Source: Gammaproteobacteria bacterium (lineage in GTDB: Bacteria; Pseudomonadota; Gammaproteobacteria; GCA-001735895). Taken from it: 64,000 nucleotides of DNA. Under the pieces are notes generated by a model. The model was not told where the DNA came from. It ran no database searches and saw only the letters and a list, made by a program, of their open reading frames with translations. Made by a program: the position numbers and the translations under genes. Below, one piece after another: positions 1 through 64,000 of the stretch (within the stretch, counting starts at the first letter, position 1; every line of letters begins with the position of its first letter). The DNA lies in contig JAAEMR010000164.1 of assembly GCA_024225395.1 (NCBI GenBank), forward strand, positions 1 to 64,000. The letters run 5' to 3'.

Positions 1-207
1 AGGCAGTTTATTTAAAAAGTAACCGTATCTGGAGTGAAGACTGCTATTTCTGAAGAGGGTGTTCAGAATTCTGTGTCAGTATTGTGGTTTAAATATCGAG
101 CAGGTTATCTAACCTACCCTCAAAATATATCGATCACTCTAACTCTCATGTTTCATTAAATAGTCGCTAATAAGTATCCCCGAACCCTCTGATCTGGATG
201 AAAAGAG
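1..207. other. Window edge, no supported gene
   Basis: On the plus strand a 16-codon open stretch ends in a TGA at 51-53, which could be the tail of a gene lying outside the window. It is too short to identify. The rest, up to the stop codon of the minus-strand dioxygenase gene, is AT-rich and holds nothing I can name. Confidence 0.3.
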
Positions 208-1092
208 TTACATTCCCTGAATACGGTCGAAGTATCGAGCACGGTAGAGCAGTCGTTTTTTGGCGGGGTCCTCATCATCCTCAAAGCTGCTTCTGTCGTG
301 AAGAACGTTGTTACTCACCAGTCCCCAGCCCGATTGAAGGGTTGCGCGGAAGATATGCTCAGAGTCACCATTGAGTAGATTTTCCAGCCAGGTCACAGCG
401 CTCTTTACGGTCGAATCATCTTTCCATAAGACATTTCTCTTACGCATGGTGTAGCGCATGTGGAGGTGGCCATCGGCAGCAACCATCCAGACCGGTCCGA
501 TGCGGTTGGGGCGAAGTTCAACTCCGTCCACAATGTTCTCAGGGAAAAGCACTGCATCCTCTGCCATCAGGGCGCGGATGTAGTCTGGATTTTCATCACG
601 CATCAAAATGTAAACCAGCTCGTTATCGATAACGGCATTTTCGCCGCCGCTCATTGCTGGTCTTACGCAGTGGAGTAGCAGGGCGTGATTCTGCAGATCG
701 AGACGGTTGTAGTAACCATCTGTGTGCCAGTGAATCTCTCTATTGGAGTAAGGGATGTAGACACTGTGATACGCATCATCCTGAACTGTAAGGGCTGTTA
801 CCGCGTCGGATTCAGCTCCCCGGTTATAATCCAGGTTTTCAAGACCAAATGCACTGCCAATACCACGGGGAATATCGGTTCCTTCCATATCACCCAGTTT
901 ACTAACATAGACAGCCATGTTGTATTTTTTGCAGCGGTCCAGAATAGCATCATGCTGGGCCTGAGTCAGCTTGCGGGGATCATCGATCTCCACAATAAAG
1001 TCACTTACATCCTTCGCACAATTTTCCAGTTTCCAGTCACGCCATTTCTGGTAAGTACTGTCATCATCAAGGTTAAATGGAGATTTTTTCAT
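208..1092 (-). CDS. TauD/TfdA-family Fe(II)/2-oxoglutarate dioxygenase
   Basis: A 294-residue protein of the TauD/TfdA family, cytoplasmic non-heme iron oxygenases that couple 2-oxoglutarate decarboxylation to substrate hydroxylation. The iron-binding facial triad is visible: the HxD pair at about H123 and D125 (motif HWHTDGYYN) and a distal His near residue 265 (NNVLHDRSSF), followed by an Arg-rich stretch (RLLYRARYF) where this family binds the 2-oxoglutarate carboxylate. Length is normal. The ATG start leaves a short leader before the family fold. The gene stands alone, so the substrate (taurine, another sulfonate, carnitine-like or other) cannot be inferred. The family is clear; the substrate is not. 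Confidence 0.88.
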   Translation of the reverse strand: MKKSPFNLDDDSTYQKWRDWKLENCAKDVSDFIVEIDDPRKLTQAQHDAILDRCKKYNMAVYVSKLGDMEGTDIPRGIGSAFGLENLDYNRGAESDAVTALTVQDDAYHSVYIPYSNREIHWHTDGYYNRLDLQNHALLLHCVRPAMSGGENAVIDNELVYILMRDENPDYIRALMAEDAVLFPENIVDGVELRPNRIGPVWMVAADGHLHMRYTMRKRNVLWKDDSTVKSAVTWLENLLNGDSEHIFRATLQSGWGLVSNNVLHDRSSFEDDEDPAKKRLLYRARYFDRIQGM

Positions 1093-1555
1093 AGCGATAT
1101 ACCACAGGTCAAAATATAAAAAATGGACACTATCTTATTAAGGACAATATCAAAATATACATTTACAAAAAAAAATGATTTGAAAAATGATAAATATCAA
1201 TATGTGCAATAAATATTGACATTAACCAGCAAGTGTCAAACCAGGCTGGCTCTTCCTTGCTTCTCCAAAACGGTCACAGGTGTCAGTAGGAAATCAGGTA
1301 TACAGTTTAGTCGACAAAGTAGTTAACAATAACTAAAGACTTAATCATGAACTTAGCAGGCGTTGATGCTATTTCGATAATTAGGTAATGTGCCCCGAAT
1401 GGCTCTAAGTTAAGCTCATTTACCAGGCTTTTTGCCTCGGTGTGGAGTCTCCAGCATTAAATGTCTCGGTTTAGTGATTCGCTGATAATTCTTGGGCCGT
1501 CTTTTCACTGATCGGGGTTCCCTTCTTCCCGGCCGTTCACCCCCCTGTCTTCTCC
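1093..1555. other. Long intergenic region with possible decayed sequence
   Basis: A 463-base gap between two minus-strand genes. On the minus strand about 50 codons are open between roughly 1459 and a stop at 1307, with no start codon and an internal stop just upstream. It reads like protein (LNLEPFGAHY within it), but I do not recognise it and it may be chance. Bases near 1500-1550 are more GC-rich than the surroundings. No RNA gene or convincing terminator is visible. Confidence 0.3.
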
Positions 1556-2089
1556 TTAGGATTGTTGAAGCTTATCCAGAGTGATAATTAGATTTTCATT
1601 GTCATCAGTCAGATACATTTCGCCATCCTGAATATTACAGGTTAACTGCATAGAACGATTAACCAGTGCCTCTATATTAGGCGCATTAATATGATATACG
1701 CTGAGATTACTAAAACGCTCTAACTTTTGATGCTGTTGCTCCCACCAGACTTTTGCCTTACGCTCATTGTAAGTATAAATTTTCACTTGCCTTGAGCGAC
1801 CACAGGCTTTACGAATTCTCTTCTCATCGGGCTGGCCTAAATCTATCCACAACTCAATCTCGTCGGTAAGATCCTTTTCCCATACATCAGGTTCATCATC
1901 ACTACTCAACCCCCTGGTAAAACCAAGCGATTCACTCGCATTTAACATAAAAGCTATTAAACGAATCATAAAACGAAAGTCAGTTTCTGACGGGTGTTGA
2001 GCCACTGTCAAATCGTGACTTTGATAATAATGCCTGTCCATATCGGCGATATTGATAGAGACTTTATTGATCGTTGAGCTGATAGCCAT
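1556..2089 (-). CDS. yaeQ: YaeQ family protein
   Basis: A 177-residue protein recognisable as YaeQ: it opens with the MAISSTINKVSINIADMDR type N-terminus, followed by the conserved ARHPSETxxR-like element (here VAQHPSETDFRF), a central DEPDVWEKDL segment and IELWIDLGQP. Length matches the family (about 180). YaeQ has a PD-(D/E)xK nuclease-like fold and was once proposed to substitute for RfaH; its biochemical role is unsettled. The neighbouring GNAT gene lies 68 bases upstream on the same strand. Nothing in the sequence suggests special regulation. Confidence 0.9.
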   Translation of the reverse strand: MAISSTINKVSINIADMDRHYYQSHDLTVAQHPSETDFRFMIRLIAFMLNASESLGFTRGLSSDDEPDVWEKDLTDEIELWIDLGQPDEKRIRKACGRSRQVKIYTYNERKAKVWWEQQHQKLERFSNLSVYHINAPNIEALVNRSMQLTCNIQDGEMYLTDDNENLIITLDKLQQS

Positions 2090-2157
2090 GAGCCTGATGA
2101 ATTAAGTTAAATGAGAGTTGTATTGTATCGTTATTTTTTACTTAAAACCTGACCATT

Positions 2158-2619
2158 CTATTCGATCACATAAGACATCATGTATTTATCAACCAGTTTA
2201 CCGTCCACAGCAATATTGGCCTTTTTAATGCCTTCTACCTTAAATCCAACTTTTGTATATAGCGAGTAGGCTCGTTCATTATTAATAGCCGTGGTAAGCT
2301 CTAAACGGATTACTTTATTTTGTTGCAACCCGCTGAATAATGCTTCAAATAACAGCCCTCCACTGTGGTTACCCCAGTACTCACGTAACCCCAAGAAAAC
2401 AGTCGCCTTGTGTTTCGTGCTATTTGTTGTTCCTCCAGCTACACCCAAAAAATCCAGCAAATGTGATTCACTATTTTGAGCCAGAACAATAGAGCTGTTT
2501 TCAGCCTTCGTAAACATTCGAATAAAGTTAGCTTCAGAATCTTCGGCCGGGTTATACTCCTCAGGTTGCAGCAATAAAAAAGTCGTTTCTCTAAACAGCT
2601 TTTTTCTAGGATCGACCAA
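2158..2619 (-). CDS. GNAT N-acetyltransferase, N-terminus disrupted
   Basis: A 153-residue open frame with the C-terminal part of a Gcn5-related acetyltransferase: a VFLGLREYWGNHSGG segment corresponding to the acetyl-CoA pyrophosphate loop, and the usual N/A-x-Y-SLYTKVGFKVEG ending. The only start within this frame is TTG at 2619. Upstream codons continue to encode a typical GNAT N-terminus (IREANENDALSL), and a good ATG exists at 2664, but the fourth codon from that ATG is TAA (2653-2655). One base change from AAA, CAA or GAA would explain this. The gene is therefore either a fresh pseudogene or starts at a rare ATT (2652) or at TTG. Substrate unknown. Confidence 0.7.
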   Translation of the reverse strand: MVDPRKKLFRETTFLLLQPEEYNPAEDSEANFIRMFTKAENSSIVLAQNSESHLLDFLGVAGGTTNSTKHKATVFLGLREYWGNHSGGLLFEALFSGLQQNKVIRLELTTAINNERAYSLYTKVGFKVEGIKKANIAVDGKLVDKYMMSYVIE

Positions 2620-2803
2620 TGAAAGCGCATCATTCTCGTTCGCTTCTCTAATTTATATGTCCATATATTGTTCTGAATAAAGTCTGAAGATATAAGTAAT
2701 TCGATTATTTATTTTTATAAAATTGAACTATTCTTCATTACATTAGCAGTGCATTGTTACAGTTAACAATCGGTTCATTACATACACTTTCAATCTCTCA
2801 TAC

Positions 2804-3706
2804 ATGTCCAACAAGAATCTTCATGCAACACTAATTAACTGGTTTCTACTGATTTGCCTGATCTTGTTCTGGGGCACTTCTTTTATGTTCACCGCGATTG
2901 CTGTGGAAACGGTAGACCCTGTTTCTATCGTTTTTTTCAGGGTGTTAATCGGCGCTTTAGTGCTAACATTTGTCGTGTATGCGAGGGGATTGCGTTTACC
3001 CTTTACACGAATTAGCTGGCTTATTTTTATCTTATTCGGAGTTATCGGCAACCTGCTCCCTTTTTTTCTGATCGCCTGGGGACAGCAATCAATAGATTCA
3101 GGTATCGCCGGCATGATCATGGCCATTATGCCGTTGATTACAATGTTACTGGCGCATTATTTTGTAGCTGGAGAAAACCTGAATCGCTATAAGTTAACAG
3201 GTTTTTTACTCGGCATCAGCGGGATAAGTATTTTACTCGGACCAGTTTTCGAAGGTGGTCCGAAAGCACTAATAAGCGGTATCGCAATTTTTATTGCCGC
3301 CTGCTGCTACGCTGCAAACTCTATCCTGGTCAGACGCTTACCACGTTTCAACCCGATGGTCGCGGGAGCCGGAGTGCTGATTGCTGCCAGCTTTACTATG
3401 CTACCCATCTGGTTTAGTGAACAGAATATGGACGTTAGTAATATAAGTTTGAATTCTCTGGCTTCAGTCATCTGGTTGGGAATTGGTCCTACTGGTATAG
3501 CGACCATTATTCTATTTGTTGTCATCGAGCGGGCAGGCCCAACATTTCTATCAACCATAAACTATCTCATTCCAGTGGTTGCATTTTTCTGTGGCGTACT
3601 GATTCTGTCCGAACCCGTCAGTAGCAGTAGCATCGTCGCGCTCATCATCATACTTTGTGGCATTGCCCTTACCCGATACAGGTCTGCACAGATAGCCAGA
3701 CCCTGA
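2804..3706 (+). CDS. EamA/DMT-family transporter
   Basis: A 300-residue integral membrane protein with about ten hydrophobic segments arranged as two EamA halves (roughly residues 12-145 and 158-295), the hallmark of drug/metabolite exporters of the RhaT/YdcZ superfamily. Typical motifs are the early LILFWGTSFMFTAIA and the SIVFFRVLIGALVLT after the first loop. It sits in the inner membrane and probably exports amino acids or other small metabolites; the substrate cannot be read from sequence. It is transcribed alone, divergently from the disrupted GNAT gene. Confidence 0.88.
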   Translation: MSNKNLHATLINWFLLICLILFWGTSFMFTAIAVETVDPVSIVFFRVLIGALVLTFVVYARGLRLPFTRISWLIFILFGVIGNLLPFFLIAWGQQSIDSGIAGMIMAIMPLITMLLAHYFVAGENLNRYKLTGFLLGISGISILLGPVFEGGPKALISGIAIFIAACCYAANSILVRRLPRFNPMVAGAGVLIAASFTMLPIWFSEQNMDVSNISLNSLASVIWLGIGPTGIATIILFVVIERAGPTFLSTINYLIPVVAFFCGVLILSEPVSSSSIVALIIILCGIALTRYRSAQIARP

Positions 3707-3721
3707 ATTTCAAACATCCAT

Positions 3722-3758
3722 AAAAAAACCTGTCTCAGTAAACAAATAGCAGGACAGG
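3722..3758 (-). terminator. Rho-independent terminator (minus strand)
   Basis: Read on the minus strand, CCTGTC, an 18-base loop and GACAGG are followed directly by seven T residues. It lies 29 bases past the stop codon of the decayed outer-membrane protein fragment, so it was probably that gene's terminator. The loop is long, so the hairpin is only moderately strong. Confidence 0.5.
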
Positions 3759-3786
3759 GCTTTGTATGTATTACTTTCCGGCTAAA

Positions 3787-3930
3787 TTAAAAACTATAAA
3801 CCGCAGTAATACCAGACTGTGACGTAAACTGAAGGTTTAATTTCACATTAACAACCGACCAGCTATCCAGATCCAGCATAACTGAACTGTTTTTACGATA
3901 TGCATAATCAACAGACGCATTACCTTTCCG
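3787..3930 (-). pseudogene. C-terminal remnant of an outer-membrane beta-barrel protein
   Basis: On the minus strand 47 codons are open after a TAA and end in a stop at 3787, without any usable start. The peptide has alternating polar and hydrophobic residues (VDYAYRKNSSVML, VNVKLNLQFTSQ) and finishes in YSF-stop, the aromatic C-terminus that marks BAM-inserted barrels. A matching terminator follows. I read it as the last two or three strands of a lost porin-type gene. It is too short to say which family. Confidence 0.55.
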
Positions 3931-4011
3931 TTATGAATTTACACGGAGTCATTTATAGATTTCCTTTTTATTCGCTATAATAAAAATACTAACCGCAACG
4001 TGAAGCTAATA

Positions 4012-4590
4012 ATGAATACCGAAAAAGATTTGCTGGCCCGCAGTGACTCAAAATGTGAGCTTTGTAATTCAACAGAAAACCTGTCTGTTTACGAAATTCC
4101 ACCTAATTCTGACGGCAGTACAGATCAATGCATTCTGCTGTGTTCGACCTGCCAGAATCTAATTAATAATCCTGAAAAAGTCGATGTGCACCATTGGCGC
4201 TGTTTGAACGATAGTATGTGGAATCAGACTCCCGCTGTTCAGGTCATGGCCTGGCGCATGCTCACTCGTTTAAGCGCAGAAGGGTGGCCTCAGGATTTAC
4301 TCGACATGCTTTATCTAGAGGATGATATTTTAAACTGGGCTAAAGCTTCAGAAGAAGGCAGCGATAACCCTGCCGTCAAACATATCGATAGCAATGGTAA
4401 TATTCTTCAGACGGGCGACACAGTTACCCTGACCAAAGACTTAAACGTAAAAGGCGCTAACTTTACCGCTAAGAGAGGCACGGCTGTTCGAGGTATCTCG
4501 CTGGTCGCTGACAATACCGAGCACATTGAAGGTCGGGTGAATGGACAGCAAATTGTTATCCTGACTAAATTTGTCAAAAAATCCAGTTAA
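4012..4590 (+). CDS. PhnA/YjdM-like zinc-ribbon protein
   Basis: From the ATG at 4012 (an in-frame GTG lies 12 bases upstream) this encodes 192 residues. The N-terminus carries a zinc ribbon (CELCN and, after about 30 residues, CSTCQN) and the C-terminus the PhnA/YjdM beta-domain (DSNGNILQTGDTVTLTKDLNVKG, then RGTAVRGISLV and an INGQQIVILTKFVKK ending). The family was named for a link to alkylphosphonate use in E. coli, but no phosphonate genes are nearby and the real role is unclear. It lies six bases ahead of the next GNAT gene, so the two are probably co-transcribed. Confidence 0.85.
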   Translation: MNTEKDLLARSDSKCELCNSTENLSVYEIPPNSDGSTDQCILLCSTCQNLINNPEKVDVHHWRCLNDSMWNQTPAVQVMAWRMLTRLSAEGWPQDLLDMLYLEDDILNWAKASEEGSDNPAVKHIDSNGNILQTGDTVTLTKDLNVKGANFTAKRGTAVRGISLVADNTEHIEGRVNGQQIVILTKFVKKSS

Positions 4591-4596
4591 CTACTA

Positions 4597-5091
4597 ATGG
4601 TCACTATTCGCAAATTCAAACCTGATGATTACGCAGGCGTTAAATCTATTTATCAGCAGGGCATCGATATGGGGGATGCTACATTTCAGCATCAAACACC
4701 CGAATGGCTGGACTGGAACAAATCAAAGCTGGAAGCCTGCAGACTGGTTGCTGTCGAAGATACAGACGTTATTGGCTGGGCAGCTTTATCAACCGTTTCA
4801 GGTTTATGCGTGTTTAAGGGCATTGCAGAAGTCAGTCTGTACATTTCAGATAAAACACAGGGACAAGGCGTGGGTCATACCCTGCTATCAGCACTGATTT
4901 GCTGCTCGGAAAAACAGGGACTCTGGACTTTACAGTCAGGTATATTCCCTGAAAATAAAGCCAGCCTGGCACTGCATAAAAAGAATGGATTCCGAGAAGT
5001 AGGTATTCGAGAGAAAATGGGTGCCATGCAGGATGGAACCTGGCGTGATGTTGTTTTTATGGAAAGGCGTAGCCGGGTTACCGGAATTTAA
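4597..5091 (+). CDS. Phosphinothricin-type GNAT acetyltransferase
   Basis: A 164-residue cytoplasmic acetyltransferase resembling the Pat/Bar/YwnH group: N-terminus VTIRKFKPDDYAGVKSIYQQGI, the substrate-side ATFQHQTPEW segment, the acetyl-CoA loop DKTQGQGVGHTLL and the terminal NGFREVGIREKMGAMQDGTWRD block with its conserved Trp-Arg-Asp. Relatives acetylate phosphinothricin, methionine sulfone or related amino-acid analogues; natural substrates are uncertain. It follows the PhnA-like gene by six bases and is probably translated from the same message. Confidence 0.86.
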   Translation: MVTIRKFKPDDYAGVKSIYQQGIDMGDATFQHQTPEWLDWNKSKLEACRLVAVEDTDVIGWAALSTVSGLCVFKGIAEVSLYISDKTQGQGVGHTLLSALICCSEKQGLWTLQSGIFPENKASLALHKKNGFREVGIREKMGAMQDGTWRDVVFMERRSRVTGI

Positions 5092-5106
5092 AGCCGTATC
5101 GCAAAC

Positions 5107-5976
5107 CTAAGCCAGGTAGTAATGTCCCATAATGCCAAAAAACACGACCGCCCCAACCCAGTGATTATGCAGAAACGCATGAAAGCAATATTCTGGAAGG
5201 CGATTCACGATCATTACCTGTTCATAAGCCAGTAATAGTGAAGCAACTATAAGTCCAATAAAATAAACAGGGGAAAACTCCAGCTCCTGCCCGATTAACC
5301 ACAGGGTCACAATAAATAGCAGCTGTAAAAACCCAATGATGCCCCGGTCAGCATCTCCGAATAATATGGCGGTAGATTTTGCTCCAACCTTCAAATCATC
5401 ATCACGATCGACCATCGCGTACATGGTGTCATAAGCAACCGTCCATAATAATGTGGCGATATACAATAACCAGGCTATTTTAGTCACTGCTCCTGTCTCA
5501 GCCGCATAAGCCATCGGTACTGCCCAGCCAAATGCTGCACCCAGGTGAACCTGGGGCAAATAATGATAACGTTTCATAAACGGGTAAGTTGCTGCCAGCA
5601 CAATGCCACCAAAAGATAGATAGATGGTGTAGCTATTCAGCGTTAACACCAGCAGAAAAGCCAGTACCGATAACACAACAAAAACCATCAATGCTTCTTT
5701 AGAGCTGATTTTACCGGACGTTAGTGGACGGTCTTTGGTTCTGGCCACATGCAGATCAATATGACGATCAGCATAATCATTAATCGCACAACCGGCTGAA
5801 CGCATCAAAACCACGCCCGTTACAAACACAAACAATACCCACAGATCTGGCCCACCCTCTCCGGCAATGGCCAGCGCCCACAGAGTCGGCCACAACAGCA
5901 GGTAAATACCGATCGGTCTTTCAAGTCGAACCAGTTCAGAATAGAGTTTAAGTTTTTGCAGGTAGACGGGGTTCAT
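5107..5976 (-). CDS. ubiA: 4-hydroxybenzoate octaprenyltransferase
   Basis: A 289-residue membrane prenyltransferase that joins 4-hydroxybenzoate to a polyprenyl diphosphate, the first membrane step of ubiquinone synthesis. Both Asp-rich, Mg-diphosphate binding motifs are present: NDYADRHID at residues 66-74 and YDTMYAMVDRDDD near 183-195. About eight to nine hydrophobic helices fill the rest, and the length is that of E. coli UbiA. There is no ubiC beside it, unlike in E. coli. It is convergent with the GNAT gene, with only 15 bases between the stops. Presence of ubiA implies ubiquinone-based aerobic respiration. Confidence 0.95.
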   Translation of the reverse strand: MNPVYLQKLKLYSELVRLERPIGIYLLLWPTLWALAIAGEGGPDLWVLFVFVTGVVLMRSAGCAINDYADRHIDLHVARTKDRPLTSGKISSKEALMVFVVLSVLAFLLVLTLNSYTIYLSFGGIVLAATYPFMKRYHYLPQVHLGAAFGWAVPMAYAAETGAVTKIAWLLYIATLLWTVAYDTMYAMVDRDDDLKVGAKSTAILFGDADRGIIGFLQLLFIVTLWLIGQELEFSPVYFIGLIVASLLLAYEQVMIVNRLPEYCFHAFLHNHWVGAVVFFGIMGHYYLA

Positions 5977-6119
5977 GATTTCTATGCAGGGATTCGAAAA
6001 ATATAATGCAATGCTAAAAACAGCGCAAAAATGTATTATGCCTTAAAAAGATATGCTGCGTGCTCTTCGTGAGCTTCGTGGTTAATATTTTTTAACATAA
6101 TTTACCCTAAAGATAATCC

Positions 6120-6653
6120 ATGATCCGTTCATTTGAAGGTAACTCTCCTAAAATAGCGTCGAGCTGTTATATCGATGTCAATGCCGACGTGATTGGCGAT
6201 GTCGAAATAGGCGAAAACAGTTCAGTATGGCCAATGACCGTCATTCGCGGCGATGTGAATTATATTCGAATAGGAAGTAACACGAATATTCAGGATGGCA
6301 GCGTATTACACGTGAGTCATGCCGGAGAATATAACCCTGAAGGCGCGGCACTACACATTGGCAACAACGTCACCGTTGGACACAAAGTTTTATTACATGC
6401 CTGCACCATTGGTAATAACTGCCTGATAGGTATGGGCTCAATAGTGATGGATAATGCCCTAGTAGAAGATCAGGTAATGATTGGGGCAGGATCACTGGTG
6501 GCGCCGGGCAAACGGCTGCAGAGCGGTTACCTTTATGTCGGCAGCCCCTGCAAGCAAATACGGGCACTCACTGAACGAGAACTTGAATCTCTGCAGTATT
6601 CAGCAGAACACTATGTGCGAGTTAAAAATACATATCAGCAGTCCGAGCCTTAA
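6120..6653 (+). CDS. Gamma-class carbonic anhydrase family protein (YrdA-like)
   Basis: A 177-residue left-handed beta-helix protein. Hexapeptide repeats run from about residue 10 to 145 (DVNADVIGDVEIGENSSVW, NTNIQDGSVLHVSH, GNNVTVGHKVLLHACTIGNN). The three metal-binding His positions of gamma-carbonic anhydrases appear as the His of VSHAG and those of GHKVLLH. Relatives such as YrdA and CamH bind zinc or iron; many show little hydratase activity. Length is as expected. It starts 143 bases from ubiA on the opposite strand, so the two promoters share that gap. Confidence 0.9.
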   Translation: MIRSFEGNSPKIASSCYIDVNADVIGDVEIGENSSVWPMTVIRGDVNYIRIGSNTNIQDGSVLHVSHAGEYNPEGAALHIGNNVTVGHKVLLHACTIGNNCLIGMGSIVMDNALVEDQVMIGAGSLVAPGKRLQSGYLYVGSPCKQIRALTERELESLQYSAEHYVRVKNTYQQSEP

Positions 6654-6738
6654 GACTTCCGACTTCAATCCTGTGTTGAACCTTTAATCAGCTGTATTAG
6701 TCACACCTCTATTACCATGAAAAAATAACGGGGTCACC

Positions 6739-6940
6739 ATGTATGAATTCATTCATGTCATTCTCAATTTAATTCAATTTCTTGCCGCGCTATTTATTTT
6801 TTATAATCGGCCCGGGAATCCTGGTCATTATTGGCATGTATATCGCCGATATTTCTCAAACCACCCGGGCAAGGAGATTTATCCGGATTTTGGAAATTGA
6901 ATTTTACAAGACTCCGGAGCTCATAAACGTTAGAATTTAA
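6739..6940 (+). pseudogene. Frameshifted small membrane-protein remnant
   Basis: An ATG at 6739 opens a hydrophobic peptide (MYEFIHVILNLIQFLAALFI) that soon ends if read straight. Shifting frame inside the T-rich run near 6797 continues the transmembrane segment (FIIGPGILVIIGMYIADISQTTRA) and stops at 6938. The joined product would be a single membrane anchor followed by a short basic tail. The ADISQTTRA stretch recalls the N-terminus of FMN-binding glutamate-synthase-like membrane proteins, but that is a weak memory-based match. It could instead be two unrelated short frames. Confidence 0.4.
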
Positions 6941-6982
6941 GCTCATTAATCATAACTAATATTTATCCAGGTTACACAATTC

Positions 6983-7534
6983 ATGAACAACCCGTTTCAG
7001 GAACAATTTCTCAAAGCTGGCCTCGTCAACAAACAGCAGGTACAAAAAGCCAACCAGAAAAAGAAAAAAAGCAGCAGCAACCAGCAACAACGGTCTAAAA
7101 AAGCCGCTGCCGATGAACAGGCTCGATTAAAAGCAAGGAAAGCCGAACAGGCTAAAACCGAACGTGACCGCGCTTTAAATAAACATAAACAGGAACAGGC
7201 TCAGAAAAAAGCAATTTCAATTGAAATTAACAACCTCATCTCCGATAACCTTTTAAAACGTGATGAGAAATGTGATATCGCCTATAACTTTGAACACCGC
7301 AATAAAGTGAATCGCATTTACGTCAATGCGGATATGAAATCACAAGTGGTCCAGGGCAAGCTGGGAATTGCCCGCATAGAGGGTCGTTATGAACTGGTGC
7401 CATTATCTATTGCTCAAAAAATTCAACAACGAAATGAAAAAAGAGTTATTTTATTTGAAACCGAACAGTCACAGGAATCATCAGAAAATGACCCTTATGC
7501 TGACTACCAGATTCCCGATGATTTGACCTGGTAA
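6983..7534 (+). CDS. DUF2058 family protein (YaiL-like)
   Basis: A 183-residue cytoplasmic protein with the DUF2058/YaiL layout: N-terminal NPFQEQFLKAGLVNKQQ, a long Lys/Gln/Ala-rich charged helix (residues 20-75) that is probably coiled coil, and a compact C-terminal domain with AYNFEHRNKVNRIYV and GKLGIARIEGRYELVP. The family is common in gammaproteobacteria and has been linked to nucleoprotein or polysaccharide work without a firm function. It starts 42 bases after the membrane-protein remnant. Confidence 0.85.
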   Translation: MNNPFQEQFLKAGLVNKQQVQKANQKKKKSSSNQQQRSKKAAADEQARLKARKAEQAKTERDRALNKHKQEQAQKKAISIEINNLISDNLLKRDEKCDIAYNFEHRNKVNRIYVNADMKSQVVQGKLGIARIEGRYELVPLSIAQKIQQRNEKRVILFETEQSQESSENDPYADYQIPDDLTW

Positions 7535-7580
7535 TAAACACAGCATATTTTAAGTTAATATATTTACAGCAGATTAAAAT

Positions 7581-8072
7581 ATGTCAATATTTATAAAGTT
7601 TAGCTTTATTGTATTATTGCTTAGCAGTTACCCGGGTTATGCAACGGTATTCAAGTGTGAAAAAAATGGAGAAACCTCATATTCAGATTCTCCCTGTAAA
7701 GACTCTGAAAAGGAAATAGCGTCCAAAGAACTCGAACCTGCTCCAAAAAAGTCCACTTCAAGCTCAACATCACCTGTTAAAAAAACTAAAAAAATAAATG
7801 TGGAGTCAAGAACTTCACGACAAAAAAGAGATCTAGAAGGTGATATTAAAGCACTAAAAAAACAAATCCGCGCAAAGAAAAAGGCAATGGAACTCGAATT
7901 GCAGGCTCTGGAAAAATCAAAGAGTAATATTGACTATGGGGATGATGAATATGATGAGTTTCAGGCAAACAAACTTTTAAACAATATTAACGCAGATATG
8001 GAGGCTACCAAAAGCCGGTATTCAGCTGAGATTAAAGTATTACAATTAAAAATAAATTATTTAAAAAAATAG
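7581..8072 (+). CDS. Exported DUF4124 protein with coiled coil
   Basis: A 163-residue protein with a signal peptide (residues 1-21, cleaved after GYA), then a DUF4124 domain recognisable by VFKCEKNGETSYSDSPC, whose two Cys probably form a disulfide. A Ser/Pro/Lys-rich linker follows, and residues 78-163 are strongly helical and charged, predicted as coiled coil. DUF4124 proteins are periplasmic with unknown roles. It is transcribed in the same direction as the DUF2058 gene 46 bases upstream. Confidence 0.85.
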   Translation: MSIFIKFSFIVLLLSSYPGYATVFKCEKNGETSYSDSPCKDSEKEIASKELEPAPKKSTSSSTSPVKKTKKINVESRTSRQKRDLEGDIKALKKQIRAKKKAMELELQALEKSKSNIDYGDDEYDEFQANKLLNNINADMEATKSRYSAEIKVLQLKINYLKK

Positions 8073-8109
8073 CCGCAATAAGCGTCTCAAAACCCTGAGG
8101 AACCTTTGA

Positions 8110-8580
8110 TCAACTACTACCGGTATAAGTGTCAATAATACGATCAATAAAATGATTCAGGGAACGAACAAGGTATCGGTTAGATGCCCAAACAACAAGC
8201 CACCACAGTAATACCATCTTAATCACAGCATTAACCAGAACAATCATAAAACTGTACTTCACCGCATCAAATACAATCTTTTTGCTGGAATGGTAATCGA
8301 TAGTAGCAATTTCATTTCCTTCAAACTGAACCGGAAACTTCATCTGAAACAGGCCGTAATGCCTCTTGCGGTTGTCACTAGATAAAATATCCCTGATCAC
8401 TACCGTTTCATTTTCAAGCATTCAAGCCAGCAGTCGAAACACAAGTGATCACTCAGTCAGAATTTGGACAGCCATAAAGTCAGGTTTTCTACACCGGCGA
8501 TCCATAGCATTGCTACCTGCCAACAATATCCATGGATCCTCTTTAACTTGAAAAAAACTAACGAATAAACCATTATTCAT
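8110..8580 (-). pseudogene. Decayed membrane sensor protein
   Basis: Two adjacent minus-strand open stretches in different frames look like one broken gene. The first (ATG at 8580, stop at 8449) contains EDPWILLAGSNAMDRR and MAVQILTE; the second (8421 to 8110) reads YGLFQMKFPVQFEGNEIATIDYH, then a transmembrane helix (MIVLVNAVIKMVLLWWLVVW) and a membrane-proximal helix SLNHFIDRI. That layout is the periplasmic sensing domain plus second membrane segment of a sensor kinase or diguanylate cyclase; the output domain is gone. It sits divergent from dctB. Confidence 0.5.
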
Positions 8581-8621
8581 CCTAAGCTCGACAGCCTCCT
8601 AACATACAATATAAAAATCCA

Positions 8622-10427
8622 ATGACAGTAGCCTCCCGGCGTAAGTTGATTTCCATTGTGACCATATCGATTGCTCTCTGGTTGCTGGTATGGTTCAGCC
8701 ACACGGTCAGCCGACAAAATGGACTGGAAAATTTACACACCAGTAACCAGCAGCAACTGGAACAGTTTATCGGTCACCTCGATAGCAAACTTGCACGATT
8801 TAAATTTTTACCCAACCTGGTCGCTAAAAACCAGTTATTAGTCGAATTGTTAAATAACCCGGAAAGTACTCCCAGAGTCGACCTGGTCAATCATTTTCTG
8901 GAAGATATCAATACTGTAACCGGTGCCTCCGACACTTACCTGATGGATGCCAGCGGATTAACACTTGCTGCTAGCAACTGGCAAAGCGAACGCCCTTTTG
9001 TCGGAAGAAATTTTAGTTTCCGGCCTTATTTCACTGAAGCCATGTCAGGTAAACTTGGGCGATATTTTGCCCTCGGAAGCACCTCGGGAAAACGAGGTTA
9101 TTATTTTGCTTATCCAATTTACTATGCCGCCAATATAATCGGCACCATCGTAATAAAAATGGATTTATCCAACATCGAATTACGCTGGTCCGGGCGCAAC
9201 AGTCAATTTATTGTTAGCGATCCGGATGGCATCATATTTATCACAACCGATGCAAACTGGTTATATAAAAGTATCAAAACAATAACACCTCAGACAAGAA
9301 CAAAAATTTCAAATAGTCGGCGTTATGGTGATACGGAAATTGAGTTACTGGGTTTGAACACACAACAGGAAATTTCCCCTATCAGCTCAATTGTTCAACT
9401 TCCAGCAAAAAACAAAGCGACCAACAGCGAGTACCTGACTCTGCAACAAAATATGCCGGAGGCAGGCTGGAGCGTGATGATCCTGGCGCCGCTCGATAGA
9501 GTGAAGCAAAATAGTTTAAATGTTGTCAGCGTATTATTACTGGTTTTATTGCTATTAATGTTAACCGGCTTGCTGGGCTGGCAACGCCATAAAAGAAGGC
9601 TGGAAAGGGATCGTTTTCAACTCGAAGCACAAAAACAACTGGAGCAAAAAGTCTCTGTTCGAACCCGTGATTTAACCCAGGAAATTGAGCAGCATAAACA
9701 AACCGAAAAAGTTTTAAGAGATACGCAGGGAGAACTTATACAAACGGCAAAGCTGGCCGTACTGGGAGAACTCTCAGCCAGCATCAGCCATGAATTAAAC
9801 AATCCATTAGCCGCCATTAGAAGTTATGCCGATAATGCCCGGCAGTTCCTGACGCTGGATAAGCTGGACAAAGCTGATGAAAACCTGGATCGAATTGCCG
9901 GGCTGACCGAACGCATGGCAAAGATTAGCTCTCAACTGAAATTTTTTGCACGTAAATCCAGCGGCAACCTTGAAGTCATAAAAATAAAGACCGTCATACA
10001 GACGGCTATGGACATTGTACGTCCTCAATCAAAACGCAGCCATATAACAATCAACACATTAAAACCAGAAAGCCCGTTAAAGGCTATGGTTGACAATATT
10101 CAACTGGAACAGGTATTAATTAACCTGATCAACAATGCCATGAACGCTATTGGTGATAAACCACAGGGTGAAATTAATATCATTTCAGAACAGCAAAAGG
10201 AATGGGTTATGATTCATGTCGATGACAATGGACCGGGTATTGATGAAAACCATCTCGGTAACATCTTCGACCCCTTTTTTACAACCCGGGAATCAGGGCT
10301 TGGCCTGGGGCTTTCAATTTCGGGTAGAATTATAGATGGAATGAATGGCCACCTGTCTGCAACTAACTTGCCGAATGGTGGTGCAAGACTGACTATTTCA
10401 TTACCCGTGGTGGAAAAATTACAATGA
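8622..10427 (+). CDS. dctB: C4-dicarboxylate sensor histidine kinase DctB
   Basis: A 601-residue inner-membrane kinase. A first membrane helix (residues 10-28) and a second (about 302-322) flank a periplasmic double-Cache region containing the typical RPFVGRNFSFRPYFTEAMSG and GYYFAYPIY blocks of DctB. Then comes a coiled segment (VSVRTRDLTQEIEQHK), the phosphoacceptor domain with H390 in ISHELNNPLAAIRSYADNA, and a HATPase domain (NLINNAMNAIGD, DNGPGI, GLGLGLSISGRI). DctB senses succinate, malate or fumarate and phosphorylates DctD. The stop overlaps the dctD start by four bases (ATGA), so translation is coupled. The transporter it probably controls is dctPQM at 39.5-42.7 kb. Confidence 0.92.
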   Translation: MTVASRRKLISIVTISIALWLLVWFSHTVSRQNGLENLHTSNQQQLEQFIGHLDSKLARFKFLPNLVAKNQLLVELLNNPESTPRVDLVNHFLEDINTVTGASDTYLMDASGLTLAASNWQSERPFVGRNFSFRPYFTEAMSGKLGRYFALGSTSGKRGYYFAYPIYYAANIIGTIVIKMDLSNIELRWSGRNSQFIVSDPDGIIFITTDANWLYKSIKTITPQTRTKISNSRRYGDTEIELLGLNTQQEISPISSIVQLPAKNKATNSEYLTLQQNMPEAGWSVMILAPLDRVKQNSLNVVSVLLLVLLLLMLTGLLGWQRHKRRLERDRFQLEAQKQLEQKVSVRTRDLTQEIEQHKQTEKVLRDTQGELIQTAKLAVLGELSASISHELNNPLAAIRSYADNARQFLTLDKLDKADENLDRIAGLTERMAKISSQLKFFARKSSGNLEVIKIKTVIQTAMDIVRPQSKRSHITINTLKPESPLKAMVDNIQLEQVLINLINNAMNAIGDKPQGEINIISEQQKEWVMIHVDDNGPGIDENHLGNIFDPFFTTRESGLGLGLSISGRIIDGMNGHLSATNLPNGGARLTISLPVVEKLQ

Positions 10428-11785
10428 GTAATCAACAATCCAGAATCTTTTTTATTGATGATGAGCAGGATATACGACTGGCTAATGAACAAACTCTACA
10501 GTTAGCCGGTTTCGACGTTAAGTTGTTTGAAACTGCCGAAGATGCTCTGCCCCTGCTCAATAATTTATGGCCCAGTGCTATCATTTGCGATATTCGCCTA
10601 CCGGGTATTGATGGGCAAACTTTTCTGAGTGAAGTGCAGAAACTGGATAATGACTTACCAGTCATTCTAATCACCGGACATGGTGATATTTCGATGGCCG
10701 TCGATGCCATGCAAAAAGGCGCTTATGACTTCATCGAAAAACCATTTTCTGCAGATCGCCTGGTAGACACGGTAAAACGGGCACTGGATAAACGGCTTCT
10801 GACACTGGAAAATAGAACCCTGAAAAGTGAATTGCAAACCCAGGATGTTCTTGGCCCTCGTATCATCGGCAAAACCCCCGTCATGTCGGCATTACGCAAT
10901 AACATCAACAGTCTGGCAGACACTGATGCCGATATTCTACTCTTTGGTGAAACAGGGACAGGCAAAGAACTGGTCGCTCGTTCATTGCATGAACAAAGCA
11001 AACGCAGCAATAAAAATTTTGTCGCCATCAATTGTGGAGCAATTCCAGAAAATCTGATTGAGAGTGAGTTATTCGGGCATCAAAAAGGCGCTTTTACCGG
11101 TGCAGAAACCAACCGCGTGGGTAAATTTGAATACGCTCAGGGTGGCACTGTATTTCTGGACGAAATAGAATCCATGCCAATGCCCACCCAGGTTCGGCTA
11201 TTACGTGTTTTACAGGAACGCTCTGTCGAACGCCTGGGTTCCAATGAAAGCACAGATCTTGATATTCGTATCCTGGCAGCCAGCAAAATAGACTTGAAAA
11301 CCGCTTCAGACCGTGGAGAATTTCGAGATGACCTTTACTATCGATTAAACGTTGTCACTCTGGAGTTACCCCCGCTACGCGAAAGACGTGAAGACATTCC
11401 CCGATTATTTCAACATTTTCTACTGGACGCTTCAGCCCGTTATGGTAAGGAAGCACCCGCAATTCCACAAAATGCCAATCAAACATTGATGTCCTTCAAA
11501 TGGCCCGGTAATGTTCGTGAATTACGTAATGCTGCTGAACGTTATGTTTTACTGGGCGATGGGTGCGGCTTACAACTGGATGATAATGCCAGCCCCAGCC
11601 TGGTGCCCTGCGTACCCATGACATTACCTGAGCACGTCGAAGCCTTTGAGCGGGCACTGATTGAACAGGCGCTGTCAGAATCAGATGGCATCATCAAACA
11701 CACCATGCACCTGCTCGGATTACCCAGGAAAACCCTGTATGATAAAATGCAAAAATTTGGACTGGATAAACGGGTTTACAAATAA
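10424..11785 (+). CDS. dctD: Sigma-54-dependent response regulator DctD
   Basis: A 453-residue NtrC-type activator. The receiver domain (1-120) has the acidic pair IDDEQD and phosphoacceptor D56 (ICDIRLPGIDG). The AAA+ domain (about 145-375) has Walker A GETGTGKE, the sigma-54 contact loop GAFTGA, Walker B GGTVFLDEI and an arginine finger region. A Fis-type helix-turn-helix ends the protein (KHTMHLLGLPRKTLYDKMQKFGL). When phosphorylated by DctB it should drive open-complex formation by sigma-54 polymerase. Its likely target is the GG-N10-GC promoter ahead of dctP in this window. Confidence 0.93.
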   Translation: MSNQQSRIFFIDDEQDIRLANEQTLQLAGFDVKLFETAEDALPLLNNLWPSAIICDIRLPGIDGQTFLSEVQKLDNDLPVILITGHGDISMAVDAMQKGAYDFIEKPFSADRLVDTVKRALDKRLLTLENRTLKSELQTQDVLGPRIIGKTPVMSALRNNINSLADTDADILLFGETGTGKELVARSLHEQSKRSNKNFVAINCGAIPENLIESELFGHQKGAFTGAETNRVGKFEYAQGGTVFLDEIESMPMPTQVRLLRVLQERSVERLGSNESTDLDIRILAASKIDLKTASDRGEFRDDLYYRLNVVTLELPPLRERREDIPRLFQHFLLDASARYGKEAPAIPQNANQTLMSFKWPGNVRELRNAAERYVLLGDGCGLQLDDNASPSLVPCVPMTLPEHVEAFERALIEQALSESDGIIKHTMHLLGLPRKTLYDKMQKFGLDKRVYK

Positions 11786-11803
11786 CATTATTTTCTCTGG
11801 TCA

Positions 11804-12427
11804 TTAAAGATGAGCTTTTACCCATAAATCCACAATCGCCATCCCCGCCTGATCGACACTATCCCCGAAACAGATCACTCCATCTTCATGACCAGCCATG
11901 ACTAAAGTCCTTGTTCTAGATAAACTTTCCGAAGTAAATAAACGGGATATTTCAGTCGCCATACCCCGGGTTCCATATTCAATCGATTCATCAGTCACCG
12001 GGTAATTATTGTTCAGCCCAAACTGCCATAAACCCGGTGAATGAATATGCATCACGCACTGTATAGAAGAGCCTAACTGGTAAAACATGGAATGTGTTAA
12101 GGCTTCAGACGATGGCTTTACCGGCCCACTGGCAATTACGTGATTTTTTTCAACATCACAATATTTAACACAAACATAATCACTTTTCTCCAGCATCTCA
12201 TGATTTCCAGTCTGGGTTCCTGAAATTATAAATTGTGATTTATCAAGCTGGCTTCGCTGGCTCAAATTACCAAATCCGTAGCCTTCATAACGAGAGCTGT
12301 CCTGCCCAATCAGTCCCAGACCATGCAAAATTGAACGCCAGGTATTCAAATAATCCAGATTATCAGTCACGGGTTCTGACTGCTCATAATCGAGTCGATA
12401 CTTAATGACCCCTTCTAACTCACTCAT
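11804..12427 (-). CDS. Class II aldolase/adducin-like protein
   Basis: I prefer the ATG at 12427 (MSELEGVIKYRLDY) over an upstream in-frame ATG at 12475. The protein has the class II aldolase/adducin fold: GYGFGNLSQR substrate loop, FIISGTQTG, a PSSEALTHSMFY segment and the zinc-binding MHIHSPG pair; the distal His is in AGHEDGVI. Relatives act as fuculose- or ribulose-phosphate aldolases or epimerases, but this one lacks an obvious partner sugar pathway, so its reaction is unknown. It ends 18 bases from dctD on the opposite strand, a convergent arrangement. Confidence 0.8.
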   Translation of the reverse strand: MSELEGVIKYRLDYEQSEPVTDNLDYLNTWRSILHGLGLIGQDSSRYEGYGFGNLSQRSQLDKSQFIISGTQTGNHEMLEKSDYVCVKYCDVEKNHVIASGPVKPSSEALTHSMFYQLGSSIQCVMHIHSPGLWQFGLNNNYPVTDESIEYGTRGMATEISRLFTSESLSRTRTLVMAGHEDGVICFGDSVDQAGMAIVDLWVKAHL

Positions 12428-12528
12428 TAATAGCCCTGGTAAAGTCAAATAAAGTCTAATTTTACCCCCTGTCATAGGTTAAATGTGGGTTTAGGGATAA
12501 AAAACTTGCTTACTGTGCTATTAGATAA

Positions 12529-12562
12529 TGGGGTCAGCACCCTTAATTGCGAAAAATGCAAT
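12529..12562 (+). repeat. Possible transposase-linked end element
   Basis: Ahead of the transposase lies GGGGTCAGCACCCTTAATTG, a sequence type I associate with the flanks of REP-associated transposases in gammaproteobacteria, followed by a small inverted repeat ATTGC-GAAAAAT-GCAAT (12546-12562). I see no second copy at the right end, so an intact mobile unit is not shown. Confidence 0.35.
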
Positions 12563-12608
12563 ATTGATTTAAACTAGATATAACCTTACAAAGCAAGAGG
12601 ATATTGAA

Positions 12609-13301
12609 ATGCCAAGAAAACCGAGATTTTATTTACCCAATTACCCGGTGCATATCGTCCAGCGAGGTCATAACAAAAACAACGTATTTTTCGAAAAAGA
12701 AGATTACACGGCCTACCTTGAGTGGTTACAGGAAGGATCTGAATGGTATGACGTTCCGATTCATGCCTATGCACTTTTACCTAATGAAATTCATATTCTG
12801 GCCACACCGTCAGATAAAGAATCAGCCAGTCGCATGATGCAATACCAGGGTCGCTGTTACGTACCTTATATAAATAATAATCAAAATAAGACCGGGACTA
12901 TCTGGCAAGGTCGCTATAAAGCCAGCCTGATCGACCCGGAAACTCAACTACTGAAAAACATGTTATACATTGAAAATCTTCCGGTGCGCGAAAAACTGGT
13001 GAAATCACCAGGTGCATATAAATGGTCAAGTTATAAGTTTAATGCTCAGGGCAAGAAAAATGCTCTAATTACGGCGCATGATAAATACACCGAACTGGCC
13101 AAGACCGATAAAACCCGTCTCGACAAGTACACCACGCTCAGTAAAGCAGGTCTGACTGACGAAATAAAAGGTGATATACAGGATGCCTGGCAAACCGGTA
13201 CACCACTGGGTTCAGACAAGTTTAAGAAAATGGTCGAGCGTCGGCTGAAAATCAAGGTTGGACATGCCAGACGTGGTCGCCCGCGAAAAAACCCAGCATA
13301 A
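12609..13301 (+). mobile_element. RAYT/IS200-like Y1 transposase with altered HUH motif
   Basis: A 230-residue protein of the REP-associated tyrosine transposase group: N-terminus RKPRFYLPNYPVHIVQRGHNK, the TGTIWQGRYKASLI block, and the catalytic Tyr in MLYIENLPVRE. The metal-binding HUH signature, normally NHVH, reads NEIH here (ALLPNEIHILATP), so the first His is replaced by Glu. This could abolish or change nicking. The C-terminus ends in a basic AT-hook-like RRGRPRK. Such proteins are usually single-copy, domesticated and linked to REP palindromes rather than classical insertion sequences. I could not find REP clusters in this window. Confidence 0.85.
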
Positions 13302-13330
13302 GCTCATCCAGCCAAGGAACTTAGCTCCGA

Positions 13331-13364
13331 CTCCTGACTCCAAAAACTAATTGAACGTCAGGAG
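13331..13364 (+). promoter_or_regulatory. Hairpin that can mask the DUF3179 ribosome binding site
   Basis: CTCCTGAC (13331-13338) is exactly complementary to GTCAGGAG (13357-13364), with an 18-base loop. The right arm contains AGGAG, the only good Shine-Dalgarno before the ATG at 13371. Folding would hide it. Whether this acts as a translational switch or is just a weak stem is not known. Confidence 0.4.
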
Positions 13365-13370
13365 CCTTTT

Positions 13371-14321
13371 ATGCCGAAATCAATCAAAAGTCTGCTACGA
13401 ATCTGTGTAACCGTAGCACTAATATCTACTGTCTTTAGCTGCTTTGCAGCTCCCCATAATGGCTTTGACTTAAACAACTCGTTATTGGATACCAGTCTAA
13501 TTCTTGCCGGTGGCCCCGCTAAAGATGGTATACCAGCCATCGACCAACCCAAATTTATAGCGGCTAAAGACGCACACTACCTGAAACCTGCTGACCGAAT
13601 TCTGGGCATTCAAATAAATGGCAAAAGCAAGGCCTACCCCATTGCTATTTTAAACTGGCATGAAATCGTTAACGACAACATTAATGGGTCTCAATTTTCA
13701 ATCACTTACTGCCCGTTATGTGGAACTGGCGTAGCCTTTTCATCAAAGGTAACAGACAAAACCCTGGATTTCGGGGTATCCGGATTATTGTATAACAGTG
13801 ATGTTTTACTATATGACCGTCAAACCGAGTCACTGTGGTCTCAGATAAAATCTCAGGCTATAAGCGGTGAATTAGCCGGTCAGAAATTAACCCGTTTACC
13901 CATCTCACACACCAGCTGGTCAAATTGGTTAGAGACTCATCCAGAAACTGTGGTGATGTCAGATCAAACCGGTTATTCACGTGATTATTCCCGTGACCCA
14001 TACAGTGGCTATGAAAATTCAAGAGCAACCTATTTTCAGGTCACCAACAAGGCTCCGGATTATTACCACCCCAAAGAACGAGTATTAGGGCTTGAAATCA
14101 ACAATAGTTACAAAGCTTATCCTTTTAGTGAAATAGACAAAGCCAACACTGCACAATTAACCGATAACTTTGCAGGCAAAACTTTTACAATTCATTGGGA
14201 TAAGAAAAACCAGCAGGCATCTATTACCAGTTCATCAGGAAAAGAAATGATGGCTATTGAAGGCTTCTGGTTTGCCTGGTTTGCATTTCATCCAGAAACC
14301 GAGGTATTTAAATCGAAGTAA
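13371..14321 (+). CDS. DUF3179 domain-containing exported protein
   Basis: A 316-residue protein with a signal peptide (residues 1-26, hydrophobic core ICVTVALISTVFSCFA) followed by a DUF3179 domain. Family hallmarks are the early ILAGGPAKDGIPAIDQPKF, the AYPIAILNWHEIVND block, ITYCPLCGTGVAF with its paired Cys, and the later RDPYSGYE and GLEINNSYKAYPF. The function of DUF3179 is unknown; the CPLC motif suggests metal or redox chemistry in the periplasm. It shares direction with the hemerythrin gene 54 bases downstream, and a hairpin over its ribosome binding site may regulate translation. Confidence 0.85.
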   Translation: MPKSIKSLLRICVTVALISTVFSCFAAPHNGFDLNNSLLDTSLILAGGPAKDGIPAIDQPKFIAAKDAHYLKPADRILGIQINGKSKAYPIAILNWHEIVNDNINGSQFSITYCPLCGTGVAFSSKVTDKTLDFGVSGLLYNSDVLLYDRQTESLWSQIKSQAISGELAGQKLTRLPISHTSWSNWLETHPETVVMSDQTGYSRDYSRDPYSGYENSRATYFQVTNKAPDYYHPKERVLGLEINNSYKAYPFSEIDKANTAQLTDNFAGKTFTIHWDKKNQQASITSSSGKEMMAIEGFWFAWFAFHPETEVFKSK

Positions 14322-14375
14322 CAATGTTGCAACCGTTGTAAAATGCACCCGCCAATTTTCTTCGGATGTTCATTC

Positions 14376-14810
14376 ATGCAACGCATAAGACAACTACAAC
14401 CCCTCTCAATGGAGCATCATTTATCTCTGTCTCTGGCAGCACGCGCAATAAAAATCGCAAACGCTGGAGATCAGCTAAAAATAAAACAACTGTGCGAGCA
14501 AATAGTCGATGAATACAAAACTGTATGGCGCAGGCATTTTGATAATGAAGAACAGGCTATGTTTACTCCTTATTCAACACGAGATCAGCAAATTAAAACA
14601 CTATGCGATCAACTGACACAGGAACACAAACAGTTTGATGCATTTATAGAACAGATGAAGTCTGGAAATTATAAGGTTTTGCTGGAGTTTGGATCACTGC
14701 TTAAAAGCCATACCCGACTGGAAGAAAGGGAGCTTTTCCCTGTTATATCTGAGCGACTGTCCCAGTCAGAGCTGGATAAAATCTACCAGCAAATTACTGC
14801 ATCCGGTTAA
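14376..14810 (+). CDS. Hemerythrin-like HHE domain protein
   Basis: Starting at the ATG at 14376 (another in-frame ATG lies at 14343), the protein has about 144 residues and is a single four-helix hemerythrin-like bundle. Candidate diiron ligands are the paired His in SMEHHLSLS, HxxxE in HFDNEEQAMF, the His of EHKQFDAFI and HTRLEERELF. The motif spacing is of the HHE type rather than the classical O2-carrier type. Such proteins bind O2 or NO or protect iron-sulfur enzymes. It follows the DUF3179 gene and ends at a bidirectional terminator. Confidence 0.82.
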   Translation: MQRIRQLQPLSMEHHLSLSLAARAIKIANAGDQLKIKQLCEQIVDEYKTVWRRHFDNEEQAMFTPYSTRDQQIKTLCDQLTQEHKQFDAFIEQMKSGNYKVLLEFGSLLKSHTRLEERELFPVISERLSQSELDKIYQQITASG

Positions 14811-14830
14811 ATATTGTAAATTCCAGGCAC

Positions 14831-14859
14831 AAAAAAGCCGGATAAAAACCCGGCTTTTT
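14831..14859. terminator. Bidirectional terminator between hemerythrin gene and rpsT
   Basis: AAAAAAGCCGG, a short A-rich loop and CCGGCTTTTT form a compact GC stem with an A-run on one side and a T-run on the other, so it can stop transcription from both convergent genes. Confidence 0.85.
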
Positions 14860-14882
14860 CAATTATTCTATAAAGCTTTAAG

Positions 14883-15143
14883 TTACATTGCTTTAATTTG
14901 TGCATTCAGACGGCTTTTATGACGAGCAGCCTTGTTCTTGCTGATCAAACCATATTGCGCAGCTTTATCCATAACAGGAACTGCAGTTTTAAAAGCAGCT
15001 TCAGCTTTAGACTTGTCTTTAGCGTCAATCGCATTAACAATCGCTTTAAGATATGTACGCATCATTGAACGACGACTAGCGTTACGTTTACGACGGTCTT
15101 CTGCCTGTCTGGCGCGTTTTTTAGCTGATAATGAGTTAGCCAA
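14883..15143 (-). CDS. rpsT: 30S ribosomal protein S20
   Basis: An 86-residue, strongly basic, almost entirely helical protein that binds 16S rRNA early in small-subunit assembly. The family N-terminus [17 protein letters not shown] begins right after a TTG codon at 15143, preceded by AGGAGA at good spacing, so I use TTG although the open frame extends further upstream. A UUG start is also used by E. coli rpsT, where it is tied to autogenous translational control. It is divergent from murJ and has a near-consensus sigma-70 promoter at 15184-15212. Confidence 0.97.
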
Positions 15144-15183
15144 GAGTATCTCCTGAATCCTGCAATGTAAAAATGAGGCGCGC

Positions 15184-15212
15184 ATTATCTTTGCTTGAAC
15201 GACGCCTGTCAA
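15184..15212 (-). promoter_or_regulatory. Strong sigma-70 promoter for rpsT
   Basis: Minus-strand TTGACA, exactly 17 bases, then GATAAT: consensus -35 and five of six bases in the -10. The bases after the -10 are GCGCGCC, a GC-rich discriminator of the kind found at stringently controlled ribosomal promoters. The start site would be near 15177, giving a leader of about 34 bases before the TTG codon. Confidence 0.8.
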
Positions 15213-15294
15213 CAGTAAAAAGCTGATCTGATCAATAAATTGATGATAATATGCGTCGTTTTTGTAAACAAGGCTATTTTCTGACTAATTCACT

Positions 15295-16845
15295 GTGAGC
15301 GGACTATTCAAATCAACCTTTCTGGTCAGTTTAATGACCCTGCTCTCACGAGTGCTCGGGCTGGCTCGTGACATTGTCATCGCTCGCTTTTATTCCGCTG
15401 GAATTGAAGCCGATGCTTTTTTTGTGGCATTCAAGATCCCCAACTTTATGCGCCGGTTGTTTGCCGAAGGTGCTTTTTCTCTTGCATTTGTACCAGTATT
15501 GACCGAGTACAAAAACAGTAGAACCCAGGATGAAATTCATCAACTGATTAACCGTGTGGCAGGAACTCTCGGTTTAATCCTGTTAATTATTACCAGCATA
15601 GGCGTTTTGGTATCACCGGCAATCGTGTATGTATTTGCCGCCGGTTTTATCGATCAACCCGAGAAATTCGATTTGACGGCCGATATGCTGCGTCTCACCT
15701 TCCCTTATATTCTACTCATTTCCATGACCGCTCTGGCTGGTGGTATTTTAAATAGCTGGAAACAGTTTGCAGCCCCTGCTTTCACACCGGTATTACTCAA
15801 CCTGAGCTTAATTGGCTGCGCGGTGTGGTTGGCTCCTCAATTAGACGTACCCGTGTATGCATTGGCCTGGGGTGTGTTAATCGCAGGTATCACCCAGATG
15901 CTATTTCAACTGCCATTCCTGTATAAGTTAGGCTTTTTACCCAAACCTGTGTGGGGATGGAAAGACAGCGGCGTACAAAAAATCATTAAACTAATGATAC
16001 CTGCTTTGTTTGGCTCATCAGTTGCCCAGATCAACCTGTTATTTGATACCTTCATCGCCTCTTTTCTGGTTTCCGGTTCAGTCGCCTGGTTATATTATTC
16101 GGATCGTTTACTGGAATTCCCGCTGGGTGTTTTTGGCATCGCTTTAGCCACGGTGGTGTTACCCAATTTATCAGAATCTCATGTCAAACAGGGTAAAGAT
16201 CATTTTAATAAAACTCTCAACTGGGCTGTTCAACTGGCTCTGGTTATCGCTCTACCCGCAACCCTGGGGCTATTATTGTTAGCCCAGCCAATTCTGACTA
16301 CCATGTTTCAATACGGCGCTTTTGGCGAGTCAGATACGTTAATGTCAAGCATGAGTCTGATGGCTTATAGCCTGGGTTTACCCGCTTTCATTCTGATCAA
16401 AATCCTCGCGAATGCTTTTTATGCCCGGCAGGACAGTAAAACGCCGGTTAGAATCGGCATCATCGCAATGGTCGTTAATATGTTTCTAAATGTTATCTTC
16501 GTTTTAACATTGCTTAATTACACTGACATCCCTGCACACGTTGGCCTGGCTCTGGCCACTACCGGTTCAGCCTATTGCAATGCGGGTTTACTGGCTCTGG
16601 CACTAAGACGCGATCAGTATTTAACCCTTGATCGCTCATTTACGTTAATGTTATTGAAACTATTACTCGCTGTTTTCGGCATGACAATTCTATTATTCAC
16701 TCTTTCTCAGGACCTGCATTTCTGGACCCAGCTGGAGTGGTTCGGCCGGCTATTTGAATTAATTTTACTTATTTTGCCCGCTATCTTGTGTTATGCCCTG
16801 TTGCTTTGGATAATGGGCGTACGACCCAGACACCTGGCCCATTAA
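15295..16845 (+). CDS. murJ: Lipid II flippase MurJ
   Basis: A 516-residue inner-membrane protein with about 14 hydrophobic helices, matching MurJ/MviN length. The N-terminus after a GTG start (SGLFKSTFLVSLMTLLSRVLG) and the following ARDIVIARFYSAG and FKIPNFMRRLFAEGAFSLAFVPVL are diagnostic of the family. MurJ moves the peptidoglycan precursor lipid II across the membrane. It is the first gene of the run murJ-ribF-ileS-lspA-fkpB-ispH and is divergent from rpsT. An ATCAA-TAAA-TTGAT palindrome (15231-15244) lies in the shared upstream gap; its binder is unknown. Confidence 0.96.
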   Translation: MSGLFKSTFLVSLMTLLSRVLGLARDIVIARFYSAGIEADAFFVAFKIPNFMRRLFAEGAFSLAFVPVLTEYKNSRTQDEIHQLINRVAGTLGLILLIITSIGVLVSPAIVYVFAAGFIDQPEKFDLTADMLRLTFPYILLISMTALAGGILNSWKQFAAPAFTPVLLNLSLIGCAVWLAPQLDVPVYALAWGVLIAGITQMLFQLPFLYKLGFLPKPVWGWKDSGVQKIIKLMIPALFGSSVAQINLLFDTFIASFLVSGSVAWLYYSDRLLEFPLGVFGIALATVVLPNLSESHVKQGKDHFNKTLNWAVQLALVIALPATLGLLLLAQPILTTMFQYGAFGESDTLMSSMSLMAYSLGLPAFILIKILANAFYARQDSKTPVRIGIIAMVVNMFLNVIFVLTLLNYTDIPAHVGLALATTGSAYCNAGLLALALRRDQYLTLDRSFTLMLLKLLLAVFGMTILLFTLSQDLHFWTQLEWFGRLFELILLILPAILCYALLLWIMGVRPRHLAH

Positions 16846-16887
16846 TATTAGACATCCATTGCTTTAAGAAAACCTCTGCCTGAACCC

Positions 16888-17835
16888 ATGAAACTCATCC
16901 GCGGATTACATAACTTAAACCAGCCTTTGCCCGGCTGCGTGGCGACTATCGGTAATTTTGATGGCTTACACCTTGGGCATCAGCATGTCATAAATCAGTT
17001 AAAGGCCGTTGCTGAAATAAAAAACCTTCCATCGGTGGTTTTAGTTTTCGAGCCACAACCGGTTGAATATTTTGCGCCGGAAAAAGCGCCACGCAGACTG
17101 GCCAGATTTCGTGACAAGATCAACCATATATCTGATATGGGCATAGATATCATGGTTTGTCTGCAATTCAATAAGGCTCTGGCCAATCTTTCAGCCGATC
17201 AATTTGTACAGCAAATTCTGATCGACCGCCTGAACCTAAAACACCTGGTGATAGGGGATGACTTTCGCTTTGGTAAAAAGCGTTGCGGAGATTTTGAGTT
17301 TTTACAACAAACGGGAAAAAAGCTGGGATTTGAAGTAGAAAATTCGCATACCTTACTGATCGATAACGAGAGAGTCAGCAGCACACGTATACGTAAATGT
17401 CTTGCTGATAACGACATGCTACAGGCAAGACAGCTACTAGGTCGCCCCTATACTTTATCCGGTAGAGTGGCACACGGAAAAAAGCTTGGTAGAGAGCTTG
17501 GTTTCCCCACCATAAACCTGAAAATGGGTAAACGACCGATTGCCGTTGATGGAATATTTGCGGTATTGGTCAAAGGCATAGATAATCGCACCCTGCGTGG
17601 TGTTGCCAGCATTGGCACCCGGCCCACGGTGAACGGAGTCGGCACCATTCTTGAAGTGTATATTTTAAACTTCTCAGAAGAAATTTACGGTTATTGTGTA
17701 GATGTAGAAATTCTGCATAAAATCCGTAATGAAGAAAAATTTGATTCATTAGACATACTGGTTAAAAAAATAAATCAGGATATCGATGAAGCTCATACTT
17801 ATTTTGAACACAACGAAATACTGGAAACAACGTGA
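16888..17835 (+). CDS. ribF: Bifunctional riboflavin kinase/FAD synthetase
   Basis: A 315-residue cytoplasmic enzyme that makes FMN from riboflavin and then FAD. The N-terminal adenylyltransferase domain (about 1-180) shows [17 protein letters not shown] and the [12 protein letters not shown] block; the C-terminal kinase domain (about 185-305) shows [20 protein letters not shown]. Length and order are normal. Its stop overlaps the ileS GTG start by four bases, implying coupled translation. FAD demand from the flavoproteins nearby fits but is not specific. Confidence 0.95.
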
Positions 17836-20690
17836 CTACTGACTATAAACCAACATTAAACCTGCCTGATACAGGATTCCCCATGCGTGGAAACCTGGCC
17901 AAAAAAGAACCCGCACGCCTGCAACACTGGCAGGATGAAAACCTGTATCAACGAATTAGAGAGTCACGTAAAGGCAAGCCTGTTTTTATATTGCACGATG
18001 GCCCTCCTTACGCCAATGGCAATATTCATATTGGTCATGCCGTTAATAAAATTCTTAAAGATATTATCGTAAAGGCTCGCACGCTGGACGGGTTTGATGC
18101 ACCTTATGTACCCGGCTGGGATTGCCATGGCCTGCCCATTGAACATGCTGTAGAAAAAGATATTGGTAAAGCGGGTATCGCGGTAGAAGCAGATGAATTC
18201 AGACAGGCCTGTCGTGATTTTGCCAAAGTGCAGATTGAAAACCAGAAGCAGGATTTTATCCGTCTGGGCATTCTGGGTGACTGGGACAAACCCTATCTCA
18301 CAATGAATTTCGATACTGAAGCCAATATTGTTCGCTCATTGGGTAAAATCATCGACAATGGTCACCTGCATAAAGGTGATAAACCGGTGCACTGGTGTAC
18401 CGATTGTGGTTCGGCACTGGCTGAAGCCGAAGTCGATTATAAAGACAAAACTTCACTCGCTATCGATGTTAAATTTTCTGTCGTCGATGAAAAATCTTTT
18501 ATCAACTGCTTTCATAATGTTCCCGAGCATCATGGTGAAGGCCCATTATCGGTTATTATCTGGACAACCACTCCATGGACTCTGCCCGCCAATCTGGCGG
18601 TAGCCGTCAATCCTAAATATGAATACGTCATAGTTGAAGTCAACACCGGTGAGGGTAAAGAACGCCTGGTGGTAGCCGAAGACATGCTGAAAGAATCCAT
18701 GGCTCGATATGGCTTCACCGATTACCACGTCATTGCCTATGGCACGGGTTCAGACCTTGATCGACAACGGTTGAAACATCCTTTTTACAATCAGGAATCA
18801 CTACTCATTGTAGCTGACCACGTCACGCTGGAAGCTGGAACCGGTGCTGTCCATACTGCCCCGGGGCATGGTCAGGACGATTATATCATCGGTAAAAAAT
18901 ATGGCCTGGAGGCTTACAACCCGGTTGGTGATAATGGCTGCTTCCTTGATAATACAGAACTGTTTGCAGGTGAACATGTCTTCAATGCTAACGAACATGT
19001 CGTTGAAGTATTACGTGAGCACAATGCTTTGCAACACGTAGAAAAATTACGTCATAGCTACCCACATTGCTGGCGCCATAAAACACCTATTATCTTCCGT
19101 GCAACACCGCAGTGGTTTATCAGCATGGAAAAACAGGGCTTACGTCAACAAGTACTGGATGAAATCAAAAATGTAGAATGGATTCCCGACTGGGGCCAGG
19201 CTCGAATCACCGGCATGATTACCAATCGACCTGACTGGTGCATCTCGCGTCAGCGTTTCTGGGGCGTACCTATTCCAATTTTTATAAACAAACAGACGCA
19301 GGAATTACATCCCGACACCAATGACTTAATTGAGCAGGTTGCCAAACGCATGGAAAAAACAGGCATTAATGCCTGGTTTAATCTTGAAGCCAGTGAACTA
19401 CTGGGTGATGATGCTGAAAACTACACCAAGATCACCGACACACTGGATGTCTGGTTTGACTCTGGCACCACTCATTATAGTATTTTGAAACACGATGATC
19501 GTTTACAGTTCCCGGCCGACCTGTACCTGGAAGGTTCAGACCAGCATAGGGGCTGGTTCCACAGTTCAATCCTGGCATCCTGTGCAATGTATGGTGTCGC
19601 ACCTTATAAACAGGTATTGACCCACGGTTTTACCGTTGATGCCAAAGGCATGAAAATGTCCAAATCAGTCGGTAATGTTGTTGCACCGCAAAAGATCAAT
19701 AACAGCCTTGGCGCAGATATTTTACGCCTGTGGGTAGCCGCTACCGATTACTCCGGTGAACTCAGTATTTCTGATGAAATCCTCAAACGCACAGCAGACT
19801 CCTATCGCCGTATCCGTAATACCTTACGCTTTTTACTGGCCAATACGAATGGTTTTGACCCGGATTCAAACATGGTCGACAAGGATAAAATGCTCGCTCT
19901 CGATCACTGGATTGTAGCGGAATCATTAAAACTTCAGGATGAATTAAAAGATCTATACACGAACTATCAATACCATGTCGCAATACAGAAAATTCACAAC
20001 TTCTGTTCTGAAACATTAGGCGGGTTTTACCTTGATATCATCAAGGATCGTCAATACACCACCCAGGAAGACTCTCTGGCTCGACGTTCCTGCCAGACAG
20101 CGATCTACCACGTGGTCGAGGCCATGACACGATGGATTGCTCCTATCCTCAGCTTCACCGCAGACGAAGTGTGGGAAAACTTACCTGGTAAACATGAAGA
20201 CATGGGCGTATTCACAGAGACCTGGTACGAAGGTCTATTTGATTACCAGAATGTTCGAATCGATGCCAACCTGTGGAATACCCTGTTATCCGTTCGCCAG
20301 CAAACCTCCGGAGCACTCGAAGTGTTACGCCAGGATGGAAAAATTGGTTCCGGCCTCGATGCAGAAGTGGTCATTTATTGTGAAGACGACCTGCTTAATG
20401 CACTGGAAGTCATTAGCGAAGAATTACGATTTGTGCTGATCACATCAGAAGCCACTCTGGCCAAACTTCAGGATGCACCCGATGGTAGTGAAATTAAAAC
20501 ACTTAAAGATGATCCAAATGTCGACTTAAACAGTCAGTTTGCTATTGAAGCAAATATCAGTACACATGCTAAATGTGTGCGCTGCTGGCATCATCGTGAA
20601 GACGTTGGACAAAATGAAGAGCACCCTGAACTGTGCGGTCGTTGCGTCGATAACGTTAGCGGCGATGGTGAAGACAGACAGTATGCTTAA
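17832..20690 (+). CDS. ileS: Isoleucyl-tRNA synthetase
   Basis: A 952-residue class I aminoacyl-tRNA synthetase. The HIGH signature is at residues 66-69 (NIHIGHA), the KMSKS signature near 606-610 ([10 protein letters not shown]), with the CP1 editing domain between them ([23 protein letters not shown]). A C-terminal zinc finger is formed by CVRCWH and CGRC. The start is the GTG inside the ribF stop, giving [21 protein letters not shown], a standard IleS N-terminus. It is followed with an eight-base overlap by lspA, as in many gammaproteobacteria. Confidence 0.97.
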
Positions 20691-21159
20691 GTATTTATGG
20701 ATAAGCCTGATTGTTATCATTGCCGATCAGGCCACCAAGTGGATCGCAAATACTCAGCTGGTTTATCATCAAAAAGTAGAAGTGTTACCCTACTTTGACT
20801 GGTTCCTATCCTACAACAAAGGCGCTGCTTTCAGCTTTCTGGCAGATGCAGGAGGCTGGCAGCGCTGGTTTTTCATGATACTGGCCAGTATTATCAGTGT
20901 GGCACTTTTTTTATGGATCAAGAAACTCAAAGATGATGAAAAGCTGGCAGCCATTGCCCTGGCACTTATTCTTGGCGGCGCTATCGGCAATGTCATCGAC
21001 CGTGTCATCCTGGGTTATGTGATTGATTTTATTCAGGTATGGCTTGGCTCATATCCATGGCCTGCTTTCAATATTGCTGATTCCGCAATCTCGGTGGGAG
21101 CCGTTATTCTAATTTTGAGTGGCATGAAGAAACCCTATGAAGAACAGGAAAAAGCTTGA
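20683..21159 (+). CDS. lspA: Lipoprotein signal peptidase II
   Basis: I place the start at the ATG at 20683, inside the end of ileS, giving 158 residues, the normal size. The protein has four membrane helices and the catalytic Asp pair of signal peptidase II in [16 protein letters not shown] and FNIADSAIS, along with the early IADQATKW and [11 protein letters not shown] blocks. It cleaves signal peptides from prolipoproteins in the inner membrane. Its stop overlaps the TTG start of fkpB by three bases. Confidence 0.95.
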
Positions 21160-21611
21160 AAATTTCACTTAACAGTATAGTCACCCTGCACCACAAACTC
21201 GGGTTAACAGATGGCAGTGTTCTGGAGGATACTTTTGATGGTGAACCATTAACTTATCACCTGGGTAGCGGAGAATTAGCCGAAGGTCTTGAGCTATCTT
21301 TGATTGATCTTGAAGAAGGTGATGAGCAAACACTGGATATAGGTCCTGATCTGGCCTTCGGGTTTCCGGTGGACGACATGATTCATAGTTTACCGCGTAA
21401 TGAGTTTAACCCTGATCTGGAACTACAACCGGGGTTAATCATTGAGTTCAGTACACCCACTGGTGAAACCGTTCCGGGTACTATCCTTGAATTTGATGAC
21501 GCTTCGGTCAAAGTAGATTTCAACCATCCTCTCGCCGGACAGACTATTCGTTATTCGGTAAAAATTGTCGCTATCGAGGATTCTGACGAAATACCTCCAT
21601 TACTTAATTAA
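21156..21611 (+). CDS. fkpB: FKBP-type peptidyl-prolyl isomerase (SlpA-like)
   Basis: A 151-residue cytoplasmic FKBP of the SlpA/FkpB type, with an FKBP barrel interrupted by an insert-in-flap domain: DGSVLEDTFDGEPLTYHLGSGEL and EGLELSLIDLEEGD form the FKBP part, and FGFPVDDMIHSLPRNEF begins the flap. It starts at TTG overlapping the lspA stop (TTGA). Position between lspA and ispH is the conserved gammaproteobacterial order. It helps fold proline-containing clients. Confidence 0.93.
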   Translation: MKISLNSIVTLHHKLGLTDGSVLEDTFDGEPLTYHLGSGELAEGLELSLIDLEEGDEQTLDIGPDLAFGFPVDDMIHSLPRNEFNPDLELQPGLIIEFSTPTGETVPGTILEFDDASVKVDFNHPLAGQTIRYSVKIVAIEDSDEIPPLLN

Positions 21612-21632
21612 TAGCTCGGGATATCCATCGAA

Positions 21633-22562
21633 ATGAAAGTTTTACTCGCCAATCCCAGGGGTTTTTGCGCCGGCGTAGACCGTGCAATCGATATCGTTGA
21701 GCGGGCCCTGCATTTATTTGGCACACCAATATATGTAAGACACGAGGTCGTGCATAACCGTTACGTGGTTGAAGACTTAAAAAACAAGGGTGCTATTTTC
21801 GTGGATGAACTGGATCAGGTTCCTGATAATCAATACGTCATATTCAGTGCTCACGGGGTTTCAAAAAAGGTGCAGCAGGAAGCTAAACGACGTGAGCTGA
21901 AAGTTTTCGATGCAACCTGCCCACTGGTAACAAAGGTGCACCTTGAAGTTGCCCGCCACAGTAAAGACAACATAGAAACTGTTTTAATAGGTCATAAGGG
22001 CCACCCGGAAGTGGAAGGTACCATGGGTCAGTACACAACCGGAAGTAAAGGCCAGATGTACCTGATTGAGTCCGTAGAAGACGTGGCCAATCTGACAGTA
22101 AACAATGCAGATAAACTCTGTTACGTCACTCAGACCACCCTTTCCATGGATGACAGCTCGAAAGTTATCGATGCATTACGTTTGAAATTTCCCGCTATCC
22201 AGGGACCGCGTAAAGATGACATCTGTTATGCCACCCAAAACCGTCAGGATGCCGTAAAAAGCCTGACAAAATCCTGCGATTTGATTCTGGTCGTGGGTTC
22301 AAAAAACAGCTCTAACTCTAATCGTTTAAAAGAAATTGCCACTAATCATCAAATTGAAGGTTACCTGATTGACGGAGCAGAAGACATCCAGCAGGTTTGG
22401 CTTAATGATAAAAAATATGTCGGAGTCACAGCAGGTGCATCTGCACCAGAATTATTAGTACAGCAGGTTATTGATTATCTAAAAGAAAATGGCGCTGACA
22501 ACGTGACTTCTCTGGGTTTCAGAGAAGATGTCTCTTTCCAGTTACCAAAAACTTTACGTTAA
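21633..22562 (+). CDS. ispH: 4-hydroxy-3-methylbut-2-enyl diphosphate reductase
   Basis: A 309-residue iron-sulfur enzyme for the last step of the methylerythritol phosphate pathway, making IPP and DMAPP. The three cluster Cys are in place: RGFCAG (C12), ATCPLV and DDICYATQ. The substrate-binding [14 protein letters not shown] and TAGASAPE motifs are intact. It closes the murJ-ispH gene run; the next gene points the other way and lies 21 bases past the stop. Confidence 0.97.
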
Positions 22563-22583
22563 CCCCAGAAACCTTTCGAGCCT

Positions 22584-23207
22584 CTATAAAATATTCACCA
22601 GCAAGTTCACTGCCAGAAAAGCAAAAACAATACTCACAAATCGATTTAAGAAGACTCTACGTCGAACCGATTGATTTAGCTGTTCGCTGTAGCGACCGGC
22701 CAACAGTGCTATTCCACCAAAAACCAGAATTGTCGCCAGGATAAACATCACTCCTAACAGCATGACCTGCCCGGTAACAGAACCAAAAGAGACATTGATA
22801 AATTGTGGTAGAAAAGCCAGAAAGAAAAGCGCTACCTTAGGATTCGATACATTCATGATAATGCCCCGACGATAAAGCTGTCCGCTGGTGAGTTGTCTCT
22901 GAGTTTTTGCCTGGCTTTGCCGACCGCTGTCTTTCCAGCTTAAAGCAGCCAGATATAACAGGTAGCACACACCAACGACTTTAATGAAAAGCAACAATTG
23001 ATCAGAGGTAGCAATCAAAGCAGCCAGCCCCAACGCGACCAGAGTTGTATGAAAGATCAAGCCGGTACATAAACCCAGCGTAACCAGTAAACCTGCCCGG
23101 CTCCCGAACACCAGAGATTGCGTCAACACAAAAAAATTATCAGGCCCAGGTACCAGACCCAGTAACAGGGAAGTACTGAAAAAGACTAGCAACAAATCAA
23201 ACGGCAT
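22584..23207 (-). CDS. LysE/RhtB-family amino-acid exporter
   Basis: A 207-residue inner-membrane protein with about six hydrophobic helices. The family signature GLVPGPDNFFVLTQSLVFGSRAG sits in the first third, followed by GLCTGLIFH and, later, NVSNPKVALFFLAFLPQF. These are standard for the LysE superfamily, which exports amino acids such as homoserine, threonine or leucine; the substrate is not predictable. The small membrane-protein gene 17 bases upstream is probably in the same transcript. Confidence 0.92.
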   Translation of the reverse strand: MPFDLLLVFFSTSLLLGLVPGPDNFFVLTQSLVFGSRAGLLVTLGLCTGLIFHTTLVALGLAALIATSDQLLLFIKVVGVCYLLYLAALSWKDSGRQSQAKTQRQLTSGQLYRRGIIMNVSNPKVALFFLAFLPQFINVSFGSVTGQVMLLGVMFILATILVFGGIALLAGRYSEQLNQSVRRRVFLNRFVSIVFAFLAVNLLVNIL

Positions 23208-23224
23208 ACTCCAGCTGCCTCTGA

Positions 23225-23458
23225 TTAACTCAACAGGCTTATCGCATCAGACCCGAATGCAATCAAAACAACGATAAGCACTAATGCGATTAACAGGGGT
23301 ATTATGATTTTTGAGGCTTCTTTTTCTATCTGCTCCTGGTGCTCAATGTCATCCACCTGGAGTTTTATATCTTTCATCACTGCTCTGGCAACACGATTGC
23401 GCACCTTTCGATTCACCAGTTCCTCGATATCCTGATCAGTTTGATTATTTGACATCAT
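23225..23458 (-). CDS. Small single-pass membrane protein, unknown
   Basis: A 77-residue protein (or 76 if the second ATG is used). The first 50 residues are hydrophilic and mostly helical, rich in Asp, Glu, Lys and Arg, and residues 51-72 form one transmembrane helix (IIPLLIALVLIVVLIAFG). I do not recognise a family. Its close spacing to the LysE-type exporter suggests co-transcription, perhaps as an accessory protein, but nothing in the sequence proves this. Confidence 0.6.
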   Translation of the reverse strand: MMSNNQTDQDIEELVNRKVRNRVARAVMKDIKLQVDDIEHQEQIEKEASKIIIPLLIALVLIVVLIAFGSDAISLLS

Positions 23459-23551
23459 GATTCATCAGCTATTAAAAGCCTGTACGGCTAATACTCAATA
23501 CAGTAGTGTAAGAGTTTCATATCAACAATGGAATTATTTTTCAAGACCACT

Positions 23552-23755
23552 ATGAACTCATCAGCATTATACGAAGCCTTCAGTCAATGCCCATACTGCA
23601 ATGAAAAAATATCCTTGCTCATTGATCCTTCAATCTATCATCAACAATATATCGAAGACTGTGAAGTCTGTTGCAGTCCTGTCACTGTTATCATTAGGTG
23701 GAATAATGAAGATAGTTATGAGTTAAAGCTATTACAGGAGAATGAAGTGAGCTGA
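23552..23755 (+). CDS. CPXCG-motif cysteine-rich small protein
   Basis: Starting at the ATG at 23552 (an in-frame ATG at 23528 is also possible), this encodes 67 residues with CPYCNEKISLLID near the start and CEVCCSPV in the middle, matching the CPXCG small zinc-ribbon family. In this copy the Gly of the motif is Asn. Such proteins are cytoplasmic, bind a metal and have no known role. It is transcribed towards the cytochrome cluster and ends 20 bases before the stop of the outer-membrane protein gene. Confidence 0.75.
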   Translation: MNSSALYEAFSQCPYCNEKISLLIDPSIYHQQYIEDCEVCCSPVTVIIRWNNEDSYELKLLQENEVS

Positions 23756-23774
23756 GGTTAAAAAATTACATCCA

Positions 23775-26039
23775 TTAGAACCTGTAAACATAACCCAAAA
23801 ATACATCATACTGAGTCTGATCATTTAATTCAGGTAAATCAAAATTTGAATATTCAATGCCCAAACTACCTTCAAAACTTATTTTTTTATTGGGTTTATA
23901 AGTCACCTTCAAACTGGGTTTTAAAATATATTGATCGACTTCAGAGGTTTTACTTTTACGATAATCCAGACGTAACCGCGGATCATATCGTAAGCCTTTA
24001 GAGCCTGCTAAACGTGAACGCGCTCTGAGAGAAAGAATCTCCGATGATGAGGTATCAGATAATCTAACCCCGAGAGTTGTGTAATCATCTTCAAATAAAA
24101 GCCCTCTTACACTGTAGTCTGTTGAAAAATTAATATCACTGGTTGATGGGGCGGCTGCAACACCTCCAGACTCCACACTCGATTCTACCGAAGACAGCAA
24201 CAAGCTGAGATAAAACTGCCGATCATCATCTATCTGATAATTTGAGCCGACGAAAAGGTTCTGGCTTTTAGTGGTTCTATCTTCTGCAAGCTGATAAATT
24301 TCCTGATCTGACAACAATTCCTGCAATTCCTCCATGGATTCTACCTGCTGCCCCTGCAAAGCATTTATGGTTGTTAACAAAGGAGAGTTTCGATAATCAT
24401 AAGTCATATTGAAAACAAGCTTATCCGAATAACGATAATTTGTTATTGCAGTAATATTGTTTAAATCACTGTAAAAAATATCATAGTCAATTATCCCGTA
24501 TAAAAACCCTTTATCATTACGATACTGAAATTCAGTACCCAGAGCCTGCCGATCAGTCAGACCGGATAGTTGCTGCTGAACCACGTAAACATCCATTTCA
24601 ATTTTTTCGTAGGGTTTAAAGTGTATGTTACTGCCTACAAACTGACGCGCTGAATCAAGCCCGTCATAAGAAGACTGGACCGGAAAACCGGTGAATACGC
24701 TGTAGTTAAAATCATCATCAGATAAACCTTTATAGACAATTCCATCAAAACGACCTAACACCCCTTTTGCGGTTCTCGACTGTCTTCCACCGATCAACTG
24801 ATAGTTGGACTCGATATTGGTGTAATTAATCATGGCACGGCTTAAACGGGTTTCCGATTCATTATCAATAAAATCATTCACCAGCCCGGCATCAAATCGC
24901 ATCACCAGTACACTTTTATTTGTTTTTCTACGGGCATACATATTAACATCCGTCACGAGAGATGAATTCACCTGTTCACTATCCAGAGTTTCCCTATCAA
25001 CCACATCATCCCGGTAATACTGAGAAAGTGAACCGTATATTTTCCAGTTCTCATCTAATTTTTTACGTTTGCTTTTAGTCATTTGATCTTTTGGGTTTAA
25101 CCTCATGGTTTTTAACCCGGTTAATCTGATTTTAATCTTTGATGCCAGTTTACTTTCTGGGTATAAGTTTAAAAATTGACTGTACATTGCAACAGCCTGG
25201 GCAAACTTTCTCTGCCGTTCGCGCGCAATACCAACGAACTCCATTGCTTTTTGCTTTTGTTCAACTGAACCAATTTCAATTATTTTATTACTAACAGTGA
25301 CGACTCTCGCATAGTTTCGATCCAGAAACAGCTGGCGAGCCTGTTCCAGTAATTTTTCTGCAAACGCTATCTGGGGGGGCATCGCTGTTTCTTGTTTGAC
25401 CTTCTTTTTAATGGCTTTGGGAGCTGGCACTGGAGTTAATACAGGAACCAGTTTGGGGGTTACCCGGGGAACAACCTTAGGAGCTACAGGAAGTTGCAAC
25501 CTGGAAGTTTTTGCAGGGATTATTGCTGATATTACTTTTGGTCTAATAACTGGAATAACTTTCGCTTTAGCAACAGGTACAATTGCTGGAAGACTTTTCA
25601 CCGGTACTTTTGGTTTAAATTCCGGTAATATTTTTTTTTCAGCAAGTATCCTTGTTAGTGCCTGCTTCTCAACTTTTCGTCTTATATTTACCCAGGCACC
25701 AGGAAAATATTTTTTCACTTCGGATAAATGCTTTTTAGCCAGTTTCAAGCTCGCAAAATTTCCCGATACTAAACGATAATATACAACATCATTTACACTT
25801 ACTTTATTGATATACAAAATATCATTATCCAGAACAGAAATATTCTTAATTTCTTCCAGATTAACCGGTTTAGTGAATGAGAGAACATTTACCGCGTAGG
25901 ATTTAATGTTATCAGATTCAACAGGTCTGTTTACAAATGACTCTACATTTAGGAATTTACTTGTTGCCGCAAATAAATTGGAGGACACCAGTACTAAAGC
26001 ATAAATAAATATTCTTAATATCATTATTTTTATCATCAT
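23775..26039 (-). CDS. Outer-membrane SPOR/TPR/beta-barrel protein
   Basis: I use the ATG at 26039 (an upstream ATG at 26075 would bury the signal peptide). About 754 residues: signal peptide ending in NLFAA; a SPOR-like domain (about residues 40-105, with YYRLVSGNFASLKLAKKHLSE); a Pro/Val/Lys-rich linker (roughly 150-225); TPR-like helices (about 230-320, AVAMYSQFLNLYPES); then about 400 residues of alternating strands ending in YVYRF-stop, the C-terminal Phe of an outer-membrane barrel. It is the last gene of the minus-strand cytochrome cluster, so it may be the porin of an electron conduit. SPOR at the N-terminus is unusual for such porins. Confidence 0.75.
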   Translation of the reverse strand: MMIKIMILRIFIYALVLVSSNLFAATSKFLNVESFVNRPVESDNIKSYAVNVLSFTKPVNLEEIKNISVLDNDILYINKVSVNDVVYYRLVSGNFASLKLAKKHLSEVKKYFPGAWVNIRRKVEKQALTRILAEKKILPEFKPKVPVKSLPAIVPVAKAKVIPVIRPKVISAIIPAKTSRLQLPVAPKVVPRVTPKLVPVLTPVPAPKAIKKKVKQETAMPPQIAFAEKLLEQARQLFLDRNYARVVTVSNKIIEIGSVEQKQKAMEFVGIARERQRKFAQAVAMYSQFLNLYPESKLASKIKIRLTGLKTMRLNPKDQMTKSKRKKLDENWKIYGSLSQYYRDDVVDRETLDSEQVNSSLVTDVNMYARRKTNKSVLVMRFDAGLVNDFIDNESETRLSRAMINYTNIESNYQLIGGRQSRTAKGVLGRFDGIVYKGLSDDDFNYSVFTGFPVQSSYDGLDSARQFVGSNIHFKPYEKIEMDVYVVQQQLSGLTDRQALGTEFQYRNDKGFLYGIIDYDIFYSDLNNITAITNYRYSDKLVFNMTYDYRNSPLLTTINALQGQQVESMEELQELLSDQEIYQLAEDRTTKSQNLFVGSNYQIDDDRQFYLSLLLSSVESSVESGGVAAAPSTSDINFSTDYSVRGLLFEDDYTTLGVRLSDTSSSEILSLRARSRLAGSKGLRYDPRLRLDYRKSKTSEVDQYILKPSLKVTYKPNKKISFEGSLGIEYSNFDLPELNDQTQYDVFLGYVYRF

Positions 26040-26108
26040 ATGCCTGTAAACAATACAAACAATTACTCTCTGCAACTCATAAAATGAGCAGCAAAGAGTA
26101 AAAATTCA

Positions 26109-29100
26109 CTAGTCATCCCACTCCCTGTCAGTCACCCGATGAAATGAACTTTTCTCATGACAGGCACCGCTACAATCCCGGTTCAAACTTACAGACTCTG
26201 TACCGCCACTCGAAGATTCATGTTTTCTCTCAACATAATCATCAGCATGGCAAGCGGCACAATCCGGCTGGTAAGCTGAAAAATCCCAGGTCACTATTTC
26301 ACTATTAGCACCATGGCAGTCTGTACAGCCAAGTGCCTGTCGGTGATCACCCGGGTAATTTATTGATTGATGACTAAAAGTCAAGCTAGTCCAGTTCAGG
26401 GTTGAATGGCAATAATCACATTCACGTGCCGAGGTAAAGTGCCCGGAAGGTGTACCCGTAGAAATTGTCCCGTTATGACAACTTGAACATGCCGACGTCG
26501 CACCATCATGATCAAAATTCCAGTTCATCGTGGTATGGCATGTTTCACATTCAGCGATAGTAAATACATGATCTCCCCCCTTACCGGTAGCAATAACACC
26601 GTTATGACAACTGGAACAGCTTCCAGTCACCGCATCATGATCAACCGTTGTAGCAGGCACCCAGTCCAATGAACTATGGCACAATTCACACTCATTGTTC
26701 GACAGGATATGCTGAGCACCTTTACCCTCAACGGAGACACCATCATGACAAGTTGAGCAGCCTGAAACAATACCATCATGACTGAAGGTTGCAGACGTCC
26801 AGTTGAGCGTGGAATGACAGACATCGCATTCAGCAGTAGTGACAAAGTGCTGACCATGTTTTCCATCGGCTATCACACCATTATGACAACCGGAGCAACT
26901 GCCAATTACCTGATTATGATCTACGCCTGTTGCCGGCACCCAACTTAATGGGCTATGGCACAGTTCACATTCATTCGTGGATAGAATATGTTGTGCATTT
27001 TTACCTTCTGCACCAATACCATCATGACAACTGGAACACCCGGTGACAACACCATCATGACTAAAGGTGGCTGACGTCCAGTTCTGAGTAGTATGGCAAT
27101 CATCACATTCAGCAATAGTGGAGAAATGCTGAGCATGCTTTCCTTCGGCAATCACACCGTTATGACAGCTTGAACAACTGCCACTAACAGCATCATGATC
27201 AACCGTGGTCACTGGTTTCCAGCCAATAGTGGAATGACAAAACTCACAACTGGTCGTGGTATCAATATGCAATACATGCCGACCTTCGGCTGTAACACCA
27301 TTATGACAACTTGAACAGGTTCCAATCACACCATCATGATCAACCCTGGTTGCAGGTGCCCAGCCATAAGGTGCATGGCATAATTCACAGTCATTTAAGG
27401 TCACCAGATGCTGTGCACTTTTACCCTCTGCGGTAACACCATCATGACAGCTGATACACCTCTCGGTGACTGCATCATGATTGAAAGAGGCAGAATTCCA
27501 GTTGACCGTACTATGGCAGCTATCACATTCACTGGTCGTTGCCAGGTGCAAAGCATTTTTTCCAATAGCAGTCACACCATTATGACAACTGGAACACAGC
27601 CCAATTACTGCATCATGATCTATCTGTATGGCCGGCAACCAGCCCACCGTTCCATGGCATAATTCACAATCATTATTTGACAGGATATGTTGAGCATCTT
27701 TACCCGCTGCTGTTACCCCGTCATGACAACTGGAACAACTACCAGTCACAGCGTTATGGTCAACACGAGTAGCGGGAGCCCAGCTAAGAGGACTATGGCA
27801 CAATTCACAATCATTTGAAGTCGTCATATGCTGCGCATTTTTACCCGCTGAAACACTACCATTATGACAACTGGAACAACCAGTAGTCACACCATCATGA
27901 TCAAATGTGGCTGAAGACCAGTCCACAGTGCTATGACAGACATCACATTCATTATTTGTAACCAGGTGCAAAGCATCTTTACCGGTTGCAATCACATTAT
28001 TATGGCAGCTTGAACAACTTCCACTAACAGCATCATGATCAACCCGGGTCGCCGGGGTCCAGCTAACTGAACCATGGCAGGATTCACAATTACCCGCCGA
28101 ATTAATATGTTGGAGATTTTTGCCCTCGGCTATCACTCCATCATGACAACTTGAACAACTGCCTATGACCGCAGCGTGGTCTACTTTGGTTGCAGGAGCC
28201 CAACCAAACGGTGCATGACACAACTGACAATCATCCGAGGTAGAAAGGTGCAATGAACTTTTACCTTCAGCTGTTCCACCATCATGACAACTTACACAGG
28301 TTTCTGTAATATTATCGTGATTAAAAGTAGCAGAGTTCCAGTCCAGCGTACTATGACAACTATCACATTCACTGGTCGTATTCACGTGTAACAAATGTTT
28401 CCCGGTAGCTGTAACACCATCATGACAGCTTGAACAGGTTCCCATAACTGCACTATGGTCTACCTGTGTTGCAGGACTCCATGATTGAGAGCTATGGCAT
28501 AACTCACAGTCATTATTAGATGCCAGGTGTTGAGCATTTTTACCGGCAGTAATCACCCCATCATGACAACTGGAGCAGCCCGTCGTCACTCCATCATGGT
28601 CAAATGATGCCAATGACCAGTCAACTGTACTATGGCAGATATTACATTCATCGACTGTCTGCATATGCGAAGCATGTTTACCCGTTGAAATCACCCCGTT
28701 ATGGCAACTCGAACAACTTCCTGTCACTGCATTGTGATCAACTTTAGTAGCAGGAGTCCAGGACTGGGAGGTGTGGCATAACTCACATTCATTTGTGGTA
28801 TCAATGTGTTTTAAATTTTTTCCTCTGCCTGTATCTGAATTATGACAATTGGAACATCCCGAATTAATGCCTTCATGACTAAAAGATGCCGAGGCCCAGT
28901 TCTGAGTAGTATGGCAATCATCACAACCATCCGTTGTGGGGAAATGTTGAGCATTTTTACCTTCAGCAATTACCCCATTATGACAACTCTCACAAGTCCC
29001 GGTAACAGCATCATGATCCATACGGGCAGCAGGAGCCCATGAAAACACGTTATGACAGGTCTCACAATTATTCAACGAGGTGATATGTCGCAAATTTTTA

Positions 29101-29672
29101 CCTCTTGCTTTGGAATTATTGTGGCAACTCTCGCAGCTTTCAGTCACTCCTGTATGATCAAAAACAGCATCCTGCCAGGTAACCGTACGATGACAGTCAT
29201 CACAGTTTTCACTGCTTTCAATATGTTCGATATTTTTACCTTTTGCTATGGCACTATTATGACAACTCTGGCAGCTGCCCTTGACGGCAAAATGATCAAC
29301 TTTAGGTACAGATGTCCATCCACCCTGCTGGTGACAAAATGCACATTCTTCGGTTGTTTGAATATGTGCGGGAGATGCAGCACTGGCCTGAATTCTTCCC
29401 GTAGTTGAGTGACAGCCATAACATTGAGTTGGCGTACCACGGAAAACACCCTGCACATGACAGGATTCACAGTTTACACGGGCATGTACAAAATCCAGAG
29501 GAAAACTGGTTTCATCATGATTAAAGCTACTTTCAGCAGCTTCTGCAGCACCAAATATAGATAAATTAAAAACCATCAAAAAAAGTAGCAAGAAAACCCT
29601 GAATGAAAAGTCAGACTTTCTTGTATCTAAAAATAACGAACTTATCGAATACATTCTGTAACTCCTGTTCAT
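26109..29672 (-). CDS. Giant multiheme c-type cytochrome (47 CxxCH + 1 CxxxCH)
   Basis: A 1187-residue exported protein. Signal peptide: hydrophobic core LLLFLMVFNLSIFGAAEAA ending near residue 46. By direct count there are 47 CxxCH heme-attachment motifs, plus one CSGACH (CxxxCH) near the end. They are spaced 23-24 residues apart through most of the protein. Each unit carries one extra His, alternately in a GKxAQH-type and a VDH/FDH-type position, which would supply the distal ligand, so bis-His low-spin hemes are likely. The protein is expected to be a long chain of hemes, periplasmic or extracellular. It lies six bases downstream of the 21-heme cytochrome gene and 34 ahead of the barrel-protein ATG. 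Confidence 0.93.
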   Translation of the reverse strand: MNRSYRMYSISSLFLDTRKSDFSFRVFLLLFLMVFNLSIFGAAEAAESSFNHDETSFPLDFVHARVNCESCHVQGVFRGTPTQCYGCHSTTGRIQASAASPAHIQTTEECAFCHQQGGWTSVPKVDHFAVKGSCQSCHNSAIAKGKNIEHIESSENCDDCHRTVTWQDAVFDHTGVTESCESCHNNSKARGKNLRHITSLNNCETCHNVFSWAPAARMDHDAVTGTCESCHNGVIAEGKNAQHFPTTDGCDDCHTTQNWASASFSHEGINSGCSNCHNSDTGRGKNLKHIDTTNECELCHTSQSWTPATKVDHNAVTGSCSSCHNGVISTGKHASHMQTVDECNICHSTVDWSLASFDHDGVTTGCSSCHDGVITAGKNAQHLASNNDCELCHSSQSWSPATQVDHSAVMGTCSSCHDGVTATGKHLLHVNTTSECDSCHSTLDWNSATFNHDNITETCVSCHDGGTAEGKSSLHLSTSDDCQLCHAPFGWAPATKVDHAAVIGSCSSCHDGVIAEGKNLQHINSAGNCESCHGSVSWTPATRVDHDAVSGSCSSCHNNVIATGKDALHLVTNNECDVCHSTVDWSSATFDHDGVTTGCSSCHNGSVSAGKNAQHMTTSNDCELCHSPLSWAPATRVDHNAVTGSCSSCHDGVTAAGKDAQHILSNNDCELCHGTVGWLPAIQIDHDAVIGLCSSCHNGVTAIGKNALHLATTSECDSCHSTVNWNSASFNHDAVTERCISCHDGVTAEGKSAQHLVTLNDCELCHAPYGWAPATRVDHDGVIGTCSSCHNGVTAEGRHVLHIDTTTSCEFCHSTIGWKPVTTVDHDAVSGSCSSCHNGVIAEGKHAQHFSTIAECDDCHTTQNWTSATFSHDGVVTGCSSCHDGIGAEGKNAQHILSTNECELCHSPLSWVPATGVDHNQVIGSCSGCHNGVIADGKHGQHFVTTAECDVCHSTLNWTSATFSHDGIVSGCSTCHDGVSVEGKGAQHILSNNECELCHSSLDWVPATTVDHDAVTGSCSSCHNGVIATGKGGDHVFTIAECETCHTTMNWNFDHDGATSACSSCHNGTISTGTPSGHFTSARECDYCHSTLNWTSLTFSHQSINYPGDHRQALGCTDCHGANSEIVTWDFSAYQPDCAACHADDYVERKHESSSGGTESVSLNRDCSGACHEKSSFHRVTDREWDD
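26400..29350 (-). repeat. Coding tandem repeat array of the giant cytochrome
   Basis: Half-units of 23-24 codons (about 70 bases) alternate: type A (CSSCHNGVxAxGKxAQH) and type B. Type B comes in two flavours, CELCHxxxxWxPATxVDHxAVxGS and CDxCHSTxxWxSATFxHDGVxTG. A-B1-A-B2 gives a higher-order unit of about 93 residues (279 bases) with four hemes, repeated with some slips where B1 follows B1 (for example motifs 19 and 21, 25 and 27, 31 and 33). This points to growth by tandem duplication. Confidence 0.85.
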
Positions 29673-29678
29673 TGGTAG

Positions 29679-31274
29679 TTAACGTCCAAAAGATCTCATT
29701 AAACGGATATCGATTAATTTAAAGTCATCCTGTGTGTGACAGTTATCGCACTCTGGCCCAAAATTGCCATCATGAATATCATCACCTCTGTGACAATCTA
29801 TACACAGGGTATTTTTCTTTCTATTTTCATCAAAAGGTTCAAAATGACAAAGGTGACAATGTAATTCAGTATGAACTCCTTCTATTTTAAAATCGGTTTT
29901 ATCATGATCAAACTGCCAGATTAACCAGTCATTTGAGTTATGGCATTGCTGACACTCCTTTCCAAAAGCCTGTTCATGAACATCATCAAACTGATGGCAA
30001 TCTACGCAGGCTGATTTTGCATCTTTAAAAGCAGATGAAAGATGGCAGGATTCACAACCAATAACCGCGTGTTGACCAATCAGGGGAAAGTCTGTCAGCT
30101 CATGGTCATAGCGAACATCTTCCAACCACCAGGAAGAATCATTATGACAGCTATCACAAAGTTTCCCTTGCTGCCCTTTATGTACATCATTGTGTTTATG
30201 ACAGCTATAACAGGCTTTATCGGTTTTTTCACCTTTAATATCTGACTGGTGACAAGCCTGACAACTGGCTTTTTTATGAGCACCCTTTAATGCAAATTCC
30301 GTTTTTGTATCATGATTAAAGCTGGACTCAGACCAACTCTTTTGATTATGACAATCCTGACATTTCTCTCCACTCTTACCTTTATGCACGTCATCAAGCT
30401 TATGGCAGCTATAACAGTTCCTGAGCGCATGGCCAGTAGATTTCCACTGAGACTTTTTGCGTATTTTTTTTGTGTGGCAGGTATGACAGCTTACCGAGCT
30501 ATGAATATCTTTTAATTTATACCTGGTGTCTCTATCGTGTTTAAAGGTGGGTTTATTCCATTTATCCTCGGTATGACAATCCTGACACTTGTTATCAAAG
30601 CGGTTTTTATGTACATCTTTTATTGCATGACAGGAGACACATTGGGTTGGTGTATCTTTATAGCTATTTTCGACATGACATAAATCACAACTTACCCGTT
30701 CATGACTGAGTTTTAATTTAAATTTAGTTTTATCATGATCAAACTGTTCGCTACTCCAGGCTTTGGGGTTATGACAGCTGGCACATTTTTCACCCAGTTT
30801 ATTTTCGTGGATATCATTATCCTTATGGCAATCAATACAGGCAGATGGTGCTTGTCGATACTTTTTATCCTGCTTATGACATCCAGTACATTCAGTCTGT
30901 TTATGTTTCCCCAGTAATTCATAATCAGTCTGCTGATGGTTAAAGCGATTTGTATCCAGCCATACAATCTTAGCATCACGCCCTTTGTGATCACTATGAC
31001 AAACCCTGCAATCTGAAGTAGCAGCTTTATCATTCTTGCTATGAAATCCTTGCTCTTGCTGAATATCCTGTTTTACTTTTTCATGACAATCCAGACACAA
31101 TTCTTTCTGAGTTATTTCTCTACCCCGCTTGTGGCACTGTTTACAATCTGGTTCAAACTTAACATGCCCCTTAATAACATCCCCGGGCATGAATAATTTT
31201 TCAATATCAAGAGCAAATGTTTCACCACTTACCACCAGTGATATAAACAAAATCAGCAAGTCGATAATTCTCAT
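29679..31274 (-). CDS. 21-heme periplasmic c-type cytochrome
   Basis: A 531-residue exported protein: signal peptide residues 1-21, then 21 CxxCH motifs by direct count. Triplets recur about every 63 residues in the pattern CxxCHxxDDVHKxxxGxxCxxCHxxxxWxxxxFxHDxxTxFxLxGxHxxxxCxxCH, with His in DVH, FxHD and GxH able to act as distal ligands. The layout resembles cytochrome c3/NapC-like 'doubled CXXCH' proteins. Unlike its neighbour, it is Lys-rich. Its start overlaps the stop of the membrane-protein gene by one base, so the two are translationally coupled. A role carrying electrons across the periplasm is likely. Confidence 0.93.
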   Translation of the reverse strand: MRIIDLLILFISLVVSGETFALDIEKLFMPGDVIKGHVKFEPDCKQCHKRGREITQKELCLDCHEKVKQDIQQEQGFHSKNDKAATSDCRVCHSDHKGRDAKIVWLDTNRFNHQQTDYELLGKHKQTECTGCHKQDKKYRQAPSACIDCHKDNDIHENKLGEKCASCHNPKAWSSEQFDHDKTKFKLKLSHERVSCDLCHVENSYKDTPTQCVSCHAIKDVHKNRFDNKCQDCHTEDKWNKPTFKHDRDTRYKLKDIHSSVSCHTCHTKKIRKKSQWKSTGHALRNCYSCHKLDDVHKGKSGEKCQDCHNQKSWSESSFNHDTKTEFALKGAHKKASCQACHQSDIKGEKTDKACYSCHKHNDVHKGQQGKLCDSCHNDSSWWLEDVRYDHELTDFPLIGQHAVIGCESCHLSSAFKDAKSACVDCHQFDDVHEQAFGKECQQCHNSNDWLIWQFDHDKTDFKIEGVHTELHCHLCHFEPFDENRKKNTLCIDCHRGDDIHDGNFGPECDNCHTQDDFKLIDIRLMRSFGR

Positions 31275-32062
31275 CAGTAAAAATGCACCACTACAACGTG
31301 AGTAAAACCGGAAATAACGAGCATAATAAAAAGTGGTAAATGCAATATATGCCAGTAGGAAAAAAGGATCTCATTAATGCCCAATTTACATATAGATTTT
31401 AGTTTTAGCAGTCTTCCCACAAGTTTTTTTGAATCATCAAATTTTTTTAATAATTTTCTGGTTCTTCTGCGTAACTTATTGAGTTTCCAGTTCATTGACA
31501 TAAAGAACCACAAGGATCTGTTCATACCGGTATGCCGATTAACCAGTTTCTGTTCTAACAAACTTAACTCATCCGTAATTTCAGGGTGTATTTCGGTAAG
31601 TGAAGCCACCATCTGCTGCCAGTCTTCATTTTGATGATAAAGTTCTTCAAATTGAATTTTTTCACCATACAATCCATGATGAATGCGTCTATACAGATAT
31701 CGCCCTATCAAACCGCTACTCGCCACAATTAACATGCTGAAAAAAGCTACACTACCGTTTAAGGAACCCAGTCGATAACCGGAATGTAATATAATTAAAA
31801 CAGGTCCGGCAATGCCTAAAAACATATGAAAACGAAACCAGAACTTGATTGAACCAGCATATTTCCAGCGTGGTTTTCTTTTGCGGACAGGATAAACAAG
31901 CAGTAACAGCATCATTAAACCACCCAGAATACCAAGCCAATAACCTATGCCTGATTCAGCAACAAGGTATCGCTGATCAGCTACCACCCAGCCAGCATAG
32001 ATGATCGCCATAATGGCTCCATACCAAAGTAACGTCAGAGTATTCAGGGCGAGTTTCAACAA
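31274..32062 (-). CDS. Inner-membrane b-type-cytochrome-like protein
   Basis: A 262-residue protein with five hydrophobic segments: two near the N-terminus (about 7-28 and 40-60), two after KFWFRFHMF (about 78-96 and 104-122) and one at the C-terminus. Between 125 and 225 lies a charged, mostly helical cytoplasmic-type region. His residues at the membrane edges (FRFHMFLG, ILHSGYRLG, YWHILHLP, FTHVVVVHFY) could coordinate one or two b hemes, as in ferric-reductase-like or cytochrome b561-like proteins. I do not recognise a named family. First gene of the minus-strand cytochrome transcript, it may pass electrons from the quinone pool or cytoplasm to the 21-heme protein. Confidence 0.65.
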   Translation of the reverse strand: MLKLALNTLTLLWYGAIMAIIYAGWVVADQRYLVAESGIGYWLGILGGLMMLLLLVYPVRKRKPRWKYAGSIKFWFRFHMFLGIAGPVLIILHSGYRLGSLNGSVAFFSMLIVASSGLIGRYLYRRIHHGLYGEKIQFEELYHQNEDWQQMVASLTEIHPEITDELSLLEQKLVNRHTGMNRSLWFFMSMNWKLNKLRRRTRKLLKKFDDSKKLVGRLLKLKSICKLGINEILFSYWHILHLPLFIMLVISGFTHVVVVHFY

Positions 32063-32132
32063 AATAATCAGTCCAAATCAAAAAAAGTTAAATAGGTTAA
32101 TAAATATAGCAGAAAAATTTTAGCTTATTTTG

Positions 32133-32144
32133 GGAAAAGTTTCC
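32133..32144. promoter_or_regulatory. Palindrome in the divergent cytochrome-cluster promoter region
   Basis: GGAAA-AG-TTTCC lies in the 153-base gap between the divergent membrane-protein and ferredoxin/FAD genes, about 70 bases from each start. It is a perfect 5-base inverted repeat with two central bases and could be an operator shared by both halves of the cluster. No known regulator site is matched. Confidence 0.35.
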
Positions 32145-32215
32145 TAAATAAGAGATATAATTACTTTTATTGATTTTACCACTACACTTATAGATAAAAT
32201 TCACGACTGATTAGA

Positions 32216-33520
32216 ATGGAAACATACCTCTATTTTTTACCCATTGTGCTTTTCCTGGCGGGTTACGTATACCTGTCCAGTCGGCAACAGAAATTAAGTG
32301 CATATACTCGCCAGAATGCTATTCAAACAGGGCTTTCTGAACCAGCATCTTTGCATCCGATCATCGACAGAAATAAATGTATTGGCTGCAAATCCTGTGT
32401 CTATGCCTGTCCTCAGCAACTCGGCCACAATGTGCTTGGAATTTTTCATGGAAAAGCAGAACTACTGGAACCGGCAAATTGTATTGGTCATGGTGCCTGT
32501 AAAAAGGCCTGTCCGGAAGGAGCTATCACCTTGGTCTTTGGAACAGAGAAACGAGGTGTCGATATACCTCAGGTCAATGACCATTTTGAAACCAATATTC
32601 AGGGAATATATATCGCTGGAGAACTGGGAGGCATGGGATTAATAAGAAATGCCATAGAACAGGGTAAAAGCGCTATCAAAGCTCTCTCAGACTCTTTACA
32701 GAAAAACAGTAGCAACCCCTATCAAGTGATTATCGTGGGTGCTGGTCCAGCAGGAATTGCTGCAACTTTGAGCTCCAAACAAAAAGGGCTTAATTACTTA
32801 ACACTCGATCAGGATTCACTAGGGGGAACCGTCTTTCAATATCCCAGAGGTAAAGTTGTCATGACTCAACCTGTTGACTTACCACTTGCCGGTAAAATGA
32901 ACTTCAGGGAAACCAGTAAAGAGAATCTTCTGGAATTTTGGCAGAGTGTTGAGAAAAAGACCGATATTAAAATTAACTACAAGGAAAGTGTTTCACAAAT
33001 TGAAACAACTGAATCCGGTTTTAAAGTTAAAACCAGTAAAGATGAATATCTCACCGACAAGGTTTTACTCACCATCGGGCGCAGAGGTACTCCAAGAAAA
33101 CTGGGCATCCCCGGAGAAGAATTGCCCAAAGTAGTCTATCGACTGATTGACCCTGAACAGTATATAAACCAGAAAGTCATGATTGTCGGAGGTGGTGACA
33201 GTGCTCTGGAAGCGGCCCTGGCCATCGCAGATGTAGAAGGTAGTGAAGTATCATTATCCTATCGAAGTGACAGTTTTTCTCGAGCAAAAGCCAAAAACAG
33301 GGATCGCATCGAAGAATATTCCTCGAAGGGAAAAATCAAGCTTTACCTGCCTTCTACACTCACTGAAGTTGACGATGAAAGTCACGTTTCACTGGATCAC
33401 AATGGTGAAAAGATAACTATCTCCAATGATGCAATAATCATCAATGCGGGTGGCATTCTACCCACCGGATTTCTCAAACAAATAGGTATCCAGGTTGATA
33501 CCAAGTACGGAACAGCTTAA
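32216..33520 (+). CDS. Membrane-anchored ferredoxin/FAD-NAD(P)H oxidoreductase
   Basis: A 434-residue protein: one N-terminal membrane helix (residues 3-22, then basic residues that favour a cytoplasmic body), a dicluster-ferredoxin domain, and a two-dinucleotide-fold flavoprotein of the thioredoxin-reductase/YpdA type (FAD loop IIVGAGPAGIAA, NAD(P)H loop IVGGGDSALEAA). The redox-active CxxC of true thioredoxin reductase is absent. The first iron-sulfur motif is CIGCKSCVYACP; the second is CIGHGACKKACP, with His in place of the second Cys. It should move electrons between NAD(P)H and iron-sulfur centres at the membrane. It is divergent from the cytochromes and overlaps the next gene by one base. 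Confidence 0.85.
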   Translation: METYLYFLPIVLFLAGYVYLSSRQQKLSAYTRQNAIQTGLSEPASLHPIIDRNKCIGCKSCVYACPQQLGHNVLGIFHGKAELLEPANCIGHGACKKACPEGAITLVFGTEKRGVDIPQVNDHFETNIQGIYIAGELGGMGLIRNAIEQGKSAIKALSDSLQKNSSNPYQVIIVGAGPAGIAATLSSKQKGLNYLTLDQDSLGGTVFQYPRGKVVMTQPVDLPLAGKMNFRETSKENLLEFWQSVEKKTDIKINYKESVSQIETTESGFKVKTSKDEYLTDKVLLTIGRRGTPRKLGIPGEELPKVVYRLIDPEQYINQKVMIVGGGDSALEAALAIADVEGSEVSLSYRSDSFSRAKAKNRDRIEEYSSKGKIKLYLPSTLTEVDDESHVSLDHNGEKITISNDAIIINAGGILPTGFLKQIGIQVDTKYGTA

Positions 33521-35514
33521 TGAAATTAGCATCATCTACCTTTATCCAAATTTTTCTCACTTTCTGCCTGATATCACCCTTAGTCGCTGTTGCTGACCTC
33601 AAGACATCTCTTAAAGCCATAGACAGAACAATACGACTACGTGAATACGATCAGGCAGTAGAGCTGTTACAACCTCTGCTAAAACAAAATATTGCCGAAG
33701 CTCAATATCGTATGGCCGGATTATATCGTTCTGGTTCTGGTGTACCAAAAGACATGAACAAGGCCTTGTCTGAATATCGCAAAGCCAGTTTAAGCGGTTT
33801 GGATAACGCTCAGTTTGCTCTAGCTTCACTGCTGGAAAAACAGGGTTCCAGTAACAGCACAATGGTAGAAATAAAAAAATGGTATCAGGCTGCAGCCGAT
33901 CAGGGTCATCGAAAAGCCAGAAAAAAACTGGCCGCTCTTGAGAAAAAGTTAGCCAGTTACAATGCTGCAGAGGTTAGCCATGAAACTATTTTTAGCGCTA
34001 TCCGAAACAATGATCTTGATCTGATAAAAGCCCTCATAGAGCAGAAAGTAAATCTGGATTTCAAAGATGCAAATCTTAGGACTCCATTGATGGTTGCATT
34101 ACTGGCAAAGCATCATGAAATGTCACAACTGCTAGTGACTCATTCCAGCCAGCCTGACTCAGTAGATATCAATAATAACCGGCCTATACACATGGCCAGC
34201 AGTAACAGTTATGCTGATATCGTATTAAATCTAATAAAAAAGCAGGTCGACATCAATGCTGCTGACGGGCTTGGGAATACGGCCCTTATTATTGCTACCC
34301 GTCATGATGACAAAGAAATTTTACAGCACTTACTCAACAATCATGTCGACCCTACTATAAAAAACAGGAAAAACCAGACGGCTCCTCAACTGGCTCAAAC
34401 GCTTAATTTAAAAAATGCCCGCACACTGTTCAATGAATTTAACATTGAATTGCCTGATAAAAATAAAGATTATGCTGAAGTTGATATAAAATCCTTCCGC
34501 GCCAGTATTTCCAAATCATCTTCTTTGTACAAGGACTGGCCTTTGATAAATATTGCCAGCCTGTTAGGCGAGTCAGCTATAGTTGCACAGTTACTCGATC
34601 AAGGTATCCCCATTAATGATACTGATTCAAATGGAAATAGCGCATTGCATCGAGCCGCCAGCAAAGGGCAGGTAAAAACACTGAAACTATTACTGTCACG
34701 CGGAATCAATATCAATGCAGTCAATCACCAACAACAGACTGCTTTATATGTTGCTGCTTCAACAGGACAATTAAAAGCCATTGATTACTTAATTAAAAAG
34801 GGAGCAGATACATCTCTTGTAGCTAATAACAAAACCAGCCCATTGTCTATTGCCATTTCAAATAAACAGGTTAAGGCAGCTGAGTTACTGGTTTCAGAAA
34901 AACTTAAGCAAACGGATATTCATCATGCATTATTAGTTGCTCTTTTGAACAACATGGAAACCCTCAGCGTTGAATTAATTAAACGTGATAAACTGTTGGT
35001 TTATTCCTATGCTAAAGATCGATCAGCTTTATGGCACAGTGCAAACCTGGGACTAAAAAAAGCTACAATCGAGTTACTCAACAGAAAAGGAATTGATATA
35101 GACCTGCCAGACAAGGATGGGTTTACAGCTCTTGCGAGAGCCATCATTAACGGCTTTTCAGACATCGCAGGACTATTAATTTCAAATGGGGCGAATATTA
35201 ATATCGTCACTGATGAAAACAACAGCATGCTAATGCTGGCTGTACTTTCCAATCAATCCGCTACATTAAAAAACATACTCAAACTGGATAAAAATTTAAA
35301 TGCAAAAAATAATTCAGGCAACACAGCGCTCATGCTGGCTGCAAGCAGTGGTAACAAAGAGTTTGTTGAGCTTTTAATCAAATCAGGTGCCGATATTCAA
35401 ACCAGAAACCATGATGATTTAAATGCTTACCAGATAGCCATAAATGCCAGTCATCCATCCATAGCAGAATTAATTAAAGAAAATAGCGGCCAGTTGTTTA
35501 AACTATTTAATTAA
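33520..35514 (+). CDS. Exported Sel1/ankyrin-repeat protein
   Basis: A 664-residue protein with a signal peptide (about 1-25, LTFCLISPLVAVAD), two to three Sel1-like repeats (about 35-150, AEAQYRMAGLYRSGSGVPKD), then about a dozen ankyrin repeats to the C-terminus (for example DSNGNSALHRAASKGQVKTLKLLLSRGIN). These are scaffolding and protein-binding domains with no catalytic residues. Start and the oxidoreductase stop share a base (TAATG), so co-translation is likely, which ties it to the cytochrome cluster. It may help assemble or hold periplasmic components, but this is inference. Confidence 0.88.
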   Translation: MKLASSTFIQIFLTFCLISPLVAVADLKTSLKAIDRTIRLREYDQAVELLQPLLKQNIAEAQYRMAGLYRSGSGVPKDMNKALSEYRKASLSGLDNAQFALASLLEKQGSSNSTMVEIKKWYQAAADQGHRKARKKLAALEKKLASYNAAEVSHETIFSAIRNNDLDLIKALIEQKVNLDFKDANLRTPLMVALLAKHHEMSQLLVTHSSQPDSVDINNNRPIHMASSNSYADIVLNLIKKQVDINAADGLGNTALIIATRHDDKEILQHLLNNHVDPTIKNRKNQTAPQLAQTLNLKNARTLFNEFNIELPDKNKDYAEVDIKSFRASISKSSSLYKDWPLINIASLLGESAIVAQLLDQGIPINDTDSNGNSALHRAASKGQVKTLKLLLSRGININAVNHQQQTALYVAASTGQLKAIDYLIKKGADTSLVANNKTSPLSIAISNKQVKAAELLVSEKLKQTDIHHALLVALLNNMETLSVELIKRDKLLVYSYAKDRSALWHSANLGLKKATIELLNRKGIDIDLPDKDGFTALARAIINGFSDIAGLLISNGANINIVTDENNSMLMLAVLSNQSATLKNILKLDKNLNAKNNSGNTALMLAASSGNKEFVELLIKSGADIQTRNHDDLNAYQIAINASHPSIAELIKENSGQLFKLFN

Positions 35515-35704
35515 AACTCCTCTCAGGATCAGTAACCATCCCTTTAAAAATTCACTAATGTATTTTTACATGAGTGCACGGAACTCACTATCCCGTAACT
35601 ATAAATCATATCAGGGCTTAAAAATTAAGTAACCTGATTCAGCTAGCATTCAGTACTCTCCGTATAAACTTCCAGGCATGAATCAATAAACCAGGGAGTT
35701 TAAG

Positions 35705-35968
35705 ATGAAATCAACACAATCTTTTTGCATAAAAACCGTTGCAATTGTATTAACTGTTTCCAGCCTATTTATGACTGCTAATGTACAGGCCCACCATAAT
35801 GATGAATACCTGCCTCTAGTACCTTTAATTTTATATAACGTATTAGTTAAACCAAAACCTGTGCAACATATATATCACTATTCACATGATCAAAAACCCC
35901 GAAGACATAGCTACAGTCATGGCCGATATAGCGGAAAAAAAATAATCAAGAAAATACACAGATTTTAA
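35705..35968 (+). CDS. Small exported His-rich protein
   Basis: An 87-residue protein with a signal peptide (cleaved near VQAHH, residue 29) and a short mature part rich in His, Tyr and Lys (HHNDEYLP, HIYHYSHDQ, SYSHGRYSGKK). The His could bind metal. A good AGGGAG ribosome site lies upstream. I do not recognise a family. It precedes the next exported protein by 16 bases, so both are probably co-transcribed. Confidence 0.6.
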   Translation: MKSTQSFCIKTVAIVLTVSSLFMTANVQAHHNDEYLPLVPLILYNVLVKPKPVQHIYHYSHDQKPRRHSYSHGRYSGKKIIKKIHRF

Positions 35969-35984
35969 ACCGGGAGATTTAAAG

Positions 35985-36755
35985 ATGAAAATTTTAACTA
36001 TATTCCTACTGCTTCTTGTACCAGGTGTGATCTATGCGACAGATACTCCAAACCAGACACGTTCTGCAGGTAAACTGGTCAATAACAACAGTCAGGATCT
36101 GAACTCAGTTTTAGCTAACCGCCCGGTTGTGGTTTCCACCATGAAAAAAGCCCGAGGAACAGAAAACAATTCAGGAGCAGTCCTGGTACAACAAAATCGT
36201 ACAGCAAATCATGGCTCACTGATAGAGTTTGAAATATTTGATGCATGGGTAGAATTAACAGGTGACATTGATCATGATGGTTTTTTCCACCGTGTTAAAA
36301 CCACCTTTGATGCTGATGTAAACTCACCGGTGGAAACGGTTTATGCAAAGCTCTATTTAAGTTATGAAGGAGGACCCTGGCAACAGTTTGCAGACAGTGA
36401 ACTGTACGAAATTTACCACGACTCCATCGCTGACACTTATGAAGTAGTTGGAGAATTAATTGAGGGGTATCCACCCGGGTATTACGAAGTACTGATTGAA
36501 CTGCACAGCTTTTATCATGCAGGTGTTGTAGCTAGTCGCATGATATCTTCTGATGTTGAAGGTTACGCAATTTCTCTTGAAGATTTAAGCTATGATGAGG
36601 CTTATATTCAGGATAACGTCTATTATCAACCTGATTATATTGTGGGTGCTGGCAGCATTTCCTGGCCCGGAATATTGATACTTGGATTTCTAATAATAAT
36701 TAAATTTAGATACTTTCCTTCTTTAAAAACTGTAGCCAATAAGATGAAAAAATAA
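35985..36755 (+). CDS. Choice-of-anchor H family exported protein
   Basis: A 256-residue protein: signal peptide 1-18, a mature domain with WVELTGDIDHDGFFHRV and a beta-rich middle (AKLYLSYEGGPWQQF), and a C-terminal sorting-type tail GAGSISWPGILILGFLIIIKF followed by basic residues. That tail resembles the 'choice-of-anchor H' proteins of gammaproteobacteria, which carry a GGxxxW motif, one membrane helix and a basic end. Function unknown; the tail probably holds it in the membrane before processing. It is in the same direction as the small His-rich gene. Confidence 0.7.
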   Translation: MKILTIFLLLLVPGVIYATDTPNQTRSAGKLVNNNSQDLNSVLANRPVVVSTMKKARGTENNSGAVLVQQNRTANHGSLIEFEIFDAWVELTGDIDHDGFFHRVKTTFDADVNSPVETVYAKLYLSYEGGPWQQFADSELYEIYHDSIADTYEVVGELIEGYPPGYYEVLIELHSFYHAGVVASRMISSDVEGYAISLEDLSYDEAYIQDNVYYQPDYIVGAGSISWPGILILGFLIIIKFRYFPSLKTVANKMKK

Positions 36756-36890
36756 AAGGATCGGGTACTACACGATTTCAACCGAGGAGAAGATATCGTG
36801 CAACACCGGTTCAAGAGTGAAACTGTATCCAATAGAAATAATTTGAGGTTACATTATTCTTTGTTTATATAGCGTAACCACCGAATTCCA

Positions 36891-37184
36891 TTATCGCTTA
36901 CCAAGTAGTTCTCGCATGTTTTCACGACAGGCAATTTTACTTTTGCAAGCTGCAACCGAAAACCTAAAAACTTTATCCATTAAATCCTGTAAATCATGAT
37001 GACTGGCATTACTCAATGCAGCTTCATTCAGCCTATTTTCAGCCGTCGGGGTATCTTTATTCAAAGCCAAGCTCTTATTTTGCTGAAATTCAACTGTTAG
37101 CCGATCATTTCCATGACTTGCAGCCCGAATCTGTACCGTCAACAATGAAAGTGATATCAAAAAAAAGATTAATATTTTTTGCAT
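36891..37184 (-). CDS. Small exported protein of unknown function
   Basis: A 97-residue protein with a signal peptide (ILIFFLISLSLLTVQIRA, cleaved near residue 22) and a mostly helical mature part. Two Cys in VAACKSKIACRENMRE are five residues apart and may pair. I do not recognise a family. It is divergent from regB and shares its 159-base upstream region, which holds the RegA-like repeats. Confidence 0.55.
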   Translation of the reverse strand: MQKILIFFLISLSLLTVQIRAASHGNDRLTVEFQQNKSLALNKDTPTAENRLNEAALSNASHHDLQDLMDKVFRFSVAACKSKIACRENMRELLGKR

Positions 37185-37202
37185 AAAAACACTCTGGTTG
37201 CA

Positions 37203-37267
37203 TGCGACTTAAAACATGGATATAGCCTGAATATCAAAATCATACGGTGGAAGTGACAAATTGTCGC
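37203..37267 (+). promoter_or_regulatory. Candidate RegA/PrrA-type sites upstream of regB
   Basis: GTGAC-AAATT-GTCGC (37253-37267) fits the two-block GCGNC...GNCGC pattern described for PrrA/RegA except for one base in the left block; TGCGAC at 37203-37208 is another left-type block. They lie 86-150 bases ahead of the regB ATG and could mediate autoregulation. The consensus is loose, so this is suggestive only. Confidence 0.35.
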
Positions 37268-37352
37268 AGTCCAATTCACGACTTAAATTTAGAGCTGATC
37301 TATACCCAGATTAACGTTAGAATATTATCCTGTTAAAAAAATATTGAGAAAT

Positions 37353-38624
37353 ATGTCATCTGATACTTTTAGCGGTTCTACACGCATCCTTCGCCAACTG
37401 TATTTTTTAAGAAACATCACTATCACTTTTGTACTGGTGATGACGATGATGGCTCTGTTTGGCCTCAAGATTAACCTTCCAGTGCTGCCCTTAAGCATCA
37501 TTATTTTGATCATGGCCGTTACCAACCTGATCACTCGACTGTTTATCGACTCGGGTAAACCCATTACCAACAAAATAATATTTATTCAGCTGTTACTGGA
37601 AATACTTTCCTTTTCGCTGATTCTATATTTCGCCGGTGGAGCCACTAACCCTTTTACCTTTTTCTACCTGATTCCGCTCGCCATATCCGCTACCGTTATT
37701 CCTGGTTTATCGACCTGGTTATTAACTTCACTGACCGTCATTCTGTACAGTCTGCTGCTAAAATACTATGTCCCCTTAAGCTACAACATGATGGACCATC
37801 AAACCGCTATGGCGGGTGATGGACAGTTTTCACAACACGTATCAGGCATGTGGTTCGGGTTTCTGGTTAGCGCAATTTTAGTCACCTGGTTTATTACCTA
37901 CCTGTCGAAAGAATTAAAACAGCGTGAGCAGGACATCGCAGATGCAAAACAACGTGAAATGCGGGATCAGCAGATGGTGACACTCGGCACACTGGCTGCC
38001 GGTACGGCTCACGAACTGGGAACTCCACTAGCCAGCCTGGCAATCATTGCTGGAGAAATTACCGATGGATTTTCAAAAGAAGAAAATCCGGAACTGTTCG
38101 AAAATCAGGAAATATTACGCCACCAGATTCAACGCTGTAAAAAAATACTGTCTGTTCTATCTGACTCGACCGGAGAATCACGCGCTGATGAAGGTTACCT
38201 GATGCCAGTGACTGAGTTTTTTGAGCTAGTACTAAGCCACTGGCACGATCAACGCCCGGACACCCTTTACAAAACGGGGCTGGATTCGTTACAGACACCC
38301 TTGCAACTTCTCTATGATAAAACCATTTCTCAGGCACTTATCAACCTGTTAAATAATTCTGCTGATGCTTCCAGTGACCCCATAGAAATTCATGCCACTA
38401 TCGACCAACAACAATTGTTGATTGAGATTAGAGACAGCGGCGAAGGCTTGAGTGAAGAGCAACTCGCCATGGCTGGAGAAGTTTCATTTTCCAACAAACC
38501 GGATGGCATGGGTATAGGTCTGTTTTTAGCCATTACCACCATTCGCCGAAGTGGCGGTAGCATCGAATTTCAACACCGACAATCTGGCGGAACCAGCACC
38601 GTTGTCCGCTTAGCGTTGATATAA
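37353..38624 (+). CDS. regB: RegB/PrrB-type redox sensor histidine kinase
   Basis: Using the ATG at 37353 (an in-frame TTG lies nine bases upstream), a 423-residue kinase with six membrane helices in the first 190 residues. The quinone-sensing heptad GGxxNPF reads GGATNPF at residues 95-101. The phosphoacceptor is H220 in AAGTAHELGTPLASL. The redox-active Cys of RegB has a counterpart at C262 (QRCKKILSVL). The ATPase domain has NLLNNSADAS, DSGEGL and GMGIGLFLA. RegB responds to the redox state of the quinone pool. It is followed 30 bases later by its response regulator. Confidence 0.93.
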   Translation: MSSDTFSGSTRILRQLYFLRNITITFVLVMTMMALFGLKINLPVLPLSIIILIMAVTNLITRLFIDSGKPITNKIIFIQLLLEILSFSLILYFAGGATNPFTFFYLIPLAISATVIPGLSTWLLTSLTVILYSLLLKYYVPLSYNMMDHQTAMAGDGQFSQHVSGMWFGFLVSAILVTWFITYLSKELKQREQDIADAKQREMRDQQMVTLGTLAAGTAHELGTPLASLAIIAGEITDGFSKEENPELFENQEILRHQIQRCKKILSVLSDSTGESRADEGYLMPVTEFFELVLSHWHDQRPDTLYKTGLDSLQTPLQLLYDKTISQALINLLNNSADASSDPIEIHATIDQQQLLIEIRDSGEGLSEEQLAMAGEVSFSNKPDGMGIGLFLAITTIRRSGGSIEFQHRQSGGTSTVVRLALI

Positions 38625-38654
38625 CCCCGGTAAGCACTGTAGAATCTTATTATT

Positions 38655-39194
38655 ATGAGTGAAGAAAATCCCAAGTTATTACTGGTCGACGATGATGAAA
38701 TTTTCTGTAAAGTGTTATCCAGAGCCCTGCAGAAAAGGGAATACAATGTTGAGGTTGCTTATAATCAGAAAGATGCTTTAGAACAAGCACAACAACTCCA
38801 CCCGGAATTCGCCATCGTTGATTTGCGCATAGGCAATGATTCTGGCCTAAATGTTATTAAATCACTGGCATCATCCTATCCCGACATCCGCATTGTTGTT
38901 CTCACCGGATTTGCCAGCATCAGTACCGCAGTAGAGTCAATTAAACTGGGCGCAATTCACTATCTGACAAAACCGGCTGAAATTGACGATATCTTAACCG
39001 CGTTTTATCACGATGAAGGCAATGCCGATATAAACCTGCAAACTCAACCCATGTCCGCCAAACGCATGGAATGGGAACATTTACAAAAGGTTTTACACGA
39101 TCACAACGGTAATATTTCAGCCGCTGCACGGGCAATGGGCATGCATCGCAGAACGCTGCAACGAAAACTCAGCAAAAAACCAGTCAAGGTTTAA
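38655..39194 (+). CDS. regA: RegA/PrrA/ActR-type response regulator
   Basis: A 179-residue regulator: receiver domain with acidic pair VDDDE and phosphoacceptor D56 (AIVDLRIGNDSG), conserved Thr in VLTGFAS and Lys in YLTKPAE, then a Fis-like helix-turn-helix (GNISAAARAMGMHRRTLQRKLSKK) that is nearly invariant in RegA homologues. It controls respiration, cytochrome and carbon or nitrogen fixation genes in relatives, so the cytochrome cluster just upstream is a natural candidate target here. That is inference; no binding has been shown. Confidence 0.94.
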   Translation: MSEENPKLLLVDDDEIFCKVLSRALQKREYNVEVAYNQKDALEQAQQLHPEFAIVDLRIGNDSGLNVIKSLASSYPDIRIVVLTGFASISTAVESIKLGAIHYLTKPAEIDDILTAFYHDEGNADINLQTQPMSAKRMEWEHLQKVLHDHNGNISAAARAMGMHRRTLQRKLSKKPVKV

Positions 39195-39479
39195 CTGGAA
39201 CCTTTTCCCGTTCAGCATGACTAAAATTAGTACCGCGTAATCAGTGAAAACCCTTCTATCAGGCTCAGAATTCTAACAGCTATAAACGTAGTATCTATTA
39301 AACTAGTCCTAGTGAATGGAAGGTCGTGACTCTACGGCAATATGCAAAGTAATTCGAAGATCTTTCCATTAAGTCCAGTTTATGGACATTATTTAGCAAA
39401 TAGCTTAAAAATTCACTATGCGACACAGCAGAAGGAAGGGGAAGGAAGAATTCAAGAGAAATCACTCATCTGGCAAATC
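39195..39479. other. Intergenic region after regA
   Basis: About 285 bases between regA and the hairpin beyond dctM. A 66-codon plus-strand frame starts at 39342 but has no recognisable features and I reject it as a gene. I see no convincing RNA gene. Confidence 0.35.
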
Positions 39480-39510
39480 TATATGCTGCACACCCCTTGT
39501 GCAGCATATA
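39480..39510 (-). terminator. Strong hairpin beyond dctM
   Basis: A perfect 13-base inverted repeat (TATATGCTGCACA and its complement) with a five-base loop lies 22 bases past the dctM stop. No T-run follows on the minus strand, so it may protect the mRNA 3' end or act with Rho rather than be an intrinsic terminator. Confidence 0.6.
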
Positions 39511-39531
39511 AAATATCAACAAATAACAGGC

Positions 39532-40896
39532 TTATTTTGTAATGATTTCTGCTCCCATCATCATTGTGGGTAACCAGGTTGAAACAAATGGCACATAAGT
39601 CACAATAATTAAAAAGAGAAACATGATACCCAGCCATGGAGCCGCGGCTTTAACCACGCTCAACATCGACATACCTGCGACACCAGCCGTTACAAACAGG
39701 TTCAATCCGACCGGAGGCGTAATCATGCCAATTTCCATATTCACTACCATAATAATACCCAGGTGAATCGGGTCTATGCCCAGAGCAATAGCAATTGGAA
39801 AAACCAGTGGGGCGACAATAATCAACAGCCCGGAAGGTTCCATAAACTGCCCGCCAATCAACAATAGAACATTGACTACAATCAAAAACATAATCGGCCC
39901 TAATCCAGCTGACAGCATCGCTTCGGTAATCATTTGAGGGATACGCTCTTCGGTCAGCACATGTTTTAAAATCAATGCATTAGCAATGATGAATAGCAAC
40001 ATGATGGTGAGCTTGCCGGCTTCAAACAGGCTGTGTTTGGTATCTTTATGCCAGAACACCGAAAGCCCTCGCCAGATAACCATTAACCCACCCTTCCCTT
40101 CATGCCGGAATGGCCCCATGTCCTTATAGATAAAATTGGCAATCAAAAATGCGTAGATTGCGGCCACGGCAGCAGCCTCAGTCGGGGTGAAAATACCACC
40201 GTAAATACCACCCAGAATAATCACAATCAGCATTAATCCCCAGCTGGCATCACGAGCAGCAGCAAACACTTCACCCCAGCCAGCCCAGGGCTGAGAAGGC
40301 AGGTTTTTATAACGAGCAGCTACATAAATACCCAGCATCAACATGCCCCCAGCCATTAAGCCTGGAATAACCCCGGCCAGAAACATACGTCCGACCGATA
40401 CATCCGTCGCTGCGGCATACACCACCATAACGATAGAAGGTGGAATCAGGATACCCAGAGTTCCTGCATTACAGATAACACCGGCTGCAAACTCTTTGGT
40501 GTAACCCACCTGCACCATGCCGGCAATAACAATACTTCCGATAGCCACTACCGTTGCAGGAGATGAACCAGACAAAGCTGCAAATAACATACAGGCAAAC
40601 ACTGACGCCATCGCCAGACCACCGCGAAACGAACCAACGACTGCAATCGCAAAACGTATGATTCGATGCGCAACACCACCGGTTGACATAAACACCGAGG
40701 CCAGAATAAAAAATGGAATAGCTAATAACGTGTAATGCCCTTCAAAAGCTGAAAACAATGTCTGGGCAACTGACGCAAGAGATGCATCAGAATGAATCAT
40801 TAAAAATATTATACTGGACAAGCCAAGAGAAACAGCAATCGGCACACCGATCAGCATTAAACCTATAACCATCAGGAAAAGCATAAAAATAGCCAT
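39532..40896 (-). CDS. dctM: TRAP transporter large permease DctM
   Basis: A 454-residue inner-membrane protein with about 12 to 13 helices. Family blocks are present: AIPFFILASVFMSTGGVAHRI, FAALSGSSPATVVAIGSI, GTLGILIPPSIVMVVYAA and the late NMEIGMITPPVGLNLFV. It is about 30 residues longer than typical DctM because of an extended cytoplasmic loop with FRHEGKGGLMVIWRG. It is the ion-coupled channel of a tripartite carrier for organic acids. Its start overlaps the dctQ stop by one base. Confidence 0.95.
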   Translation of the reverse strand: MAIFMLFLMVIGLMLIGVPIAVSLGLSSIIFLMIHSDASLASVAQTLFSAFEGHYTLLAIPFFILASVFMSTGGVAHRIIRFAIAVVGSFRGGLAMASVFACMLFAALSGSSPATVVAIGSIVIAGMVQVGYTKEFAAGVICNAGTLGILIPPSIVMVVYAAATDVSVGRMFLAGVIPGLMAGGMLMLGIYVAARYKNLPSQPWAGWGEVFAAARDASWGLMLIVIILGGIYGGIFTPTEAAAVAAIYAFLIANFIYKDMGPFRHEGKGGLMVIWRGLSVFWHKDTKHSLFEAGKLTIMLLFIIANALILKHVLTEERIPQMITEAMLSAGLGPIMFLIVVNVLLLIGGQFMEPSGLLIIVAPLVFPIAIALGIDPIHLGIIMVVNMEIGMITPPVGLNLFVTAGVAGMSMLSVVKAAAPWLGIMFLFLIIVTYVPFVSTWLPTMMMGAEIITK

Positions 40897-41549
40897 TACA
40901 TTTTCTCCTTATGGTCAGCTTTATGAGCAAGCTCTTCTTCATAAGCCTGAGCTTCTTCAATTTCATCTTCGACTTCGTGATTGGCGATAATTTTATCCAG
41001 ATCCCCTTTGAAAACTCGCCACCCCAGTTGCAGAAACCGAAAAGTCAGCAAGGCCATTCCAAGTGGTAAAGCCATGTATGGAATAAATCGAGGAATTTTT
41101 TCATAACGTTCACCTTCATTCATCCAGTCAGCCAGAAACATAAACATTTCAGGCATAGGAATATCTTCCGTTTCCAGCCATGCTCGTTCAGTAGCAAAGG
41201 GATACCAGTAATCCCAGGACCCTATCAACAACAATACGGAATAATTAAGACAGGCTATTATCGCCAGAATCGCAAAAACCTTTCGCACCGACGGTGAGAC
41301 CATATTGATCACAACATCCACACCGATATGAACATGTTTTTTTACCGCATAGGATGATCCCATTAATACCAGCCAGGCGAATAGAAACACCGTCATTTCC
41401 AGTGCCCACAGGATATTACTATTGAAAATATAACGCGCAATGACGTTTGCGAAGGTGATAAGTGTCATTAAACCCAGACATACGGCAATACTGGTTTCTT
41501 CGATATTGTCGATGACCTGTCCGAGCTTGGTTGTCGGTTCATGAGTCAT
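40896..41549 (-). CDS. dctQ: TRAP transporter small permease DctQ
   Basis: A 217-residue protein with four membrane helices; the second block contains the family motif NILWALEMTVFLFAWLVLMG and KKHVHIGVDVV. A periplasmic loop around residues 120-155 (FMFLADWMNEGERYEKIP) is longer than in many DctQ proteins, and the C-terminus is an acidic helix. It pairs with DctM in the membrane. A 119-base gap with a hairpin separates it from dctP. Confidence 0.92.
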   Translation of the reverse strand: MTHEPTTKLGQVIDNIEETSIAVCLGLMTLITFANVIARYIFNSNILWALEMTVFLFAWLVLMGSSYAVKKHVHIGVDVVINMVSPSVRKVFAILAIIACLNYSVLLLIGSWDYWYPFATERAWLETEDIPMPEMFMFLADWMNEGERYEKIPRFIPYMALPLGMALLTFRFLQLGWRVFKGDLDKIIANHEVEDEIEEAQAYEEELAHKADHKEKM

Positions 41550-41584
41550 GCGTGGCTCCTCAGGTTATTTTTAATTATTTTTTT

Positions 41585-41613
41585 ATACGCGACCAAAGAG
41601 TTTGGCCGCGTAT
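41585..41613 (-). promoter_or_regulatory. Hairpin between dctP and dctQ
   Basis: ATACGCGxCCAAA, three bases, then its complement with one mismatch. Such hairpins after the binding-protein gene usually allow higher expression of the periplasmic subunit by partial termination or by stabilising upstream mRNA. No T-run follows on the minus strand, which favours mRNA stabilisation. Confidence 0.55.
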
Positions 41614-41668
41614 TCCATCATAAATGGTTAAGGTAACAATTACCTCATTTATCTACAGCGTATAACCG

Positions 41669-42670
41669 TTAAGAGTTATTGGCTTTCAGTGCAGCATTCA
41701 TCAAGTCTTTACCAATATCCTTTTCAAACTTTTTCCATACAGGTTTCATAGCATCGACCCATGCCTGACGTTGAGAAGCCGTTAATGTACGTACTACACC
41801 ACCCGCTTTAATAACATTATCCTTATTCATGTTATTAACCTTGGTTGATTCACCGTTACGAGCCGCAGTCACTTCTTTCAGAATGGTACCCAGTTGTGTA
41901 CGAACATCGTTAGGTAGACCTTTCCACCATTTATTAGATGTCACTACCAGATAATCAAGAATACCGTGGTTAGTTTCAGTTACGCCATCCTGTACTTCAA
42001 AGAATTTCTTACCGTAAATGTTAGACCATGAGTTTTCCTGCCCATCGATAACTTTAGTTTGCAGACCACCATAAACTTCTTTGAAAGACATTTTTTGTGG
42101 GCTAGCACCTAATTGCTCAAATTGTGCAACCAGTACATCAGAAGCCTGAACACGGAATTTAAGACCGCTAGCATCAGATGGTTTGACCAAAGGGCGACTC
42201 GCAGACATTTGTTTCATGCCGTTATGCCAGAATGCCAGACCTTTCAGGCCACGTCTTTCCATAGAGCTTTTCAACTTTTCACCATCAGCTGAATTTTGAA
42301 AACGATCAACTGCATCAACATCTTCAAATACAAATGGCAGGTCGAAAATACGGAATTTCTTAGTGAACTTCTCAAACTTTGATAATGAAGGAGCCGCCAT
42401 TTGAACGTCGCCATTCAACATTGCCTCAAGAACTTTTTTATCGTTATAGAGTGTCGAGTTAGGGAATACCTGCATACAGGCTTTACCATTCATTTCATCA
42501 TTAACTCTTTGTTCCAGCAACGAAGCCGCAATACCTTTAGGGTGTTTATCAGTATTAGTTACGTGACTGAACTTGATGACAATTTCACCAGCATCACAGT
42601 TAGCCAGTGCAGATGTACTGCTTACAGCAAGAACAGATGAAACCGCTAAACCTAATAGAACTTTACGCAT
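41669..42670 (-). CDS. dctP: TRAP transporter substrate-binding protein DctP
   Basis: A 333-residue periplasmic protein: signal peptide 1-23 (VLLGLAVSSVLAVSSTSALA), then the DctP fold. The carboxylate-binding Arg is in the GLKFRVQASDV block, and the specificity helix reads KEVYGGLQTKVIDGQENSWSN split over two turns. It delivers organic acids such as C4-dicarboxylates to DctQM. A sigma-54 promoter lies about 65 bases upstream of its ATG, fitting control by DctB/DctD, whose genes are at 8.6-11.8 kb. Confidence 0.94.
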   Translation of the reverse strand: MRKVLLGLAVSSVLAVSSTSALANCDAGEIVIKFSHVTNTDKHPKGIAASLLEQRVNDEMNGKACMQVFPNSTLYNDKKVLEAMLNGDVQMAAPSLSKFEKFTKKFRIFDLPFVFEDVDAVDRFQNSADGEKLKSSMERRGLKGLAFWHNGMKQMSASRPLVKPSDASGLKFRVQASDVLVAQFEQLGASPQKMSFKEVYGGLQTKVIDGQENSWSNIYGKKFFEVQDGVTETNHGILDYLVVTSNKWWKGLPNDVRTQLGTILKEVTAARNGESTKVNNMNKDNVIKAGGVVRTLTASQRQAWVDAMKPVWKKFEKDIGKDLMNAALKANNS

Positions 42671-42734
42671 ATGTTTTCTCCAGAATTATAATTATGTTGT
42701 CCGGTTTAATACCCGGCTTAACACTGTATATGTA

Positions 42735-42750
42735 TGCACTTGCTATGCCA
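42735..42750 (-). promoter_or_regulatory. Sigma-54 promoter of dctP
   Basis: Minus-strand TGGCATA-GCAA-GTGCA matches the sigma-54 consensus TGGCAYR-N4-TTGCW at 11 of 12 defined positions and keeps the essential GG and GC exactly ten bases apart. Transcription should begin about 12 bases downstream, near 42724, giving a leader of about 54 bases. Confidence 0.85.
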
Positions 42751-42838
42751 AAAGCTGATACCCCCAGGAAAACAACCACAACTCATTGAAAAATAAGTAG
42801 AAATATACATTAGCCAAAATTTAGTCAAAAAACTTATG

Positions 42839-42855
42839 GGTGGAATTCCGCACAA
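42839..42855 (-). promoter_or_regulatory. Candidate DctD activator site
   Basis: An imperfect palindrome around GGAATTCC with a TTCCGCACA half-site, about 90-105 bases upstream of the sigma-54 element. It resembles the GTGCGGAAATCCGCAC-type DctD sites of rhizobia as I remember them. Only one half-site is good. Confidence 0.4.
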
Positions 42856-43013
42856 ATTGGTACCAAAAGTGGATGAGTGCTGACACATTCACCCACTCTC
42901 GTTAAAGCTGTAATTCACCCTGGATTCAGTTAAAAGCGTTATTCTTTACTCGCGGTCATTCGCTGACTATGACAAAATCTGATTTTAATATAAAAACCCT
43001 GTAAACATCGCTC

Positions 43014-45185
43014 TTGTCCACTCCGTTACGCACACACTTTCTCTGCTTTACGCTCATCTTTCCCGTAATCAGCTTCGCTGAGCCGGACTGGAGCATTTGC
43101 TCGGTACCTGTTGTCACCAGACAGGGCGACCTTTCTTTGGAGCCATTGAATACTGAAGTTCAGGCTGACCAGTTATACATTGAAAATAAAAATTTTTTAA
43201 ACTTTACCGGGAATGTACTGGTTACCAGAGGTGAGCAAAAACTCAGCGCTGACCAGGTACAACTTGATAGAATTTCCAATCAGCTGACTGCTAAAGGAAA
43301 TTTAAGCTTTAGCGACCAGTTATTCCGCTTAAATGCAGATAATATCGGACTGGATAACACTAATCATTCAGCCTTTTTTGATCTGGCTAATTTTCAGTTA
43401 TATGAAAACCACCTGCGTGGTTCCGCAAAAAAGATTATTCAGCTCGATGCAAATCATCACAAACTTTACGATGTGTCTTACACCACCTGTGATCCACAGG
43501 TAAATACCTGGTCGATAAATGCCGGCAAGCTCAAGCTGAACCATCTGGAAGGCAGGGGAACTGCATCAAACGCCACTTTACGGATTAAGGATGTACCTGT
43601 TTTTTACCTTCCATGGTTTCAGTTCCCCATCAATAATCAACGAATGAGCGGGCTGCTCACCCCTACTTTTACTCAATCCAGCTCTTCAGGAACTCAAGTT
43701 ACATTACCATTTTACTGGAACCAGGCTGAAAATTTAGATATGACCCTGACCCCGATCTGGTATAGCAACAGGGGCACTCAACTCAATACTGAAAACCGGT
43801 ATCTATTTAAAAATAATTCAGGGCAGTTAAACCTGTCAGGGCTCAGTGATGATCTGTTTAATGATGATCGCTGGTACACAAGATGGACGCATGATATTGA
43901 CTTAACAGATAATATTCATACCTCTATATTGATTCAACGAGTTTCGGACACAGAGTTTCTAGAAGACTTTGACCACCTGGATACCATCAAAACCGTCGAC
44001 TATCTTAAAAGTTCTGTAATTTTCAAAGGCCTTATAGCCAACTGGTCTACCCAGTTATTATTTGAACAACATCAAATCGTCAATGATAAAAAAACACTTG
44101 CATCCAGCCCCTACAAACGACTTCCCCGATTCAGCGTGGATAGAGTTTTTTCATCCAATGAAAGTCCATTAAGTTTAGACTGGATGAATGAATGGGTTCG
44201 TTTTGACAAAGAAGAAGGCGTCATCGGAGATCGCTTACACATCGCTCCATCAATCAGTTACCCCATGGAGTCAAGCTACTATTTTCTAAAACCCGCTATA
44301 CAACTTGACTACACACACTATTCGTTAGACAACAACATCGATGATCAGAACAGTTTGCAACGCAGCATATCCCTGTTAAGCCTGGATAGCGGATTATTTT
44401 TTGAACGTACGGCTAATAAGTCCAAAAACTGGATACAAACACTGGAACCTCGACTCTATTTCCTTTATGTCCCTTATCAAGATCAATCCAGCATTCCTGA
44501 TTTTGACACTTCATTACTGACTGAAAACTATAATAATTTATTCATTAACAACCGCTTTTCCGGCGTCGATAGAATTGGTGATACGCAGCAAATTTCACTA
44601 GGCATCACCACCCGCTTATTAGATGATAAAAACCAGGAGTTTTTCAGAGCCAGTATAGGTCAGGCTTTTTACGCCGACGACCGGAAAGTGAGCCTCAATT
44701 CAACCATTGATACACGTCATAAATCGAGCTTGATGTCTGCACTTACTTTCAAACCCCGGTCCGACTGGAAAATTCAACTGTCCAATGTCTACGATCAGCT
44801 TGAAAAAGAATCCGTTCAAACTGATATTTCCGTCAGGCAGTTTACTAACAGCCAGGTATTTAATGTTGAATACCATATGCGCAACAGCAATCTGGAACAA
44901 ACAACATTTTCAGCTGTCTATCCTGTATCTGTTAACTGGAGCGTATTTGCCAAACGACAGCATTCACTGATTCATGATATGCCAGTGCAGCACCTGTTTG
45001 GTCTGGCCTATGAAAGCTGCTGCTGGGGTTTTAAAGCACTGTATGAAGAGAGCAGCGATAAAGATTTTGATGAAATTGATCGTGCTGTCTACTTCAAGTT
45101 AACCTTTAAAGGGCTCAGTGATACAGGACAGGATATCGATGCTTTACTCCAGGAGGGTATTGCTGGTTATCAACCCGTGTTTTAA
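43014..45185 (+). CDS. lptD: LPS-assembly protein LptD
   Basis: A 723-residue outer-membrane protein that inserts lipopolysaccharide with LptE. Start TTG, signal peptide ending at SFAEP, N-terminal jellyroll (LYIENKNFLNFTGNVLVTRGEQKLSADQV split across turns), then a large barrel. The four Cys that form LptD disulfides in E. coli have counterparts: one just after the signal (WSICSVP), one in YTTCDPQ, and a CC pair in ESCCWGFK near the end. Length is slightly shorter than E. coli (784). First gene of lptD-surA-pdxA. Confidence 0.95.
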   Translation: MSTPLRTHFLCFTLIFPVISFAEPDWSICSVPVVTRQGDLSLEPLNTEVQADQLYIENKNFLNFTGNVLVTRGEQKLSADQVQLDRISNQLTAKGNLSFSDQLFRLNADNIGLDNTNHSAFFDLANFQLYENHLRGSAKKIIQLDANHHKLYDVSYTTCDPQVNTWSINAGKLKLNHLEGRGTASNATLRIKDVPVFYLPWFQFPINNQRMSGLLTPTFTQSSSSGTQVTLPFYWNQAENLDMTLTPIWYSNRGTQLNTENRYLFKNNSGQLNLSGLSDDLFNDDRWYTRWTHDIDLTDNIHTSILIQRVSDTEFLEDFDHLDTIKTVDYLKSSVIFKGLIANWSTQLLFEQHQIVNDKKTLASSPYKRLPRFSVDRVFSSNESPLSLDWMNEWVRFDKEEGVIGDRLHIAPSISYPMESSYYFLKPAIQLDYTHYSLDNNIDDQNSLQRSISLLSLDSGLFFERTANKSKNWIQTLEPRLYFLYVPYQDQSSIPDFDTSLLTENYNNLFINNRFSGVDRIGDTQQISLGITTRLLDDKNQEFFRASIGQAFYADDRKVSLNSTIDTRHKSSLMSALTFKPRSDWKIQLSNVYDQLEKESVQTDISVRQFTNSQVFNVEYHMRNSNLEQTTFSAVYPVSVNWSVFAKRQHSLIHDMPVQHLFGLAYESCCWGFKALYEESSDKDFDEIDRAVYFKLTFKGLSDTGQDIDALLQEGIAGYQPVF

Positions 45186-45272
45186 AGCGGATTATGAATT
45201 ATCATCAGTATGTTCTATTTATCATACAATTAGCTTACTATCCCACAAATTTTTACTTTTGAAACTTTATTT

Positions 45273-46550
45273 ATGAAACAGGCTATTCTCAGTTTTCTAT
45301 TATGCTCTTTCTTTTCGTTAGTCCAGGCTCAATCCAGCTACATCGATTCCATCATCGCCATCGTAGAAGATGATGTCATCACTAACTCGGAGCTGGGTCA
45401 GAAAGTTAACCAAATCAGGAAAGAATTTAGCAGCAAGGGGCGCAATCTACCCTCAAACAGCTCTTTAAACTCACAAGTTTTAGAACTGCTCATCACGCAA
45501 TCTATCCTTGTTCAGGAAGCCAAAAATAGAGGTGCGAATGTCACCGACACTCAACTCAATAGCACCATGCAAAACCTGGCTAAACGAAACAATAAAACAC
45601 TCGCTCAGTTTCGCGATGCACTCATGGCCAACGGGCTCGAATACAATACTTTTAGAGAAGATGTTCGAAAAGAAATGATCATCAACAGTCTTAAGAGTAG
45701 CTATGCCCGGCAAAATACCGATATTTCTGATCAGGAAGTTAATGACTTTATCAGCCGAAATGGAAGTGATACCAACTCTCTGGAATACAGACTTTCGCAT
45801 ATTCTCATTGCAATACCCGATGGAGCCAGCACCGACCAATTGACTCAGGCGCGACTAAAATCTGAAGAAGTTATCAGCAAATTAAATGCGGGAGAAAGTT
45901 TTTCTCAATTAGCCGCTGAGTATTCCGCTGGCAGTAATGCCATTGAAGGTGGCGATTTAGGCTGGCGTAAACTGGCAGAAATCCCCAGCCTTTTTGCTAA
46001 TATTATTCATGATATAGAAGTAGACGAAGTCAGCAGTACATTACGTAGTGCCAGTGGCTTTCATATCGTTAAACTGACTGAAAAACGCGATAGCGAGCTG
46101 GTTATCGTGGAACAGACTAGTGTACGCCACATACTCATTAAACCTGACAAATTAGTCAGCAATGAACAGGCTAAACAAAAATTAATCGATGTTCGTGATC
46201 AATTTTTAAGCGGTTCAGACTTTGCTGAGCTGGCAAAAGAATATTCCGATGACCCTGGTTCAAAAGGACTGGGAGGCGATCTGGGCTGGGTTGAGAAAGG
46301 CACCATGGTACCCGCTTTTGAAAAAGTGCTTATTGCCACTCCAACAGGAGAAACCAGTGAAGTTTTCCGCTCAAGATTTGGCTGGCACTTTTTACAGATA
46401 CAGGATAGAAAAAAAGTTGACGAAACAGACGAAAGTAAACGTAAAAAAATTCGCGAGCAACTGCAGGCACAGAAACAGCGAGAAGTTCTAGAAGTCTGGC
46501 AAAGACGTTTACGAGACCAGGCATTTGTCAAGATTATTGACGAATCTTAA
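45273..46550 (+). CDS. surA: Periplasmic chaperone/isomerase SurA
   Basis: A 425-residue periplasmic chaperone for outer-membrane proteins, including LptD. Signal peptide 1-19 (ending VQAQS), N-terminal chaperone helices (SIIAIVEDDVITNSELGQKV), two parvulin domains (first beginning EYRLSHILIAIPDG, second TSVRHILIKPDK with GGDLGWVEKGTMVPAFE), and a C-terminal helix. All domains and the length agree with E. coli SurA. Six bases separate it from pdxA. Confidence 0.96.
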   Translation: MKQAILSFLLCSFFSLVQAQSSYIDSIIAIVEDDVITNSELGQKVNQIRKEFSSKGRNLPSNSSLNSQVLELLITQSILVQEAKNRGANVTDTQLNSTMQNLAKRNNKTLAQFRDALMANGLEYNTFREDVRKEMIINSLKSSYARQNTDISDQEVNDFISRNGSDTNSLEYRLSHILIAIPDGASTDQLTQARLKSEEVISKLNAGESFSQLAAEYSAGSNAIEGGDLGWRKLAEIPSLFANIIHDIEVDEVSSTLRSASGFHIVKLTEKRDSELVIVEQTSVRHILIKPDKLVSNEQAKQKLIDVRDQFLSGSDFAELAKEYSDDPGSKGLGGDLGWVEKGTMVPAFEKVLIATPTGETSEVFRSRFGWHFLQIQDRKKVDETDESKRKKIREQLQAQKQREVLEVWQRRLRDQAFVKIIDES

Positions 46551-46556
46551 GTAGCC

Positions 46557-47537
46557 ATGAACACAGAACCAACGATTGTCATAACCAGCGGTGAACCCGC
46601 TGGAATCGGTCCGGAGCTGATCGCTTTTATCAACAGCACTGACTTTGCAGCCCGGTTAGTAATTATTGGCGATGAAGATTTACTGTTGCTCCGTGCAAAG
46701 CAAATAAGTAAACCACTAAATCTTCGCCCCTATCAACAACATAATAAACCTGAAGCAAATACCCTGGAAGTCATCAACGTCCCTTTATACTCGGCAGCAA
46801 AAGCAGGGGAACTGGATGTAAAAAACTCTAATTATGTGCTGAAATTACTGGATATCGCCTGTAAAGGCTGTCTAAATGGTGAATTTGATGCAATGGTAAC
46901 CGCACCATTACAAAAGGACATTATCAACCGAGCAGGAATCCCTTTCACCGGTCATACAGAATACCTGGCCGGTCTATGTGACTCACCCAAACCAGTCATG
47001 CTGCTGGCAACCGACTCTTTACGCGTAGCACTGGCAACCACTCATCTTCCATTGAGTCAGGTTCCAGCGGCCATCAATGCACAGGAATTAAGCCAGATTA
47101 TCCAGATATTACATCACGACCTGTCTACCAGGTTTGCCATCGATAACCCGCATATTAAAGTATGTGGACTAAACCCGCATGCGGGTGAAAATGGCTACCT
47201 CGGAAACGAAGAAATAGATATTATTATCCCGGTAATTAATGACATGAAACAACAGGGAATTAATGTATCCGGCCCTTACCCTGCTGACACTGTTTTTACT
47301 CAAAAATCTTTATACGATTCAGATGCCATCCTGGCAATGTATCACGACCAGGGTTTACCGGTGCTAAAACATGTCGGTTTTAACCACGCTATTAACACCA
47401 CACTGGGGTTGCCCATCATAAGAACATCGGTTGACCATGGCACTGCACTGCATTTGGCTGGATCAGGAAAGGCAAACCCAGATAGCCTTTTTGCAGCTAT
47501 TACTTCAGCAATAACACAAAGTAACAACCTCAGATGA
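46557..47537 (+). CDS. pdxA: 4-hydroxythreonine-4-phosphate dehydrogenase
   Basis: A 326-residue enzyme of pyridoxal 5'-phosphate synthesis. Motifs: TSGEPAGIGPEL at the N-terminus, TAPLQKDIINRAG, the metal His in FTGHTEYLA, and AMYHDQGLPVLKHVGF and TSVDHGTALHLAG near the end. Length is normal. In E. coli surA-pdxA is followed by rsmA and apaG/apaH; here those genes are absent and a short remnant and dcd follow instead. Confidence 0.95.
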   Translation: MNTEPTIVITSGEPAGIGPELIAFINSTDFAARLVIIGDEDLLLLRAKQISKPLNLRPYQQHNKPEANTLEVINVPLYSAAKAGELDVKNSNYVLKLLDIACKGCLNGEFDAMVTAPLQKDIINRAGIPFTGHTEYLAGLCDSPKPVMLLATDSLRVALATTHLPLSQVPAAINAQELSQIIQILHHDLSTRFAIDNPHIKVCGLNPHAGENGYLGNEEIDIIIPVINDMKQQGINVSGPYPADTVFTQKSLYDSDAILAMYHDQGLPVLKHVGFNHAINTTLGLPIIRTSVDHGTALHLAGSGKANPDSLFAAITSAITQSNNLR

Positions 47538-47546
47538 ATGGGTTAA

Positions 47547-47672
47547 ATTAATGATGCACTCTTCACGGGGGAAAAAGCTCTGGATAAATTCAAAAGCCGG
47601 GAAGCTTTTGACTCATTAATTGGCAACACAATTAGCCAGGCATACCTGGAAATCGAACAGGCTGACTTTTAA
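47547..47672 (+). pseudogene. Unidentified gene tail remnant
   Basis: About 41 codons are open after a TAA at 47544 and end at 47670-47672. The peptide reads naturally as a protein C-terminus (ALFTGEKALDKFKSREAFD and ISQAYLEIEQADF) but has no start codon. I do not recognise the family. It sits where rsmA would be expected after pdxA, though it does not look like RsmA. Confidence 0.4.
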
Positions 47673-47697
47673 CAGGACATTCCTGCTAACTGAAAAG

Positions 47698-48264
47698 TCA
47701 GGCTTTAGGTAGAGTCACGCCCTGTTGTCCCTGATACTTTCCGCCACGATCTTTATAAGAAGTTTCGCAGGTTTCATCGGATTCAAAAAACAGCATTTGG
47801 GCAACGCCTTCGTTGGCATATATCTTTGCAGGCAAAGGTGAAGTGTTTGAGAATTCCAGCGTTACATGTCCTTCCCATTCGGGTTCAAGCGGAGTGACAT
47901 TAACAATAATGCCACAACGGGCATAAGTCGATTTACCCAGGCAAACCGTTAGCACACTTCTGGGAATGCGAAAATACTCAACGGTGCGAGCCAGTGCAAA
48001 AGAATTGGGGGGAATAATGCAGACATCAGAATGCACGTCTACAAAACTGTCATCATCGAAATTTTTGGGATCGACTATTGCTGAATTGATATTGGTGAAG
48101 ATTTTAAACTCGCCGGCACAACGCACATCGTAACCGTAACTGGATGTTCCATAAGAAATGATTCGACCCTGTTCGGATTCTCGAATTTGTCCGGCTTCAT
48201 AAGGCTCGATCATGCCTTCATTTTCTGCCATTCGGCGAATCCACTTGTCTGACTTAATTGCCAC
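47698..48264 (-). CDS. dcd: dCTP deaminase
   Basis: A 188-residue homotrimeric enzyme that converts dCTP to dUTP, feeding dTTP synthesis. Diagnostic motifs: [12 protein letters not shown], the [27 protein letters not shown] block, and [18 protein letters not shown] with the catalytic Glu. Size matches E. coli Dcd (193). It is convergent with the remnant downstream of pdxA. Confidence 0.96.
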
Positions 48265-48359
48265 AATAATTACTCAATGAGAAAAAGTGCTGGAATTATA
48301 CCGACAACACAAGTTACATCAATGGGCAGGCGCAGTTAGGAGGATCTTAATCTCGTTAA

Positions 48360-48882
48360 ACAAGTAACAGACTACCAGCTACCGCTGGTGCAGGTATTGA
48401 ACTGGTGAGAGTCACCGCTCAACCAGCATTGAATATGCTCGACCCATTTCTGTTACTGGACGTTTTCAGGTCAGATAATCCCGTTGATTATATCGCTGGA
48501 TTTCCATCCCACCCGCACCGTGGATTTGAAACCGTGACTTACCTGTTACATGGAAAAATGAGGCACAAGGACAATGCAGGACATGAAGGCATCATTGATT
48601 CAGGAAAGCCTGCAACCGATACACAATGCTTTTATCTACGGCATTGTGGGAGAAACTGTTGTTAATGACGTTGAAACTAAGCCCCAGCCGATAAGCAAAG
48701 ACCAGCTTGCCATTTTAAGTCAGGGCAACTCCATCACTTTAACAGCAGGTTCAAGCGATAGCCGTTTTCTGTTTGTGAGTGGTAAACCGTTAAATGAGCC
48801 GGTTGCCCGGGGTGGTCCGTTCGTGATGAATACCGGGCAGGTAATTTTTAACCACCCGGTGCTCACCGCGATTACAAGGTAA
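48360..48882 (+). pseudogene. Pirin family pseudogene
   Basis: Pieces of a pirin lie in two frames. The first frame has AGAGIELVRVTAQPALNML and the metal-binding FPSHPHRGFETVTYLLHGKMRHKDNAGHEGI block; it then runs out of homology after GIIDSG. A second frame resumes far down the protein with HNAFIYGIVGETVVND and SGKPLNEPVARGGPFVMNT. About 100 residues of the centre, including the usual WMTAGRGIIHSE block, are missing, and there is no good start codon. The end overlaps the tldE stop on the other strand. Confidence 0.8.
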
Positions 48883-50221
48883 GTGCGAAAGAATTTAATA
48901 GAATTCCGGGGCACTCGGTCATTTCGAGGCTTCGGTTTTCATAGGTTCCTACGTCAGGATTAATTTGTGCCTCGGCCGTGACAGCTTCCAGGTTATCACC
49001 AAAGAAATTATAAAAACTATCATCAAATCGCATATTCTCGATCGGACCTTTAATTTCCCCGTCTTCTACCCAGAAACAGGCATATCGAGTCATTCCGGTG
49101 ATACGGCCTCCCACGACATCACTCCAGTTCAGGTAGTGTAAATTGGAAAGATAAACACCTGTTCCAAGAGCTTGCAATACATCAGCTTCAGGCAATTCAC
49201 CCACTGCCATGACTGGAGAACGCAGATATTCAGATTCTTCTGCAAAGTTAGAATCCAGACCATATTCTTTCGCAGTGCGGGAACTGATCAGGCAACTTTT
49301 CAGTTCACCCCGTTCTATCAATTCAATACGCTGTGGCGAAACTTCTCCCTGTTCATTAAAACCAGGCACCAGCCCATTACTGAAATCTTCTGCTAAAGAA
49401 AATAAAGGGGACAGTGTAATATTTTCATTGCGCATTTTAAGAAATGCTGACTCACCAGTTTGCATTGATAACTCACTTAAACCATCCCACGAAAACATAT
49501 TCAATAAATCGGCTACACCCGCAGATGCTATAAAAGTTCGATAATTACCCGGTTTAATTTTAATGGAAGGGCTATCCAGCATTTTTAGCTTCTCAATGGA
49601 GGCCAGCAATGACTGTTCATACTCATCCTGTTTCCAGTCGGAACCTGCAAAAGTGGCTTTCACCATTTTTTCTTTAGCATTCACCAAAGAATAATCCAGT
49701 GAAAAACTGTCAGTAGCAAACCAGTGACGATTTCCTGCCGAGTTTGCATTACCCCGGTAAACCCTGCCCGATGCCCAGATACCACTCAAGTCTACCGCTT
49801 GCAAAACAGGTAGCAATTTATCAGTACTCTCATCTGCTTCAAGCATCACACCCTGTTTACTGGTATGACTGGTTTCAACACCCGCAGGTAAAACAATGTA
49901 CGGATCTTCCGGTAATTGAGGCACTTCCTCTCTTAATCGATTGAGTTCACCCTGAACGGCATCAACATCAAACCCTATGTCACCAGTCAGTGTCAGGGAT
50001 GCAGTTGCACGGCGATTATCAACAACCAGATCAAGGTACACTGAACAATCATTCACAAAACCTGTCTGGCGGATTCTGCCCCCATTAATTCGGGTAAACT
50101 GACTTTCTTCAGCTTGCAAAGATAAAGACAGCTGTTCTTCCGCTTCAAGAGATGAGAATATTTCACCAGCTAACTGATTAAATAATTTTTCAATTTTGCC
50201 AATCTGAGAATTATTACTCAC
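48872..50221 (-). CDS. pmbA: TldE/PmbA protease subunit
   Basis: I use the GTG at 50221 inside the tldD stop, giving 449 residues; an in-frame ATG at 50266 would overlap tldD by 53 bases. TldE is the non-catalytic partner of TldD in a metalloprotease that degrades unfolded peptides, processes microcin and affects CcdA. Typical features: an N-terminal TldD/PmbA domain (FTRINGGRIRQTGFVNDC), a central domain with IKIKPGNYRTFIASAG, and VVGGRITGMTRYACFWVEDG near the end. No HExxxH motif, as expected for this subunit. Confidence 0.9.
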   Translation of the reverse strand: MSNNSQIGKIEKLFNQLAGEIFSSLEAEEQLSLSLQAEESQFTRINGGRIRQTGFVNDCSVYLDLVVDNRRATASLTLTGDIGFDVDAVQGELNRLREEVPQLPEDPYIVLPAGVETSHTSKQGVMLEADESTDKLLPVLQAVDLSGIWASGRVYRGNANSAGNRHWFATDSFSLDYSLVNAKEKMVKATFAGSDWKQDEYEQSLLASIEKLKMLDSPSIKIKPGNYRTFIASAGVADLLNMFSWDGLSELSMQTGESAFLKMRNENITLSPLFSLAEDFSNGLVPGFNEQGEVSPQRIELIERGELKSCLISSRTAKEYGLDSNFAEESEYLRSPVMAVGELPEADVLQALGTGVYLSNLHYLNWSDVVGGRITGMTRYACFWVEDGEIKGPIENMRFDDSFYNFFGDNLEAVTAEAQINPDVGTYENRSLEMTECPGILLNSFALTL

Positions 50222-51644
50222 CACCAAATACCTCCACGTTAGAAAATAAACAGGGAGGTGATGCATGACCTACACGGATCACCTGATTGGGCTCCCCCTT
50301 TCCACAGTTGGGTGTACCATAAATTTCAAATGAATCTCTATCACCCACTGCCTTCAGGTTATTCCAGAAGCTATTTGATATGCCCCGGTAATTTGGATTT
50401 CTGAGCGTTTTGGTTATCTTCCCATTCTCTATTAATTTGGCATATTCACAGCCAAACTGAAATTTATTGCGATAATCGTCAATCGACCAGGAACGGTTAG
50501 AGTGCATATAGACCCCATTTTCAACTGAGCTTATTAAGTCATCAACGGGAGTATCACCGGGTTCGAGGTTTAAATTAGCCATTCGATCAATAGGCGCTCG
50601 ATTCCAGCTACTGGCTCTGAAATTTGCCACGCCGGGCACATCCGAACGAATCTGACTTTCAATCCCACCCAGACCCCTTTGCAAAATTCCTTCTTTAATA
50701 ATGTATTCACGCTCGGCTTTCGCCCCACCATCATCAAACCGGTAGGAAGCCAGTTCATGGGGTACACCAGGATCAAAAGTAATATTCATTAGATCAGATC
50801 CATAGCGGAGTTTTCCAAAATCATTCAGTCGTACAAAACTCCAGCCAGCATAATTTCGCTCATCACCTAAAATACGGTCAATCTCCAGCGGGTGCCCTAC
50901 GCTTTCATGAATTTGCAACATCATTTGATCGGGTGCCAGTATTAAATCCATCGTCCCATCAGGACAATCTTCAGCGCTGAGCAATTCCACGGCTTCTTCT
51001 CCCACGCGCCGGCTGTCACTCATCATTCGGTTTTCATCCAGTGATTCCATTCCAATCTGCCAGCTTCTGGCACGCATTCCACTATCCGAACGTTTTTGAA
51101 CAACGGGGCCATCCTGTGCAACTGCCATCGACCCTGTGGTAACCATTAAAAATTGCTGCTCTATGTTGCTGCCATTACTGGATACAAATAATTGTTCACT
51201 ATTGACAATACGGGCCAGAGCATTCGTGGAGACAATTTTTTCAGATACTTTTAATGTTTCGCAGGAACGGATCAATAACTCATTTATTTCGCCCGCAGAA
51301 ATTGAACTCTCAATTTGCTGGTGAGGAGAATTAAAATTACCCGTTGCTACAGGACGAGCTGCAGAAGTGAATTGATGAATACTGTAGGGTGCCGCCGCCC
51401 TGGCCATGTTAACCGCTATTTCAGCCGCAGACTGTACACTTCGAATATCCACATTACTGCTCGCTGCATACGCAAACTGTCCGTCAACAAGAACTTCCAC
51501 CATAATGCCGTTACTTCTGGAGCGGTCATTGGCCTGAGGTTTGCCATCACGTACCCATCGAAGAGTTGTACTTTCGTCAACATGACGTAACCCAACCCAG
51601 TCAGCTTTAACATCGAGCTGATCCAGTAATTTTGTTAAATTCAT
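50214..51644 (-). CDS. tldD: TldD metalloprotease
   Basis: A 476-residue cytoplasmic zinc protease subunit. The HExxxH motif is present as HESVGH in QMMLQIHESVGHPLEIDRI, with N-terminal GIMVEVLVDGQFAYAAS and C-terminal NPNYRGISNSFWNNLKAVG. It functions with TldE, whose gene overlaps its end by eight bases, so the pair is co-translated. In E. coli tldD and pmbA are far apart; here they are adjacent, as in many bacteria and archaea. Confidence 0.92.
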   Translation of the reverse strand: MNLTKLLDQLDVKADWVGLRHVDESTTLRWVRDGKPQANDRSRSNGIMVEVLVDGQFAYAASSNVDIRSVQSAAEIAVNMARAAAPYSIHQFTSAARPVATGNFNSPHQQIESSISAGEINELLIRSCETLKVSEKIVSTNALARIVNSEQLFVSSNGSNIEQQFLMVTTGSMAVAQDGPVVQKRSDSGMRARSWQIGMESLDENRMMSDSRRVGEEAVELLSAEDCPDGTMDLILAPDQMMLQIHESVGHPLEIDRILGDERNYAGWSFVRLNDFGKLRYGSDLMNITFDPGVPHELASYRFDDGGAKAEREYIIKEGILQRGLGGIESQIRSDVPGVANFRASSWNRAPIDRMANLNLEPGDTPVDDLISSVENGVYMHSNRSWSIDDYRNKFQFGCEYAKLIENGKITKTLRNPNYRGISNSFWNNLKAVGDRDSFEIYGTPNCGKGEPNQVIRVGHASPPCLFSNVEVFGGE

Positions 51645-51791
51645 GATTTACTCTGTAATTATTTTTTATGATTTATTGGGCTAAATCATATGTCAGATCA
51701 GGACGACCTGATAATACCCAACAAATATATAGACATTATTAATATTGATGTATCCGGCGGATTGTTAGAAGTAACCAGTAAATTTTTAGTT

Positions 51792-52925
51792 TTAAGTTTT
51801 ACAGGCTTTTAAAATGACAAATTTCTTATTAGATGCAACCAGTTCAACAGCGTCAAACCAGTTTTGTAATTTTTTATGGTACGCCAGGTGGCGATTTCCT
51901 ATCACCCATAATTCTCCACCCGATTTCAGTACTCTGGCAGAATCCCTGAACATTGAAATAGCGATCGAATCACCCACAGCCTGCTGCTGATGAAAAGGCG
52001 GGTTACATAAAATGAGATCACTGGAATCATCATCAAAACCGGTTAATCCATCGCTGACATGAAAGCTCGCCGAATCAGGTTCAGCGTTCAGTTGCTGAAA
52101 ATTTATTCTGGCGGACTCCACGGCCATGTAAGATTCATCAACGAAATGTAATACAGCCTGGTTATTCTGACTAGCTGCCATTAAACCTAATACTCCATTG
52201 CCACAACCCAGATCAATAATGTCTCCGCTACCTTCAGTTTCGGGTAAATTCTGTAATAGAAAACGCGATCCTATATCCAGCTTTTCGCGTGAAAATACAT
52301 TCGCGTGATTGATCAATGAATAATCTGTGCCTTCAAGTTTCCAGCTGACCGGATATGGATTTTTTGGTCGTTTTAAATTCGTATCAACCGTGACATGAAT
52401 AAGCTTGGCTTTTTTTACCGCCCGTGAAGTTTTGGTCGGCCCTATTATTCTTTCCAGAATTTTCCATACGGCTGCCGGCATCGACCTGGCCATTCCGGCC
52501 ACCAGCATGCAACTTTCTGTGGTCAGCAGAGGTTTCAGCCTGATCAGTTGATCCTCAAATAGCGCCAGTGTTTTAGGTACCTTGATTAACACCAGGTTAA
52601 CCGGTTGCTTCGGCACAAAAATGCTTTCAAGGTAGCTGACATCGGACTGTTTAAAATCATTTTCCCTGAGATTCTCCTGCGTGGCTTTATGCGCCACCAG
52701 TGAGTCAGACCAGTTGACCGGGCGAAATTTATGCAATGCCACCGATAAAGCACCGAATTGATCATTACAAATTACCGGGTTGATGACAGAATATGACTCA
52801 TCCTTCAATGTATTTAGTATATATTCATCGGCAGCATCCCAGGCTCGTAATAATTCGCGGGGGCGTTTGGGTAAACGATTAAGTTCTATCTGGCCAAAGG
52901 CAGAATTGAATAGGGTATCAGTCAT
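51792..52925 (-). CDS. rlmG: 23S rRNA (guanine-N2) methyltransferase RlmG
   Basis: A 377-residue protein of the RlmG/RsmC group: an N-terminal degenerate methyltransferase half (LNRLPKRPRELLRAWDAADEY) and a C-terminal active half with the SAM loop DIIDLGCGNGVLGLMA and catalytic NPPF (LILCNPPFHQQQAV). RlmG methylates G1835 of 23S rRNA, RsmC a 16S base; the N-terminal PKRPRELLRAWDAADEYIL favours RlmG. The gene stands alone, 28 bases beyond the last V-ATPase gene. Confidence 0.87.
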   Translation of the reverse strand: MTDTLFNSAFGQIELNRLPKRPRELLRAWDAADEYILNTLKDESYSVINPVICNDQFGALSVALHKFRPVNWSDSLVAHKATQENLRENDFKQSDVSYLESIFVPKQPVNLVLIKVPKTLALFEDQLIRLKPLLTTESCMLVAGMARSMPAAVWKILERIIGPTKTSRAVKKAKLIHVTVDTNLKRPKNPYPVSWKLEGTDYSLINHANVFSREKLDIGSRFLLQNLPETEGSGDIIDLGCGNGVLGLMAASQNNQAVLHFVDESYMAVESARINFQQLNAEPDSASFHVSDGLTGFDDDSSDLILCNPPFHQQQAVGDSIAISMFRDSARVLKSGGELWVIGNRHLAYHKKLQNWFDAVELVASNKKFVILKACKT

Positions 52926-52953
52926 TTTCAGGTTATCTCAGCAACTGAGGAAA

Positions 52954-53571
52954 CTACACTGAAGATCGAGACAGAACCTTAAGCTGAAACAGGTTATTGC
53001 GCTCTTCTTCTTCCAGGCTAGATTCGACATATTTAATGGTCCGTTCAAAACGGGGGATCACATTATACTTCAGAGCGTTAACCCGTTTCTGAGTTTTTCG
53101 CTGTTCTTCCAGTAATCGTCCTAAGGCTGTTTCAACTTCGGCAAGATTCGCCGCTTTAACCAGCATATCGGCAAAACTGGATCTCGTTTCATCAAGACTC
53201 GCATCAGTCCCCAGAATGCCCACCGGTTGCAACGGCAATTTGTGTATTTCTACCGATGGATATTGCACACTCATATTGCTTCTCGGCAGCACTTTTGCTT
53301 CGATCGCTACAGGCATTCCAACCGATAATTGCTGCAACCTGAAGCTGCCCATTCTCATTTGTAAAATACTTAACCAGCGATAAGCGACTGACATAGTTTC
53401 ACGGGTAGATTTATTCAGCTGACGATATTCCTTTAATTTTTCATACACCAGTCGGGTCAATAACTCCCGCTTACGCTCGAGTAAGCGGTAACCCTCGTTT
53501 AAAAAAAGCAGCCTGCGCTTCAAGTCCAGTAATGAACTTTTAGTCGGCGGAACATTTAACTTCTGCTGCAT
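52954..53571 (-). CDS. V/A-type ATPase subunit D
   Basis: A 205-residue central-stalk subunit: two long coiled helices (about 8-75 and 135-195) with the typical LNVPPTKSSLLDLKRRLLFL start and EEQRKTQKRVNALKYNVIPRFE block near the end. It rotates inside the A3B3 head. Last gene of the nine-gene operon, 19 bases after subunit B. Confidence 0.93.
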   Translation of the reverse strand: MQQKLNVPPTKSSLLDLKRRLLFLNEGYRLLERKRELLTRLVYEKLKEYRQLNKSTRETMSVAYRWLSILQMRMGSFRLQQLSVGMPVAIEAKVLPRSNMSVQYPSVEIHKLPLQPVGILGTDASLDETRSSFADMLVKAANLAEVETALGRLLEEQRKTQKRVNALKYNVIPRFERTIKYVESSLEEEERNNLFQLKVLSRSSV

Positions 53572-53590
53572 GTTAGTCTAACCTCCTGGA

Positions 53591-54973
53591 CTAGGAACCA
53601 TCCCAACTGTGATATTTTTGTAAATCCTCTTCAGATACTCTGCTTAGCACTTCCGGTGGTAATAACGATAATAACTCCCAGGCCAGATCCAGGGTTTCAA
53701 TAACACTACGATCATCGTCGCTTCCCTGTTTCACAAAATCATTTTCAAAGCGATCGGCAAATTCCAGGTAACGACGATCACCACTCGATAATTCCTCAGC
53801 GCCAATGATTGACGCCAGGTTTCTTGAATCCATCGCACGTGAATAAGCAGCATAAAGTTGACTGGCAACACGGGCATGATCCTCCCGCGTATCATCTTTG
53901 CCGATACCATCTTTCATCAAGCGGGATAATGAAGGTGGAACATTCACCGGCGGGTACACCGACTTACTGTGCAACTCACGACTCAACACAATTTGACCCT
54001 CTGTGATGTAACCGGTCAAATCAGGAATCGGGTGTGTAATATCATCACTCGGCATAGACAAAACTGGAATCATGGTGATGGAGCCATGCCGGTCATGCAA
54101 ACGACCCGCGCGTTCATATATTTCTGCCAAATCTGAATACAGATAGCCGGGGTAACCTTTACGTGAAGGAACATCACCTTTTTCAGTGGCAATTTCACGT
54201 AACGCTTCTGCATAATTTGTCATGTCGGTAATCACTACTAACACGTGATGATCCTGCTCATACGCCAGATATTCAGCAGCGGTCAGTGCGGTTCTTGGCA
54301 GTATTAATCGCTCCATCGGAGGATCATTGGCCAGATTCATGAACATCACCACATTTTGCAGTACACCACTGGATTCGAACTCTTCCTCAAAAAAACGGGC
54401 ATCGGAATAGGACACGCCCATTGCGGCAAAAACAATGACAAAATTTGACACATCACCGGGTAATTTAGCCTGCCTTACTATTTGTGCAACCAGTCGATTA
54501 TGCGGTAGACCGGAACCAGAAAATATGGGTAGTTTCTGACCACGAACCAGCGAGTTAAGGCCATCAATGGTAGAAATGCCTGTCTGTATAAATTCCCGCG
54601 GATAAGAGCGGGCAACAGGATTAACCGGCAAACCATTTACGTTATGGCGCACATTAGAAATTATCGGTGGACGCCCATCACGCGGGTCACCGATACCATT
54701 AAAATTCCTGCCCAGCATATCGGGAGAAAGTGATAATTCAAAAGGTTCATCCAGAAATCGTACCCAGGTATTTTCCAGATCCAGATTATTGGTACCTTCA
54801 AACACCTGAACCAGAACCACATCGGCAGAACTTCTAATAACCTGCCCGTTTCGTTTTTGTCCCTGCCTGTCACGAATGACTACTCGATCACCATAAGCTA
54901 TATCTTTGACCCCTTTCAGGAACATCAACGCGCCATGAATAGAACTTACCTTGCGATATTCGAGGTCGCTCAC
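53591..54973 (-). CDS. V/A-type ATPase subunit B
   Basis: A 460-residue non-catalytic head subunit. Typical blocks: GRNFNGIGDPRDGRPP, the degenerate P-loop region with IFSGSGLPHNRLVAQIVRQA, and VVITDMTNYAEALREIA. It lacks a true Walker A Lys, as expected. Overlaps the subunit A stop by four bases. Confidence 0.95.
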   Translation of the reverse strand: MSDLEYRKVSSIHGALMFLKGVKDIAYGDRVVIRDRQGQKRNGQVIRSSADVVLVQVFEGTNNLDLENTWVRFLDEPFELSLSPDMLGRNFNGIGDPRDGRPPIISNVRHNVNGLPVNPVARSYPREFIQTGISTIDGLNSLVRGQKLPIFSGSGLPHNRLVAQIVRQAKLPGDVSNFVIVFAAMGVSYSDARFFEEEFESSGVLQNVVMFMNLANDPPMERLILPRTALTAAEYLAYEQDHHVLVVITDMTNYAEALREIATEKGDVPSRKGYPGYLYSDLAEIYERAGRLHDRHGSITMIPVLSMPSDDITHPIPDLTGYITEGQIVLSRELHSKSVYPPVNVPPSLSRLMKDGIGKDDTREDHARVASQLYAAYSRAMDSRNLASIIGAEELSSGDRRYLEFADRFENDFVKQGSDDDRSVIETLDLAWELLSLLPPEVLSRVSEEDLQKYHSWDGS

Positions 54974-56751
54974 AATATCACCTCTTTTTCTTTACTGTAC
55001 TCTGCTCTCATTTCATCAAATTTTTTACGAATTCTATCGGCGAGATGCTCAAGGTCCTGCAAATCATCATTGCTGACAGCAGATTTCAATCGTTTCAGCT
55101 GTGCGCTATAAGGTAACTTGATCAGCTGTTCAACCGGCACACCCAGGTTAATCAGTTCAACCCCTGCATCATGATATCGCAGCATTAATTCCAGCAAATT
55201 AAACTGCTTTTGTGGAGAACAGTAGCTATCCACAGGATCAAGAGCAGATTGCTGTAACACGGCTTCCTTGATCAGCCCCGAACTTTCAAGAACCCAGCGC
55301 TGCGATGAAGACAAAGCTTCAGGCCCGACCAGGTTAACGATACGCTCCAGTTCATCGGCTTCGGATAAAAGTGACAGAGCCTGTTCACGCCGATTAGCCC
55401 ATTGAGGACTTATATTCTCTGACCACCATGCAGCCGCACGATCATCATAAGAGGTGAAACTTTCCAGCCAGGAAACAGAGGGGTAGTGCCTGGCATCTGC
55501 CAGCGATTTTGATAGCGCCCAAAATGTACGAATAATTTCCTTGGTATGACTGGTGACCGGTTCAGAGAAATCTCCACCGGGAGGCGATACCGCACCAATC
55601 AGGGTCACTGAACCAGTCTTGTCCGATAAAGTACTCACCATACCGGCACGTTCATAAAATGCAGCCAGCCTTGAAGCCAGATAAGCCGGGTAACCTTCTT
55701 CCACTGGCATTTGCCCCAGTCGCCCGGCAACTTCGCGTAAAGCTTCTGCCCAGCGACTGGTCGAATCAGCCACCATCACCACATCATAACCCTGATCACG
55801 ATAATACTCGGCCATGGTCACTCCTACATTGATACTGGCTTCTCTGGCAACCACCGGCATATTCGATGTATTGGCGACCAGGAATGTCCGCTCCATTAAT
55901 GAACGACCACTGTACGGATCTTTAAGTTCGGGAAAAGACTGTAAAATATCCACCATCTCATTTCCACGTTCACCACAACCCACATATAAAACGATATCTG
56001 CATTTGCCCAACGTGCAATTTGTTGCTGCACCATGGTTTTTCCAGCACCGAAAGGCCCCGGAACCGCCGCTTTGCCCCCTTTAAGCAGGGGAAAAAAAGT
56101 ATCCAGTATGCGCTGTCCGGTAATCAGCGGCACAATGGAATTTGAGCGTGTGTGATAAGGTCTTGGAGTTCGTACCGGCCACTTGTGATACATTTTGAGT
56201 TCGAACACAGAACCGGAATCATTGCTGACCCGCGCAATCACTTCCTCAACCGTATAATCACCTTCAGGTGCATGTTCAATAATTTCACCTACACAATCAG
56301 GAGGTGTCAGAATTCTATGCTCTATAGTTTCCGTTTCCTGAACGGTTCCGAGTATTTCGCCGGCACTGAGTTTGTAACCAACAACCAGGTTTTCATCAGG
56401 AACAAAATGCCATTTCTTTTCCCTGTCCAGTGCATCAACCAGCAGTCCGCGACTGATATTTTCACCACTTAGCTGCATGATCTTTTGCAGAGGTCGCTGC
56501 ACACCATCAAATATCTGTCCCAGCAAACCGGGGCCTAGTTCTACCGACAGGGGATGCCCCAGGCCGGTCACCTGTTCTCCCGGGCGTAATGACTCGGTCG
56601 ATTCATACACCTGCACCAGCGCATTCTGTTCACGCAGATGAATGACTTCAGCGATCAAACCTAAATCACCTATCCTGACCTGCTCACCATTACGAATCCC
56701 TGCATGACGAATCGTCACTATGGGACCATTTACTTCAATCACCTCACCCAT
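54970..56751 (-). CDS. V/A-type ATPase catalytic subunit A
   Basis: I use the ATG at 56751 (MGEVIEVNGPIVTIRHAG) rather than the upstream ATG at 56796; this gives 593 residues. The catalytic P-loop is intact (GPFGAGKT, about residues 230-237), with the following VYVGCGERGNEMVDIL and the VAGRLGQMPVEEGYPAYLASR block. The bulge domain of about 90 residues near the N-terminus marks it as A-type rather than F1 beta. It overlaps the end of subunit E by eight bases. Confidence 0.96.
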   Translation of the reverse strand: MGEVIEVNGPIVTIRHAGIRNGEQVRIGDLGLIAEVIHLREQNALVQVYESTESLRPGEQVTGLGHPLSVELGPGLLGQIFDGVQRPLQKIMQLSGENISRGLLVDALDREKKWHFVPDENLVVGYKLSAGEILGTVQETETIEHRILTPPDCVGEIIEHAPEGDYTVEEVIARVSNDSGSVFELKMYHKWPVRTPRPYHTRSNSIVPLITGQRILDTFFPLLKGGKAAVPGPFGAGKTMVQQQIARWANADIVLYVGCGERGNEMVDILQSFPELKDPYSGRSLMERTFLVANTSNMPVVAREASINVGVTMAEYYRDQGYDVVMVADSTSRWAEALREVAGRLGQMPVEEGYPAYLASRLAAFYERAGMVSTLSDKTGSVTLIGAVSPPGGDFSEPVTSHTKEIIRTFWALSKSLADARHYPSVSWLESFTSYDDRAAAWWSENISPQWANRREQALSLLSEADELERIVNLVGPEALSSSQRWVLESSGLIKEAVLQQSALDPVDSYCSPQKQFNLLELMLRYHDAGVELINLGVPVEQLIKLPYSAQLKRLKSAVSNDDLQDLEHLADRIRKKFDEMRAEYSKEKEVIL

Positions 56752-57400
56752 TAAACACCGTTCCCATCGATGAAACGGTTGAAAATAACCGCTCAAAGAT
56801 TAACCGACGTAGTTCATCTTCACGCCTGCTGACAATACCATCAAAAGTATAATCCACCATCACATCACCTGACGTTGATACCAGCTTTAACCCTCCGGAG
56901 CAGGGACAGGCTTCTCTGGCTAACTTGACATCAACTTTATTACCACAACAATTTTTTACCAGTTCATCCCAGTTCTCTGAAAACAGGGATAAATCATCAC
57001 TGTTTATATGGGCTATCAGGGGTATAGGCCCCATGCTGGTCGCCCCCTGTTTGAGTAGTTTTTTGAAGATAAGTAAATATTGCTGATGGTTTTTATGCAC
57101 CCGGTCCAGCTCACTTATGACATTGTGCATCACAGATTGCACAAGTCCCCATCGATTTCGATCCAGCTCGGCCTTAATACGTAATTCACTCGCCTGTACC
57201 AGCCGGTGATATTCACGATCAGAACGAATTTTCGCTGAGAGCAGTTCTTTTTGTTCCATCAATTTAATTTTTTCACGAACATCTTCAATGATTTTATTTC
57301 TGGTCATTGTTCCCTGCTGGACATGCTCAGCAGAAAATTGATGAGCACGCTGCAGTATTGCATGTTGCAGCGCTTTAACCTGTTGCTGTTCAGTTGCCAT
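56744..57400 (-). CDS. V/A-type ATPase subunit E
   Basis: From the ATG at 57400 (MATEQQQVKAL) it encodes 218 residues; an upstream ATG at 57433 is less likely. Residues 5-110 form a long charged helix of the peripheral stalk, and the C-terminal domain has GGLKLVSTSGDVMVDYTFDG, which matches the family's GGxxx...D..NT-type region. It overlaps the subunit F stop by 11 bases and the subunit A start by eight. Confidence 0.85.
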   Translation of the reverse strand: MATEQQQVKALQHAILQRAHQFSAEHVQQGTMTRNKIIEDVREKIKLMEQKELLSAKIRSDREYHRLVQASELRIKAELDRNRWGLVQSVMHNVISELDRVHKNHQQYLLIFKKLLKQGATSMGPIPLIAHINSDDLSLFSENWDELVKNCCGNKVDVKLAREACPCSGGLKLVSTSGDVMVDYTFDGIVSRREDELRRLIFERLFSTVSSMGTVFNG

Positions 57401-57716
57401 TTGTTTTCTCCAGAACAGAAGCGCCGAGAACAAGTCCTATCAGTTTTTCTACTGCAGGTTGATAATCATCGGCTTCATGTAAATTAGGAATGTCACAAAT
57501 AAGAATAGAGCCTCCACTCTGCCGAAGTATTTTCACCATGGGAATATCTGCATTGATTAAATCATGTTGCATAAATACAAGCGCACGTTGCTGACTGCGC
57601 TTTAAATCACTCAGTACATCATTGATAGTATCGTTGGACTCATCGGCATAGGTTTGAATACCCAGTAATGAAAAACCATCCATTAATGCCGAATTACCCA
57701 TGGCGAGAATTTTCAT
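57390..57716 (-). CDS. V/A-type ATPase subunit F
   Basis: A 108-residue Rossmann-like central-stalk subunit. The start KILAMGNSALMDGFSLLGIQTY and the middle RALVFMQHDLINAD fit subunit F, as does the small size. It shares one base with the end of the preceding subunit K gene and overlaps subunit E. Confidence 0.85.
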   Translation of the reverse strand: MKILAMGNSALMDGFSLLGIQTYADESNDTINDVLSDLKRSQQRALVFMQHDLINADIPMVKILRQSGGSILICDIPNLHEADDYQPAVEKLIGLVLGASVLEKTNGN

Positions 57717-58162
57717 TAGATTTTTCCAAGTAATAGAATACTCACAACCAGTCCGTAAATTGCGATACCTTCTGCCAATCCCAGGTAAATAAGTGTGCGT
57801 CCAAACAATTCCGGTTTTTCAACAATAACCGCAAGAGATGCCGATCCAACAGAGCCTACTGCCAGCCCGGCACCGATGGCTGCCAGTCCGGTAGGTAAGC
57901 CGATTCCGACCAGCGCCAGTCCCAGGCCTATACTAATCTCCTTAACTTCCCCCGCCACGGTTTGCGCGGCAACGGCTTCATTAACGCTGCCGATCATTAT
58001 GGCTACAATACCTACTACAAAAATAACCAGATTGGCAATAACGCTACCTTTGACCCAGCGCGGTATTTTTTGTTTAACCGCTGCAGGAAACATCAACAGA
58101 TAGACCCCCAGTGAAATAATACCCACGACACTTAAAGTTAGTAAGATGGTAATTAGGTTCAT
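57716..58162 (-). CDS. V/A-type ATPase membrane rotor subunit K (c)
   Basis: A 148-residue proteolipid with four membrane helices in two hairpins (about 4-26 with 41-60, and 76-112 with 122-147). The ion-binding Glu is E131 in YLGLAEGIAIYGLVV; the first hairpin has no carboxylate at the matching place, as in other duplicated K subunits. I see no obvious Na+-site residues, so protons are the likelier ion, but this is uncertain. Confidence 0.88.
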   Translation of the reverse strand: MNLITILLTLSVVGIISLGVYLLMFPAAVKQKIPRWVKGSVIANLVIFVVGIVAIMIGSVNEAVAAQTVAGEVKEISIGLGLALVGIGLPTGLAAIGAGLAVGSVGSASLAVIVEKPELFGRTLIYLGLAEGIAIYGLVVSILLLGKI

Positions 58163-58185
58163 GTCTTTCTCCTGTAAAAATAGGT

Positions 58186-60063
58186 TCAGAGTTTCAACGG
58201 TTCAAACGCTTTACCTTTACCACTAAAGAAGCGTGAAAAACCTTCATAATATTCGAGACGCAAGCATTGAATGGCGACAATTGCGCCCTCCAGTACAATA
58301 ATAAAAATATTCCCCAGTAAGATAGTTATCCAGTGCCCGGTTGGACCCATCATCGCTGCGATAGAAAAAACAGCTGCTGCCAGAGCAATATGATTTAAAC
58401 TGAATGCAGCAACACGTAAAAAAGAAAGGGTGCCAGAGACACTACTGATAACCTGCTCCAGCATTTCAATTAACACGACCAGTGTTTTTTCAAACAAACC
58501 GGCTCTGGACTGCAACCATTGATAGCGCATGATCACGGCCATCGGTATCAATAAACACAAGGTTTCGAACAAACCAAAATGATCATTGGCCATCAATTGA
58601 TAACCCGAATACAAAGCCGCCAGGTAAAACAATAACCCGGCAACACCCTTGCCACTGTAAAGGGCCTGTTGCGTTAAACCGACCACCAGGTAATTTCGAA
58701 TCGCTAACAAATTCGAAACCAGTAGAAAAAAAGCACCCCAGACTAATGCCAGCAGTAACACCTGAACCGGATCATGCATGGGAGACATCCACAGCGGCGT
58801 AATAATATGTTCATAACCAAATAGACTGCCATACACAAAACCAAAACCAATAGAAGAAAGCCCGGCCAATACACCAATGATAGTGACCGACGGAAACCGT
58901 TTCCATAACAATAAACTGCCACTGGCAATCACTGCGCCATGCCCGATATCTCCGAACATCATGCCAAACATCAAAATGTAACTGAATGAGAACAAAACTG
59001 TTGGATCCACTTCCGCATAGTTCGGGATTCCAAAATTACTCACCAGACTCTGAAACGGTTTAAAGATCCAGCTGTGTCGTAATAGAGAAGGGACAGATTC
59101 AAGCTCTTTGTTCTGCGGGTTAGTCAGTTGGATATGGAATGGAAACTGAAGATTATTATGCAGCTGTTTTTTTATTTCCTGCTCACCATCTGCAGGCACC
59201 CAGCCCTGCATGAAAACAAGCCCCCCATGACCCTTCAATACCGTGGCCAGGCTGGCATAAGGTTTAGCCAGAATCAGTAATTCATTTGTTTTTTGCAGGG
59301 CAGGAGAAATATCTAGCAATAAATCGGAGAGCTTTTTGTCTAATTTTATAATCTCATTTTTTGACTCTTCAAGCTGGTTATTAAGATCAAGCCGAAGTTG
59401 AGCCGGGTTACCCGAAAGCTCTTCGGGTATGACAAGCTCACGAAAATCGGCTGACTTTAATAATTCGTGAACATCCGTCTGCTGCTGACTGGAACCAATC
59501 ATCACAACATGCTGGACACCTTCACCTGTATAGAATGATCTGATCATAAATTCAGCCAGGGACAGGGCTTTTTCGAGCCGACTGAAGTTCGCCGAAGGCA
59601 CGGTCCCCACCATGATATTTAAAAACCGGCTAGTTCTTGTTAAGCGGCTTAAATCCAGGTCCAGGGCATCAAATTTCTGTAAACTTTTAACCAGCTGCCT
59701 GGTGACCTGCATTTTTTCATGTTGTTGACGTTTTTTCTCTTCTACCACGGAAACTAATGACCATAGAACCTTTAACTGCCCATCCATTTCCTGTAATTGC
59801 TCAAGCGTTACCAGTTGCGTCAAATCATCAGGTTGGGTAAATTTTTCTGATGCTAAATCTGAAATTTTAGTAAACCGTGAAGCAAGGCTTTGATACACAT
59901 CAAAATAGGGTGTCGCAGGAAATTCGGGTAACAGCTGTTCGTTAGATGTGTCTTCAACCGGGTGTAAAATGGTCATTCGTGCTAGAGTCAATGCAGCACA
60001 TTGAGCATCTTCATCCATCATTGATAAACTAATTTTTTTCATTTCAACAGGAATGGAAAGCAT
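58186..60063 (-). CDS. V/A-type ATPase subunit I (a)
   Basis: A 625-residue stator subunit. Residues 1-330 are soluble with long coiled helices (KNEIIKLDKKLSDLLLD), and the rest holds about seven to eight membrane helices starting at TVLFSFSYILMFGMMFGDIGHG. The essential Arg that faces the rotor Glu lies in FLRVAAFSLNHIALA. Its first codon overlaps the subunit C stop by one base. Confidence 0.93.
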   Translation of the reverse strand: MLSIPVEMKKISLSMMDEDAQCAALTLARMTILHPVEDTSNEQLLPEFPATPYFDVYQSLASRFTKISDLASEKFTQPDDLTQLVTLEQLQEMDGQLKVLWSLVSVVEEKKRQQHEKMQVTRQLVKSLQKFDALDLDLSRLTRTSRFLNIMVGTVPSANFSRLEKALSLAEFMIRSFYTGEGVQHVVMIGSSQQQTDVHELLKSADFRELVIPEELSGNPAQLRLDLNNQLEESKNEIIKLDKKLSDLLLDISPALQKTNELLILAKPYASLATVLKGHGGLVFMQGWVPADGEQEIKKQLHNNLQFPFHIQLTNPQNKELESVPSLLRHSWIFKPFQSLVSNFGIPNYAEVDPTVLFSFSYILMFGMMFGDIGHGAVIASGSLLLWKRFPSVTIIGVLAGLSSIGFGFVYGSLFGYEHIITPLWMSPMHDPVQVLLLALVWGAFFLLVSNLLAIRNYLVVGLTQQALYSGKGVAGLLFYLAALYSGYQLMANDHFGLFETLCLLIPMAVIMRYQWLQSRAGLFEKTLVVLIEMLEQVISSVSGTLSFLRVAAFSLNHIALAAAVFSIAAMMGPTGHWITILLGNIFIIVLEGAIVAIQCLRLEYYEGFSRFFSGKGKAFEPLKL

Positions 60064-61085
60064 TATTTAAATCCCACCACTGCCTGTCTGATTAATTCAT
60101 CATCAAACTTTAACTGTTTACCCTTTATCAATGCCTGTAAAAATTTCGTTTCGGCTTCGCGCAAAATGATATAGGCAAAAAATCGTGACACCAGGTTGGT
60201 TTTGCTTAAGGCTTTTGAGGCAATTGCCAGAGTAGAGTATTCCAGTGCAGTTTCAATTTCACAGATCGTATTTAAACCGGATAGTTTTTTCTGTAATGAT
60301 TCCGGCAAGGCAGAAAGTACTTCATCGACACTGTCCATTTTAGCCAGACGCATTAAATTAGCAGAATGTAAAGTTCGGCCTGAAGCAGTTAATAAATAAT
60401 ACGATTTAGCAGGTGATAGATGGTATGAAAAACGATAACGCAATAACCATAGCAGGTTGAAGCGGTCAAGCAGCACACCCATTACCTGGCTCACCTGAGT
60501 GATATCCTGGTTATCAAGTGCCTGCAGGCGTTGTTTCAGGTGAATAAAAAAACTTCTATCTATCGTTGCATCCAGCAAAAATAGATCATTCCCGTGTTCT
60601 TCATACACCTGCCTCGCCTGTCGAACTATACCCGCATAGGCCGTCGTTTCCAGCAACCGGAGCATTTCATGAGTATCTTCTGTGTCCAGCAACTTTTTAA
60701 GCGGTAATTCTGCAAAATCACCTAAATCGATCAACTGTTGCCGAATAATATAAATTTCAGTATTGCTGAATTTCCCTCGAATTAAAACTTTCAGATTGAC
60801 CAGTTCAAACCAGCGGATAGCATAGAAAAAGAATCGTCTTTCACGCCCTGAAAAAGGACGAATTAATAGTTGAAAGTCATTAAAGGCATTATTCGCTAAT
60901 TGATTTTCTATGCTACTGGAATCCTTGCTATCCAGACTATAGTGATGCCCCGTTAATGTTGCTATGTGGGTTAGAATCTGCTCAAGATCAAGATCGAATA
61001 ATTTCGTTAAAAAATCAAAGTCAATCAGGCGGTTAGAAAATATACTTAACCGTGTACTCAGGTAGGCGCTGGTAAATCCGCTCAC
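60063..61085 (-). CDS. V/A-type ATPase subunit C (d)
   Basis: A 340-residue subunit that couples the central stalk to the rotor ring. It is almost entirely helical, with the family's N-terminal SAYLSTRLSIFSNRLID and repeated LLDRFNLLWLLRYRFSY. Sequence similarity in this family is low, so the call leans on size, position between the G-like and I subunits and the helix pattern. Overlaps its neighbour by four bases. Confidence 0.82.
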   Translation of the reverse strand: MSGFTSAYLSTRLSIFSNRLIDFDFLTKLFDLDLEQILTHIATLTGHHYSLDSKDSSSIENQLANNAFNDFQLLIRPFSGRERRFFFYAIRWFELVNLKVLIRGKFSNTEIYIIRQQLIDLGDFAELPLKKLLDTEDTHEMLRLLETTAYAGIVRQARQVYEEHGNDLFLLDATIDRSFFIHLKQRLQALDNQDITQVSQVMGVLLDRFNLLWLLRYRFSYHLSPAKSYYLLTASGRTLHSANLMRLAKMDSVDEVLSALPESLQKKLSGLNTICEIETALEYSTLAIASKALSKTNLVSRFFAYIILREAETKFLQALIKGKQLKFDDELIRQAVVGFK

Positions 61086-61408
61086 GAGTCAGCTCGATCA
61101 CTGTTAAGTATCAGCTCAATCGCCTGTTGCAAAGCCTCCGAGTCATGTTTTCCTGCCAGATCTCGTAATTCCTTATTTCGCTCATCATAACGCAGCTTCA
61201 TTTCTGCAATGGTTTGAACGGAACGCTCATGAGCCTTATCGATAAATGACTGGTGCATTTCAGGCAGACGCTGCTGAAACTGTTGCTCCATATCATAAGC
61301 ATCATCCAGAGATTTTTTAACAATCGCATCCCGCTCCTGTTCGCCTTTGGAGACAATCGCTTCCGCTTCGGATTCTGCATTTAACAGGTCTTTTAATGAA
61401 TCATCCAT
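61082..61408 (-). CDS. V/A-type ATPase peripheral-stalk subunit (G/H-like)
   Basis: A 108-residue charged helical protein (ESEAEAIVSKGEQERD, MEQQFQQRLPEMHQ), typical of the G/H or AhaH-like stalk partner of subunit E. First gene of the operon, with a candidate sigma-70 promoter 43-71 bases upstream. Confidence 0.75.
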   Translation of the reverse strand: MDDSLKDLLNAESEAEAIVSKGEQERDAIVKKSLDDAYDMEQQFQQRLPEMHQSFIDKAHERSVQTIAEMKLRYDERNKELRDLAGKHDSEALQQAIELILNSDRADS

Positions 61409-61450
61409 ATAACGATACCATCAATAAGTGTTAACGTGATTTTAGACCAT

Positions 61451-61479
61451 TACATAATCCGCGGCATGATTTGCATCAA
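61451..61479 (-). promoter_or_regulatory. Candidate sigma-70 promoter of the V-ATPase operon
   Basis: Minus-strand TTGATG, 17 bases, TATGTA: correct spacing, with five of six bases matching at -35 and four or five at -10 depending on alignment. Start site would be near 61444, about 36 bases before the first gene. Confidence 0.4.
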
Positions 61480-61600
61480 TTTTTCCTCGAGTAATAAAAC
61501 GGATAAATTAAAGAAAATTTAAAAAGACTTCAGAGTCTCGGTCGTTATAATTTTATAGTTAACTTATATCAATCGCATATCTTAAATAAGTAAACTATAC

Positions 61601-62093
61601 ATGAACATCCTAAGGGTAAATTTCGCGGCAATGAGTAACCCAAACATAAACAATACTGTCAATGAAGCCGCTCGGGCTGGTCAATATGGGCGTGGATTTG
61701 CGGTAGTCACCGATGAAGTCAAAAATCTCGTTTTCACAACCAAACAGGCCGCTACTGAAATCAGTGAAATCATGAATGCCGATCTGGAAAATGGTACGAC
61801 TCAGGTTTAGGTAAGGATAAATACAGCCATTTACCGATATATAGCAGCATTCAACAACCCCATGTAGATGTGCATGACAATGTACATAAAGTCATTCATA
61901 TACTTGAACAGGACTGGCTAAAAAATCCCGCCCTGCATGAAAACATTTTAACGTTCTTTAAAACAGCAGAAACTGCCAGCAGCAAGTCACCGGTTTAGTT
62001 GATAAACTGGCCACAGAAAAAATGAAGTCCGAAGGATTCGCCAATGTTAATGCAGCAGGTGAAGTTTCATTCAAAGTAGGTAGAAAATTCTGA
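61601..62093 (+). pseudogene. Methyl-accepting chemotaxis protein remnant
   Basis: The first frame has the conserved cytoplasmic tip of a chemoreceptor (NEAARAGQYGRGFAVVTDEVKNL, split here by a turn, and QAATEISEIM) and stops at 61808. Other frames continue with a C-terminal region with scattered His (HVDVHDNVHKVIHILEQDW) and AGEVSFKVGRKF-stop at 62091. The sensor domain, membrane helices and most of the signalling bundle are missing. At least two frame changes are needed to join the parts. Confidence 0.7.
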
Positions 62094-62137
62094 TTTGTAA
62101 TTATTAGAAACTGGCGCAGAGAGACTCGTTCAGAATA

Positions 62138-63250
62138 TTATAGAGTCGCCATAGATCTGATGCAGTTTTTACCATCCTGCTTCGCTGCATAAACACCCTT
62201 ATCAGCCAATTTAATCAGATCTTCGTAATTATTCATTGAGCCAACTCGTGTTGCGACTCCCACACTGATACTGCTATTCCAGAAACTACCACCGGTTGGA
62301 ACTTTTAAACCTGAAACAGTTTCAAGAACTACTTCAGCAATATACATGCTTCCATCATGATCAGTATTCGGACAGAGAACTAAAAATTCATCACCTCCCA
62401 GTCGACACACAATATCGTCGGTTCGAAAACTATGCTGTAATGCTTTAGCCAGCTCTGTTAAAACTACATCACCTGCATCATGTCCATAAGTATCATTAAC
62501 AGCTTTAAAATGATCTGCATCGATCATCATGCAGGATAAGGGTCTATTAAACTTTATGGACTCTTTCCAGAGTACATCAAGTAAACGCAAAGCATGACGT
62601 CGATTAGGAAGATTGGTTAGCGTGTCAGTCAGCGCCAGTTCTTCAAGATGCAGGTTAGCATCTGTAAGCGCTTTCGTTCTTTCTTCTACCTTTGCTTCGA
62701 GAGTCTGATTTAACTTTAAAAGATCTTTATTTCTGGAGGAAACCTGGTGAAACATTCTATTTAACGTTTCCAGTAAGGGCTTTGTTGCACTATCCGCTAC
62801 CCTCTCTTCTTTTTCATAAGCTTCTGACGGGCTTAATCCTGACTTTATAGAAGCAACCTGACGAGACATATTCTGGTCAGTACCAAGAATATGGTAGGCC
62901 AGCCAATGTATCAGAAAATCTAACAATAGTTCTATCGCAACAGTAGTTCCACCTGAAACAGCTTCATACATCGAGGTGACTTCCTGCAAAAAATCATTGT
63001 GGATCTCAATATGTTTGTCGAAATGACGCGAATCAATACCAACACTCAACATCATAGACTGCTCTTCATTAAAGTGATAAACAGCATACTCTGACAACTC
63101 TTTAAATAATTTATTTAGATCATCCAGAGTGGAAATATTTTCACTCACTAACTCTCCAAACCGATTGATTCGGTCTACCAGGTAGAGATGCTGCTCATCA
63201 ACCTCAGCCAACCCGGTTACAAAGTTTTCATCCCACTGAAATGACGGCAT
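62138..63250 (-). CDS. Hemerythrin-GGDEF diguanylate cyclase
   Basis: A 370-residue cytoplasmic protein. Residues 1-140 are a bacteriohemerythrin with diiron ligands in DEQHLYL, HFNEEQSMM, EIHNDFL and HWLAYHILGTDQ. A coiled linker (about 165-205, LNQTLEAKVEERTKAL) leads to a GGDEF domain with intact RLGGDEF and an inhibitory RxxD site five residues earlier (RTDD). It should make cyclic di-GMP in response to O2 or redox state, as shown for a Vibrio homologue. An FNR-like site lies about 95 bases upstream. Confidence 0.93.
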   Translation of the reverse strand: MPSFQWDENFVTGLAEVDEQHLYLVDRINRFGELVSENISTLDDLNKLFKELSEYAVYHFNEEQSMMLSVGIDSRHFDKHIEIHNDFLQEVTSMYEAVSGGTTVAIELLLDFLIHWLAYHILGTDQNMSRQVASIKSGLSPSEAYEKEERVADSATKPLLETLNRMFHQVSSRNKDLLKLNQTLEAKVEERTKALTDANLHLEELALTDTLTNLPNRRHALRLLDVLWKESIKFNRPLSCMMIDADHFKAVNDTYGHDAGDVVLTELAKALQHSFRTDDIVCRLGGDEFLVLCPNTDHDGSMYIAEVVLETVSGLKVPTGGSFWNSSISVGVATRVGSMNNYEDLIKLADKGVYAAKQDGKNCIRSMATL

Positions 63251-63605
63251 TTAATCTTAACAACTCTAAATCTGGATTTAATAAGGGAAACAGCTATTTA
63301 TGGTTTAGAAACGGTACATTAATGCTTTTATGTCCATCAACATTGATCAAGATCATATTCAGTCCAATTAGTTTTTTTTAGGACTACTAATTCTGTCAAT
63401 AAGTATCATTTAAAATATCTGATATAATAAGAAAGTGCTCGAATCAGGCCATACAGTTCATTCATTAATTTCCAACTGATAGTTTTCAGGTTACACTCAA
63501 CATTTGGAATTTAAACCGGTCTGCTTCCTGTTCCCGGCATAGATTTACGCATAATTATGGTAATAGCTTCAAATCATTTATCTTTTGTTCGGCTAAGGAA
63601 TTTTC
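63251..63605. other. Divergent intergenic region
   Basis: A 355-base AT-rich gap between the hemerythrin-GGDEF gene and the partial MotA/TolQ-like gene. Apart from the FNR-like box at 63343-63356 I see no gene or clear terminator. Confidence 0.4.
63343..63356. promoter_or_regulatory. FNR/ANR-like box
   Basis: TTGAT-CAAG-ATCAT matches nine of ten bases of the FNR consensus TTGAT-N4-ATCAA. It lies about 95 bases upstream of the hemerythrin-GGDEF start and about 250 bases before the downstream gene. Confidence 0.4.
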
Positions 63606-64000
63606 ATGAGCAACCCTAAACACACTCTTTTCTGGATGACGATTTACCTGCTTATCGTGGGTGTCGTTTGTGCACTTATCTACATCCCTTTACAGACTGC
63701 TTTTCATGCAAACTGGGTATTCAACAGCCTCATTTTCAGTGTATTGCTCATCGGCATCATCATCTCTTATCGCCAGGTGATCACCCTGATCCCTGAAGGG
63801 CAATGGATCGCATCATTTCGTACCGGCGATGCCAACCTGTCGATTAAACAGGAACCCCGCCTGCTTAAACCTCTGACACGTCAATTAGGCGTCGATTTGA
63901 AAAAAGACCGTTTTCGTATGTCGGCCATGTCACTGCGCACCGTGCTGGATGGTATTCGAGGTCGACTTGATGAAGCTCGCGAAATATCCCGATACATGAT
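63606..64000 (+). CDS. MotA/TolQ/ExbB-like membrane protein (partial)
   Basis: The first 131 codons are present and the frame is open to the window edge. Two membrane helices (about 9-28 and 40-58) are followed by a cytoplasmic segment with MSAMSLRTVLDGIRGRLDEAREISRYM, split here by a turn. In MotA/TolQ/ExbB-family proteins of gammaproteobacteria a similar segment precedes the third helix, so the missing part should hold it and the channel helices. The start ATG at 63606 has a GGAA-type site upstream. Family call is from memory. Confidence 0.65.
   Translation, partial: MSNPKHTLFWMTIYLLIVGVVCALIYIPLQTAFHANWVFNSLIFSVLLIGIIISYRQVITLIPEGQWIASFRTGDANLSIKQEPRLLKPLTRQLGVDLKKDRFRMSAMSLRTVLDGIRGRLDEAREISRYM

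Follow-up and report, generated by a model that had tools for sequence, protein, structure and literature searches.

The six-gene locus described here is, as judged from its sequence, a copy of the proposed PCC3 conduit with a probable cytoplasmic electron input and not a separate system, because four of its genes fit the definition of PCC3 given by He 2017 (PMC5566968). Furthermore, the four-gene definition, as given in the available part of that paper, is incomplete: a membrane-anchored flavoprotein is a near-obligatory and undescribed partner of PCC3.

The window, that is, the whole stretch of 64,000 nt that was analysed, contains the following features, and the open reading frames of all six genes were confirmed at these coordinates:

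23775..26075, minus strand: P0001, PCC3 porin, with signal peptide, SPOR, TPR and predicted C-terminal barrel
26109..29672, minus strand: P0002, predicted extracellular multihaem cytochrome c, 47 CxxCH
29679..31274, minus strand: P0003, periplasmic multihaem cytochrome c, 21 CxxCH
31274..32062, minus strand: P0004, PCC3 inner-membrane protein (IMP), predicted di-haem b carrier with five membrane helices and a large cytoplasmic loop
32063..32215, no strand: divergent intergenic region of 153 bp that separates two operons
32216..33520, plus strand: P0005, membrane-anchored flavoprotein, with a TM helix, two [4Fe-4S] motifs and a permuted FAD/NAD(P)H domain
33520..35514, plus strand: P0006, Sel1/ankyrin-repeat protein, predicted to be exported, a frequent accessory

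An earlier note on this DNA had proposed a six-gene transmembrane electron conduit, and both the set of parts and the one-base overlaps that it described are real. The P0003 and P0004 genes share one base at TGATG (31274), and the P0005 and P0006 genes do so at TAATG (33520). The conduit itself, in the order then proposed, is well supported, and the likeness to PCC3 drawn in that note proved correct. Translation of the porin gene starts more likely at an ATG at about 26039 than at the annotated TTG (26075). The window gave no matches to Rfam and none in a tRNA scan, and the promoter and terminator counts in it were near the shuffled expectation. RegB/RegA-like genes lie 1.8 kb downstream; among 80 loci the closest relative (L091) is the only other one where they adjoin PCC3, therefore we rejected them as a part of the system and treat them as mere neighbours. 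The host genome carries RuBisCO and dsrA and thus resembles that of a sulfur-oxidising autotroph.

He 2017 describes PCC3, first reported from iron oxidisers, as a porin, an extracellular multihaem cytochrome (MHC), a periplasmic MHC and an IMP, the two MHCs having medians of 34 and 21 haems respectively, with 22-39 residues per haem (PMC5566968). At our locus the predicted extracellular cytochrome P0002 has 47 CxxCH motifs, that is, 25.3 residues per haem, and contains a four-haem repeat of 93 residues, while P0003 has 21. These counts, the same as those noted earlier, are far above those of the shuffled residues of both proteins, where the mean was below one and no count went above 4. Both cytochromes start with signal-like N-termini. 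The number of 21 motifs was also found in 44 of the 61 complete homologous genes adjoining an IMP gene.

The barrel expected beside the MHC genes would be P0001, a homolog of the porins that adjoin other PCC3 IMPs, with Phe as its last residue. An aromatic C-terminal residue is a signature of outer-membrane barrels, and 25 of the 31 full-length homologs of P0001 have one. The earlier description of this gene product as a SPOR/TPR/barrel protein holds for the predicted barrel, by the terminal Phe and by homology, and for SPOR by way of its homologs: of 24 homologous porins, 16 contain the domain, the best E being 2e-9. However, in P0001 itself both SPOR and TPR score below the Pfam cut-offs.

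Regarding the IMP, the published form has about 300 aa and five TM helices, with WX3HX13H on helices 3 and 5 and SGXXG on helix 4 (PMC5566968). P0004, with 262 aa and five TM helices, carries WFRFH-X13-H at 75, SGLIG at 116 and WHILH-X13-H at 237. The His pairs anticipated in the earlier note are 79/93 and 241/255, and the four histidines are invariant across 52 homologs. P0004 has no Pfam match, and so none to PF01794 (NOX/ferric reductase), which is also absent among the matches listed for the 52 homologs. Foldseek found no match at E 0.001, and a sequence search against solved structures found none that was relevant. With VIA-align, P0004 matched the NADPH oxidase SpNOX with Z 9.4 (2.7 Å over 114 residues), which is too low to be trusted for a helical bundle, where a Z below 13 is not conclusive; superoxide oxidase, cytochrome b561 and complex III were likewise among the weak matches.

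On the other side of the intergenic region, P0005 is, as noted earlier, an anchored Fe-S/FAD protein. It has a single membrane helix at its N-terminus, two 4Fe-4S motifs, of which the second is CxxHxxCxxxC, and a FAD/NAD(P) domain. Its dicluster ferredoxin part is followed by a YpdA/thioredoxin-reductase-like FAD/NAD(P)H domain that is circularly permuted, with the C-terminal FAD segment shifted to the front; when the domain halves were swapped, the profile was covered in full. The nearest solved proteins are YpdA and the TrxR-type ferredoxin-NADP reductases, at about 26% identity, and the VIA Z against 7a7b was 23.0 over 264 residues. The redox-active CxxC disulfide of TrxR is absent and all seven cysteines of P0005 lie within the Fe-S motifs, therefore we rejected a role as thioredoxin or disulfide reductase. 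The literature searches made for the flavoprotein, for permuted TrxR folds and for ankyrin partners found no papers, and the PCC3 accounts found make no mention of the flavoprotein in their available parts.

The possibility raised earlier, that the genes are scattered in relatives with no shared occurrence, was checked and not borne out, since the flavoprotein and the IMP co-occur. In four genome samples, one of them the class sample, the flavoprotein was found in 13/13, 41/41 (class sample), 6/6 and 63/64 of the IMP-bearing genomes, with p values of 6e-11, 2e-52, 2e-13 and 5e-38 respectively, which are based on genome counts uncorrected for shared ancestry. One genome search was centred on a Gallionellaceae-like genome (G750), and the flavoprotein is present at three Gallionellaceae PCC3 loci. 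It is usually the next gene to the IMP and divergent from it: in the class sample the distance was at most 1.5 kb in 33 of 41 cases, and 36 of the 37 pairs on the same contig were on opposite strands. Two genomes of this sample have the flavoprotein and no IMP; in one the contig ends within the porin/MHC cluster, and in the other the contig is a frameshifted one of 3.5 kb. Because there is also a genome with an IMP where the flavoprotein was not detected (G928), and there are genomes with two or three IMPs per flavoprotein or with unlinked genes (G906), it may be that the flavoprotein works in trans or does not serve every IMP copy. The ankyrin partner is common, being found in 59 of 76 cases, and not universal. 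P0006 has the Sel1 and ankyrin repeats and the signal-like N-terminus of the exported protein proposed earlier, and in the periplasm it would probably aid the assembly or docking of the wire.

We also compared 25 distant IMP homologs and their loci. A cytochrome with 6-12 haems adjoins all 25, and an NAD(P)H flavo-Fe-S protein adjoins 22. At 13 loci this neighbour is a FAD/Fe-S protein about 800 residues long, with its domains in the canonical order, and at 9 it is an FNR-type FAD/NAD/2Fe-2S protein; the other 3 loci had none. We tentatively suggest, as somewhat less than an even chance, that PCC3 and these relatives form a broad undescribed superfamily of NAD(P)H-linked electron lines across the membrane, in which one cytochrome-b family takes at least three different flavo-Fe-S inputs, one of them permuted. 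On this view the PCC3 line would extend to the cell exterior and, bypassing quinones, connect minerals or electrodes directly with the NAD(P)H pool, perhaps in either direction.

That the flavoprotein nearly always accompanies PCC3 suggests that PCC3 draws its electrons from NAD(P)H and not from membrane quinones. We consider it probable that the locus is a PCC3 conduit with an NAD(P)H-fed cytoplasmic input and a net outward flow, where the use of NAD(P)H, the content of clusters and the direction are inferred. NAD(P)H would reduce the FAD of P0005, and electrons would pass through the two [4Fe-4S] clusters to a cytoplasmic-side b haem of the IMP (H79/H241), to the periplasmic-side b haem (H93/H255), to the 21-haem cytochrome spanning the periplasm and, via the barrel with its SPOR tether, to the 47-haem cytochrome on the cell exterior. 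Most likely the cell would thereby dispose of reductant onto an acceptor outside, since outward flow is favoured by both the membrane potential and that of NAD(P)H.

Reverse flow, in which NAD(P)+ would be reduced through PCC3 by Fe(II), Fe(0), FeS or sulfur from outside the cell to supply reductant to CO2 fixation, would agree with the original description of PCC3 in iron oxidisers and with the sulfur-oxidising-autotroph look of the host. It would also agree with Sideroxydans CL21, where the IMP gene belonging to PCC3 copy 2 is up when iron oxidation is possible (PMC12442390). Nevertheless, it would have to proceed uphill, against the membrane potential and in most cases also against the donor potential, and in S. 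lithotrophicus ES-1 both PCC3 clusters are lower on Fe(II) than on thiosulfate (PMC8788666), evidence against their taking part in Fe(II) oxidation in that strain; we regard inward flow as unlikely. We give a similarly small chance to an IMP that exchanges electrons with the quinone pool, the flavoprotein being a regulator, a repair protein or a side enzyme. He 2017 takes these IMP motifs to indicate a cytochrome b that acts on quinones (PMC5566968), and cytochrome b561 and complex III are among the weak fold matches; however, a quinol donor would be unexpected with a flavoprotein in essentially all IMP-bearing genomes and flavo-Fe-S neighbours of two further architectures at 22 of the 25 distant IMPs.

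Hardly credible is a six-gene system unrelated to PCC3, the 'distinct set' of the earlier note. Flavoprotein, SPOR and ankyrin parts are indeed missing from the PCC3 description in the available text, but the four conduit genes show every testable PCC3 feature and the extra parts accompany PCC3 elsewhere (the ankyrin protein in most lineages), so that the motif and co-occurrence results led us to reject it.

PCC3 has been suspected of serving iron oxidation, and the published text available guessed that its inner end is the quinone pool. A near-obligatory NAD(P)H-type flavo-Fe-S partner alters its predicted energetics and direction, and would explain why PCC3 expression need not track Fe(II) oxidation. 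Furthermore, the flavoprotein is a single gene for deletion or assay, and a better genomic marker of PCC3 than the length-variable cytochromes.

Among the known systems, MtrCAB, MtoAB and PioAB also place a porin and multihaem cytochromes across the outer membrane, although the haem number at our locus is far larger. An MtrAB-type conduit was rejected, as PF11854 (MtrB/PioB) had no match in the host genome and the Pfam scan of P0001 gave none to MtrB. The FAD/NAD(P)H fold of P0005 is shared with YpdA (Bdr) and the TrxR-type ferredoxin-NADP reductases; unlike them, P0005 is permuted, carries a dicluster ferredoxin and a membrane helix in the same chain, and has no cysteines to spare for a redox disulfide. 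With the NADPH oxidase/ferric reductase family, such as SpNOX, the locus would share a transmembrane stack of two b haems, here predicted to be fed from a cytoplasmic FAD/NAD(P)H unit, whereas the flavin unit of the locus is a separate TrxR/YpdA-fold protein with [4Fe-4S] clusters and not an FNR-type domain, and the predicted acceptor is a multihaem wire and not O2 or iron. The decahaem/FAD-Fe-S/cytochrome b clusters (L179, L182, L187 and others) have a homologous IMP, a homologous FAD/NAD(P)H domain and an adjacent multihaem cytochrome, but differ in the canonical domain order, the decahaem cytochrome and, in one scanned cluster, cNMP-binding domains. Finally, to PCC3 as described in the available text the locus adds the permuted flavo-Fe-S protein and the ankyrin protein.

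We analysed six open reading frames proposed by the earlier note for a transmembrane electron conduit, and all of them are present where it had placed them, in two groups separated by 153 bp. The minus-strand and then the plus-strand group are, in their own order:

31274-32062, minus strand: inner-membrane protein (IMP, P0004), a predicted di-haem b carrier, heading its group
minus strand: 21-haem cytochrome (P0003)
26109-29672, minus strand: 47-haem cytochrome (P0002)
minus strand: barrel protein (P0001)
32216-33520, plus strand: flavoprotein (P0005)
plus strand: Sel1/ankyrin protein (P0006)

The one-base overlaps that had been claimed are real (TGATG and TAATG), and our CxxCH counts were likewise 47 and 21, with 25.3 residues per haem in both cytochromes and a mean below one motif in their shuffled versions.

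Regarding the identity of the locus, He et al. (2017, PMC5566968) define the PCC3 conduit as a porin, an extracellular and a periplasmic multihaem cytochrome (medians of 34 and 21 haems) and an IMP of five helices and about 300 residues, whose helix 4 carries SGXXG and whose helices 3 and 5 each carry WX3HX13H. P0004 has WFRFH-X13-H at 75, SGLIG at 116 and WHILH-X13-H at 237, and W75, H79, H93, W237, H241, H255 and SG..G are invariant in 52 homologs, so the locus is a PCC3.

Across loci, the haem number of the IMP-adjoining cytochrome is steady (21 in 44/61, the others mostly 18 or 24), whereas the second, extracellular cytochrome has anywhere between 8 and 67 haems, the latter number in Thiodiazotropha. 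Within the window's own family this second count is 9 in three loci (L093, L095, L096) and 47 in the window, where P0002 is composed of a 93-residue four-haem repeat.

P0005 consists of an N-terminal helix, the motifs C55xxCxxCxxxC65 and C89xxH92xxC95xxxC99 and a FAD/NAD(P) domain. C55, C61, C65, C89, H92, C95 and C99 are invariant across 47 sequences, and P0005 has no cysteines outside the two Fe-S motifs. In the second motif the invariant His stands in place of the second Cys. The best solved relatives of its AlphaFold model (mean pLDDT 86) are YpdA (Foldseek E 2.7e-21; VIA Z 23.0 for 264 residues at 3.8 A) and ferredoxin-NADP reductases of the TrxR type, whose FAD midpoints are reported as about -0.24 to -0.29 V (PMC9137726, PMC11121358). 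Residues 170-434 align with YpdA 5-272, while the preceding residues 122-153, in themselves a weak match, align with a stretch that comes later in YpdA (278-310). When the two pieces were swapped, the Pfam scores rose and both profiles were covered to their last position (Pyr_redox_2 1-291/291, Pyr_redox_3 1-305/305), so the fold is circularly permuted. The same permuted flavin unit occurs ahead of membrane and polyferredoxin segments in a 780-residue protein of genome G179 (L180:5911-8250), without PCC3 and among glycosyltransferase and methyltransferase genes.

The flavoprotein and the IMP occur together. In the window's family (41 genomes) both were found in the same 13, and in the phylum sample (398 genomes) in the same 6 at strong scores, plus one weak flavoprotein relative. 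Among 369 genomes of the class, all 41 with a strongly scoring IMP also had the flavoprotein, which scored strongly in 43; of the two additional cases, one lies on a contig that breaks off within the cluster, and the contig of the other is short and frameshifted. The flavoproteins of genome G750 and Gallionellaceae UBA12482 share 93% identity; in the family of G750 (158 genomes), the IMP was in 64, the flavoprotein in 67 and both in 63. Fisher tests, which ignore shared ancestry, gave p = 6e-11 to 2e-52. The two genes lie within 1.5 kb in 33/41 class pairs and within 2 kb in 46/52 pairs tested in the G750 family. One genome (G928) has the IMP without the flavoprotein, in another (G906) they are unlinked, and in several genomes IMPs outnumber flavoproteins. 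Furthermore, a scan of named genomes with the flavoprotein gave at least 553 relatives; the IMP was evident in 67 of the 80 loci kept, which include Thiodiazotropha, Chromatiales, Hyphomicrobium and Gallionellaceae, and the rest were mostly on truncated contigs.

As for the IMP, the positive-inside rule on loops 57-73 (+7) and 121-231 (+9) assigns the large loop to the cytoplasm; H79/H241 are predicted to lie on that same side and H93/H255 on the periplasmic one. Its model (pLDDT 88) had no significant Foldseek match. In a second structural comparison, SpNOX (Z 9.4 for 114 residues at 2.7 A) was listed together with superoxide oxidase, cytochrome b561 and NOX5 amid unrelated helical bundles of similar Z, a likeness that is only suggestive. 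The genomic context of distant IMP homologs is stronger support. A 6-12-haem cytochrome adjoins all 25; as a further neighbour, 13 have a protein of about 800 residues in which Fe-S motifs accompany an FAD/NAD(P)H domain of canonical order, 9 an FNR-type FAD/NAD/2Fe-2S protein and 3 neither type. A single cytochrome-b family thus meets NAD(P)H-type input units of three sorts. Clusters that combine an FAD/NAD(P)H protein bearing Fe-S motifs with a cytochrome b resembling the IMP and with a decahaem cytochrome are widespread in Proteobacteria (L179, L182, L183, L187, L189, L190, L193-L195, L198-L200, L204); in L187, the one scanned, the protein of about 800 residues has two cNMP-binding domains and the decahaem cytochrome an FHA domain.

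The Sel1/ankyrin gene directly follows the flavoprotein gene in 59/76 testable loci, though not in those of Gallionellaceae, and 55/60 of its products have a hydrophobic N-terminus. SPOR was detected in 16/24 porins. Downstream of the ankyrin gene are a choice-of-anchor H family protein (NF038116, 35985-36755), as in the nearest relative L091, and a RegB/PrrB-like sensor kinase with a RegA/PrrA-like regulator (37344-39194), redox regulators by family with scores below the curated cut-offs, which elsewhere, among 80 loci, adjoin PCC3 only in L091.

From the set of genes observed, with signal-like N-termini and conserved ligand residues in their products, we infer each step of an electron path that would run from NAD(P)H to the flavoprotein FAD, its two Fe-S clusters, the two b haems of the IMP, the 21-haem protein and finally the barrel with the extracellular 47-haem protein. 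Outward flow is favoured because of the membrane potential and because PCC3 transcripts of S. lithotrophicus ES-1 are reported to fall on Fe(II) (PMC8788666); for its second cluster, PMC12016527 gives similar protein levels across all samples. Two RuBisCO-like genes, dsrA and the lack of an MtrB match in the host genome fit a sulfur-oxidising autotroph.

The earlier note had compared the core with PCC3, which the IMP motifs bear out, and had considered the whole a distinct set. Actually, the conduit is of a known kind and what is new is its near-constant cytoplasmic flavoprotein, which goes unmentioned in the portions of the published PCC3 descriptions used here, given as porin, two cytochromes and IMP. 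This component changes what is to be expected at the inner end of the PCC3 conduit.
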